In this document: positions 1 to 40,813 of the stretch, in pieces
How the letters are laid out: each line of letters opens with the position of its first letter
Numbering within the stretch: the first letter of the stretch is position 1
Source of the DNA: Spirosoma fluviale
Lineage (GTDB): Bacteria; Bacteroidota; Bacteroidia; Cytophagales; Cyclobacteriaceae
Assembly: GCA_945901615.1 (NCBI GenBank)
Contig: CAMDLI010000009.1
Span: 1-40,813, forward strand
Direction: 5' to 3'
Length of the DNA stretch: 40,813 nucleotides
Translations under genes and position numbers: made by a program
The notes under the pieces: generated by a model
The model's database searches: none
Told to the model about the DNA's origin: nothing
Seen by the model: the letters and a program-made list of their open reading frames with translations, nothing else

Positions 1-185
<185 letters not shown>

Positions 186-273
186 ATGTTGTCTATTTTA
201 ATAAGTCAGTCTACAGGTAAAGCATACCCATAAACCACCTCATCCTCAGGTTAATCTTTTTTGCCTTACATCA

Positions 274-284
274 CTTCAAAGAAC
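274..284 (-). promoter_or_regulatory. boxA-like antitermination element in rRNA leader
   Basis: The minus strand reads GTTCTTTGAAG about 90 nt before the mature 16S start. It resembles the boxA elements (core CTTT) of rRNA leaders that bind NusB/NusE. Its position in the leader supports the call, but the match is short. Confidence 0.4.
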
Positions 285-376
285 TTGCTTCCAAACATTT
301 TTGGAACACGTACATTTTTAGAGCTTAAACCCCTAAAAACATCCAATTTTTCTCCCGTTCCTTCCGAACAGGGTTG

Positions 377-406
377 CAAAGGTAATCAATCTCCCCTTCA
401 ACACAA
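377..406 (-). promoter_or_regulatory. rRNA promoter P1 (TTG-N19-TACCTTTG)
   Basis: On the minus strand TTG (406-404) is followed by a 19-nt spacer and TACCTTTG (384-377). This is an exact match to the Bacteroidota sigma-ABfr consensus, TTG about -33 and TAnnTTTG about -7. It would start transcription near 370, giving a leader of about 185 nt before 16S. The same TACCTTTG box occurs in front of tRNA-Leu and queE. Confidence 0.75.
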
Positions 407-495
407 CTAATTCGAGAAAATAAATTTAAACTAATCTATTCCCTTTCATCAAGCTTTTAACTCCCACATAGCAGCTTACCTGCCTTTTGGGAGTG

Positions 496-525
496 CAAAG
501 ATGCTGCTTTTTATTCCGAGTACAA
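496..525 (-). promoter_or_regulatory. rRNA promoter P2, upstream copy (TTG-N19-CATCTTTG)
   Basis: On the minus strand TTTG/TTG at 526-523 is followed, after exactly 19 nt, by CATCTTTG (503-496). That is one mismatch from TAnnTTTG. The site is 119 bp upstream of P1 with identical spacing, so tandem rRNA promoters are likely. Confidence 0.5.
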
Positions 526-659
526 ATCCACAGTCAAAAAATAACTACCAATTCAGGCTAAAATGCTGAAAATGAAACGGAAAAAATTAGATACTCCCGC
601 AAAAAATTGAGAACTGAATCCATTTTTCCTCAAATCAAACACATATCAACCCTTCCAAC

Positions 660-1682
660 TCAATACCTAAAGGAAGGCAAGGGCTGGTAGCGTTTCTTTC
701 CCGAAGACTGCGAAGAAAAAACATAGCGTACAGACAACTCATGTGAACCACCTGAACGTCCTAGACTGTAGGCGGAAATAGGAAAATCAAAACTATAGCC
801 AACGTCCAAACCAGAATCCAAACTTACTCCCAACATGGCAACCAAAGATTCATGATTGGGTAAATCGTACTTCGTAGGAAGGCCTCGGTACCACAGCCCC
901 AAGGCCAATGGGTCAAAGAAAAACTCTGTACCCAAATCCAGCTGTGAGAATTGCCCCTGCTGCTTGTAGTTGAAGCCCACTGAAAAGGAACGTTCCTGGT
1001 CTGTATTGTTAAAGTAATCATTGATGAACCCTGGATCCAAACTAAAGCGATACCCCCCATGCAAGCTTATTTTTTGGGGTAAGCGACTCGTGCCCTCTAC
1101 CAAATAGCTGATATCGGGACTAAGTAGGTGTCCCAAAGAAGCCCCAAACCAAGCACGCTTGCCATAGTAAACCAGCCCTGCATGTGCATCTACATCTCGA
1201 ACCTGGCTCTCTCCACCAGCAAATCCATTTCCAGATAAATCAATACTCCCCCGATTAATATCCAACTGAGAACCAAAAATCACCCGCCCAAAATAGGCAT
1301 CCCTAGTAATAAAACTTCCCTGTATCCCCGCTTGAATAAAACGATCTTCTGAAAGCTGAAGGCGGTAGCTGTAGCCCAAACCCACCTCATTCCAACTAGT
1401 TTCAGTAAAAGATTCATTGGCTCCTTGGAAAATTATTGAAAACCCTGAATTATACCGCTCCTCGTAGTGATCAAAGTAGGCTGTATACGCCAAAAAAGTT
1501 TGATCCAAGGCTGGCCACTGGTTCCGAAAATTAAATCCCACTCGGCTCATACTGGTACTCCCAACCATGGCGGGATTTAAGTAGATGGGGTTTGCATAAT
1601 ACTGGCTGTACTGAACATCTTGTCCCCAACCTAGAATAGGAATCAAAAACAAGGAAAATATCCCTAGTAGAAAACTCCTCAT
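660..1682 (-). CDS. PorP/SprF family type IX secretion-associated outer-membrane protein
   Basis: The 340-residue protein begins with a Sec signal peptide (about 1-20, ending GWGQ) followed by the family hallmark 'DVQYSQYYANPIYLNPAMVGS'-like start (Q-Y-Y-x-N-P-x-Y-x-N-P-A). The rest alternates short polar and aromatic strands as in a beta barrel. PorP/SprF proteins sit in the outer membrane and are often encoded beside a large surface protein ending in a CHU_C domain, whose secretion or anchoring they assist; SprF does this for the adhesin SprB. That is the arrangement here: its ATG overlaps the stop of the CHU_C gene by 4 nt (ATGA), so the two are translationally coupled. Many paralogues exist, so this is unlikely to be the core PorP. 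The substrate is inferred from position only. Confidence 0.88.
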   Translation of the reverse strand: MRSFLLGIFSLFLIPILGWGQDVQYSQYYANPIYLNPAMVGSTSMSRVGFNFRNQWPALDQTFLAYTAYFDHYEERYNSGFSIIFQGANESFTETSWNEVGLGYSYRLQLSEDRFIQAGIQGSFITRDAYFGRVIFGSQLDINRGSIDLSGNGFAGGESQVRDVDAHAGLVYYGKRAWFGASLGHLLSPDISYLVEGTSRLPQKISLHGGYRFSLDPGFINDYFNNTDQERSFSVGFNYKQQGQFSQLDLGTEFFFDPLALGLWYRGLPTKYDLPNHESLVAMLGVSLDSGLDVGYSFDFPISAYSLGRSGGSHELSVRYVFSSQSSGKKRYQPLPSFRY

Positions 1683-4012
1683 CGTATCAACCTGAATTTC
1701 CCATTTGACTCCACCTTTTCTCCATCAGTCGCTTTACCCACCAAGCTGTAAAAATAAAAGCCAGCCTCCTGTAAAGTCCCACTTAATGTGCCATCCCAAC
1801 CCTCTTGGTCTAATTCAGAATTTCTGTAAATAAGCTCTCCCCATGAATTAAAAATAGAAAATTCTAAGCTTACCAATCCTTTAAACTTGGGTACAAAGTA
1901 TTTATTTACTTCCAGCTGCGGAGTAAATGCATTCGGCACCATCAAGCGATAGCTCCTCGTAATTTCTACAGTTTTCGTAAATCGGTTTTGACAACCATAG
2001 CGATCCGAAGCGACCAATACCACTTCAAACTTTCCTTTTTTTCCATAGGTATGGGTTGGTTCCTTTTCCGCCGAGCTAGTTTCATCTCCAAAATCCCATT
2101 CCCACTTGACCATCCGCTCTTCAGATAAATCAGAAAATTGAATCATGTCATCAGGAAATATTCCCCCGCTTGCATCGTCTTTGATTCCAGTGCCGGCCAC
2201 TTCAAAATCAAAGGCTACTTCTAGCACTTTCTCTTGAATGTAAACTTCTACAGGAAAAGGATCGGAGTAACAGCTTAAGCCTTTGGGTTTTACAAACAAA
2301 TCAAATTTACCGGAAATCTTGACCGCTTTCAATTGCTCGTTTGTTAAGTCCAAACCCTCCCCGACCATTCTATAATCAAAGAGCTGGAGGTCAAATCCCC
2401 CAATAAAGCTGCTGACATCCAGAGATTGTCCAGCAAGGCAACCCACAATCGGTTTACTTAATTTCAATTCAGGGTAAGCCACCAACTTGACTTCTATTTT
2501 ATTACTTAATGCAGGACAATTCTTTCGGTTGTATCCAATGATCTCATATACCCCAAGTGCATCAACCACCAATTCCTGACTATTGGCTTCTGGCAATAAA
2601 ACCCCATTTTTCTTCCATTCAAACCGATAGTATTCCTCATTTCCTTCTCCTACCAACTTTACAGATTCCCCTTTACAAATGATTACTTCATTTTGAGCTT
2701 GGGTTGCCCCACTAGCCTTTAGTGTAATGGGGTCTGGAGACTCCTTAATGAGTAGTGTAATTGAATTTGGCTGAGAAGTTTTTCCATAATTATCGGTAAT
2801 CGTATAGTATACCGTCACCTCTTGATCAATAAAGGCTTCATTGGGAAGAAAGGTGTAGCCACCCGCTTGATCACTGGCTTGAAAAATTCCTTGAGGCACA
2901 ATCAACACTCGATTTTCCTCCAAACAACGAGCTTGAGTACAAAGGTCTTCACTTTCCTCTTTGACATCGGCTAGGGCGGCATAAAACTGCAAGCAACGGA
3001 TAGAGCTATTTTCATTGGGGAGACGAACCTCCTCATCGGTGATGTAAAATTGATTTAGCTGACCCGCACATGAAGCTTTATCTGTAAAGTCTACCCCTAC
3101 AGGTTCCTGAAGCGCATCACCGGCAGCCACCTGCACAATCAGGTTTCGGATTTCATGGAAATTTGTATACCCTCCAGTAGATCCCGTAAATCCGATCTTT
3201 AAATTCTTTGGAGCGGCAAACTGATAAGCACCATCGAAAATAGTCACTATCCGCGGTTTATTGAGTTCGGTGGTTACCTCCATCCTGAGCTTTAGAAAAA
3301 ATCCTGGTCCACTTAAATTAGGCTGCAATTCCAAAAAAACCTTCCGGTAGCCTGGCTTGTTCCGATCCGTTACACGAGCTGTACCAGTAGAACTAATGGC
3401 AAATTGATCCCCTGGGTTTAATCCATTTTTGGCTGGACCCACTTCATTGGTTCTTCTGCCTACCACAAAAGGATATCCCTGATTCGAAGGCCCTCTGAGC
3501 ACAATAGCATCTGGAGCTCTCCCATCTTGATCCAAGGTTGTAAAAGAACCTATTCTGCCTTCGCCATTATTCCCAAAGTTCCCAAATTCGTCAAATCCAA
3601 TACCTAGATAGGCATTCGACAACCCCGGCTCTTGGTTGCGCGGAGAATAGCCTAAAGATCCTCCAAATCCTCCTGCATTGAATACAGGAGTATCTCCATC
3701 AAATAGAAATACAGTCAATCCATCCGCAACAAGGGGGCCTGCACCTCCATAACTAAAATACTCAAATTCTACCTTCAACCCGTAGTTAGACGGGAAGGGA
3801 ACATCAAGGTAAACATGCCCACGTTGGTTGAGAAGATTTGAAGTTAATCGCAAAACCCCTGGAATCAGTTGGGCATTTCCCCCAAATTTAGTATTTGCTT
3901 GTGTTCCAGCAGTTTGAAAACTCTCGCAATAGGGAAAGCCAATCTGGGCAGCAACCCGTGCAGGGGGTAGCCATGACAACAAAACAAGAAGAAAATAGAA
4001 AATTTGCTTCAC
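1679..4012 (-). CDS. Secreted lectin-like/PKD/CHU_C surface protein (gliding motility-associated C-terminal domain)
   Basis: This 777-residue secreted protein has a signal peptide (about 1-22, ending VAAQ). A bacterial L-type-lectin-like domain spans about 25-295, with 'DGLTVFLFDGD' and 'LGIGFDEFGNF'. A middle region of Ig-like character follows. A PKD domain lies at about 600-685 (core 'WEWDFGDE' and 'HTYGKKGKFEV'). The last 85 residues match the gliding-associated C-terminal domain (VPNAFTP...FSIFNSWGELIY...GWDGT...GFYFYSL). Such CHU_C ends direct proteins to the type IX secretion system and the cell surface. The gene is the upstream member of a pair with the PorP/SprF-like gene, overlapping by 4 nt. 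Likely role: surface adhesin or carbohydrate-binding protein; the ligand is unknown. Confidence 0.85.
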   Translation of the reverse strand: MKQIFYFLLVLLSWLPPARVAAQIGFPYCESFQTAGTQANTKFGGNAQLIPGVLRLTSNLLNQRGHVYLDVPFPSNYGLKVEFEYFSYGGAGPLVADGLTVFLFDGDTPVFNAGGFGGSLGYSPRNQEPGLSNAYLGIGFDEFGNFGNNGEGRIGSFTTLDQDGRAPDAIVLRGPSNQGYPFVVGRRTNEVGPAKNGLNPGDQFAISSTGTARVTDRNKPGYRKVFLELQPNLSGPGFFLKLRMEVTTELNKPRIVTIFDGAYQFAAPKNLKIGFTGSTGGYTNFHEIRNLIVQVAAGDALQEPVGVDFTDKASCAGQLNQFYITDEEVRLPNENSSIRCLQFYAALADVKEESEDLCTQARCLEENRVLIVPQGIFQASDQAGGYTFLPNEAFIDQEVTVYYTITDNYGKTSQPNSITLLIKESPDPITLKASGATQAQNEVIICKGESVKLVGEGNEEYYRFEWKKNGVLLPEANSQELVVDALGVYEIIGYNRKNCPALSNKIEVKLVAYPELKLSKPIVGCLAGQSLDVSSFIGGFDLQLFDYRMVGEGLDLTNEQLKAVKISGKFDLFVKPKGLSCYSDPFPVEVYIQEKVLEVAFDFEVAGTGIKDDASGGIFPDDMIQFSDLSEERMVKWEWDFGDETSSAEKEPTHTYGKKGKFEVVLVASDRYGCQNRFTKTVEITRSYRLMVPNAFTPQLEVNKYFVPKFKGLVSLEFSIFNSWGELIYRNSELDQEGWDGTLSGTLQEAGFYFYSLVGKATDGEKVESNGKFRLIR

Positions 4013-4051
4013 AGACCTACCAATTGAATTCTAAATAACGGAAGTCAAAAT

Positions 4052-4091
4052 CTAAAAAAAAAGCGCTTGACCTAGTAATGTCAAGCGCTTT
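4052..4091 (-). terminator. Rho-independent terminator after purA
   Basis: A perfect 11-bp stem (AAAGCGCTTGA, 4060-4070, with TCAAGCGCTTT, 4081-4091) has a 10-nt loop. On the minus strand it is followed by a run of T. It lies 18 nt past the purA stop and separates purA from the CHU_C gene. Confidence 0.88.
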
Positions 4092-4109
4092 CTAGGAACT
4101 GATTCTCCC

Positions 4110-5381
4110 CTATCGCATGATTGTTTGCGTGCGGTCTGGACCTATAGATACCAGCTTAATCGGAACATTTAGTTCTTGCTCCAAATAGTTCACGTATTCT
4201 TTTAATGGCGCCGGAAACTCCTCGTAGGTCTTCACATCAGCCAAGGAACAATGCCATCCCTTCATCGCCTTGTACACCGGCTTGGCATCAAGCTCATTAA
4301 TTTCAAAAGGCAACTTTTCAATTTGCTCCCCAGAAGGTAATTCGTAAGCTGTGCAAACCTTAATCTCTTCGAAAATATTGAGTACATCCGCCTTCATCAT
4401 AAATAGCTGCGTCACCCCATTAATCATGATGGAGTACTTCAACGCCGGTAAATCCAACCAACCACATCGACGAGGACGACCGGTGGTGCTCCCAAATTCA
4501 TTTCCTTCCTTGCGCATGGCTTCTCCTGTGCTATCCAATAATTCTGTTGGAAAAGGTCCGCTGCCCACTCGGGTGCAATAGGCTTTAAAAATACCGAATA
4601 CCTCCCCAATTTTTGAAGGAGCAACACCCAAACCCGTACAAGCACCTGCCGCCATGGTATTTGAGCTCGTCACGAAAGGATAGCTACCAAAATCAATGTC
4701 CAATAAAGATCCCTGAGCTCCTTCAGCCAAAATGCGCTTCTTCGCTTTCAAGGCTTCATTGACTGTGTATTCACTATCAATCAATGGAAGGGTTTTAACA
4801 AATTCAATCGCCTCAAAAAATTGGCGCTCCATTTCTTCTAAAGCATCCAAAGAATAAGAATAGAAGGAAAGGGTGCTTTTGTGCTTATCTAATAAAGTAG
4901 CATACTTTTCCTTAAAATCTGGACTTAAAACATCCCCGATCCGTAGTGCAGATCGACCAATTTTATCTTGATAAGTTGGACCAATCCCCTTTAGGGTAGA
5001 TCCTATTTTTTTATCTCCTTTAGCTTGCTCATAAGCCGCATCCAACAATTTGTGCGTCGGTATGATGATGGTGGCTTTCTTGGAAATCACAAGATTCTTT
5101 CGGTAGTCAATTGAAAATTTACCGAGCGCCTCGATTTCTTTTTTAAGAATGATAGGATCCAAGACCACACCATTACCGATGATGTTAAGAATTTGGGATC
5201 TGAAAATCCCTGATGGAATTTGGTGCAGCACGTGCTTGATGCCATCAAATTCTAACGTGTGACCAGCATTTGGGCCTCCCTGGAATCGAGCAACCACCTC
5301 ATACTGAGGCGCCAATACGTCTACTATTTTACCTTTACCTTCGTCGCCCCATTGGAGGCCTAACAATACATCCATCTTCAT
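4110..5381 (-). CDS. purA: Adenylosuccinate synthase
   Basis: PurA joins IMP and aspartate using GTP to make adenylosuccinate, the first step from IMP to AMP, in the cytoplasm. The P-loop-like 'GDEGKGK' lies at about residues 12-18. 'GGPNAGHT', 'KGIGPTYQDKIGR', 'EGAQGSLLDID' and the arginine-rich 'GRPRRCGWLD' are all present, and the protein is full length (about 423 residues). I chose the ATG at 5381 because 'MKMDVLLGLQWGDEGKGK' matches the usual Bacteroidota start; a further in-frame ATG at 5390 adds three residues. Neither has a clear Shine-Dalgarno. It sits 125 bp downstream of the relA/spoT-fur-STAS genes on the same strand. (p)ppGpp is a known direct inhibitor of PurA in other bacteria, which makes the neighbourhood meaningful. 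Confidence 0.97.
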   Translation of the reverse strand: MKMDVLLGLQWGDEGKGKIVDVLAPQYEVVARFQGGPNAGHTLEFDGIKHVLHQIPSGIFRSQILNIIGNGVVLDPIILKKEIEALGKFSIDYRKNLVISKKATIIIPTHKLLDAAYEQAKGDKKIGSTLKGIGPTYQDKIGRSALRIGDVLSPDFKEKYATLLDKHKSTLSFYSYSLDALEEMERQFFEAIEFVKTLPLIDSEYTVNEALKAKKRILAEGAQGSLLDIDFGSYPFVTSSNTMAAGACTGLGVAPSKIGEVFGIFKAYCTRVGSGPFPTELLDSTGEAMRKEGNEFGSTTGRPRRCGWLDLPALKYSIMINGVTQLFMMKADVLNIFEEIKVCTAYELPSGEQIEKLPFEINELDAKPVYKAMKGWHCSLADVKTYEEFPAPLKEYVNYLEQELNVPIKLVSIGPDRTQTIMR

Positions 5382-5515
5382 TTGATGCAAAATCTATACA
5401 GTGCACTATGATTTTAAAGGCCGAAATTTGCGATAAGGAAAAAGAAAACCAAGTAAAGCAGGTTTTTATTCTACGAAGCTGGCCTAATGATTAAAAATAG
5501 CCCCAGTAAGGGATT

Positions 5516-5860
5516 TTAGTTGGAGTCTAGATTCAATTCTTTAATTGATTCAACTACCGTAAAAATCCCATTGAGCTTGGTGATGAGCAACAATTTTTTT
5601 ACATGCTCTGAGGGAGCAGTTAGGAACAGTTCACCTCCCGCATTTTTCATTTTTGTGAGTAAAGTAATGAGTAATCCTAGCCCACTCGAACTGATGTATC
5701 TCACTTTTTCCAAGTCGATGACAACAGTTTTTATGCCTGCCTCCACTGAATCACTTACCAGCTCGGCAATTCTCGGCCCTACTTCATCCCCGATCAAATC
5801 CCCTTCCATAAAGAGATAGTAAACTTGACCCTCTTTTCTTTCACTAAAATGGAGTTTCAT
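5516..5860 (-). CDS. STAS-domain protein, SpoIIAA-like anti-sigma-factor antagonist
   Basis: This is a single-domain STAS protein of 114 residues. The core 'VVIDLEKVRYISSSGLGLLI' carries the serine cluster S57-S59 at the site where SpoIIAA/RsbV-type antagonists are phosphorylated. Such proteins bind an anti-sigma kinase and so control a sigma factor or another partner-switching output; no such kinase is encoded nearby. I start at the ATG at 5860, preceded by AAAGAG and only 1 nt after the fur stop (TAG, 5864-5862). The longer frame to 5929 would overlap fur by 68 bp and add an unrelated N-terminus. It is co-directional and probably co-transcribed with fur. Confidence 0.85.
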   Translation of the reverse strand: MKLHFSERKEGQVYYLFMEGDLIGDEVGPRIAELVSDSVEAGIKTVVIDLEKVRYISSSGLGLLITLLTKMKNAGGELFLTAPSEHVKKLLLITKLNGIFTVVESIKELNLDSN

Positions 5861-5861
5861 A

Positions 5862-6326
5862 CTAGCTCTTTTTATTTGAACAATTTTCTTTCTTACAATT
5901 TCCGTATAGGATAAGCGAGTGGTGAACAACCTGAAAATTCAGGACCTCGGAAACAGTAGTTTGGATGGTTTGGATTCGTGGATCACAAAATTCAAGCACT
6001 TGATTGCAATCGATGCAAATCAAGTGATCGTGTTGCTTAAAGCCATAGGATTTTTCAAACTGAGCCAGGTTTTTTCCAAATTGATGTTTGGTCACTAGAT
6101 CACACTCCACCAATAAATCCAAGGTATTGTAGACTGTCGCCCTGCTCACCCGGTAGTTCTTGTTTTTCATGCTGATATACAAGCCTTCTACATCAAAATG
6201 ACCTGTGCGGCTATAAATCTCCTCCAAAATAGCATAACGCTCAGGGGTTTTTCGGAGTTTTTGAGTTTCTAAATAACTGGTAAAAATCTTTTTTACTTCT
6301 TCGAAGTGGGTTGGATTCAAAGCCAT
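5862..6326 (-). CDS. Fur/PerR-family metal-dependent transcriptional regulator
   Basis: The 154-residue protein has a winged-helix DNA-binding half (recognition segment about 58-76, '[15 protein letters not shown]') and a dimer/metal half. Visible metal-site residues are H43 in 'TGHFD', H99/H101 in 'HDH', and the two cysteine pairs C104-x-x-C107 and C144-x4-C149 that form the structural zinc site of the family. Fur-type proteins repress iron-uptake genes with Fe(II); PerR-type members sense peroxide. Sequence alone does not separate the two here, so no symbol is given. The gene lies 50 bp after relA/spoT and 1 nt before the STAS gene. Confidence 0.93.
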
Positions 6327-6376
6327 TTGGGTTGATTTTTTCTAAATATAATGCATAAACAACTGAAAAGATGCTT

Positions 6377-8593
6377 TCAATCAAATCGTGAAACTTTTAA
6401 TACCCCCTCAATTTGACTTAGATTTTTGATTAAGTGGTCCAAATGTTCGGTATTATTCACATATAACTTAATGGTTCCTTCAAATATACCTCCATCAGAG
6501 TCTACGGTTATGGAGCGCATGTTCACCTTCAATTCATTGGAAATGACCTTCGTCAAGTCATTGATCATCCCCACCCGGTCTGTTCCCCAAATACGTAACC
6601 CAGCCAGGAAAGCGATTTCACGCTGACTAGTCCAGCGTGCTTTGATCACCCGATTGCCATGATTGGAGAGCAGTTCGACCGCATTGGGGCAGGTCGTCCG
6701 GTGAATTTTAATACCTTCATTAATGGTCACAAATCCAAACACATCATCGCCGGGAATAGGATTGCAACAAACAGAGAGCTTGTAATCTACGATATCCATA
6801 TCTTCTCCGATCAGGAGTTGATCGTGTTCAGGCCCTTTCAAACTTTTAATCTCCCTCGTGAAGGAAGATTCGTCTTTCACCTTCCCCCCAGATTTGGATT
6901 TATGTTTTTGGAGTTCCTTAAATTCCTTAAATGATTTGATTGAGGTAGGATCAATAATCCCTCTTCCGACCCGATAGTAAAATTCATTCGCGGTCTTCAA
7001 ATCATAGAAGGCCCTCAGCTGTTCGATCACCTCCGAAGTGAAATCCAGCTTCATAGATTTCAATTTCCGCTGCACAATTTCACGTCCATCGAGGATTGCA
7101 GATTTCTTCTCCTCACGCAGGGCATCCTTTATCTTAGCCTTGGCTCGAGAAGTGACTACTTGATGCAGCCAATCTTCGGAAGGCTTTTGCTTGCTCGAGG
7201 TCAGAATTTCTACCTGATCCCCATTTTTTAACTTATAGCTGATTGGAACTAGCCGCTGATTGACCTTTGCCCCAATACACTTAGCCCCGACCATTGTATG
7301 GATTTCAAAGGCAAAATCCAAAGCAGAAGCGCCAGTGGGAAGCACCTTCAAGTCCCCCTTGGGCGTAAATACAAATACTTCATCGTTGAATAAGTTGCCA
7401 CGGAAATCATCCATGAATTCAATCGCACTCCCATCATTGGTTTCCAACATGCTGCGCACCTGATTGATCCAGTCGTCTAATCCCGGTCCAGACTTGCCTG
7501 AAACATCTTTTTCCTTGTACTTCCAGTGCGCTGCATAGCCACGCTCAGCAATATCATCCATTCGACTGGTACGGATCTGCACCTCCACCCACTGTCCAGT
7601 CAGGCTCATCACTGTGGTATGAAGCGATTCATACCCGTTAGACCGGGGTGTAGACACCCAGTCCCGCAATCTATTTGGATTGGGTCGGTAAAAATCAGTC
7701 ACAATGGAATAGGCCTGCCAGCAGTCTGCTTTTTCATTATCGAGTTCACTGTCTAGGATGATCCGGATGGCAAACAAATCAAAGACCTCCTCAAAAGGAA
7801 TGCCTTGCGTCTTCATTTTATTAAAAATCGAGTAAACTGACTTTGGACGACCTTTAATCGTAAATCGAAACCCCTGACGAATCAATTCATCCTCCACTGG
7901 CTGAATGAAACTTTTGATGAATTTATTTCGGTAACTCTTGGATTCATTGATTTTGTGTACCACTTCTTGATACGCCTCCGTATCGGTATATTTCAAATAC
8001 AAATCCTCTAGCTCTGATTTAATCGCATTTAATCCTAGGCGGTGTGCCAAGGGCGCGTACAAATACATGGTTTCGGAAGCGATTTTCAACTGCTTGTTTC
8101 TAGGCATACTGCCCAAAGTCCGCATGTTATTGAGTCGGTCCGCCAACTTGATCAAAATCACACGAACATCATCCGAAAGTGTCAACAGCATTTTTCGAAA
8201 ATTCTCCGCTTGCTGAGAACTTCCATATTCGAATACTCCAGAAATTTTGGTTAGACCATCAATAATGGTCATAACCTTAAATCCAAAATCACGCTCAATA
8301 TCCTCCAGCTCGAGATCCGTATCTTCAACTACATCGTGGAGCAACGCCGAAATAATAGAAGTGGTACCCAAACCAATCTCCTCCACACATACGAGCGCAA
8401 CCTCTAGTGGATGGTAGATATAGGGTTCACCCGACTTTCGACGCATGTCTTTGTGCGCCTCCAGTGAAATCGTAAAGGCCTTTTTGATCAGTTTCGTATC
8501 TCCCGATTTTAAAACAGGCTTTGCCTGTCGGAGTAACCTTCGATACCGTTTAAGGATTTCACTACGTTCTTCAGCTACATCAGCTTGAATCAT
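6377..8593 (-). CDS. Bifunctional (p)ppGpp synthetase/hydrolase, RelA/SpoT family
   Basis: This 738-residue long RSH enzyme makes and breaks the alarmone (p)ppGpp. The N-terminal HD hydrolase is intact (H61, H86-D87 in 'LLHDVVEDT', E90-D91). The synthetase domain (about 240-345) has 'GRPKSVYSI' and 'SNGYESLHT'. The segment that is RXKD in bifunctional enzymes and EXDD in synthetase-only RelA reads RLRD at 308-311, so it groups with the bifunctional type. TGS (about 404-466), the cysteine-containing 'CCNPIPGDD' region and a C-terminal ACT domain (about 660-738) follow. It is the first gene of the minus-strand run relA/spoT-fur-STAS-purA and is divergent from the tRNA-Leu gene across 153 bp. 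Confidence 0.96.
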   Translation of the reverse strand: MIQADVAEERSEILKRYRRLLRQAKPVLKSGDTKLIKKAFTISLEAHKDMRRKSGEPYIYHPLEVALVCVEEIGLGTTSIISALLHDVVEDTDLELEDIERDFGFKVMTIIDGLTKISGVFEYGSSQQAENFRKMLLTLSDDVRVILIKLADRLNNMRTLGSMPRNKQLKIASETMYLYAPLAHRLGLNAIKSELEDLYLKYTDTEAYQEVVHKINESKSYRNKFIKSFIQPVEDELIRQGFRFTIKGRPKSVYSIFNKMKTQGIPFEEVFDLFAIRIILDSELDNEKADCWQAYSIVTDFYRPNPNRLRDWVSTPRSNGYESLHTTVMSLTGQWVEVQIRTSRMDDIAERGYAAHWKYKEKDVSGKSGPGLDDWINQVRSMLETNDGSAIEFMDDFRGNLFNDEVFVFTPKGDLKVLPTGASALDFAFEIHTMVGAKCIGAKVNQRLVPISYKLKNGDQVEILTSSKQKPSEDWLHQVVTSRAKAKIKDALREEKKSAILDGREIVQRKLKSMKLDFTSEVIEQLRAFYDLKTANEFYYRVGRGIIDPTSIKSFKEFKELQKHKSKSGGKVKDESSFTREIKSLKGPEHDQLLIGEDMDIVDYKLSVCCNPIPGDDVFGFVTINEGIKIHRTTCPNAVELLSNHGNRVIKARWTSQREIAFLAGLRIWGTDRVGMINDLTKVISNELKVNMRSITVDSDGGIFEGTIKLYVNNTEHLDHLIKNLSQIEGVLKVSRFD

Positions 8594-8670
8594 TGGCGTT
8601 TTTATTTGAGTTCAAATTTGATAGGTAAAGAAATAGAATTCCATAATTTTTGGATTTTTTTTCCAATGCC

Positions 8671-8702
8671 TTGCAGTAAATTAGAATATGTCTTTACCTT
8701 TG
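8671..8702 (+). promoter_or_regulatory. Promoter of tRNA-Leu (TTG-N21-TACCTTTG)
   Basis: TTG at 8671-8673, a 21-nt spacer and an exact TACCTTTG (8695-8702) lie 44 nt before the tRNA. The -7 box is identical to that of rRNA P1. Confidence 0.65.
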
Positions 8703-8746
8703 CAACCACAATTGGAAAAAAGTATTTATTTTCCATTTGGTCACAT

Positions 8747-8828
8747 GCGGATGTGGCGAAATTGGTAGACGCACTAGACTTAGGATCTAGCGCCGCGAGG
8801 CATGGGGGTTCGAGTCCCTCTATCCGCA
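8747..8828 (+). tRNA. tRNA-Leu (anticodon TAG)
   Basis: The acceptor stem GCGGATG (8747-8753) pairs with TATCCGC (8821-8827, one G-U). The D arm contains 'AAATTGGTAGACGC'. The anticodon stem CTAGA/TCTAG encloses CTTAGGA, giving anticodon TAG. A long class II variable arm (CGCCGCGAGGC) follows, then the T arm GGGGTTCGAGTCCC. The discriminator is A8828 and is followed by CCC, so the 3' CCA is not fully encoded. It is the only complete RNA gene in the window and appears to be transcribed alone. Confidence 0.97.
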
Positions 8829-8837
8829 CCCTACTAG

Positions 8838-8886
8838 CCCTCAATCCCTCCCCTGCCCTGTGTAGGTTAGAGATTGGGGGTTTTTA
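8838..8886 (+). terminator. Terminator after tRNA-Leu
   Basis: CCCTCAATC (8838-8846) pairs with GATTGGGGG (8872-8880, one G-U) across a 25-nt loop. TTTTTA follows directly. It starts 9 nt past the tRNA and ends 27 nt before tig. Confidence 0.65.
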
Positions 8887-8913
8887 ATTCAACACCAATT
8901 AATTGAACATACT

Positions 8914-10242
8914 TTGGAAATTACAGTAGACAAGCACACCGCAAATCAAGCTTCTATTAAAATTAAGCTTATTGAGGCAGATTATCAACCTAAGGTTGAT
9001 TCTAAACTTAAAGACTACGCCAAAAAAGCAGTAATCCGAGGCTTTCGCCCAGGAAAAGCTCCTGTAACCATGGTAAAAAACATGTATGGCGTATCTCTAC
9101 TCGTAGAAGAGATAAATACCATACTGGGTGAATCACTTAACAATTTCCTGAAAGAACAAAGTTTTAGGGTTTTGGGTGAACCGCTACCAGTAGAAAAAAC
9201 AGAAAATTCAATCGACTGGAAAAATCAAAAAGATTTCGATTTCGAATATAAAATCGGTTTTATTGAATCTGTCCAGGTTCAACTTGACCAAAAGGTCAAG
9301 GGTACAAAGTATAGTATCAAAGTTGATCAAAAATTGATTGATGAAACCATCGAAAACCTTACCTCCCAGTACGGAGAGAGCACTAATCCAGAGGTTTCTG
9401 AAGCTTCAGATTTTATCTACGGGGATTTGAAATCAGATGAAACTGATTTTTCAAAAACACTCTCTCTCGATACCGCGAAACTTTCTAAAAAGTTAGCTGG
9501 AAAGTTTGTAGGCTTAAGCAAAGATGTTGTAGTAGCCTTTAATGCCAAGGATCTTAAAAAAGACGAATGTACTGCAGGCTTTGGACTATCAGATGAAGAA
9601 GGATATGCGGCCACGGGTAGCTACAGCTTTGTTGTAAAAAATATCAACAGAAAAGCCAAGGCTGAACTCAATCAAGAATTCTTCGATAAAATCTTTGGCC
9701 CGGATCAAGTAAAATCCAAAAAGGAGTTTGAAGAAAAAGTAAGAGAAACGCTTCAGGGCAGTTACGACAAAGAATCTAAGGTCTTCACAGAAGAAGAGCT
9801 TAAGAAATTGATCGTCGATACCACAAACCTATCACTTCCTGACGCCTTCCTAAAAGAGTGGTTGGTCAAAGCAAACGAAGGGAAAGTTACCGAATCTGAG
9901 GTAGAATCAGATTATCCAATCTATGCTAAGCAACTTTCTTGGTCTTTAATTTCCAACCAAGTGGCTAAAGATCATTCAATTCAGGCTGAGCATGCAGATG
10001 TGATTGAGAAAACAAAGGAAATGGTTCGTGAGCAATTTGCTTCGTCAGGATTAGGAGCACAATTGGAATCTAGCATGGACCTGTTTGTAGACAACTACCT
10101 CAAGGGCAATGAGGGTCAAAATTACATGAATATGATGACCTCTGTGCAAAATGAGAAAGTGCTTACCTTTATTCAAGAAAAAATAAAGATGACAGACAAA
10201 AATTTATCGATTGACGAATTCAAGGAACTTTTGGACAAGTAA
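8914..10242 (+). CDS. tig: Trigger factor (ribosome-associated chaperone)
   Basis: Trigger factor binds at the ribosome exit tunnel and shields nascent chains. The 442-residue protein has the ribosome-docking signature 'RGFRPGKAP' at about 43-51, a divergent middle PPIase-like region and a helical C-terminal arm domain rich in charged residues. It starts with TTG (8914-8916): 'MEITVDKHTANQASIKIKL' is the usual beginning of Bacteroidota Tig, no in-frame ATG or GTG lies just upstream, and the next ATG (after the docking signature) would delete that signature. It is followed by a terminator, then clpP and clpX, a common chaperone/protease gene order. Confidence 0.95.
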   Translation: MEITVDKHTANQASIKIKLIEADYQPKVDSKLKDYAKKAVIRGFRPGKAPVTMVKNMYGVSLLVEEINTILGESLNNFLKEQSFRVLGEPLPVEKTENSIDWKNQKDFDFEYKIGFIESVQVQLDQKVKGTKYSIKVDQKLIDETIENLTSQYGESTNPEVSEASDFIYGDLKSDETDFSKTLSLDTAKLSKKLAGKFVGLSKDVVVAFNAKDLKKDECTAGFGLSDEEGYAATGSYSFVVKNINRKAKAELNQEFFDKIFGPDQVKSKKEFEEKVRETLQGSYDKESKVFTEEELKKLIVDTTNLSLPDAFLKEWLVKANEGKVTESEVESDYPIYAKQLSWSLISNQVAKDHSIQAEHADVIEKTKEMVREQFASSGLGAQLESSMDLFVDNYLKGNEGQNYMNMMTSVQNEKVLTFIQEKIKMTDKNLSIDEFKELLDK

Positions 10243-10262
10243 TCGAATTATGAACTATATTG

Positions 10263-10290
10263 AAAAGTCCTTTTTTAAAGGACTTTTTTA
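10263..10290 (+). terminator. Terminator between tig and clpP
   Basis: An 11-bp stem, AAAAGTCCTTT (10263-10273) with AAAGGACTTTT (10277-10287), has a 3-nt loop and runs into TTTA. The T-run continues into TAGTTTTG (10289-10296), a match to the TAnnTTTG -7 box that could start clpPX transcription. The nearest TTG is 26 nt further upstream, so that promoter is uncertain. Confidence 0.75.
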
Positions 10291-10318
10291 GTTTTGTCTC
10301 CTAGAAAAAACCAAAGAC

Positions 10319-10993
10319 ATGATCAACAAGGAAGAATTTAGAAAATATGCCATTCACAACCAAGGTGTTAGTGGTACGGCATTTGACCAGTACACCACCC
10401 AAATTGAAAATATGACCCGCTCTGTGATTGAAGAGCGTCCACAGAATTTTAGAGAAATCGATGTGTTTTCTCGATTAATCATGGATCGAATTATTTTTCT
10501 AGGAACTGGCGTTGACGACCATATTGCCAATATAATCGTCGCTCAGCTGCTTTTTTTAGAATCAGTAGACTCCAAAAAAGATGTGCTTCTTTACATCAAT
10601 AGCCCAGGTGGCTCTGTGACTGCCGGCCTTGGGATTTACGACACCATGCAATACATTGGACCAGATGTGGCTACGATTTGTACGGGCATTGCTGCTTCAA
10701 TGGGTGCTGTACTGTTGGCGGGTGGCGCAAAGGACAAACGCTCAGCATTGAAGCATGCGCGTGTGATGATCCACCAGCCCTCAGGCGGAATGCAAGGCCA
10801 ATCTACGGACATGGAAATCTCTTTGAAACTGATTCTAGCCATGCGCCAAGAGCTCTATCAAATCTTAGCCAACCATACCGGTAAATCTTTTGAAGAAATT
10901 GAAAAAGATTCGGATCGCGATTACTGGTTGAGAGCTCCAGAAGCAAAAGAATACGGATTAATTGATGAGGTACTCATTAAAAAATCTACCTAA
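10319..10993 (+). CDS. clpP: ATP-dependent Clp protease proteolytic subunit
   Basis: ClpP is the serine peptidase barrel that degrades proteins unfolded by ClpX or ClpA/C. The catalytic triad is visible as S127 ('[11 protein letters not shown]'), H152 ('MIHQPSGG') and D201 ('SDRDYWL'), each offset by exactly 30 from E. coli S97/H122/D171. The 224-residue length includes a longer N-terminal propeptide-like segment. The stop TAA shares its last base with the clpX ATG (TAATG), indicating translational coupling. Confidence 0.98.
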
Positions 10994-12216
10994 TGGCTCA
11001 ATCCACCTGTTCCTTCTGCGGTAGAAATAAAAAAGATGTAGATGTATTGGTGGCAGGCATCTCTGCTCACATCTGTAACTTCTGCATTGAACAAGCCTTT
11101 GAAATTGTTGGAGAGGACAAGAAGAACAAGAAATCTAGTTCCAAAATTGCCGTAAAACTCAAAAAACCAAAGGAACTCACCGAATACCTAGATCACTACG
11201 TGATTGGGCAAGAAGATGCCAAAAAAGTGCTTACCGTAGCAGTTTATAACCATTACAAGCGCTTACAGCAAAAACAAGAAGTCGATGAGGTAACGATTGA
11301 AAAATCAAATATCATCATGGTTGGTGACACCGGAACAGGCAAAACCTACCTAGCCAAAACTTTAGCCAAAATTCTAGAAGTTCCTTTTTGCATAGCAGAT
11401 GCCACCGTACTCACGGAAGCAGGCTACGTAGGTGAAGATGTGGAAAGCATTCTAACCCGATTACTTCAAGCAGCGGACTATAAGGTAGAGGAAGCTGAAA
11501 GAGGGATTGTCTACATTGACGAATTGGATAAAATTGCACGTAAATCTGATAATCCATCCATCACGCGTGATGTCAGCGGCGAAGGAGTACAGCAAGCGCT
11601 TTTGAAGCTTCTAGAAGGCACGGTAGTGAACGTTCCTCCACAAGGTGGGCGGAAGCATCCGGATCAAAAGATGATCGCGGTAAATACTGAAAACATCCTA
11701 TTCATCTGCGGAGGGGCCTTTGATGGAATCGTAAGACACATCGGAAAGCGCCTCCATACGCAGCCCATGGGCTTCAGCTCTTCGGCTACAAGTATGACGG
11801 CGGATCGTGACAACTTACTTCAGTACGTCACTGCGCAAGACCTCAAGGCTTTTGGACTTATTCCTGAATTGATTGGTAGACTTCCTGTGCTCACGCATTT
11901 GGATCCCTTACATAAAAATACCCTCAAGCGTATCCTTACGGAACCCAAAAATGCACTAGTGAAGCAATACGCTAAATTGATGGCTATGGAGGGTGTTGCC
12001 TTAACCTTTGAGGAAGGGGCTTTGGATTTTATTGTAGATAAAGCGGTGGAATACAACCTAGGTGCTCGCGGACTTCGGTCGATTTGTGAGGCCATCGTCA
12101 CAGACGCCATGTACGACATCCCTTCCGATAGCAGTATCACCGATTTAAACATCGATGAAGCCTACGCCAGGTCCAAATTTGAGACCTCCAAATTCAAGCA
12201 ATTGCAGGTAGCTTAA
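10993..12216 (+). CDS. clpX: ATP-dependent Clp protease ATP-binding subunit
   Basis: ClpX is the AAA+ unfoldase that feeds substrates to ClpP. The 407-residue protein has an N-terminal zinc-binding domain with C6/C9 and C28/C31, Walker A GDTGTGKT (111-118), Walker B 'VYIDELD' (173-179), sensor/arginine motifs ('[12 protein letters not shown]') and the 'LGARGLRSI' small-domain box. The ClpP-docking loop reads MGF within 'QPMGFSS', where E. coli has IGF. Its start overlaps the clpP stop by one base and a strong terminator follows. Confidence 0.98.
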
Positions 12217-12221
12217 ATCTC

Positions 12222-12257
12222 AAACCCCGATCGAATCGGGGTTTATTTTTTTTTTTT
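12222..12257 (+). terminator. Terminator after clpX
   Basis: A perfect 10-bp stem, AAACCCCGAT (12222-12231) with ATCGGGGTTT (12235-12244), has a CGA loop. It is followed by A and a run of 12 T. The lpxB stop codon on the other strand (TAA, 12258-12256) lies inside this tract. Confidence 0.93.
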
Positions 12258-13365
12258 AGAAAGGTTCAGCTCCCAGAATCAATTGAGCAGTTTGCTGAGA
12301 AGCAGATTCCTCCCCTATTTTTGATCGAATTAGGGCATATCCTTCAAATACCTCCTTCCGATAAGCCAAATCTGACAGCAAGCGATTTAGTTCCTCGCGA
12401 AGATTGATCGATGAAAAATCATCTTGGATCAGCTCACGGACTACCTGATGATCTGCAATCAAGTTGGGTAAGGAAATATAAGGCACTCGGATCAGTCGCT
12501 TAGCAATCTGATAAGAAATCCAAGAAGCACGATAGACGACCACCTGAGGTACATTAAAAAGGGCCGTTTCAAGAGTCGCTGTCCCAGAAGTCACCACAGC
12601 AGCAGTAGCATGGGAAAGTAGGTCGTAGGTCTGATTGTAAATCACCCGAATACCTTGCGCCAAAGCGAGTTCGTACACAGAAGCTGGCAAGCTATCGACC
12701 CCAGCGACTACAAACTGTACCTGGGGAAACTCTTTGACGAGGGCAATCATCTTTGCCAACATCCCCGTTACCTCTTGTGTTCTGCTGCCTGGAAGTAGCG
12801 CGACGATAGGCTGAAAGGACAATTCATTTTTCTGATAGAAAAAATCATGGCCCTTGAATTTTTTGATTTCATCCAGCAGTGGATTGCCTACATAGTGGAC
12901 GTTCATCTCAAATTTTTCGAAAAAAGCAGGTTCAAAAGGCAGAATAGAATAGATCTTGTCTGTGCTTTCTTTGAGGGCATAGGCTCTATTTTGATTCCAG
13001 GCCCAGACTTTTGGTGAAATATAGTAATGGACAGGAATCCCCAATTTCTTAGCGTAGGAAGCCATTTTCATGTTAAACCCCCCAAAATCAACCAGAACGA
13101 GGGCATCTGGTCGATAGCTGATTAAGTCTTTCTTGATCCAGCGGAGGTACTTCAATACCTTTCGGAAGCCAAAAATAACCTCAATAAAACCCATCAAAGC
13201 CACATCCTGATAGTCTAAGGCAAGCTCCACTCCCGCTTCCTTGGAATAGCTCCCGCCCATTCCTCGAAATTGAATCTTGGTATCAAGCTCTTTCAGTGCA
13301 AGCACCAAATTGGAGGCATGCATATCGCCTGATCGTTCTCCGGAAATGATGTAGATTTTTTTCAC
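12256..13365 (-). CDS. lpxB: Lipid-A-disaccharide synthase
   Basis: LpxB condenses UDP-2,3-diacylglucosamine with lipid X to form the lipid A disaccharide at the inner membrane. The 369-residue protein has the family's N-terminal 'SGERSGD' (8-14), 'RGMGG', 'VLVDFGGFNMKMA', 'YYISPKVWAWN' and 'LLPGSRTQEV', and the C-terminal 'TSGTATLETALF' region of GT19 enzymes. It is convergent with clpX. A hairpin (13392-13413) separates it from the upstream pterin-synthase gene, so it probably has its own promoter. Confidence 0.96.
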   Translation of the reverse strand: MKKIYIISGERSGDMHASNLVLALKELDTKIQFRGMGGSYSKEAGVELALDYQDVALMGFIEVIFGFRKVLKYLRWIKKDLISYRPDALVLVDFGGFNMKMASYAKKLGIPVHYYISPKVWAWNQNRAYALKESTDKIYSILPFEPAFFEKFEMNVHYVGNPLLDEIKKFKGHDFFYQKNELSFQPIVALLPGSRTQEVTGMLAKMIALVKEFPQVQFVVAGVDSLPASVYELALAQGIRVIYNQTYDLLSHATAAVVTSGTATLETALFNVPQVVVYRASWISYQIAKRLIRVPYISLPNLIADHQVVRELIQDDFSSINLREELNRLLSDLAYRKEVFEGYALIRSKIGEESASQQTAQLILGAEPF

Positions 13366-13382
13366 TGCGCAAGCTATTGAAC

Positions 13383-13413
13383 TAAAAATAAAAGTAGGCT
13401 ATTCGGCCTACTT
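13383..13413 (-). terminator. Terminator after the PTPS-family gene
   Basis: On the minus strand AAGTAGGC/GCCTACTT (13413-13406 with 13399-13392) form an 8-bp stem with a 6-nt loop. It is followed by the U-rich TTATTTTTAG, starting 27 nt past the stop at 13440. Confidence 0.65.
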
Positions 13414-13439
13414 CCCAAAAACTTCTCCTGCAAATAACC

Positions 13440-13859
13440 TTATTCACCCATGTACTCCACAAAGTTTCGCGGCGTCTCGTAAAGCGTTAGTTTGTACAGC
13501 GCTCCTGTAGGGGCAATCTCTTTTACTGCAGGTGCCAAAATCTTCCAGAACTCCATGACTAGCACCTCGCAACTTGCCAACTTCCCGGCCATAAAGTCCA
13601 CGTCAAGATTAAGGTTTTTATGGTCTACCCGGTCAATCACCTGCTTGCGTACCACCTCACTGAGCGACTTAAGGTCTACAACAAAGCCCGTTTCCGGATC
13701 AGGTATGCCCCTTACGGTCACGATCAATTCAAAATTATGGCCATGCCAATTGACATTGGCACAAGGACCGAAAACGGCAAAGTTCTTTTCTTCAGACCAG
13801 TTAGGATTCCAAAGCTTGTGTGCGGCGTTAAAATGTTCCTTTCGGGAAACGTAAATCAT
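13440..13859 (-). CDS. 6-pyruvoyl-tetrahydropterin synthase / QueD family protein (PTPS-II-type motif)
   Basis: This small 139-residue T-fold enzyme acts on dihydroneopterin triphosphate. Zinc ligands are H14 ('HFNAAHKL'), H39 and H41 (HGH). The catalytic cysteine is C33. A 'VDHKNLN' aspartate-histidine pair and a C-terminal substrate glutamate ('YETPRN') are present. The cysteine-to-histidine spacing is C-x5-HGH. In the COG0720 literature, as I recall it, C-x3-HGH marks QueD (queuosine) and C-x5-HGH marks PTPS-II, which makes 6-pyruvoyl-tetrahydropterin for biopterin. I therefore give no queD symbol. queE is 8.4 kb away in a different operon. Confidence 0.88.
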   Translation of the reverse strand: MIYVSRKEHFNAAHKLWNPNWSEEKNFAVFGPCANVNWHGHNFELIVTVRGIPDPETGFVVDLKSLSEVVRKQVIDRVDHKNLNLDVDFMAGKLASCEVLVMEFWKILAPAVKEIAPTGALYKLTLYETPRNFVEYMGE

Positions 13860-13899
13860 GTCATGAGTGGACTAAGGCACAAAAGTAAAAAAAATAGGT

Positions 13900-14085
13900 G
13901 ATTATCCGCAATGATGCCAATGGTGTAATCTAACAGTTTATGACCGTGGATAATCAGATTGTAACGATCCCGTACGCCGCGGCGCACGGGACAGGTACCT
14001 TCGGATCTAGCCTAGTAGATTAAATGAATTGCAACGCCAGAACTCCGTAGGACTGACCGAATTCCTAACCGCTGGTTTCAACCAG
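13900..14085. repeat. Palindrome-rich, REP-like intergenic element (degenerate)
   Basis: This stretch without a gene holds several nested inverted repeats. GATTATCC (13900-13907) faces GGATAATC (13948-13955). A 22-nt GC-rich near-palindrome lies at 13969-13990, beginning CCCGT and ending ACGGG around CGCCGCGGCG, with one mismatched pair. TCCGTAGGA follows at 14044-14052, and a hairpin CTGGTT/AACCAG spans 14072-14085. The '(C)CCGTAGG(G)' core and the 'taaccgc-ggttt-aacc' ending resemble dispersed intergenic repeats of Bacteroidota often linked to IS200-like REP transposases. That link is recollection, and no transposase is present here. Confidence 0.45.
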
Positions 14086-14088
14086 GGG

Positions 14089-14125
14089 AAAAAAAAGTCT
14101 CCCAAGGCAATCTTGGGAGACTTTT
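14089..14125 (-). terminator. Terminator after the 220-residue secreted protein gene
   Basis: A perfect 14-bp stem, AAAAGTCTCCCAAG (14093-14106) with CTTGGGAGACTTTT (14112-14125), has a 5-nt loop. A run of eight T follows on the minus strand, 18 nt past the stop codon. Confidence 0.92.
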
Positions 14126-14143
14126 GATAAACCTTTGTTCAGG

Positions 14144-14806
14144 TTAGTTCTGGTTCATGTGGCGAATCAAAGTCTGTAGGTCTCCTGATTTTTTGAAATC
14201 GATCCGTTCCGATTTGATAAAGGCCGTGGCTTTAGCTAGGTCAGATCCAAAGATTTGCTGGAGGTCCTTTTCTTTATTTTTCATCAACATCACTTTCTCA
14301 TTCACTACCACAAAGAACTCTTCTTGATCTTGGAAAACTTTGGAGGCCTGCGCTCCATAGGTCGCCGAAGGATCGTCCGTCATGGTCTTGTAGGCATGAT
14401 AGAGCAAGGTATAGGTCCCCTTTTCCACTATCTTCAAAAACCGCTTCGATTTAAGGGTAGGTACCACGTAAGCGCTGGTATATTCGCTTCCACCCGCCTC
14501 TGGAGGGTAGGAAAATCCGGTCACCTTTTCTGGGGTATAAGCAAAAAGCCCTCCTTCCAGTTTATACTCTAAGGTATTGCTATAGGCGTTTAAGGCAATG
14601 GACAATCCTTCCACTTTTTGACCCGTAGCAAGGTAGATGATGCCTTTCTTAAACTCGTCGAAATACGCCGAGCCTTTGACACCAAGAAAAGGATTGGCAG
14701 TAATCGGCATGCCTGTTCCATTGTCACGAAGTAAGGTCATTTGTGCAAAGGAACTCATCGGGAGCAATGACCCGAGAAATAGGGAAAGTGCGAGAATTTT
14801 TTTCAT
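14144..14806 (-). CDS. Secreted protein of unknown function
   Basis: I do not recognise this 220-residue protein. A clear Sec signal peptide (about 1-21, ending SSFAQ) predicts a periplasmic or outer-membrane location; there is no lipobox and no further membrane segment. The mature part is mixed alpha/beta in character, with 'YLATGQKVEGLSIALNAYSNTLEYKLEGG' (described by its ends only: YLATGQK to LEGG) in the middle and a lysine-rich, probably helical C-terminus ('NKEKDLQQIFG'). It is a single-gene unit between the REP-like element with its terminator and the terminator of the SusCD operon. Confidence 0.75.
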   Translation of the reverse strand: MKKILALSLFLGSLLPMSSFAQMTLLRDNGTGMPITANPFLGVKGSAYFDEFKKGIIYLATGQKVEGLSIALNAYSNTLEYKLEGGLFAYTPEKVTGFSYPPEAGGSEYTSAYVVPTLKSKRFLKIVEKGTYTLLYHAYKTMTDDPSATYGAQASKVFQDQEEFFVVVNEKVMLMKNKEKDLQQIFGSDLAKATAFIKSERIDFKKSGDLQTLIRHMNQN

Positions 14807-14816
14807 GGCTGAAAGT

Positions 14817-14848
14817 AAAAAAAAAGGCCGGATAAATCCGGCCTTTTT
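14817..14848 (-). terminator. Terminator of the SusC/SusD operon
   Basis: A 12-bp stem, AAAAAGGCCGGA (14821-14832) with TCCGGCCTTTTT (14837-14848), has a 4-nt loop. A run of T continues on the minus strand, 30 nt past the lipoprotein stop at 14879. Confidence 0.9.
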
Positions 14849-14878
14849 GGAAAAGAAAATAATCGTCTAACTCGAAAA

Positions 14879-15337
14879 TTATCGAGTGATTCGAAGTTGA
14901 ACCTTGTTGTAGTTGGCGCTATTACCTACCTCATCGTTACCTACTAACTGAAGTAACAAGTCAACAGAACCACCGATTCTACCCGTATTCAATACGTTTA
15001 CAGTCAAGGTTCCAAAGCTGGAACCTGCTGGGATAGTCAAGGTGCCTGGGGCGGCGTAATCTCTACCTGCTACTGCAGTGGTACCATCGACTACTACAGA
15101 GTAAGTAATGATTTCGTCAGATGGTCTGTGCTTTCCAACTAAGTTGACACGTAGATTCACCGTTCCAACAGTATTGGCTACCGTGATTCGAGGATATACT
15201 TGACCTGCTACGGGAGCACGTTCTACAGCATCCTGAAATTCAACTACAAGACCTTCCCATACAGGATAGTTCTGCTCAATGCAAGAGGAGAATCCAAGTA
15301 CGAAGGCCAGCGTCAATAAAGAAAATAACTTTTTCAT
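14879..15337 (-). CDS. Surface lipoprotein of the SusC/SusD operon (Calx-beta/DUF4843-like)
   Basis: The 152-residue lipoprotein has a type II signal and lipobox 'GFSSC' with C19 as the lipidated residue. The rest is a single beta-sandwich-like domain. It has the pattern 'TYSVVVDGTTAVAGRDYAAPGTLTIPAGSSFGTLTVNV' (given by its ends TYSVV to LTVNV), typical of Calx-beta/DUF4843-type modules, in which a phrase like 'A-x-x-G-x-D-Y' is followed by 'x-I-P-A-G'. Third genes of this kind in SusCD loci are thought to be surface ligand-binding accessories. It lies 11 nt after susD. The exact domain family is my estimate. Confidence 0.7.
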   Translation of the reverse strand: MKKLFSLLTLAFVLGFSSCIEQNYPVWEGLVVEFQDAVERAPVAGQVYPRITVANTVGTVNLRVNLVGKHRPSDEIITYSVVVDGTTAVAGRDYAAPGTLTIPAGSSFGTLTVNVLNTGRIGGSVDLLLQLVGNDEVGNSANYNKVQLRITR

Positions 15338-15348
15338 AATTTCTGGTT

Positions 15349-16851
15349 TTAGTAGCCTCTGTTTTGTTTAATGTTTGGATTACCATCCACTTCACGCTGT
15401 GGGATTGGAGGCAAAAACTTGAAGTCATCGAATGGTAGGTTTACCGCTGGTGTAGTCTTCACAATGGCTCTTCCATAGCGCTTCAAGTCAAAGAAACGCT
15501 GACCTTCACCAATAAACTCTTTTAATCTTTCCAAAAGAATTTCTTCCAAAAGCGCGTTACCAGCCAAGGTTACTGCAGGCAAACCTCTCAATGCTTTGAA
15601 AGCATTCAATTCGGTAAGTGCAGCAGTTTCATTCTTCAATTGGTAGTTTGCTTCAGCACGGTTCAAGTGCATTTCAGACTTGCGAATCACCGGAACGTTA
15701 TCCGCATAGGCGAAACCAGACTTAGACATAAACTTGGTGTTCTCAATTTGACGACCAGCGCCTCTTACTGTATTACCAGTAGTAAACAATAGCGCTCTTA
15801 CATCTGCATTCCGAGTCACATCCCAGTTGTTGTTGTCTGTCGCAGGATTTCCAATTTGCAATTGAGTCAAACCAAATAAAGCACGAACGCTAGCGTTTGG
15901 AATGAAGTCACCCCAACCCCCTTGGGAGTTTTTGTTGGTTAGGTTCAAAAGCGCAGTGTAGGTAGACTGTAGAGATTCGTTAACCCCGACGGACTCTTCT
16001 GCCAAGGCAAAACGTACCTCAAACATAGACTCTGGGTTCACAGGAGCTCTCCAACCGTTCACGTAAGCTGATCCTGAAAGGACAGTACCTACGCTACTCG
16101 CCAAAGCAAGGCCAGACTCGCTTACTACCTTTGCCCAATCGCCTCTGTATAAGGCTACTCGAGAAAGCAAAGCAGAAGCAGCAGGACCAGAACCATATTG
16201 AACACCTCTACCGTTACCCAACAATCTCTTAGCATCTTCCAAATCTTTGTAGATCTGAGCATATACCTCGTTGATCGTTGATCTTGGGGTTTGGCGGCTT
16301 AAGGCAACACCAGAAGAGATTACCCCTTCAGTTACTACTGGAATACCTCCTTGACCGATGACACCTTGCTCATAAATTGCCGTTGGAATATACGAGTAGA
16401 CTTTTACCAAATCAAAGTAGTACAAGCCTCTGAGGAACTTGGCTTCGCCTTCCCAACGGGCAATCTGGGCTGCAGATGCACCTTCCACTTTGCTGATGCC
16501 ATCCAAAATAAGGTTGGCCTCGTTGATTGCAAAGTAGGCGGTCTGCCAGGTACCGAAATGAGCTCCAGGCTGGTTGTTGTTTTCTCCAATCAAACGACCT
16601 GAGTTGGAGGTTGTTTGTCCAACGTCGGCCAAGGCATCTCCTACTGCAAATAGGTCACGCCCGTAGAGTCTTGCAGATCTCAATTTGGCATATACCGAGT
16701 TGAGGGCTGCGTTCATTGCATCAGGAGTACTCAAGGCACCATCGGCATCAATGGACTGTCTTGGATCTACCTGAAGCAAGCTATCGCAAGAACTTACCAG
16801 CAATGTGCCTGTAAGTGCGAGAGATAAGAAAGCTTTATTAATTAATTTCAT
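15349..16851 (-). CDS. RagB/SusD family nutrient-binding outer-membrane lipoprotein
   Basis: SusD-like proteins are surface lipoproteins that act as a lid over the SusC transporter and capture ligand. The 500-residue product begins 'MKLINKAFLSLALTGT' and has lipobox 'VSSC' with C22. It then shows the family's 'DSLLQVDPRQSI', TPR-like helices and the C-terminal 'FLPPIPQREVDGNPNIKQNRGY'-type ending (LPPIPQREVDGNP). I start at the ATG at 16851, which has AAAGGA 8 nt upstream. The longer frame to 16890 would overlap the SusC stop and put a charged stretch before the signal peptide. It follows susC by 19 nt. The ligand is not evident. Confidence 0.95.
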   Translation of the reverse strand: MKLINKAFLSLALTGTLLVSSCDSLLQVDPRQSIDADGALSTPDAMNAALNSVYAKLRSARLYGRDLFAVGDALADVGQTTSNSGRLIGENNNQPGAHFGTWQTAYFAINEANLILDGISKVEGASAAQIARWEGEAKFLRGLYYFDLVKVYSYIPTAIYEQGVIGQGGIPVVTEGVISSGVALSRQTPRSTINEVYAQIYKDLEDAKRLLGNGRGVQYGSGPAASALLSRVALYRGDWAKVVSESGLALASSVGTVLSGSAYVNGWRAPVNPESMFEVRFALAEESVGVNESLQSTYTALLNLTNKNSQGGWGDFIPNASVRALFGLTQLQIGNPATDNNNWDVTRNADVRALLFTTGNTVRGAGRQIENTKFMSKSGFAYADNVPVIRKSEMHLNRAEANYQLKNETAALTELNAFKALRGLPAVTLAGNALLEEILLERLKEFIGEGQRFFDLKRYGRAIVKTTPAVNLPFDDFKFLPPIPQREVDGNPNIKQNRGY

Positions 16852-16870
16852 AGTTTTTTCCTTTTGGTGA

Positions 16871-19800
16871 TTAGAATCCGATTTGTACACCTAGGGTATA
16901 AGACTTGGTCAAAGGAATTTGACCTGTACCCGCTCCTGTAAATTCTGGATCATAACCTGGATAGTCGGTGTATGTCCACAAGTTCACCCCTTGCGCGTAG
17001 ATACGTGCACGAGTGAGTCCAATTCTGCTTACCAAGCTAGGCTTGAAGCTGTAAGCAACAGTCAATTGAGAAAGACGGATGAAGTCGTACTTCAATAGGG
17101 ACGCAGTACCAGAGTTTCTACCGACACTCCTTACTTCGTTACCACCGTTAGTCGTTAGGTTTCTTGGAATATCAGTGATTTGACCAGGCGTCTTCCATGA
17201 TCTATCATTTACTTCACGAAGTGCATTCAAAGTCAGACGCGTACCGTTCTCTCTCAAGAAGCCATACTGACCGTCACCACCAATACCTCCATATTCGTAG
17301 GTAAAGAAGGTAGTCAACTCAAATCCTTTGTAGGAGAAGTTATTGTTCATACCTCCAAACACCGTACCTAAGCTTGACCCTTGGTATTTTCTATCTGCTG
17401 CAAGCGGTAGGTAGGTAATGTTACCATTGATGTCCAACCACATTGGACGACCGGTAGCAGGGTTTACCCCTACATATTCTTGAGAGAATACTGCACCTTC
17501 GCCTGATCTACCTACTGGCTGACCTACTGCAATGCCTGGGTTAGCTGGAAGGAACTTCAATCCACTATATAAGCTTAAGATTTGGTTGTCAATTTTGGTG
17601 ATGTTGAAGCTAGAATTCCAACGGAAACCACCCTTATCAACGTTCACGGTAGACAATTCAAATTCAAGACCTCTGTTTTGAAGCTCACCTACGTTGTTGG
17701 AGATACCTCCAAAACCGTTAATCCAAAGGATAGGCTGGCTCAAAAGCAAGTCCTTAGTTCTTCTATCAAAGGCATCCACGGAACCGGTGATCCTGTTTTC
17801 GAAGAAACCGAAATCCAAACCAAGGTTTAGTGTATTGTTAGTTTCCCAGCTTAGGCCAAGGTTGGCCAAAGAAGAAGGTACGATACCTGCACTACCAGAG
17901 TAGTTTCCACCACCGCCGTATAGGCCTCTGGCATCAAAGTTTCCGATTTGATCGTTACCAGTCAAACCGTAAGAAGCTCTAAACTTCATTTCAGAAACGG
18001 TGCTGGAGTTCTTCAAGAATTCTTCTTCAACCAAGCTCCATCCTACACGAACGGAAGGGAATAGACCGTATTGGTTTTCGGTACCGAATCGCGAAGATCC
18101 ATCGTAACGTGCGGTTAAAGTAACCAAATACTTCTTCTTGAAGTCATAGTTTACAGAGGAAAAAGCGGATGCTCTTCTGTAACCGGTCCAGAAACCAGAT
18201 ACGGATTCCGGTGTAGCTGCGGATTGAATCGTTCTGAACTGGAAGGTTGGGAAGCCGATACCTGCACCAGAGATTCCTTCTCTTGTCTCAGATAGGTATT
18301 CCACACCAGCAATAGCAGACACGTTGTGTACGCCATTGAAAGTTTTGTTCCAGTTTAAGGTTTGGGTCGTAATGAAACGAGTTCTCCAGTCAGATTGTAC
18401 AGAGCTTCTACCGATTACACCTGCTCCATCTGGAGTACGTGGATCGCGGTAGTTATCACCCTGAAGTAGACGGTAGTCCAAACCAAATAAAGAACGGAAA
18501 GTAAGATTTTTAGCAATCTTGTAGTTAGTAATCAAGTTACCTACAACCGTATTGGTACGCTGAAGACCTGAATTGTAGGAGTTTACCAACACTACGTTTT
18601 GACCCAAAACGCCGGCAATCGCCGTGTTGAAGGTGCCGTCCTCGTTGTAGATGGCATTGTGTGGCAATACTGCTGATGCAGAGAATGCTGGGTTACCCAA
18701 GAAAGAACCTTCTACCGCAAAAGGGACATTCTGCTGGAAAGTAGACAAGTTGATGTTCGTCTCGATGCTCAAGCGTTTGGTAGCTTGGTGTGTCAAGGCC
18801 AAACGTACTGTGCCTCTTTTAAAGTCAACAGGTCGGAAAGAAGCTTCTTGGTAGTTGTAAGATCCAGAAAGGAAGAAGGTTGTTTTGTCGTCTCCACCAG
18901 AAACTGACATTTCGTAGTTTTGAAGTCTACCTGCGCCCATTACTTCACGCTGCCAGTCGTAGGTTGGCAAAGCCAAACCAAGTGCATCTAAAGCAGGTCT
19001 TGTAAGGGTTGTCCAGTTGGATGGAAGACGACCCATGTTGCTCAAAGCATTTGCTTCAGGGTTTGCGACACCAGAATTGATAAATGCATCTCTTCTCATG
19101 CCATACCACTCAGCACCTCCAAGGATATCCAAGAACTTCATTGGCTGAGTTTCTCCAGAGAAGGCATTGAATTCAAATTTCGCTTTTCCTTGCTTACCCT
19201 TTTTAGTTGTGATGATCACAACACCATTTGCAGCTTGAGAACCATAGATCGCAGCAGATGCCGCATCTTTCAAGATCTCCATAGACTCGATGTCATTCGG
19301 GTTCAAGAAGGCAAGTGGGTTAGACTGGGTGAAGGAGGCGTTGGACTGGTTGTTCAACTGTACCCCATCCACGATGAATAGCGGTTCGTTACCTGCGTTT
19401 ACCGAGCCAACACCACGGATACGGATGTTTACCGCACCACCTGGGAGACCGTTAGAAGACCTAACTTGTACACCCGATGCACGTCCTTGTAGCGCACGGT
19501 CAAACGATTGTAGAGGTAGGTTTTGGATCGCGTCACCTTTTACGGAAGAAACCGCACCGGTCACTTCTCGCTTCGGCTGCGTGCCATATCCTGTTACAAT
19601 CACCTCACTCAAGGCTGTCACATCCGACTCCAAAGCCACATTGATGGTGGATCTGTTGCCAATGTTCACCTCTTGAGAGGTTAGTCCCACAAATGTGTAG
19701 ACCAAGACATTGCTTCCGGCAGGGACATTAATTGAATACTTACCATCAATGTCTGTGGCAGTACCAATTGTTGTTCCCTTCACCAGAACTGTTGCACCTG

Positions 19801-19915
19801 GTACGCCCAAACCATCTTCTGTGGAAGTGACGGTACCGGTGATCACACGGCCTTGCGAAAATGCGACTGCATTTACCAAAAACAGCATGAGTCCTAGAAG
19901 TAAAATTTTCCTCAT
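16871..19915 (-). CDS. SusC/RagA family TonB-linked outer-membrane transporter
   Basis: This 1014-residue TonB-dependent transporter imports a ligand captured by its SusD partner. It has a signal peptide (1-20), a carboxypeptidase-regulatory-like domain (about 23-98, 'GTVTSTEDGLGVPGATVLVKGT'-type start), the SusC TonB box 'SEVIVTGYGTQ' (about 103-113), a plug domain with 'GLPGGAVNIRIRGVGS', and a 22-stranded-type barrel ending in the aromatic 'YTLGVQIGF'. It leads the operon susC-susD-lipoprotein. No glycoside hydrolase, peptidase, sigma or anti-sigma gene adjoins, so the substrate cannot be predicted. The upstream 459 bp is AT-rich, with a single TATATTTG box (20054-20047). Confidence 0.96.
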   Translation of the reverse strand: MRKILLLGLMLFLVNAVAFSQGRVITGTVTSTEDGLGVPGATVLVKGTTIGTATDIDGKYSINVPAGSNVLVYTFVGLTSQEVNIGNRSTINVALESDVTALSEVIVTGYGTQPKREVTGAVSSVKGDAIQNLPLQSFDRALQGRASGVQVRSSNGLPGGAVNIRIRGVGSVNAGNEPLFIVDGVQLNNQSNASFTQSNPLAFLNPNDIESMEILKDAASAAIYGSQAANGVVIITTKKGKQGKAKFEFNAFSGETQPMKFLDILGGAEWYGMRRDAFINSGVANPEANALSNMGRLPSNWTTLTRPALDALGLALPTYDWQREVMGAGRLQNYEMSVSGGDDKTTFFLSGSYNYQEASFRPVDFKRGTVRLALTHQATKRLSIETNINLSTFQQNVPFAVEGSFLGNPAFSASAVLPHNAIYNEDGTFNTAIAGVLGQNVVLVNSYNSGLQRTNTVVGNLITNYKIAKNLTFRSLFGLDYRLLQGDNYRDPRTPDGAGVIGRSSVQSDWRTRFITTQTLNWNKTFNGVHNVSAIAGVEYLSETREGISGAGIGFPTFQFRTIQSAATPESVSGFWTGYRRASAFSSVNYDFKKKYLVTLTARYDGSSRFGTENQYGLFPSVRVGWSLVEEEFLKNSSTVSEMKFRASYGLTGNDQIGNFDARGLYGGGGNYSGSAGIVPSSLANLGLSWETNNTLNLGLDFGFFENRITGSVDAFDRRTKDLLLSQPILWINGFGGISNNVGELQNRGLEFELSTVNVDKGGFRWNSSFNITKIDNQILSLYSGLKFLPANPGIAVGQPVGRSGEGAVFSQEYVGVNPATGRPMWLDINGNITYLPLAADRKYQGSSLGTVFGGMNNNFSYKGFELTTFFTYEYGGIGGDGQYGFLRENGTRLTLNALREVNDRSWKTPGQITDIPRNLTTNGGNEVRSVGRNSGTASLLKYDFIRLSQLTVAYSFKPSLVSRIGLTRARIYAQGVNLWTYTDYPGYDPEFTGAGTGQIPLTKSYTLGVQIGF

Positions 19916-20374
19916 ATTGGTTAATTTTTAGTTTTATAAACTCAATAATATCCCGAAAAACGGAATAACTCAAATCCATGACACCAAAAAAGAGGGAAAA
20001 GTTTAAACCTAGGATTAGCCTAAAAATTGGTTATTTATAAGAATTCCAAATATAATGTTGTTTAGAGAACCTTAGGAAACACAAACACCTCATTATTTGG
20101 ATTTTCTTAATGTTAACAAAAGTTAATTTTTTGAATTTTTTTTTAACAATTTGGAAAAAATAAAGGATGAGCGGATAAAAAAATTACAATTTCGGTAGCT
20201 CCTTACTTTTTTCTCCCTTTTTTAGTTTAGCATTTAAAGTGGGTTCAAAATCACCTTAGCAGTGTTCTGTAGACTTTAATTCAAAAATGAAATTTGAAAA
20301 AATTGGAGATTATATAGATTAATTTTATATTAATCTTCTATTCTAATTATAGATTTTATAAAATTTTCCTCTGT
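19916..20374 (-). promoter_or_regulatory. AT-rich intergenic region upstream of susC
   Basis: No gene is seen in these 459 bp. On the minus strand TATATTTG (20054-20047) matches the TAnnTTTG -7 consensus 131 nt before the susC ATG, but no TTG sits at the right distance. A weak AT-only hairpin (20316-20336) near the end of the PorE-like gene is the only terminator candidate, and it is poor. The rest shows nothing recognisable. Confidence 0.3.
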
Positions 20375-22291
20375 TTACTGAACAGATACCGTAATCCTAC
20401 GATTTAATGCTTGATTGGACGGACTGGTATTGGGAACCATTGGCTCTCGGAAACCCTTTCCTACTACTTTTATCCGATCCGACTTAATCCCTGCTTTTAG
20501 AAGGTAGCTCTGAACACTTTGTGCTCGTTGTAAACTAAGTTTTAGGTTATACTCATCCGAACCCAAGTTATCAGTATGCCCAGTGATCAGGATAGCTACC
20601 TTAGGATTGTCTTTTAAAAAGCGATCGAGCCGGCGGAGCGAACTCAAGGATTCCTGCTTCAGTTCAAAACTATCAAAACCAAAAAAGACATTTTCAAATA
20701 CGAATTCTTCTCCTGAGGCTACAGGAATCAATTCTACTTTCAAGTCTTTTACATTTTTGATAGAATCTCGACCCACATTGTAAATCTTAGGCAAAAAGCC
20801 TTTTTTCTCGACATAGAGCCCTGCAGCATCTTCCCCGGGATACAACATCAAAAAGGAACCATCTGCTCCGTTGGACTGAAACTGATATCGGGTACTGTCA
20901 TTGGACAAGGAAACCAAGGAAAGACTTGCCGAAATTGGCTCCCCTGTTTTGGAATGAACCACCTGCCCACCCGTAACCGTCAAGTTTTCCCCAATTTCAA
21001 TTTCTTTGGGGAACTTAAATCGGTACAGGTAGGCCCTGTCATTTTGGCCATTACCCATCGTCAATTCCGAATAGTATGCGTAATCTTTTTGAGCGGTAAT
21101 AAAAAGCGCTACTTGATCTGAATGATCATTGATAGGTAGCCCTAAGTTTTCCGGCTCCTGAAATCCTCCTTTCGAAATACGCGATAAAAAAATGTCCATA
21201 CCCCCCAAACCTAAGTGTCCATCGGAAGCAAAAAATAAGGTTTCATTGTTGAAAAATAAGAAAGGAGAAATTTCATCTTTTGGGGTGTTGATTGGCGCAC
21301 CCATATTTTTTGATTCAGACCAGGTGCCATCGGCTTTTCGAGACGCGTACCAAATGTCGTTACCTCCAAAACCTCCCCTTCTATCTGAAGAAAAAAACAA
21401 CATGCGCCCATCCGCAGAAAGTGAAGGCTGAGAATCCCAGGAAGAAGAATTGATTTTAGTGCCCATATTCTTGGGCGCTTGCCATTCTCCACCCACTTTT
21501 TCCGCACTATACAAGTCACAGCTCCCCTGGCTATCTGGGGAATCGCAGGAGGTAAAAATCAAGAAATTGCCGTCCGCAGTCACCGAGCAGGTTCCTTCGT
21601 TGTAAGAAGAATTGATTTGGGCAGAAACACTTTGAGGAGCAGTCCAGGTTTTTGTGGATTCTGACTGAGAAATGTAGATATCCTCCTTATCAAGAGCTGT
21701 AGTACCTCCTCTTCTTGTAAAGAACAACTGTTTCCCATCTGCCGTCAACACTGGAAAATATTGCAAAGCAAAGCCATTCAGTGGGGAAGGCAGTATCTCC
21801 TTTTCAATGTTTAGGCTTAGGGGTAGCTGCTTACGCACAAAATCAACCTTCGCCTTCATTTCTAGGAAGTAAGTCCCGTTTTTAAATCCTTGGGTTGCCC
21901 CCTGCTCCACAAATTGGAATTCTTTGGAAGCCTCCTCAAATCGACCTTGCTTCAAATAAACGCTGGTCAGTAGCCAGGCAAAATCGACTGCATATTGATT
22001 CTTTAAGGGCAGCACTGCTGATTTGCCTTTATTGATGAGGGTCTCCGCTTCGGTCAGCTTTCCTTGTGTAATGAGTAGTTGAGTTCCCTTTTGGTAGGCT
22101 TCAAAAAAAGTTGTTGAACGTTCCCAAGCGGCCTGATACTTCTGCAAGGCCTCGGGATACCGTTTGAGGTAAAGTAAATTCTCCCCCTCTTGAAAAAATT
22201 TAATCGCCCTGCCATCCGTCACTGAATAGGTCTGTGCCTCGGCTGAAAAAGCCAATAACATCAGAAAAAAGACCAGAGCGAGTTTAGACAT
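20375..22291 (-). CDS. TPR / PD40-propeller / carboxypeptidase-regulatory / OmpA protein, PorE-like
   Basis: The 638-residue envelope protein has, in order, a Sec signal peptide (about 1-19, ending AEAQ), TPR-like helices (about 25-155), and WD40/PD40 beta-propeller repeats (about 175-430) with recurring 'SADGRMLFFSSDR..GGNDIW' blades. A carboxypeptidase-regulatory-like fold follows (about 440-530), then an OmpA-like peptidoglycan-binding domain (about 535-638: 'FGFDSFEL', 'TGHTDNLGSDEYN', 'LSLQRAQSV', 'NRRI'). This order is that of PorE, the type IX secretion component that links the machine to peptidoglycan. PorE itself is a lipoprotein, while this one has no lipobox cysteine, and Bacteroidota carry several paralogues. 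It starts 4 nt after queE. Confidence 0.82.
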   Translation of the reverse strand: MSKLALVFFLMLLAFSAEAQTYSVTDGRAIKFFQEGENLLYLKRYPEALQKYQAAWERSTTFFEAYQKGTQLLITQGKLTEAETLINKGKSAVLPLKNQYAVDFAWLLTSVYLKQGRFEEASKEFQFVEQGATQGFKNGTYFLEMKAKVDFVRKQLPLSLNIEKEILPSPLNGFALQYFPVLTADGKQLFFTRRGGTTALDKEDIYISQSESTKTWTAPQSVSAQINSSYNEGTCSVTADGNFLIFTSCDSPDSQGSCDLYSAEKVGGEWQAPKNMGTKINSSSWDSQPSLSADGRMLFFSSDRRGGFGGNDIWYASRKADGTWSESKNMGAPINTPKDEISPFLFFNNETLFFASDGHLGLGGMDIFLSRISKGGFQEPENLGLPINDHSDQVALFITAQKDYAYYSELTMGNGQNDRAYLYRFKFPKEIEIGENLTVTGGQVVHSKTGEPISASLSLVSLSNDSTRYQFQSNGADGSFLMLYPGEDAAGLYVEKKGFLPKIYNVGRDSIKNVKDLKVELIPVASGEEFVFENVFFGFDSFELKQESLSSLRRLDRFLKDNPKVAILITGHTDNLGSDEYNLKLSLQRAQSVQSYLLKAGIKSDRIKVVGKGFREPMVPNTSPSNQALNRRITVSVQ

Positions 22292-22295
22292 GGAC

Positions 22296-22922
22296 TTAAG
22301 GGATATCCATAAATTTATGTGTTTGTAACGAAATTTTCCAGTTTGGGTTGCTTTTTATAAAGTCGATCAACTCAGGAAGGCGCTCAGAGGCCTTGCTCCA
22401 CTCGGGCTGCAGTCGAAGTTCACAGCCCAAACCTACTTGCGTAGCATGCTCTTCAGCAAAAGCAAGGTCACTGGAATGGTACACTACCACCTTGAGTTCA
22501 TTGGCCACTTCGAAAATGGAAGGATGAGGCTTTTTGAATTTCTTGGGCGAAAAACACACCCAATCAAATTCCCCGGAAAAGGGATGAGCACCGGATGTTT
22601 CCAAGTGTGTACTGAATCCCTTGGACTTCAATAGATTAGTCAATGGCCCTAAATCATACAACAAGGGTTCCCCACCGGTAATTACTACCAGCCTACCTGG
22701 ATAAGAAAGGGCGCCTGATACTAGTTCTTCGATGGGCAGGGTCGGCCACTTGCCCGCCTCCCAACTTTCCTTTACATCACACCAAACGCAACCCACATCG
22801 CAGCCCCCTAGCCGTATGAAATAGGCTGCATGGCCAGAAAATCGTCCTTCTCCTTGGATGGTGTAAAAGGCTTCCATGAGTGGAAGCTGTAACCCTGAGG
22901 CTACCAATTGTTGTGTTGTCAT
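22296..22922 (-). CDS. queE: 7-carboxy-7-deazaguanine synthase (radical SAM)
   Basis: QueE rearranges 6-carboxy-tetrahydropterin to 7-carboxy-7-deazaguanine in queuosine/7-deazaguanine synthesis. The 208-residue protein has the compact radical-SAM signature C-x3-C-x2-C in 'GGCDVGCVWCDVKESW', the preceding 'YTIQGEGRFSGHAAYFIRL', the glycine motif 'VITGGEPLL' and a conserved 'LQP' near the end. I start at the ATG at 22922, because the 38 extra residues in the longer frame form a hydrophobic stretch unlike QueE and would be encoded by the promoter and a tandem repeat. A promoter at 22967-22996 agrees. The PorE-like gene follows after 4 nt. Confidence 0.92.
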   Translation of the reverse strand: MTTQQLVASGLQLPLMEAFYTIQGEGRFSGHAAYFIRLGGCDVGCVWCDVKESWEAGKWPTLPIEELVSGALSYPGRLVVITGGEPLLYDLGPLTNLLKSKGFSTHLETSGAHPFSGEFDWVCFSPKKFKKPHPSIFEVANELKVVVYHSSDLAFAEEHATQVGLGCELRLQPEWSKASERLPELIDFIKSNPNWKISLQTHKFMDIP

Positions 22923-22966
22923 TTGAATTTTTGGTAAAGCGGGTGATTCGACCGCTAGTAGGATGG

Positions 22967-22996
22967 CAAAGGTAAGCGTTAAAATCGGAAGGGCAA
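22967..22996 (-). promoter_or_regulatory. Promoter of queE operon (TTG-N19-TACCTTTG)
   Basis: On the minus strand TTG (22996-22994), a 19-nt spacer and TACCTTTG (22974-22967) reproduce the rRNA P1 promoter elements exactly. Transcription would start near 22960, about 38 nt before the chosen queE ATG. This also argues against the longer queE frame. Confidence 0.7.
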
Positions 22997-22997
22997 A

Positions 22998-23025
22998 TAC
23001 GAAGTACGAGGTACGAGGTACGAAA
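22998..23025. repeat. Heptanucleotide tandem repeat, four units (TACGAGG type)
   Basis: Four head-to-tail 7-mers: two exact TACGAGG units flanked by TACGAAG and TACGAAA. The array abuts the -33 element of the queE promoter and lies between queE and the GNAT gene. Confidence 0.85.
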
Positions 23026-23063
23026 TTGTTAAGCACCTCAAGCTTTTTGTAAAAATGAATTTG

Positions 23064-23513
23064 CTACAAGTCCTTGCGCATGACGATTCGGTAATCCTCC
23101 AGCCCTGCTTTGGGATGAAGATCCACAATCTTAAATCCGCGCTTTACCCCAAACTGAATCATCCCTGGAAAGCGGTTGCGCGTCTTAAAAAACACGGCGT
23201 TAAATCCCTGTGCTTTGGCCCATCGTTCCTGCTCCTCCGCCAAGGAAGTTGCAATTCCTTTTCCACGAAACTCAGGTCTCACGCCTCCCATCCAGGAATA
23301 AAAAGTATCCGGCTTGTCACTTTGATAGCCCACTTTGAAACCCAAAAGCTCTCCCTCCTTTTCTGCTACCAAAGCTAAATGAAGGCGATGCTTCAGCCGC
23401 TCTGTGTAAAAATCCAAGGAAGCTTTTCCCGGAAACTCAGGAATCCGTTCGTGTACCCAAAGCAGCTCCGCAAGGCTGGCCTCGCGGAGCTGAAAAGGGA
23501 GATTCGTTTCCAT
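23064..23513 (-). CDS. GNAT family N-acetyltransferase
   Basis: The 149-residue single-domain acetyltransferase has the acetyl-CoA motif A 'VRPEFRGKGIATSLAEEQERWA' (R-x-x-G-x-G/A at its core) and 'ALVAEKEGELLGF' before it. The C-terminal strand is 'GFKIVDLHPKAG'. These cytoplasmic enzymes acetylate small amines or protein N-termini; the acceptor cannot be read from sequence. It starts 33 nt downstream of the M20 hydrolase gene on the same strand and is probably co-transcribed with it. Confidence 0.9.
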   Translation of the reverse strand: METNLPFQLREASLAELLWVHERIPEFPGKASLDFYTERLKHRLHLALVAEKEGELLGFKVGYQSDKPDTFYSWMGGVRPEFRGKGIATSLAEEQERWAKAQGFNAVFFKTRNRFPGMIQFGVKRGFKIVDLHPKAGLEDYRIVMRKDL

Positions 23514-23546
23514 GTAAAAAAAATAAAAGGAGCTGTAGGAAACGGC

Positions 23547-25136
23547 CTAGTCTTTTTTGATTGTCGGGTAAGTTACCCCCAACTGCTCCAAATAAGATCC
23601 ATACTTCGTTTCGTCGTAGTAAAACTTCTCCAATTCAGAACGGAAACGGTTCATGATGTCTCGGTTCAAATAAATCGGTGGCGCATCTTCCTTGGTGATC
23701 ATGGGCTTGTAGGTCTCCTCCTTGGTTTGCACATTCTTGAAATAATCCCAAGCCTGAGTCACCAATTCGGGCTGCAGTAGAAAATCCAAAATAGTCATTG
23801 CCTCCGCCTTTGCACCAGCAGTCACGCCCTTGTGTGCAATTGGGGTAGCCATAGCAATGGCATTGCTCCAGTGGTGACCAGGAAGCCCTGGGATATTGGA
23901 AGGAAAGCGCAGAGTCACGGTTGGCACCACCCAAGATACATCTCCGATGTCGTCAGATCCGCCAGATACCGGTTCTTTCAGCGGCACACCCAGTTCGTCC
24001 AAGGTGGTGGCTAGCCCCTCTTCCTTGGCACCAAGCTCACGTTGTACTGCCTTGGCCAAGCTAAGGTCCTGCTCATCCCAGGTAGGAAGACCTACCTTCT
24101 GGATGTTTTGGTACATCTTTTCTGCAATCACCTTATTGAAATGCCTTGGCCAAGCGGTACCCAATACTTTGGAGGTCATCTTGGTTCCAGTCATCAAAGC
24201 CGCTCCCTTTGCGATGTCGTTAGCTTGGGCATACATGTCCATGATACCAGTATAGTTGACGTCTCGGAAATAGTACCAGATGGAGGCCTGCGAAGGCACC
24301 ACATTGGGCTGATCTCCCCCGTCAGTGATGACGGAATGCGATCGCTTCAAAGGATGTAAATGTTCTCTTTTGTAGTTCCACCCGATGTTCATCAGTTCCG
24401 TGGCATCGGCAGCACTTTTACCTCTCCAAGGGGCACCTGCGGAATGCGCTGCATCGCCAGCAAAGGTATATTCCACCGAAATCAAACCCGTGCCTGTTGC
24501 CTGACCCCAACTCACGCCAAGGTTATTGGCCACGTGGGTAAAAATACACAGGTCTACGCCGTCAAACTTGCCGTCACGGGCAAACCAGGCCTTGGCTGCC
24601 ACCAGCTCCTCAGCGATGCCTGGCCAAAGAATGAGCGTGCCACCAATCTGCTCCCGCTCCATGATTTGCTTTACCGCAAGTGCTGCAGTGATATTGAGTG
24701 GAATTCCTGCATTGTGTCCTTCCCCGTGTCCAGGAGCACCTTCAACCATGGGTTTGTGAAATGCTACACCTGGATATTGAGAGGCCTTTGGGATATTGTC
24801 CACGTCAGAGCCTAGCGCAATCACTGGGCCTGGACCATTGGACCAGGTGGCAAACCAAGCCGTAGGAATCCCAGAGATTCCCCGCTCAATGGTAAAGCCT
24901 TGCTTTTCCAAAATGCCAGTCAAGTACTTAGAGGATTCTACTTCCTGAAATCCCAATTCCGCAAAACTAAATACCTTGTCCACCATCACCTGGCTTTGCT
25001 TGTGGTTGGCTTGAACTACTTGAGCTACTTCAGTTTTGAGGGCTTCAATTTGTTTGGGTGTAAATTTCTTTTGTGCAACAGTCACAAAGGAAACTCCCAG
25101 CAGGAGTGCGAGTGTACTTAAGATTTTTGGTGTCAT
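23547..25136 (-). CDS. Secreted M20-family amidohydrolase, AbgB-like
   Basis: This 529-residue metal-dependent amidohydrolase/carboxypeptidase begins with a Sec signal peptide (about 1-22, ending TVAQ), placing it outside the cytoplasm. It carries family landmarks: 'ELGFQEVESSKYL', 'GSDVDNIPKAS', 'GEGHNAG' (metal-binding H), 'GIAEELVAAKAW' (catalytic/metal E pair), 'GDAAHSAGAPWRGKSA' (dimerisation-domain H) and 'HHWSNAIA' near the C-terminus. The closest well-known relative is AbgB (p-aminobenzoyl-glutamate hydrolase subunit B), but AbgB is cytoplasmic and pairs with AbgA, absent here. The substrate is therefore an N-acyl amino acid or similar amide, not assigned. A GNAT gene follows. Confidence 0.88.
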   Translation of the reverse strand: MTPKILSTLALLLGVSFVTVAQKKFTPKQIEALKTEVAQVVQANHKQSQVMVDKVFSFAELGFQEVESSKYLTGILEKQGFTIERGISGIPTAWFATWSNGPGPVIALGSDVDNIPKASQYPGVAFHKPMVEGAPGHGEGHNAGIPLNITAALAVKQIMEREQIGGTLILWPGIAEELVAAKAWFARDGKFDGVDLCIFTHVANNLGVSWGQATGTGLISVEYTFAGDAAHSAGAPWRGKSAADATELMNIGWNYKREHLHPLKRSHSVITDGGDQPNVVPSQASIWYYFRDVNYTGIMDMYAQANDIAKGAALMTGTKMTSKVLGTAWPRHFNKVIAEKMYQNIQKVGLPTWDEQDLSLAKAVQRELGAKEEGLATTLDELGVPLKEPVSGGSDDIGDVSWVVPTVTLRFPSNIPGLPGHHWSNAIAMATPIAHKGVTAGAKAEAMTILDFLLQPELVTQAWDYFKNVQTKEETYKPMITKEDAPPIYLNRDIMNRFRSELEKFYYDETKYGSYLEQLGVTYPTIKKD

Positions 25137-25234
25137 GAGATGCCTAGTTTGAAACTTTAAACTACAAAAAAGGAAGCCTTCTTTCCAAAATAATTGACCA
25201 ATGGTAAACCAAAGGATTCATCAGCTTTAGAAAT

Positions 25235-25269
25235 TTGCTACGCAAAACCCTCATATTTTTCTATTTTTG
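25235..25269 (+). promoter_or_regulatory. Possible leuS promoter
   Basis: TATTTTTG (25262-25269) matches TAnnTTTG 36 nt before the leuS ATG. The nearest TTG (25235-25237) is 24 nt upstream, slightly outside the usual 17-23, so this is tentative. Confidence 0.35.
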
Positions 25270-25305
25270 CAGGCATTACCATAAAAAGCAATAAAGATTT
25301 TAATC

Positions 25306-28080
25306 ATGGCGGAGTACAACTTTCGGGAAATTGAGCAGAAATGGCAGCAGAATTGGAAGGAAAAGGGAACCTTTAAAGCAGCGGTAGATCCGAAGCGTCC
25401 CAAATTCTATTCCTTGGACATGTTTCCCTATCCCTCTGGGGCGGGCCTGCACGTAGGACATCCACTTGGATACATCGCCTCCGATATTGTCTCTCGCTTC
25501 AAACTTTTGAAGGGATTCAATGTACTCCATCCCATGGGATACGATTCTTTTGGCTTGCCTGCCGAACAGTATGCGATCCAAACCGGACAGCATCCTGCCC
25601 TCACCACCGAACAAAATATCAGCCGCTACACGGAGCAATTGAAGAATATCGGCTTTGCTTTTGACTGGGACCGAGAAGTGCGTACCTCCGATCCAGCCTA
25701 TTACAAGTGGACCCAGTGGATTTTTATGCAGCTCTTTTCGAGCTATTACGATTTGGAGGCAAACAAGGCCTTGCCGATTTCCAGCTTGGTTGCCCGCTTT
25801 GAACAAGAGGGCAATGCACAGGTCAAGGCAGTTTGTGACGAAGACACCCCTGCCTTCACTTCAGCACAGTGGAAAGCCTTTTCAACGAATGAGCAGCAGC
25901 AATACTTATTGCATTACCGATTGACCTTCCTAGCGGAGACCACCGTCAACTGGTGTGGTGCCTTGGGTACAGTTCTCTCCAATGACGAAGTAAAAGATGG
26001 TTTTTCTGAGCGGGGTGGACATCCTGTGGAGCGGAAGAAAATGATGCAGTGGTCCATGCGAATCACCGCCTATGCCGACCGCTTGCTCAAGGGACTGGAT
26101 CAACTAGCTTGGTCTGAGCCCATCAAGGAGATGCAGCGCAACTGGATTGGAAAGTCCATTGGCGCAGAGGTAGTATTTGCTGTAAAAGGCTCCAATCAAA
26201 AAATTCAAGTGTTCACCACCCGCGTGGACACCATTTACGGAGTGACCTACCTGGCCTTGGCTCCAGAGTCAGACTTGGCCGCCGAACTGATTACTGAGGA
26301 CCAACAAGCCACTGCCGAAGCTTACATTCAGCAGGCAAAAAATCGTTCCGAGCGCGACCGCATGAGCGATGTCAAAACCATTTCGGGTGCGTTTACAGGC
26401 TCCTATGCCATCAATCCATTTAATGGTGAAGAAATTCCAGTTTGGATAGCAGACTACGTTCTGGCCGGCTATGGAACAGGTGCAGTGATGGCAGTTCCTG
26501 CGCACGACGAACGGGATTACAATTTTGCAAGACATTTTGGATTGGAAATCCGCCAGGTGATTGAAGGATCTATGGAAAATGGCTCCTTCCCTGGAAAAGG
26601 AGGGATTGTCATCAATTCGGGCAACCTAACAGGCTTGACCATGAAGGAAGCGATGAATAAATGTATCGCCTTTTTGGAGGAGCAGGGTATCGGACGTGGA
26701 AAAGTGCAGTACCGCATGCGGGATGCCATCTTTACCAGACAGCGCTACTGGGGTGAGCCGCTTCCAGTGTATTTCAAGGACGGACTTCCCTACCTCATCG
26801 AAGAAAAAGACCTTCCTTTAGTACTCCCTGAGGTAGACAAGTATTTGCCTACTGAGGATGGTGAGCCGCCACTTGGTCGAGCCAAGGAGTGGACTTACAC
26901 TACTGAATCCGGCACCTACCCTTTGGAACTGTCGACCATGCCGGGTTGGGCAGGATCAAGCTGGTATTTTTTCCGCTACATGGATCCAAGCAACAGCAAC
27001 TCTTTTGCAGATAAAGACAAAACGGACTATTGGGGAGCTGTAGATCTCTACATCGGTGGATCGGAACATGCCACAGGACACCTGCTGTATTCACGATTCT
27101 GGACCAAGTTCCTCTATGACATCGGAGCAGTCTCCATCGATGAGCCCTTCCAAAAAATGATCAACCAAGGCATGATCCAGGGTCGATCCAACTTTGTGTA
27201 CCGAATCAAAGGGAGCAATACCTTCGTTTCGCTTGGGTTGAAGGATACCTATGACACTTCAGCCATGCATGTGGATGTGAACATCGTGCACAACGACCAG
27301 TTGAACCTGGAGAAATTCAAGGCCTGGAGACCTGATCTAGCCAAAGCGGAATTTATCCTGGAGGATGGGAAGTACCACTGTGGAGCAGAAGTAGAAAAAA
27401 TGTCCAAGTCCAAGTACAATGTGGTCAATCCAGACGACATCATCGAGCGCTATGGGGCAGACACGCTCCGCTTGTACGAAATGTTTTTGGGACCCTTGGA
27501 GCAGTTTAAACCATGGAATACGAACGGCATCGATGGGGTGTACAAATTCTTGAGAAAACTGTGGAACCTCTACCATCCACAAAACGGCGCCTTTGCAATT
27601 AGTGAGGCACCGGCGAGCAAGGAAGAATTGAAAGCCCTGCACAAAGCCATCAAAAAGATGGAAGAGGATATGGCCAACTTCTCCTTCAACACCTCCGTGT
27701 CCAGCTTCATGATCTGTGTAAATGAACTGACCTCTTTGGGATGCAACAAGCGGGAAGTATTGGAGCCATTGGCTATTTTGGTTTCCCCTTACGCACCACA
27801 CATCGCTGAGGAACTCTGGGCGCTACTTGGCCATGGGGAATCCATCACCAAGGCCAGCTTCCCTGAATTCCAGGAGGCACATTTGGTCGAAAGCAATTTT
27901 GAATATCCTGTGATGATCAACGGAAAGTTGCGGGCCAAGTTGGACCTGCCACTAACCCTGACTGTTCCAGAGATCGAAAAGGCAGCCCTTGCCGATGCAC
28001 AAGTTCAAAAATGGCTGGAAGGCAAAGCGCCTAAAAAGGTGATTATCGTGCCTGGGAAAATTGTGAATTTGGTCGTTTAA
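25306..28080 (+). CDS. leuS: Leucyl-tRNA synthetase
   Basis: LeuS charges tRNA-Leu with leucine in the cytoplasm. The 924-residue class I synthetase has the HIGH-type motif 'HVGHP' (49-53) after 'FPYPSGAGL', the CP1 editing domain with '[18 protein letters not shown]'-type sequence and '[15 protein letters not shown]', the catalytic '[16 protein letters not shown]', KMSKS at 698-702 followed by KYN, and a C-terminal anticodon-binding domain. Length and domain order are normal for Bacteroidota. It is monocistronic between its own candidate promoter and a strong terminator. Confidence 0.98.
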
Positions 28081-28097
28081 CCAGCAGTGAACTAAGC

Positions 28098-28127
28098 AAA
28101 GAGCGGGGAAATCCCGCTCTTTTTTTT
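28098..28127 (+). terminator. Terminator after leuS
   Basis: A 10-bp stem, AAAGAGCGGG (28098-28107) with CCCGCTCTTT (28113-28122), has a 5-nt loop and continues into TTTTT. It starts 18 nt after the stop. Confidence 0.92.
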
Positions 28128-28158
28128 GTAACTTTCTCATTCAATACCCTACTAGCAC

Positions 28159-29184
28159 ATGATTTTGTATTTCTTTCCAGTACGAACCACCTTTATTGAA
28201 CGTGACTTGGAAATGATCCGTCCTGTGGCCAAGATTGTACCGCTGGAATTTACCCAGACACCTTGGAAACTCCCGTTGTACTTGGTACTTCAATTTTTTC
28301 AATTGCTCTGGTACCTCCCAAAAACGAGTCAATACCTCTGTTTTTTTGGAGGATACCATACGGTGTTGCCTGTGATTTTCGGAACCATTTTTGGCAAAAA
28401 ATGCACCATCCAAGCAGGAGGAACCGACTGCATCAACATGCCAGAGATTGGCTATGGCAACTTTCGAAAGAATCCGCTTGCATGGGCTACTGCCTACTCC
28501 TTTACCCATTGCAGTTTGATCTTGCCCGTTGCTGAGGCCTTGGTAAGCCAGCACTACAACTATGACCAACGGATCAGCCCAAAGCAGGGGCTTCTGCAAC
28601 TGATTCCCGGTTTGAAGACACCCATTCAGGTCATCCCAAATGGATTTGATGTGGATTTTTGGAAGGACTTGGGATTGGAGCGGGTGAAGCACAGCTTTAT
28701 TTCTGTGGCTACGAGCACCTCCACCCCTGCTCGTGCACGGGTTAAAGGATACGATTTGATAGAAGAGTTGGCTGCAAGTAATCCGGAGTGGAGCTTTACT
28801 TTGGTGGGAGACTCCAACTACAACCCCCAATCAACCAATATCCAGGTATTGGGAAAAGAGACCCCAGCATCCCTGGTGCAGCGCTACAATACCCATGAAT
28901 TTTACCTGCAGCTTTCCAGTTCGGAGGGCTTTCCCAATGCCTTGGGTGAGGCCATGGCCTGTGGCTGCGTACCCATCGGATCGGCGGTAGGTGCCATTCC
29001 GGAGATTATTGGAGATACGGGATTGCTACTCAAACGGAAAGAGTTGGGCACTTTGCAACAGTTGATTCAGGATTGGATGGCCGGAAAAACTCAGTTGAGC
29101 TCACCACGAGCTCGTATTGAACGCTACTTCACCTATGCCCACCGCCGGCATTTATTGCTTCAAGCACTTTCGTTGAAGGAATAG
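28159..29184 (+). CDS. GT4-family glycosyltransferase
   Basis: The 341-residue GT-B glycosyltransferase has the family 4 C-terminal signature 'SSSEGFPNALGEAMACGCVPIGS', containing the E-x7-E pair E256/E264, then 'GAIPEIIGDTGLL'. The linker 'VIPNGFDVDFW' is typical of the start of the nucleotide-sugar domain. No transmembrane segment is obvious, although residues 38-58 are hydrophobic. It would transfer a sugar from a nucleotide donor to a cell-surface glycan or lipid, but it stands alone and no polysaccharide cluster surrounds it, so donor and acceptor are open. It begins 31 nt after the leuS terminator. Confidence 0.88.
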   Translation: MILYFFPVRTTFIERDLEMIRPVAKIVPLEFTQTPWKLPLYLVLQFFQLLWYLPKTSQYLCFFGGYHTVLPVIFGTIFGKKCTIQAGGTDCINMPEIGYGNFRKNPLAWATAYSFTHCSLILPVAEALVSQHYNYDQRISPKQGLLQLIPGLKTPIQVIPNGFDVDFWKDLGLERVKHSFISVATSTSTPARARVKGYDLIEELAASNPEWSFTLVGDSNYNPQSTNIQVLGKETPASLVQRYNTHEFYLQLSSSEGFPNALGEAMACGCVPIGSAVGAIPEIIGDTGLLLKRKELGTLQQLIQDWMAGKTQLSSPRARIERYFTYAHRRHLLLQALSLKE

Positions 29185-29196
29185 GTAGTGATTCCT

Positions 29197-29229
29197 AAAA
29201 AAACAGCGGAGAAGTTACCTTCTCCGCTG
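29197..29229 (-). terminator. Terminator after the barrel-like protein gene
   Basis: A perfect 11-bp stem, CAGCGGAGAAG (29204-29214) with CTTCTCCGCTG (29219-29229), has a 4-nt loop and a run of seven T on the minus strand. It lies between the convergent GT4 and barrel genes and could also slow plus-strand transcripts, though it lacks a T-run on that side. Confidence 0.85.
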
Positions 29230-29246
29230 CATTTAGGAGAGCTCCC

Positions 29247-29894
29247 TTAATTAAAGGTAAACCGAAGCACTGGAGTAAATTCAAGACTCTCGATAGGCTC
29301 TAAATACCCCTCCGTATAGGAGAGACGCGTTCGCAGGCCAACTTGGAAGTTTTCGCGAAGGGAATGGTAGTATTCTAGCCCCACAAAAGCTCCAAAATCT
29401 GAATTTACAGCATCATCATATAAAAGAATTACAGTTCGATCTGGATTTCTCGAATTGATAGAGACGAAAGGATCCCTGTGACGTAGGTAATATAGGCCGG
29501 CCGAACCAATCAACTTATCTTCGATAAAATGCCGTTTGAATACCAAGAAATGGAAGTTTTTCACCTTTCGAATTCGGTAATCTTCAAAAACAATCAAGGC
29601 ATCTGGAGACTGTTTAACCTCCGTGTAGTCCTCCGAATTCACTTGCTTTGAAAACCCAAATCCAAACTCATTTTTTCCAGCAGGTCTATACAGGTACTCA
29701 AAGCCAAATGCCTCCCCCCAACTTTTCATCTCAAAGTAAAAATCTCTTGGTATAGGATCGTAAGAACGGAAATCATTTGAAAGCCCGTAAGAAAAATTGA
29801 GGTTAGATCGTGACAAAATGGAATCAAGCTTTTGAGCCATCGCATTGGGAAAGGATAGGAAAAATAGGAGCGCCAACCAGGTTGCATTTTTCAT
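29247..29894 (-). CDS. Putative outer-membrane beta-barrel protein, unknown function
   Basis: I do not recognise a named family. The 215-residue protein has a Sec signal peptide (about 1-20, ending NAMAQ). It is followed by alternating aromatic/polar strands ('FGFEYLYRPAGKNEFGFGFS', 'GAFVGLEYYHSLRENFQVGLRTRLSY', given only by these ends: FGFEY, TRLSY) and ends in the barrel-like 'PVLRFTFN', one residue off a terminal phenylalanine. Eight to ten strands would fit this length. It lies 41 nt downstream of a large lipoprotein gene on the same strand, so the two may form one envelope unit. Confidence 0.72.
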   Translation of the reverse strand: MKNATWLALLFFLSFPNAMAQKLDSILSRSNLNFSYGLSNDFRSYDPIPRDFYFEMKSWGEAFGFEYLYRPAGKNEFGFGFSKQVNSEDYTEVKQSPDALIVFEDYRIRKVKNFHFLVFKRHFIEDKLIGSAGLYYLRHRDPFVSINSRNPDRTVILLYDDAVNSDFGAFVGLEYYHSLRENFQVGLRTRLSYTEGYLEPIESLEFTPVLRFTFN

Positions 29895-29935
29895 AGGAAT
29901 AGAATTTAAGTTTTAAAAAAAGAAGTGAAACGGAT

Positions 29936-31345
29936 TTAGCCGGGAATATCCGTAAAGCGGTGTTCGAAATAAAAGTGCAATGGACCCACGCTTTTCACAT
30001 TGAAATCAATGCCATTTCGGGTACGGACACCAAAATCGGTAGCTCCAATTATGTAAGCCAATACCGATGGCCGTGATAATTCAGAATTGGTTCGAAAAAG
30101 AGAGTTTTCTAATTCAGCTTCAACAATAACCGAAGAAGTGAACTCCGCAGTTGGCTTTTGATTTACAAAATCATAGCCCACCTTAGCATTGGCAGTCCCC
30201 TTGGCTTTTCCATGCCTCCTCAGCTCAGTGAAAAGAAGAAGCTGCTGGCTATTTTCGGATAGGTCCCAATCTGGATCAAATTGAATATTGACCGTTTTCC
30301 ATCTCTTTGACTCGATATCGTCCTTAGAAAATGTAATAACATCGTATCGGAAGGTCTCTCCTTCAGCAGTAGCGCTTGTCGTTCCATTGAAACTGACCTT
30401 TACCTTGCTTGAACCCCTAAAAAGCCTCACTTTAACAAAACGACTAAAAATCTTTTTATAATCTTTATTGGTCATTTTTACCTCTGGGATCGTCGTAAAT
30501 AAGATGTCTGCTTGCGAGATAGAGGTATGGTTGACATTGTAATTCAAAATCACCGCATCGGCAGAAGGGGTGGGAAGCTCAGGAACCGGAGGTGTAGTAT
30601 TCATCTCGTTAAAATCCTCGTCGAGGTAGGTCACCACCAGTGTCGCATGATCAAGCGAATATTCATCGTCCACAAAAGGCACCAAACTACCTTTGGAATT
30701 ACCTCCTGTAAGCGAATACAAAAACCCTTCGTTCCAGTCTTCCCGAATAAGGGGATCGTAGGTGGTCGTGATTGATCCAGCGTAGGTCTGCCAATTGAAC
30801 CGTTCCTCGTAAGGGAAGTGAATCACCAGGCCTTGGCTTGCAAAAAACGTGATCAGCTCCTCTTGAAGGGATACGCGTTGTTGTGCACGCTCGGGCCGGT
30901 CACGAAAGGTCTCAAAAGCCCTTTCTAAAAAAGGATAGGCATCCAAACGCGCCAAGGAATGCTGAAGCAGGGCTTCCCGAAAGGGGTTTGCCCCTGTACG
31001 CAAAGAACTAATATTTCCTGCACGACTTAAAGTAGTGAGTTCCGAAGGAGGCATGGTTTGCTTATCTCCAAGCAAGGTTGCAAGGGATACTGCATCCCCG
31101 AAGTCATCGTATTGCTGAATGTGCTCGCTGAGGGTGACCCGCGCTTCTTTGTTTTGCATCACCTCGCCTAGCAGTTGCGAAAATTCTTTGGCTGTTTCCA
31201 CCTGTTGCCATTCATCCAGCGGAAGCGTTTGCGTCCATAGCGGATCTGCCTGGGTCAATTGTAACTCTTCTTTGGGAAGGCAGGCGCTAAAAAGTAAGGG
31301 GCCGAGAAAAAGAATTCTTGAAAAATGTGATCGATTTCGTTTCAT
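29936..31345 (-). CDS. Large lipoprotein of unknown function
   Basis: I do not recognise this 469-residue protein. It has a lipoprotein signal with lipobox 'LFSAC' and C22 as first mature residue; the acidic or polar residues after it fit outer-membrane retention. The N-terminal half (about 25-180) is helical and leucine-rich. The C-terminal half (about 190-469) is strand-rich, with 'DHATLVVTYLDEDFNE', 'NVNHTSISQADILFTTIPE' and 'WKTVNIQFDPDWDL'-like segments. It probably precedes and is co-transcribed with the barrel-like gene. Upstream is the 0.9-kb gene-poor gap, with no clear promoter box. Confidence 0.72.
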   Translation of the reverse strand: MKRNRSHFSRILFLGPLLFSACLPKEELQLTQADPLWTQTLPLDEWQQVETAKEFSQLLGEVMQNKEARVTLSEHIQQYDDFGDAVSLATLLGDKQTMPPSELTTLSRAGNISSLRTGANPFREALLQHSLARLDAYPFLERAFETFRDRPERAQQRVSLQEELITFFASQGLVIHFPYEERFNWQTYAGSITTTYDPLIREDWNEGFLYSLTGGNSKGSLVPFVDDEYSLDHATLVVTYLDEDFNEMNTTPPVPELPTPSADAVILNYNVNHTSISQADILFTTIPEVKMTNKDYKKIFSRFVKVRLFRGSSKVKVSFNGTTSATAEGETFRYDVITFSKDDIESKRWKTVNIQFDPDWDLSENSQQLLLFTELRRHGKAKGTANAKVGYDFVNQKPTAEFTSSVIVEAELENSLFRTNSELSRPSVLAYIIGATDFGVRTRNGIDFNVKSVGPLHFYFEHRFTDIPG

Positions 31346-31595
31346 GTGTTTTGCGTTAAAAAGTAAAGGATTAGAAAAAATAAGTCATGAATGGAGGGGG
31401 CTAGCCTCTGGAATGTGCCTGGAGTAATTGTAAATACAGAAGAAACTTAATTTATTTAATTTAATTTAAAAAAGATTTTTTAATATTTTTTTTATTATTT
31501 ATTTAATTAGTTGTTTCTATTAACTCATTACCTATCCTAAACTCATCCCTGGAAAAAGTAACTCTAGCGTCTAGAAAGACACAGGGAATGAAAAG

Positions 31596-31715
31596 GTGAG
31601 GCTTCTTTTTGGAGAAAATCTTGATGCGAATGGGTATAAAAAATCAACACCTGTTGAAGAGGAGTCCCAAAGATTGGGCTTTTACCTAGCGAAAAAGAAG
31701 ATTCCAACTACTTAA
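31596..31715 (+). CDS. Possible 39-codon small ORF or gene remnant
   Basis: A GTG-started frame encodes 'VRLLFGENLD' through 'FYLAKKKIPTT', ending in TAA at 31713-31715. The frame is open back to a TAG at 31572. The composition looks protein-like (mixed, soluble, basic end) and not like translated AT-rich spacer. A terminator hairpin starts 32 nt after the stop. No ATG, Shine-Dalgarno or promoter was found, so this could be the 3' remnant of a decayed gene. I do not recognise a family. Confidence 0.3.
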   Translation: MRLLFGENLDANGYKKSTPVEEESQRLGFYLAKKKIPTT

Positions 31716-31746
31716 AGTCGGTTATCTGATTGATTTGACTCGAAAG

Positions 31747-31784
31747 CCTCAACGAAATTTTCGTGAAGGTTTTTTTCTTTTTTT
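31747..31784 (+). terminator. Orphan terminator, plus strand
   Basis: CCT-ca-ACGAAA pairs with TTTCGT-ga-AGG (31747-31769) in an interrupted hairpin, followed by TTTTTTTCTTTTTTT (31770-31784). The long T-run on the plus strand implies a plus-strand transcript ending here, although no confirmed gene lies upstream. Confidence 0.5.
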
Positions 31785-31926
31785 CACCCAAATCCAAATC
31801 TTCTGAAACTGAGTTTTAAAAAATAGAAAAACCCTACATCATGATTTTTTACATTTATTTTCTAAAAATCGAGCCGTTTTTAAACCACCTTTTGCAATTT
31901 TTATGAATTGTAAAGATTTTTTTAAT

Positions 31927-31959
31927 AAAAAAAGGAGCCAGTTTCTGAAAACTGACTCC
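31927..31959 (-). terminator. Orphan terminator, minus strand
   Basis: On the minus strand GGAG-T-CAGTTT and AAACTG-G-CTCC (31959-31934) pair around TCAG with one mismatched position. A run of seven T follows (31933-31927). The only sequence upstream on this strand is intergenic, which suggests a short unannotated transcript or a relic. Confidence 0.55.
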
Positions 31960-32257
31960 CTATTTGGGGTTATTGTTAATGGATTAAAAACATATAAACT
32001 TCTGCAAAATGCTGGGTTGAGCACTAATTCTTTGCGTTAAAGTTTTCTAAACCTATGCAATCGATTGTATTTATCAAAATTTCAGAAAAGATTTTCCAAA
32101 AAAAATTTCAATCACTTTTGGATCTGGCAAAAAGTTAACGTGGCAATCTATCCTTCATGGCAATTGAAAAGCTGAGGAAGGAAGGCAAATCATCTGTCAA
32201 GAAATAAACTATTGAATTTAATTTCTATTTTTAGTTTTAAACCCGCACAAAACCCCC

Positions 32258-32977
32258 ATGGAATCAGAAATCCACCTCGAAAATTCTAAATTCGGCAAAC
32301 TCCAAGATTACCTCAAAGAGTTTGTGTATGGAGGAATCGATGGGGCCGTGACCACCTTTGCCGTCGTGGCTGGGGGATTTGGTGCCAATTTGGATACGGG
32401 CATCCTCCTAATCCTAGGCTTTGCCAACCTGCTTGCAGATGGATTTTCCATGTCAGTAGGAGCCTATTTGGCTGCCAAAAGTGAGCGCGACACCTACGAC
32501 AAACACGAAAAGATTGAATACTGGGAAATTGAAAATCTCCCAGAGATCGAACGTGCCGAGATCGAAGAGATCTATGCTGCCAAGGGTTTTAAAGGAGAAC
32601 TCCTTCAACAGGTAGTGGACCATATCTGCGCAGACAAGAAGCTTTGGGTAGCCGAGATGATGAAAGACGAGCTAGGCATGATGCGTGACCACAAAAGTCC
32701 TTTGAAGATTGGAGCCGCCACCTTTGCTTCCTTTCTACTAGTAGGCCTTATTCCCCTTACGGTGTACCTCTGGAACTTTTTCTTTCCTACCCCGATCAAC
32801 CTCTTTTTCTGGACTAGTTTACTCACTGGCCTCGCCTTCTTTTTAGTGGGTTGGCTCAAGAGTGCTGTCAACCAAACCTCTGCCCTTAGAGGAATATCAG
32901 AAACCGTACTCTTAGGACTTTTGGCAGCAGTAGTGGCCTACTTTGTAGGAGATGTGTTGGAACAGTTTTTTATGTGA
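32258..32977 (+). CDS. VIT1/CCC1-family iron/manganese transporter
   Basis: The 239-residue integral membrane protein belongs to the vacuolar iron transporter family, which moves Fe(II)/Mn(II) out of the cytosol. The hallmark first helix 'GGIDGAVTTFAVVAGGFGA' and second helix with 'LGFANLLADGFSMSVGAYLAAKSERD' (ends LGFAN, KSERD) are present. They are followed by the cytosolic metal-binding stretch rich in glutamates (about 85-145, including 'EIERAEIEEIYAAKGF' and 'MMKDELGM'). Three further hydrophobic helices complete the fold (about 152-172, 180-202, 213-236). It stands alone on the plus strand between the gap and a heptamer repeat. Confidence 0.93.
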   Translation: MESEIHLENSKFGKLQDYLKEFVYGGIDGAVTTFAVVAGGFGANLDTGILLILGFANLLADGFSMSVGAYLAAKSERDTYDKHEKIEYWEIENLPEIERAEIEEIYAAKGFKGELLQQVVDHICADKKLWVAEMMKDELGMMRDHKSPLKIGAATFASFLLVGLIPLTVYLWNFFFPTPINLFFWTSLLTGLAFFLVGWLKSAVNQTSALRGISETVLLGLLAAVVAYFVGDVLEQFFM

Positions 32978-32994
32978 TTGAAAAACTTTGCTAA

Positions 32995-33022
32995 CAGACC
33001 ACAGTCAACGGTCCACAGCTCA
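32995..33022. repeat. Degenerate heptanucleotide tandem repeat, four units (CAGTCCA type)
   Basis: Four adjacent 7-mers (CAGACCA, CAGTCAA, CGGTCCA, CAGCTCA) each differ by one or two bases from CAGTCCA. The array lies in the short convergent gap between the VIT1 gene and the DUF4407 gene. The unit differs from the TACGAGG array at 22998-23025, but length and copy number are the same. Confidence 0.6.
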
Positions 33023-33108
33023 CCTAATTGAACCTCAAACCTTTTTTTCTCTGGTTAGTGGTGAAAAAGCGGGTATTCAAATTTAACAGACTAGCGATTC
33101 TCCATCTT

Positions 33109-34209
33109 TCAAATAGCCCTTTTTTTACCCAATTCAGATTTCTGCTCGTTTTCCGCATTGGTGGAAGCAGCAGCCAATTCCGATGCATAAAAGTGGGTAG
33201 ATTTGAAGTAGCTGAGGCGAGCTTCTGACTCCCCACTCGAGCGCTTCCATTTTTCCTGCTTGTACAGTTTAACCTGATCCTCATGAAGCTCCAACAACTC
33301 GTCGTAGGGTCCACGGGAAGAAATCAATTTGATAAAAATGGGAGCAGTTTCAATCGCTATAAAGAGCAACACCAAAAACAGTTCTGCAGTAGCCATGGCC
33401 TTACTTTCCTCAGTAAGCTTAGCCAACCCGTCCATTCGAGCTGCAAATCCATCGAATCCATTGATGCCGGGCACCTGCTTCTCAAACTCTGCATCCCGCT
33501 TGGCTCGGAACGCTTCGATTTGGACATCCAATTCCTTAATTCGCGCTTCATTTCGGATAGAAAGGGTATTCAAGTCCTCTTGAGCCGCATCCAACTGCTT
33601 TTCCTTTTTCTTGGCATTCGTTCCCAATCCGACCTTCCCGCTCGTACTGGCTGTTTTTTCTCCAAATCGTTCTGCATCGTATTCCTCCTGCAACTTGTCT
33701 CGGTAGTCTCGGGCCTGCTTTTCTTCTTCTTTTAGTCCTTCCTTCTCTCCTTCCAAGGCTTGGATTTCAGGAAATCCCTTGGCCAGACTATCCTTGGACT
33801 GCTTGATGAAAGCGATCTTCTGCTCATCCAACTTTCGATTGATCTCCCGCTCAAATAGTTTCAACTCCAAGGGCTTTGAAATCACGACCGCCAGAAGGAG
33901 GGCCAAGACCAATCGAGGAAGGGCAAGCTTCCACTCCGACCAGCCTTGTTCCTTTTTGCGCATGCTAGACACGATAAATCGATCTAAATTGAAGATCATC
34001 GCTCCCCAGAGCAAGGCAAAAACCAGCGCGATCCCCCAGGATTGAAAAACGGTGTAAAGAGCATAAAATCCAGCCAGAGCCGCAAAAATCCCAGTGAAAA
34101 ATACCGTTGCACCGATTCCAAGGTACTTATTGGATTCGGTGGGTACTTTCTGGAGGATGGAGAAATTTGCACCACTGCAAAACCAGAAAAATCGAGTAAG
34201 TGCCTGCAT
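33109..34209 (-). CDS. DUF4407 domain membrane protein
   Basis: The 366-residue protein starts 'MQALTRFFWFCSGANFSIL', the usual opening of DUF4407 proteins. I therefore use the ATG at 34209; the frame to 34260 adds 17 unrelated residues. There are three N-terminal transmembrane segments (about 30-56, 58-80, 97-118), a long charged coiled coil (about 125-250, many K/E/Q) and a fourth helix ('LFLVLLFIAIETAPIFIKLIS'). A conserved 'SSRGPYDELL' and a variable tail follow. The function of the family is not established; the layout suggests a membrane-anchored coiled-coil scaffold or sensor. It is divergent from the SGNH hydrolase. Confidence 0.85.
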   Translation of the reverse strand: MQALTRFFWFCSGANFSILQKVPTESNKYLGIGATVFFTGIFAALAGFYALYTVFQSWGIALVFALLWGAMIFNLDRFIVSSMRKKEQGWSEWKLALPRLVLALLLAVVISKPLELKLFEREINRKLDEQKIAFIKQSKDSLAKGFPEIQALEGEKEGLKEEEKQARDYRDKLQEEYDAERFGEKTASTSGKVGLGTNAKKKEKQLDAAQEDLNTLSIRNEARIKELDVQIEAFRAKRDAEFEKQVPGINGFDGFAARMDGLAKLTEESKAMATAELFLVLLFIAIETAPIFIKLISSRGPYDELLELHEDQVKLYKQEKWKRSSGESEARLSYFKSTHFYASELAAASTNAENEQKSELGKKRAI

Positions 34210-34407
34210 GAATTGGATAGTTTTAGAAGTCTTTTTTGAATGAAGCGAAAACGCGACCAAAAATTTGCATGGAATGGATTTTGGGCGAATTCATTTGCAA
34301 ACAAGCCCTAATCAAGAAAAATGGCAGAAAACCGGTTTTGTCCACAACAGCATTAAACGGACACAAGCCTGAAAAATGTTCAGTATCGTTCAAAAAAATG
34401 GTCGATT

Positions 34408-34434
34408 TTGACTCACTAATTTTTAGTAGGTTTG
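34408..34434 (+). promoter_or_regulatory. Possible promoter of the SGNH hydrolase gene
   Basis: TTG (34408-34410), a 16-nt spacer and TAGGTTTG (34427-34434), an exact TAnnTTTG box. The box ends only 4 nt before the ATG at 34439, which would make the transcript leaderless or nearly so. The spacer is one or two bases short. Confidence 0.35.
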
Positions 34435-34438
34435 ATTG

Positions 34439-35089
34439 ATGAAAAAATCCATTTTTCTAGTTCTAGTTTTTCTAAGCGCATTGAACTCAAGCTTTGCCCA
34501 GCTACACCCCTTTGAACAAGAGGCGCGAAGGCTAAGTGCGCAGCTAGACAGCCTAGGTTGGAACCCTGGAACAACTGTAGTCACTGGCAGCTCCACCATT
34601 CGAATGTGGCGAAGCCTTACAGAAATCAGTGGAAGAGAAGTAGTCCTCAATACCGGGTTTGGAGGCTCTAAGGCTGCGGACCTGGAGCGCTACCTTTTCC
34701 CCTTGGTCTTAAAATTTGACCCCAAGCGCGTCTTTATTTATGAAGGAGACAACGACCTCTGGGCAGGTGTGGCACCCGAAGAAATCTTGGCTAGTTTGGA
34801 TCGAATTGTCAAACGGATTCAACTAGCTGTACCCAATGCAAAAATTTACCTCATAGGTGCTAAACCCAGCCCTTCTCGCTGGGCAAAGAAAGACCTTTAC
34901 CAGTCTTTCAACCAGCAATTGGAAAAATACAGTCAACGAAAAGAGGGAGTAAGCTTTATTGATACTTGGGCAACTTTGACCGATTCAGCTGGAAATGCCA
35001 GACCCGAACTGTACATCAAAGACCAGCTTCATTTAAATGAAGATGGCTACATCCTATGGAATGGGATTTTTAAGTCCTATTTCAACTAG
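34439..35089 (+). CDS. Secreted SGNH/GDSL-family hydrolase
   Basis: This 216-residue esterase/acetylhydrolase-type protein has a Sec signal peptide (about 1-20, ending SSFAQ). All SGNH blocks are visible: nucleophile S52 in 'GSSTIRMW', the block II glycine in 'GFGGS', N105 in 'EGDNDLW', and D195/H198 in 'DQLHLNEDGY'. The 'GSSTIRMW' form is shared with platelet-activating-factor-acetylhydrolase-like and carbohydrate O-deacetylase-like members. I start at the ATG at 34439; a TTG one codon upstream (34436) is also in frame but unnecessary. Its stop overlaps the convergent BASS gene by 8 nt. The natural ester is unknown. Confidence 0.9.
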   Translation: MKKSIFLVLVFLSALNSSFAQLHPFEQEARRLSAQLDSLGWNPGTTVVTGSSTIRMWRSLTEISGREVVLNTGFGGSKAADLERYLFPLVLKFDPKRVFIYEGDNDLWAGVAPEEILASLDRIVKRIQLAVPNAKIYLIGAKPSPSRWAKKDLYQSFNQQLEKYSQRKEGVSFIDTWATLTDSAGNARPELYIKDQLHLNEDGYILWNGIFKSYFN

Positions 35090-36167
35090 GTTCAACCCCT
35101 TTTTTTCTTCGGCCCCAAAAGGCAGCCAGAACTGATCCTGTAATATTTTGCATGGGTCCAAACACTGCTGGAGCTAAGCCTAGCGTCGTAATTTTTCCCA
35201 TGATATTAGAAAGTCCTGAAGCTAATCCGGCATTTTGCATTCCAACCTCAATGGAAATAGTGCGGGCATCCTGTTCACTGAGTCCAATGAATCGGGCTAA
35301 TCCATATCCTAAACTATATCCCATCACATTGTGTAGAAATACGATCAAAATTAAAATAGGACCCATCGCCAAAAGGCTATCTCTTCCTGCTGCAGTAATC
35401 ACCAAAATAATCAACGCAATACCGAGCATGGAAACTAGCGGGAGAAGTTTTTCAATCCATCCCGAATTTTTACCAAGCAGCTGATGCACGAGTAAACCAG
35501 CTCCTACTGGTAACAAAATGATTTTAAAAATATCCCACATCATTTTGAGAAGGTCAATCTCAATGAATTGTCCTGCCAGTAATTTCATCAAGACAGGCAT
35601 TAAAAAGGGGGCAAGAAGGGTTGAAATGGTAGTAAGTGTCACTGATAAAGCCACATTGGCACGGGCTAAAAAAGCGATCACATTGGAGGCAGTTCCTCCA
35701 GGAGCACAGCCAACCAATATAATCCCAGCGGCAACTTCAGGCTCAAGCCCACTTAAATTTGCAAGTCCAAAGCCGACCAAGGGCATGATGGCAAATTGCG
35801 CGAAAATCCCAATAGCGACTGATTTGGGACTTTGGGCAACAGCTGCAAAATCCTTCCAACTAAGTGTAGCCCCCATCCCAAACATGATCATTTGAATCAG
35901 CGGATTAATCAATTGAGTAAGCTTAAAGCCGTTAATTTCCTGGAAATACAGCGGAAAAAACATCGCCAAGGCTACGACTGCGAATATGACAACCGAAAAA
36001 GAAAAGCCTTTCAAATGCTCATTTGCACGAAAATAAAGGCCAAGAAAAAGAAAGAAGCCAACAGCAATTAAGCCTGTTCCTACCTGAAAGCCAGCTGGAA
36101 TAGTGTAAATCAAGCCCAGCAAGAGTGCAATAGCCAGGTATAGGAAGATGGGTGAGTTAGATTTCAA
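35082..36167 (-). CDS. BASS-family (bile acid:sodium symporter-like) transporter
   Basis: This multi-pass inner-membrane carrier has about ten hydrophobic segments. Family signatures are 'GMGATLSW', 'ILVGCAPGGTASNVIAFLARANVALSVTLTT' (ends ILVGCAPGG, LSVTLTT) and 'TISIEVGMQNAGLASGL'. The family takes up organic anions with sodium; characterised members carry bile acids, pyruvate (plant BASS2) or ketopantoate (PanS). No in-frame ATG exists in the N-terminal region. The frame extends to a TTG at 36242, but that lies inside the terminator hairpin of the operon before it. I therefore prefer TTG at 36167, which begins 'MKSNSPIFLYLAIALLL' (361 residues). It follows the enolase-superfamily/RraA operon on the same strand, so uptake of a 2-oxoacid product is a reasonable guess. 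Confidence 0.85.
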   Translation of the reverse strand: MKSNSPIFLYLAIALLLGLIYTIPAGFQVGTGLIAVGFFLFLGLYFRANEHLKGFSFSVVIFAVVALAMFFPLYFQEINGFKLTQLINPLIQMIMFGMGATLSWKDFAAVAQSPKSVAIGIFAQFAIMPLVGFGLANLSGLEPEVAAGIILVGCAPGGTASNVIAFLARANVALSVTLTTISTLLAPFLMPVLMKLLAGQFIEIDLLKMMWDIFKIILLPVGAGLLVHQLLGKNSGWIEKLLPLVSMLGIALIILVITAAGRDSLLAMGPILILIVFLHNVMGYSLGYGLARFIGLSEQDARTISIEVGMQNAGLASGLSNIMGKITTLGLAPAVFGPMQNITGSVLAAFWGRRKKGVEPS

Positions 36168-36197
36168 GGCAGTAAGGGTTGATAAGCGTAATGAAAC

Positions 36198-36239
36198 TAA
36201 AAATAAGAAATCTCCCCACCTAAAAACCGGTGGGGAGAT
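36198..36239 (-). terminator. Terminator of the RraA/enolase-superfamily operon
   Basis: An 11-bp perfect stem, ATCTCCCCACC (36210-36220) with GGTGGGGAGAT (36229-36239), has an 8-nt loop. It begins 12 nt after the stop of the dehydratase gene and is followed on the minus strand by TTCTTATTTTTAG. It separates the operon from the BASS gene. Confidence 0.82.
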
Positions 36240-36251
36240 CAAAAGATTTAA

Positions 36252-37736
36252 TTAGCTGTAGGTTCTATCGTGGGATCGTTTTTCATTCCACTGGTCGGTA
36301 GGCGCGAAATAGCTGGAATCTGACTTATGCAAATGGGCTTTCACCACTTCCTCATTGATTTCAATTCCTAATCCCGGAGCTGTCAAAGGTACCGGTGCAT
36401 ACCCTTTATCAATCATCTTTACCCCATCTACCTTGGTAAACATGGATTCCCACCAAGGAACATCCACAGAATGGTGCTCAAGGGAAAGGAAATTTTGAGT
36501 TGCTGCCGCACAATGAACACTTGCCATAAAGGATACTGGCGTACCAGCCTGGTGCATAGCCATGGATATTCCTTTTTCCTCTGCATAATCACCGATTCTT
36601 TTGGTTTCCAAAAGACCTCCCGACGAAGCCAGGTCAGGATGGATGATATCTACCGCGTGCTCATCAATCAAGGGCTTGAAATAATTGAGGAGGTAAATAT
36701 CTTCTCCCGTTGTAGTTGGCGTTTCCAAGGCCTGCGTGATGGTTTTGTGCTGCTGAGTCATTTGCCAAGGCACCATGTCCTCTAACCATGCCAATCGATA
36801 AGGCTCCAATGCTTTACCCAACCGAATACAGTTATTCAAATCAAAATGTCCATAGTGATCAGTGGACATTGGAACATCGTAACCGACCATTTCTCGAATA
36901 TTGTGGACAATTTTAGCAAGTTCATCAAGTCCTTTTTCGGTAATCTGAATTCCAGTGAAAGGATGTGCAGTATTGGCATAGGACATGTACCCACCTGACC
37001 ACTGAGAACGATTTTCTTTCAAAATTTCGGGATTCACGATACAGCCCGGAATATCCATGATTTCACCAATAGAAACGTCCATTTTCAGCCAGGTATATCC
37101 TTGATCTTGAATGCGGTAGCGGATTCTTTCTTTTTGCTCTGCAGGATCTTTTCCCTCTGGCGTATCTGCATAGAGACGAACAGAGTCACGGTAACGTCCA
37201 CCGAGGAGCTGCCAAGCAGGTACGTTGTATGCTTTTCCACAAAGATCCCAAAGTGCCATTTCTACGCCACAAACTCCACCAGCTTGTCTGGATTGTCCTC
37301 CAAACTGACGGATAATTTTGAAGATTTTCTCCACGTTGCATGGATTTTCACCAAGAATTCTGCTTTTCAGCATCAAAGCATACCGAGGATCAGCACCATC
37401 TCTCACTTCTCCCCATCCCACAATTCCCTGGTTGGTGTCAATGCGCAAAATAGCTGTACCACCCATTACAGCTGTATGGGCATATCTTAGATCGGTAATT
37501 TTGAGATCCGATGGAGCAGAAGCTCTTTGTACAGATCGGGTAGTTTCAGCAAGCGTGTCTTCAATACCTAGTCCAGTTAAAGCTGCTAGGCTAAAACCTC
37601 CCAGTGCTGTTTTTTTCAAAAAATCTCTTCGATTGGATCCTGTTATCGGATTGTCAATTTCTGCCTGCCGCTGCTGGGCATAGGCTCTCTCCACCACTTT
37701 ATGCTCGGAGATTAGTTTTTGTAAGGTGCTTTTCAT
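36252..37736 (-). CDS. Tat-exported enolase-superfamily (mandelate racemase/muconate lactonizing-like) enzyme, copy 1
   Basis: The 494-residue enzyme abstracts a proton alpha to a carboxylate, usually to dehydrate an acid sugar. After a 34-residue leader comes a twin-arginine signal, N35-R36-R37-D-F-L-K-K and a hydrophobic stretch 'ALGGFSLAALTGLG', so it is likely exported folded. Visible active-site candidates: K218-x-D220, metal ligands D293, E319 and E345, and the dyad D368/H395 ('HPD', 'AMHQAG'). The K-x-D form leaves one lysine of the classic K-x-K, so the acid/base pair differs from mandelate racemase. An insertion of about 40 residues (228-268) is absent from copy 2. It is last in the operon, 27 nt after an RraA-like gene. 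The substrate is unknown. Confidence 0.88.
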   Translation of the reverse strand: MKSTLQKLISEHKVVERAYAQQRQAEIDNPITGSNRRDFLKKTALGGFSLAALTGLGIEDTLAETTRSVQRASAPSDLKITDLRYAHTAVMGGTAILRIDTNQGIVGWGEVRDGADPRYALMLKSRILGENPCNVEKIFKIIRQFGGQSRQAGGVCGVEMALWDLCGKAYNVPAWQLLGGRYRDSVRLYADTPEGKDPAEQKERIRYRIQDQGYTWLKMDVSIGEIMDIPGCIVNPEILKENRSQWSGGYMSYANTAHPFTGIQITEKGLDELAKIVHNIREMVGYDVPMSTDHYGHFDLNNCIRLGKALEPYRLAWLEDMVPWQMTQQHKTITQALETPTTTGEDIYLLNYFKPLIDEHAVDIIHPDLASSGGLLETKRIGDYAEEKGISMAMHQAGTPVSFMASVHCAAATQNFLSLEHHSVDVPWWESMFTKVDGVKMIDKGYAPVPLTAPGLGIEINEEVVKAHLHKSDSSYFAPTDQWNEKRSHDRTYS

Positions 37737-37763
37737 GGGTTTTGTTAGTTGATTAAATAAGGT

Positions 37764-38723
37764 TTACCAATTTCTTTCTTTAAAATAATCATCAAGTTCC
37801 GCCTTTGTCATCGGAAGTTTCCCTGGATAGTTAGCTAGCCAGTTGAGAAAATCTTTTTTGATGTCCTCAGTCCATTCCGAATCAATCTGTCCTGCAAGGT
37901 ATTTTTTTTCTCTAAGTCTCTGATGACCAAATTGATCACGAAGGCCGGTAACCTCTGAAGTAATGACCAAATCCTCCACCAGGTGCGCTGGAATAAAAAT
38001 GATACCGTACTTTTTAGCCAATACTACATCTCCTGGAAGGACCGTAGCACGGCCAATTCGGATAGGTGCATTGATAGAGGTGAGCATCATTTCTCGGATA
38101 TAGGATGGGTCTTGTCCTTTAATCCAGGCATTAAAGCCTTGTATTTCAGAAAGGCCCTCTTGGTCTCTTACCGATCCATAAAAAATAACTCCTCGCTTTG
38201 ATCTCGTGTAGATTGAATTGCCCAAGTTATCGCCAATCAAGGTCCCATCAGCCATTTTACCATAGCTATCCGCTACATAAACATCGCCATTGGTCAGCAC
38301 ATCAATAGGCCATGAATTGGTGCCTCCTTTGGGAGATCTGCCTTCTTTTTCCACTCCTGTAGTTTTGATAAATTTATCAAAATCAGGTCTCAGAGGCATG
38401 TATTGAGCAGTAACTACCCTTCCAGTCATTACTGAATCGGGCCAGATAATTTGCCAATCCCCTTCGTATTGATTGTTGTAGCCCTTATTTCGTAGTACTC
38501 CCCAAGCTTCTTCAATCGAGATACTCTTGAGGCGCTCCAAAATTTGATCAGAAACTTTAGGTCTTCCATCTGGGAATCGCTCACCAGTCCATTCTGAGGT
38601 CAGTAAACGGATTTGGTCCGGTGTGGCTCCTACATGCTGTGCAATTCCCACAGTGGAAAGCATCCCAAAACCAAGAATTAGGAAGCAAATGCGTTTTAAA
38701 TTGATTTTTAAATAGTTATACAT
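37764..38723 (-). CDS. Exported RraA-like aldolase/demethylmenaquinone-methyltransferase-fold protein, copy 1
   Basis: The 319-residue protein has a Sec-type signal peptide (about 1-29, ending VGIAQ) and an RraA fold. The family includes RraA itself (RNase E inhibitor) and class II pyruvate aldolases such as HMG/CHA aldolase, in which an R-D pair binds substrate and metal. Here that site reads 'GVIFYGSVRD' (R186/D187), after 'LIGDNLGNS'. Extra N- and C-terminal segments (about 30-90 and 250-319, with 'FGHQRLREKKYLAGQID') are shared with copy 2. It lies between two enolase-superfamily genes (gaps 27 and 17 nt). Splitting a 2-keto-3-deoxy acid made by the neighbour is inferred, not shown. Confidence 0.85.
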   Translation of the reverse strand: MYNYLKINLKRICFLILGFGMLSTVGIAQHVGATPDQIRLLTSEWTGERFPDGRPKVSDQILERLKSISIEEAWGVLRNKGYNNQYEGDWQIIWPDSVMTGRVVTAQYMPLRPDFDKFIKTTGVEKEGRSPKGGTNSWPIDVLTNGDVYVADSYGKMADGTLIGDNLGNSIYTRSKRGVIFYGSVRDQEGLSEIQGFNAWIKGQDPSYIREMMLTSINAPIRIGRATVLPGDVVLAKKYGIIFIPAHLVEDLVITSEVTGLRDQFGHQRLREKKYLAGQIDSEWTEDIKKDFLNWLANYPGKLPMTKAELDDYFKERNW

Positions 38724-38740
38724 AGTAGATTGGGTTTTGA

Positions 38741-40015
38741 TTATTCAAAAAATGGAACGCCTTTAACGGCATATTTTTTCATTCCTTCCTCATTGATTTC
38801 CACACCGATCCCTGGCTTTTCAGATAGGGTAATGAAACTGTTTTGAGTTCGAGGACCATCATAGGTCACGATATCCTGCCAAAGCTGATCTGTATCCATG
38901 TAGATTTGCCATTCCATAATTTGGAAATTAGGCACTGAAGCACAGACATGACAAGCTGCCATGGCTCCAAGAAATGAGGCAACCATGTGTGGTGAAAAAG
39001 GCACGTAATACAGGTTGGCAAGGTTGGCTATACGTTGAGCTTCTCCCAATCCACCTGCTTTTTGAATGTCTGGCATAATGATATCGACTGCATTTTCAGA
39101 GAGTAGCCTTGTAAAGCCATAGGCGAGATATACATTCTCACCTGTACAGATTGGGGTGGAGGTCTCCTGGGATATTTTCTTATACACTTCGATATTGTCT
39201 GCAGGAACAGGCTCTTCTAGCCACATGAGATTCAAATCCTCATACATTTTGGCCATCTTCAAACCTGTGACCGCATCGTATCGCCCATGCATATCTACGC
39301 AAATATCTACATTTGGCCCTACCTCCTGGCGTACTGCCGCAATGGCATTGTACATGCGATCAATTTCCATTGGATTAGCGGTCCAATTGAACCGATCGTA
39401 TTTGTTTGGATCGCGCGCATCATCCACATCAAATTTGACTGCATTGTAGCCTCGATTAACAGCATTTCGAGCAGCCAGTGCATAATCAGCGGGTGTCGGA
39501 TTAGTTGAGGTGTAAAGGGCAGTATCGCAATAAACTCGGATTTTATCTCTGAATTTGCCCCCCAATAATTGGTAAACAGGCACTCCAAAAACTTTCCCTG
39601 TTAAATCCCAGAGAGCTGTTTCTATAGCTGTAAGCACGGCAACAAACACCCCACTCTGCGCTCCTCCAAAAAAAGCTGCTTTTCTAAGTTGCTCCGCTAT
39701 TCTATTTGGGTTGAGCGGGCTTTGCCCTTTAATTTGTTCTCCAAGCCTTTTGACTAGGTGGTAGGTACCCTGAATCGCGTCTACAGCTTCTCCACAACCC
39801 CAAACATCCTGGTTGGTATACACTTTCACGTATACAGCTCCTCGGACGTACCCACATTTTACATCCGTTATTTTCAAATCGGAGGGATTTGATGCGGAGG
39901 GAGTTCTTTCCACGGCAGCCTCAAGGCCTTGACCGAAGGTGCTGAAAAAGCCAGCTCCAGCCAATCCAAGTCCTTTCGCAAAAAAGGCTCTTCTACTTTC
40001 TTTTAATTTATCCAT
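38741..40015 (-). CDS. Tat-exported enolase-superfamily (mandelate racemase-like) enzyme, copy 2
   Basis: The 424-residue member of the mandelate racemase/muconate lactonizing superfamily carries a twin-arginine-like start, S7-R8-R9-A-F-F-A-K, then 'GLGLAGAGFFSTFG'. Active-site candidates are K194-x-D196, metal ligands D241, E267 and E293, and D316/H343 ('MPD', 'SPHM'). The 'ETALWDLTGKVFGVPVYQLLGG' box is typical of acid-sugar dehydratases such as galactonate dehydratase. It is clearly a diverged paralogue of copy 1: both have 'SDLKITD' at the start of the mature domain and 'PGxGxEINEE' near the end. It sits 18 nt after the window-edge RraA-like gene and 17 nt before the other RraA-like gene. 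Confidence 0.9.
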   Translation of the reverse strand: MDKLKESRRAFFAKGLGLAGAGFFSTFGQGLEAAVERTPSASNPSDLKITDVKCGYVRGAVYVKVYTNQDVWGCGEAVDAIQGTYHLVKRLGEQIKGQSPLNPNRIAEQLRKAAFFGGAQSGVFVAVLTAIETALWDLTGKVFGVPVYQLLGGKFRDKIRVYCDTALYTSTNPTPADYALAARNAVNRGYNAVKFDVDDARDPNKYDRFNWTANPMEIDRMYNAIAAVRQEVGPNVDICVDMHGRYDAVTGLKMAKMYEDLNLMWLEEPVPADNIEVYKKISQETSTPICTGENVYLAYGFTRLLSENAVDIIMPDIQKAGGLGEAQRIANLANLYYVPFSPHMVASFLGAMAACHVCASVPNFQIMEWQIYMDTDQLWQDIVTYDGPRTQNSFITLSEKPGIGVEINEEGMKKYAVKGVPFFE

Positions 40016-40033
40016 TTCTATTTTTGGTTGATT

Positions 40034-40813
40034 TTACCAAGTACGATTTTTAAGGAGTTCCTGAATTTGTGACTTTGGAACTGGAAGTTCATCAATGTGT
40101 GCATTTAGCCATTGCGAAAAATCGCGTTCGATATCATCCGACCATCTTGTATCAATTTGACCTGCCGTATATTTCCCCTCTCTCAATCGCTCATGACCAA
40201 ACATATCTCGCAGTCTGACGATTTCCGAGGTTACAACTACCTTTTCTGCCAAGTGTGCAGGGATAAAGGAAACTCCCCCATCTCTTCCCAAGACCACATC
40301 ACCTGCCATCACGGTAGCTTGTTTGATCCGAGTGGGCTGGTTGATTCCAACCAACATGGTATTCAGGTTTCCTGGTTGGTTGTGATGGGAAGGGTGATAG
40401 GAACTGAAGTAAGAAGTGAATCCTCCCATTTCTTTTAAACCGGCGATATCCCGAATGGCACCATGATAGACAATGCCGTTACCTGTTTTAGCAAAAATGG
40501 CATTTCCAACATTGTCTCCAATAGTAGGACCATTGATTTGGATCCCAAACTGGTCAGCGACATAGACATCTTTGGAAACTAAAAGATCTACTGGCCAGGA
40601 GTTTTGGCCTCGCTTACCTGCTTTTTTACCACGTTCATCAATTGCATCATGGATATCTGGACGACCGGGGATAAAGGTTGCTGTAACTGCCCTTCCAATC
40701 AAAATACTATCCGGATTGATCACTTCCCACCCGTCGGTATATTGATAGAGGTAACCCGCATTTTTCATGACAGCCCATGCTTCATCGTGCGTAACTAGAC
40801 GCATTCTGGTAAG
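40034..40813 (-). CDS. RraA-like aldolase-family protein, copy 2 (5' end beyond window)
   Basis: About 260 residues are visible. The frame stays open to the window edge (codons for L-T-R precede the first ATG at 40804). That ATG aligns with an internal part of copy 1 ('ERLKSISIEEAW' against 'TRMRLVTHDEAW'), so it is not the true start and any signal peptide is off the window. The core matches copy 1: 'GDNVGNAIFAKTGNGIVYHGAIRD' with the R-D pair, and the C-terminal 'MFGHERLREGKYTAGQID' and 'DIERDFSQWLN'. It is the most upstream visible gene of the operon. Confidence 0.88.
   Translation of the reverse strand, partial: LTRMRLVTHDEAWAVMKNAGYLYQYTDGWEVINPDSILIGRAVTATFIPGRPDIHDAIDERGKKAGKRGQNSWPVDLLVSKDVYVADQFGIQINGPTIGDNVGNAIFAKTGNGIVYHGAIRDIAGLKEMGGFTSYFSSYHPSHHNQPGNLNTMLVGINQPTRIKQATVMAGDVVLGRDGGVSFIPAHLAEKVVVTSEIVRLRDMFGHERLREGKYTAGQIDTRWSDDIERDFSQWLNAHIDELPVPKSQIQELLKNRTW

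Follow-up and report, generated by a model that had tools for sequence, protein, structure and literature searches.

The window analyzed here is a whole stretch of 40,813 nt from Spirosoma fluviale that makes up an entire contig (C9; CAMDLI010000009.1 of assembly GCA_945901615.1), so that the 5' end of RraA_A and all sequence upstream of it are cut off. We identified 4 minus-strand open reading frames (ORFs) at 36252-40813, encoding in the order of transcription RraA_A, DH_A, RraA_B, and DH_B, with intergenic gaps of 18, 17, and 27 nt. RraA_A is an RraA-fold protein (PF03737; 40034..40813, minus strand; ORF 40804-40034, the frame staying open up to the end of the contig, 40813), and DH_A is an enolase-superfamily (MR/MLE) dehydratase-like protein of 424 aa (38741..40015, minus strand), recognized by its Pfam domains, metal-ligand columns, and D-M-H acid/base motif. 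RraA_B (PF03737; 37764..38723, minus strand) is an RraA-fold protein of 319 aa with a Sec-type hydrophobic N-terminus, and DH_B (36252..37736, minus strand) is an enolase-superfamily dehydratase-like protein of 494 aa from a subfamily of its own, marked by D-H-x-G-H. The alternating order and the gaps had been described in a sequence-only reading of this DNA and are borne out by the ORF positions and Pfam assignments; the search it proposed for the same order elsewhere recovered the 4 genes in further genomes, including complete operons in the cultured Algoriphagus iocasae (L063) and A. aestuarii (L062). Relatives of the RraA proteins were present in 24 of 395 genomes of the phylum sample and 45 of 145 nearer relatives, the window's own genome being counted in both. 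Against 2 close relatives, dN/dS was 0.013-0.078 across the 4 enzyme genes, indicating strong purifying selection, and because the order recurs and dN/dS is low, the arrangement is not a chance one.

Both dehydratase-like proteins had PF13378 and PF02746 (MR/MLE, enolase superfamily) above curated cut-offs, and both had the Asp/Glu/Glu metal ligands and catalytic Lys and His of the MR/MLE subgroup. The columns K218, D220, D293, E319, E345, H395, and E420 were invariant in a 46-row alignment of both groups, with a sole exception at D220 in a second, separate sample. DH_A and DH_B differ at 1 catalytic (acid/base) position: 47 of 50 DH_A proteins had D-M/A-H-G-R, matching the Asp-x-His that closes the third barrel strand and that we take to be the acid/base motif of the galactonate-dehydratase type, whereas D-H-x-G-H, found in 99 of 100 DH_B proteins, does not match it. 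DH_A thus resembles the D-galactonate dehydratase group in its catalytic columns and D-x-H, and its best solved relative is 2qq6, titled merely "mandelate racemase/muconate lactonizing enzyme-like." The locus departs from that group in the Tat-type signal, in the D-H-x-G-H of DH_B, and in scores below the cut-off of the galactonate dehydratase equivalog model (PRK14017; 243.3 bits for DH_A and 187.4 for DH_B against 311).

PF03737 scored 61.9 bits on RraA_A and 48.4 bits on RraA_B (cut-off 24.5). A D-X20-R-D motif, which we take to be the exact form found in RraA-fold class II pyruvate aldolases, was identified at 40516-40448 in RraA_A and at 38231-38163 in RraA_B, so that both proteins, judged by sequence, carry the signature of this aldolase class. 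Across all loci the motif was kept in 48 of 48 RraA_A and 106 of 133 RraA_B proteins, with the exact form absent from the other 27. The LigK/HMG-CHA aldolase equivalog model (TIGR02798, cut-off 304.5 bits) was not reached by either protein (49.5 and 31.9 bits). In the available part of the report on a characterized RraA-fold aldolase, Arg-123 stabilizes the enolate and Asp-124 binds the metal (PMC5065237); the family and this Arg-Asp pair are common to that enzyme and the window proteins, whereas the latter have a predicted export signal, an N-terminal extension, and a sugar-acid rather than an aromatic-degradation context, as far as the same part describes it.

The sequence-only reading had the genes right; what it overlooked were the predicted export signals, the BASS transporter, and the genes that lie upstream in relatives. 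Tat-type motifs are present in DH_A (SRRAFFAK, 39974..39997, minus strand) and DH_B (SNRRDFLKK, 37611..37637, minus strand), and an RRxF/L-type pattern near the N-terminus, scored by pattern match and not by a trained predictor, was found in 50 of 50 DH_A and 97 of 100 DH_B proteins. Hydrophobic N-termini were identified in 40 of 47 full-length RraA_A relatives and 122 of 129 RraA_B relatives. From these signals, both enzyme pairs are probably exported across the inner membrane.

Downstream and co-directional with the enzyme genes lies a gene for a BASS/SBF-family transporter (35082..36167, minus strand; ORF open to 36242), found in the same place in relatives, comparison with which points to a TTG at ~36167 as the likely start. 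Its product had PF01758 at 153.9 bits (cut-off 24.3) and stayed under the cut-offs of TIGR00841 (240.7 vs 326.3) and PanS (219.6 vs 400). The gap between DH_B and this gene contains a Rho-independent terminator-like hairpin (36209..36240, minus strand) of 12 pairs with a T-rich tail, its region folding at -26.4 kcal/mol over 71 nt (z -6.2 vs shuffles); a hairpin was also found there in 14 related loci, from minimum-energy folds without shuffle control. The terminator proposed earlier at the end of the unit is thus present, but the unit perhaps does not end there, and transcription may extend past it into the BASS gene.

SusC/SusD genes were located immediately upstream of RraA_A in 9 of 14 loci of the genus, preceded by ECF sigma and FecR genes wherever the stretch reaches far enough, and were present in 37 of 80 named loci; in L054, both the SusD-like Pfam and the SusC NCBIfam assignments were confirmed. 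They were missing in the nearest relatives (L055, L059, L060, and L061), and the window's own genome, 75% complete and with the contig ending before the upstream region, gave a SusD match of only 31%. SusC/SusD are apparently absent in most of the streamlined freshwater lineage to which the window belongs. The upstream SusC/SusD of the genus loci recall polysaccharide utilization loci, but no polysaccharide-degrading enzyme, glycoside hydrolase or lyase, was found in the window unit or the genus-level operons, which hold nothing between SusD and BASS besides the module genes, and the predicted cargo is acid sugars converted to 2-oxo acids. GH2/GH3 genes were present near some distant copies only.

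We read the locus as an operon for extracytoplasmic sugar-acid catabolism with 2 independently inherited enzyme pairs, to which we give a probability of roughly 55% on the sequence evidence. In many relatives, a SusC/SusD pair associated with ECF sigma and FecR would let the substrate pass the outer membrane. Tat-exported DH_A and DH_B would each dehydrate an acid sugar of their own to a 2-keto-3-deoxy acid. Without leaving that compartment, the 2-oxo acid would be used by the partner RraA_A or RraA_B, which most likely splits it into pyruvate and an aldehyde by a metal-dependent retro-aldol reaction, and BASS would carry the 2-oxo-acid product inward across the inner membrane. The pairing of a dehydratase with an RraA-fold protein, seen from the letters alone as a plausible short sugar-acid route, holds across Bacteroidota.

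Several loci (L138, L140, L142, L143, and L158) have a DgaE-like PLP ammonia-lyase gene with RraA and BASS and no DH, and loci of this kind fall at 3 places of the RraA tree. This lyase type presumably also forms 2-keto-3-deoxy acids, and such loci count in favor of RraA consuming them. DH_B and the DgaE-like gene are not strict alternatives, because L077 has both.

Another reading, possible but less likely, limits the periplasmic chemistry to dehydration: BASS would import the intact 2-keto-3-deoxy acid, cytosolic KDG kinase and KDPG aldolase would finish its breakdown, and RraA would have a side job in dehydration, decarboxylation, or 2-oxo-acid clean-up. Import of the uncleaved acid fits the genes for both enzymes that follow BASS in L104, L106, and L113; in L109 and L110, too, the two genes are located near RraA. 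In these same 5 loci, all of one clade and perhaps reflecting a single event, RraA_B lacks the first Asp of D-X20-R-D, as if cleavage were now cytosolic, and relatives of the KDG kinase and KDPG aldolase were identified in 69 and 70 of 72 genus genomes, respectively. However, just 9 loci had the kinase cluster near RraA and 5 the aldolase cluster, all outside the window's genus; genus genomes have both genes with or without the module, so that there is no tracking; the window's own genome, 75% complete, yielded neither gene; and RraA is retained where DH is absent and the DgaE-like gene present.

Quite improbable is a route in which aldaric or oxidized uronic acids are the substrates and RraA removes water and CO2 from a 2-keto-3-deoxy-hexarate to give alpha-ketoglutarate semialdehyde. 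FlDet of Flavobacterium sp. UMI-01, a Bacteroidota RraA-family enzyme acting on a 2-keto-3-deoxy sugar acid, catalyzes that reaction as a 2-keto-3-deoxy-glucarate dehydratase/decarboxylase and is not described as an aldolase in the available part of its report (PMC8563752). On a Paracoccus plasmid, RraA precedes genes annotated as aldehyde dehydrogenase (NADP+) and 5-dehydro-4-deoxyglucarate dehydratase, and the L-talarate/galactarate dehydratase model matches DH_A at 122 bits and DH_B at 97 bits, under its cut-off of 500. Against this, the glucarate dehydratase model gave weak matches (43.5 and 20 bits), the genus-level operons hold no semialdehyde dehydrogenase, and FlDet, at 237 residues and with Met as the first residue of the purified enzyme, is not exported, unlike the proteins here; its context is alginate, with no enolase-superfamily partner in the portion of the source available (PMC8563752). 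FlDet is the sole Bacteroidota RraA-family enzyme with biochemistry that we found.

The sequence-only reading also proposed a tandem duplication of one dehydratase and RraA pair followed by specialization. The gene order is identical in both halves, and the RraA proteins are close paralogues (46-51% identity, against 23-27% with rhizobial RraA); for the dehydratases, which belong to separate subfamilies, a duplicated pair is not supported. DH_A and DH_B share 32-35% identity, DH_B and rhizobial DHx3 44.5-45.8%, and DH_A and Microvirga DHx1 42%. In the dehydratase tree, rhizobial DHx3 (100/99) and DHx4 (98/96) form a group with DH_B that leaves DH_A outside, and the placement of DHx1 beside DH_A is not settled. 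A single clade of DH_A and DH_B was rejected (p-AU 3.1e-5, with long branches and a tool warning), their acid/base signatures differ, and both pairs were together in just 2 of 23 sampled genomes, all of which makes the duplication highly improbable.

RraA_A+DH_A and RraA_B+DH_B behave as independent modules. Among the 23 sampled family-bearing genomes, 14 had one type only and 7 had both at separate places; 1 of the 2 with co-located pairs has a truncated B copy. In the phylum sample, all 12 RraA_A genes had a DH_A gene no more than 250 nt away; of 23 RraA_B genes, 13 had a DH_B gene within 400 nt and none was near DH_A. Over all loci, near-copies included, RraA_A adjoined DH_A in 46 of 49 and RraA_B adjoined DH_B in 90 of 133, leaving 43 RraA_B without a neighboring DH_B. 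The pairing shows in the RraA tree as well, on which the label "next to DH_A" needed 2 changes; shuffled labels needed 12.3 on average, with 0 of 500 shuffles as low. SusCD and BASS accompany an A pair with no B pair at that place in L160, and a B pair with no A pair in L040, L075, and L100. Each pair occurs without the other, which favors 2 substrates over 2 obligatory steps on one.

The family names, and the annotation "ribonuclease activity regulator" on many RraA proteins, would suggest regulators of RNase E for RraA_A and RraA_B and racemases or cycloisomerases for the MR/MLE proteins, linked without a common pathway; this is hardly tenable given the mostly hydrophobic N-termini, the aldolase motif, and pairs stable across the phylum.

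The inferred logic of extracytoplasmic catabolism resembles non-phosphorylative Entner-Doudoroff-type routes, with a dehydratase followed by a 2-keto-3-deoxy-acid aldolase or dehydratase. On plasmids of Rhizobium, Terrarubrum, Paracoccus, and Sulfitobacter, an RraA gene adjoins araD (L-arabinonate dehydratase) or is found close to it, and the dehydratases annotated there as AraD are, we assume, of the IlvD type. The operon described here differs from AraD-type routes in the apparent export of its enzymes, in its enolase-superfamily dehydratases, and in the attached BASS, with SusCD in relatives. The RraA of Rhizobium NLR16a, the one inspected from the araD-type loci, starts without a signal, and Rhizobiales plasmids have a signal-less set of RraA and 4 MR/MLE genes beside a sugar ABC importer.

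At other loci, some of the neighboring genes encode probably exported proteins that resemble PQQ dehydrogenase, SMP-30 lactonase, and UxuA, which counts in favor of the extracytoplasmic route. A wider reading, which we advance tentatively, as possible and short of probable, has Bacteroidota carrying out sugar-acid pathways in full outside the inner membrane: oxidation by the PQQ dehydrogenase, opening of the lactone, formation of a 2-keto-3-deoxy acid by dehydration or deamination, and retro-aldol cleavage by RraA. RraA would be the fixed core, fed exchangeably by enolase-type dehydratases of 2 subfamilies, UxuA-like proteins, or the PLP ammonia-lyase, BASS would import pyruvate and not sugar, and DH_B would form a catalytic subfamily of its own with a relocated histidine.

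Sugar-acid catabolism is usually drawn as cytosolic and fed by sugar or sugar-acid importers. If true, the proposed route, with dehydration and processing outside the inner membrane, would be a mode of growth on acid sugars not described before; different compounds would cross that membrane, 2-oxo acids would be released in the periplasm, and reactive aldehydes could stay out of the cytosol. The locus offers 2 clean enzyme pairs for substrate screening and, in DH_B, an enolase subfamily with an unusual histidine arrangement, and it would give a function to a Bacteroidota-wide RraA family named after an RNase regulator.

The alternating four-gene operon described by the sequence-only reading was confirmed, with all 4 open reading frames at the claimed positions on the minus strand and separated by gaps of 18, 17, and 27 nt. 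In the direction of transcription, these encode the RraA-fold protein RraA_A (40804-40034), the enolase-superfamily (MR/MLE) dehydratase-like protein DH_A (40015-38741), a second RraA-fold protein, RraA_B (38723-37764), and a second dehydratase-like protein, DH_B (37736-36252). Both RraA proteins scored above the curated cut-off of PF03737 and both dehydratases above those of PF02746 and PF13378. In the loci compared, gene calls were the longest open reading frames, and labels were assigned by the best phmmer score to 1 seed protein. The genome is 2.4 Mb in size, 75% complete, and divided into 181 contigs. The RraA_A frame stays open up to 40813, where the contig ends, and because the window is the entire contig C9, the sequence preceding this gene is unreadable.

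A strong terminator-like hairpin follows DH_B (36240-36209, minus strand; -26.4 kcal/mol over a 71-nt stretch, with z = -6.2), as the sequence-only reading had proposed, but that reading missed a co-directional gene beyond it, encoding a BASS/SBF-family transporter (BASS; 35082 to about 36167, minus strand). Minimum-energy folds placed a hairpin in the DH_B-BASS gap in all 15 sequences folded (the window and 14 related loci; z by shuffles for the window only), with its sequence differing between species, and in the related locus L054, both bases of 1 stem pair differ from those in the window. Most transcripts may stop at this hairpin, with some reading on past it. The window's BASS protein shares 93% identity with its counterparts in 2 close relatives and 54% with that of locus L039, against 78-86% for the enzymes in the same comparison with L039, which suggests that the transporter either diverged rapidly or was replaced in this freshwater lineage.

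Upstream genes were visible in related loci, where families were checked in L054 and L056. The order ECF sigma factor, FecR, SusC, SusD-like lipoprotein, RraA_A, DH_A, RraA_B, DH_B, and BASS was identified in L042, L043, L048, L049, and L056, and the same order from FecR onwards in L039, L044, and L054. SusD lay immediately upstream of RraA_A in 9 of 14 genus loci, the others being L055, L059, L060, L061, and L146. In 4 of these (L055, L059, L060, and L061), which belong to the streamlined freshwater type, the direct neighbor was a divergent TypA/BipA gene. A SusC/SusD pair is present in the near relative G002 (the genome of L054). Since a close SusD match was not found in the window's own 75% complete genome (best, 31%) and streamlined loci lack an upstream SusD, we claim no SusCD for the window itself. 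The dN/dS values of the 4 enzyme genes, calculated between the window and L055 and L054, were 0.013-0.078, and this low range indicates that the enzymes are kept as working proteins in L055, although SusCD is not upstream there.

We analyzed the origin of the 2 pairs (A, RraA_A and DH_A; B, RraA_B and DH_B) with trees and with a sample of the phylum. The RraA proteins are paralogs, as had been proposed, at 46-51% identity to each other, but the dehydratases did not prove to be a close paralog pair, with 32-35% identity and separate tree positions. In the dehydratase tree (50 rows), DH_A (14 sequences) formed 1 clade at 100/100 and DH_B (18 sequences) 1 clade at 82/80. Rhizobial MR/MLE relatives joined DH_B (DHx3 at 100/99 and DHx4 at 98/96), and DHx1 of Microvirga stood beside DH_A without resolved support; Mo_DHx1 with DH_A and DHx4 with DH_B were among the pairs flagged as meetings of long branches. 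Identities were 42% for DH_A and DHx1 and 44.5-45.8% for DH_B and DHx3, and the window-type RraA proteins are 23-27% identical to rhizobial RraA. A tree holding DH_A and DH_B as 1 clade was rejected (p-AU 3.1e-5). The RraA tree, built by a quick method from 84 representatives below 80% identity and 6 others, placed RraA_A in 1 clade at 100, with 13 of 14 members adjoining DH_A. The motif HPSHHN was dropped as a marker separating RraA_A from RraA_B, as it holds in only 27 of 49 RraA_A.

Matches (E <= 1e-30) were obtained in 24 of the 395 genomes of the phylum sample, with up to 5 candidates scored per genome, so that copies may be missed. Excluding the window's own genome, 35 RraA genes were counted in the 23 others (type A, 12; type B, 23) by a match-by-match recount of 37 match rows that excluded 2 pieces, one of 318 nt in G064 and one in G193 that is the front portion of a split gene. 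All 12 type A genes were within 250 nt of DH_A. Among the 23 type B genes, 13 were no more than 400 nt from DH_B and another 2 no more than 2.6 kb from it, and 8 had no such dehydratase within 2.6 kb; none was near DH_A. Per genome, 3 had the A pair only, 11 the B pair only, 7 both at different places, and 2 both at one place, namely G357 and G064, the latter with a truncated B copy. In G064, of the same genus, all that represents RraA_B is a short 318-nt piece (G064:C39:338092-338409), beside which the A pair is intact and the DH_B match is shortened. Taken together, the AU test, the topology of the dehydratase tree, and the independence of the modules rule against the sequence-only view of a tandemly duplicated 2-gene module whose copies then specialized, which we consider very improbable. 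From the pair distribution and the dehydratase tree, the window's lineage and certain others appear to have joined 2 separate modules.

Active sites of the dehydratases and RraA proteins could be assigned provisionally from alignments. In alignment A4 (46 sequences from both dehydratase groups, DH_B numbering), K218, D220, D293, E319, E345, H395, and E420 were invariant, while in a separate sample, 1 of 18 DH_B differed at D220. The third-strand position reads D-M/A-H-G-R in 47 of 50 DH_A and D-H-x-G-H in 99 of 100 DH_B, the latter common to rhizobial DHx3. The 80 loci L059-L138 were the top-ranked among at least 313 confirmed matches, ordered by similarity to RraA_B with an RraA relative required, so B-type features are over-represented among them. 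The full set of loci also includes near-copies and genomes entered twice (e.g., L043 and L063). The D-X20-R-D motif was present in both RraA proteins of the window, in 48 of 48 RraA_A, and in 106 of 133 RraA_B. The HMG/CHA aldolase of P. putida uses Arg-123 to stabilize the pyruvate enolate and Asp-124 as a metal ligand, and according to the authors of that study, most homologs have 1 of 2 such motifs and are likely class II pyruvate aldolases (PMC5065237). Ser (GSN) replaces the first Asp (GDN) of the motif in an otherwise conserved RraA_B in marine Flavobacteriaceae (L098, L104, L106, L109, L110, L111, L113, L114, L121, and L123).

Export calls were made from patterns and hydropathy, not from a trained predictor. 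A twin-arginine motif near the N-terminus was identified in 50 of 50 full-length DH_A and 97 of 100 DH_B, and a second, stricter pattern in 50 of 50 and 100 of 105, respectively; the window motifs are SRRAFFAK (DH_A) and SNRRDFLKK (DH_B). A hydrophobic N-terminal stretch was found in 40 of 47 RraA_A and 122 of 129 RraA_B. The pairing, the motifs, and, by these patterns, the export signals are seen in the sequences themselves.

Our preferred reading, to which we give a probability of about 0.55, is an extracytoplasmic sugar-acid route in which 2 substrate-specific dehydratase/RraA modules would feed the BASS carrier; the chemistry of the enzymes and the cargo of BASS are what we infer. Counting against it, FlDet, an RraA-family enzyme of Flavobacterium, is a 2-keto-3-deoxy-glucarate dehydratase/decarboxylase (PMC8563752). 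BASS may instead import the uncleaved acid for a cytosolic route of KDG kinase and KDPG aldolase. Genes for these 2 enzymes follow BASS in L104, L106, and L113 and are near RraA in L109 and L110, and RraA_B of all 5 loci has the Ser substitution. Over all loci, 43 of 133 RraA_B had no adjacent DH_B (38 with none and 5 at a contig edge). Of 72 genus genomes, 69 have a relative of KDG kinase and 70 a relative of KDPG aldolase; neither was identified in the window's own 75% complete genome. Because relatives of both are nearly universal in the genus, the uncleaved acid may be what is taken up, and their presence is uninformative as a discriminating test.

Neighboring genes bear on the chemistry of the proposed extracytoplasmic route. 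In L138, L140, L142, L143, and L158, RraA and BASS occur with a DgaE-like PLP ammonia-lyase (TIGR01437 below its cut-off, 196.7 vs 385.3) and amidohydrolases, with no DH gene; a RidA-like gene is beside this set in all but L143, and L077 has genes of this type plus DH_B. DgaE converts glucosaminate phosphate to a 2-keto-3-deoxy acid, and thus a non-homologous enzyme seems to yield a product of the same class. A Tat-type motif was found in 5 of 7 DgaE-like members, and among 6 RidA-like members, 1 had such a motif, 3 a hydrophobic start, and 2 neither. The accompanying RraAs fall at 3 places in the RraA tree. An SMP-30 lactonase-like gene is also present in L142 and L143, a glucose/sorbosone dehydrogenase-like gene is present in L142, and the L143 amidohydrolase passed the PRK09237 cut-off (457.9 vs 371). 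These loci read like an exported (periplasmic) route of amino-sugar oxidation or amino-sugar acids. L155 combines SMP-30 lactonase, PQQ dehydrogenase, DH_B, BASS, DH_B, RraA_B, and 2 UxuA-like genes, and PQQ dehydrogenase is also near RraA in L102, L104, L111, L121, L153, L161, L171, and L172. Because the clues vary between loci (GH2/GH3, AGE epimerase, UxuA-like, PQQ dehydrogenase, and SMP-30 lactonase neighbors), no single substrate can be named. Between the A and B pairs of a Prolixibacteraceae MAG (L065:6031-9956) are a DHDPS-family gene, an FGGY kinase, a class II fructose-bisphosphate-aldolase-family gene, and a HAD hydrolase. A small DUF4440 gene (cluster N0), its start mostly hydrophobic or lipoprotein-like, is within 6 genes of RraA in 18 loci.

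On Rhizobiales plasmids (L179, L180, and L182; Microvirga and Rhizobium), RraA and 4 MR/MLE genes, including DH_B-like ones and, in Microvirga, DH_A-like ones, surround genes for a sugar ABC importer and a GntR regulator, with one of these loci similar but cut at one end. Unlike the window-type enzymes, the proteins start without signal sequences. On 4 alphaproteobacterial plasmids, araD is beside or near RraA.

We found no description of operons of exported RraA and enolase-superfamily dehydratases in the literature searched, which mostly excluded subscription journals. An RraA-family protein of Dyadobacter is listed among possible benzoate genes (PMC12584681). Uronate loci with a TRAP transporter are described for Algoriphagus marincola HL-49, where the main text does not use the word RraA (PMC5507952). 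The system is not categorically new, because every enzyme family in it is already known; what would take it beyond an ordinary operon is the combination of export with exchangeable feeder enzymes.
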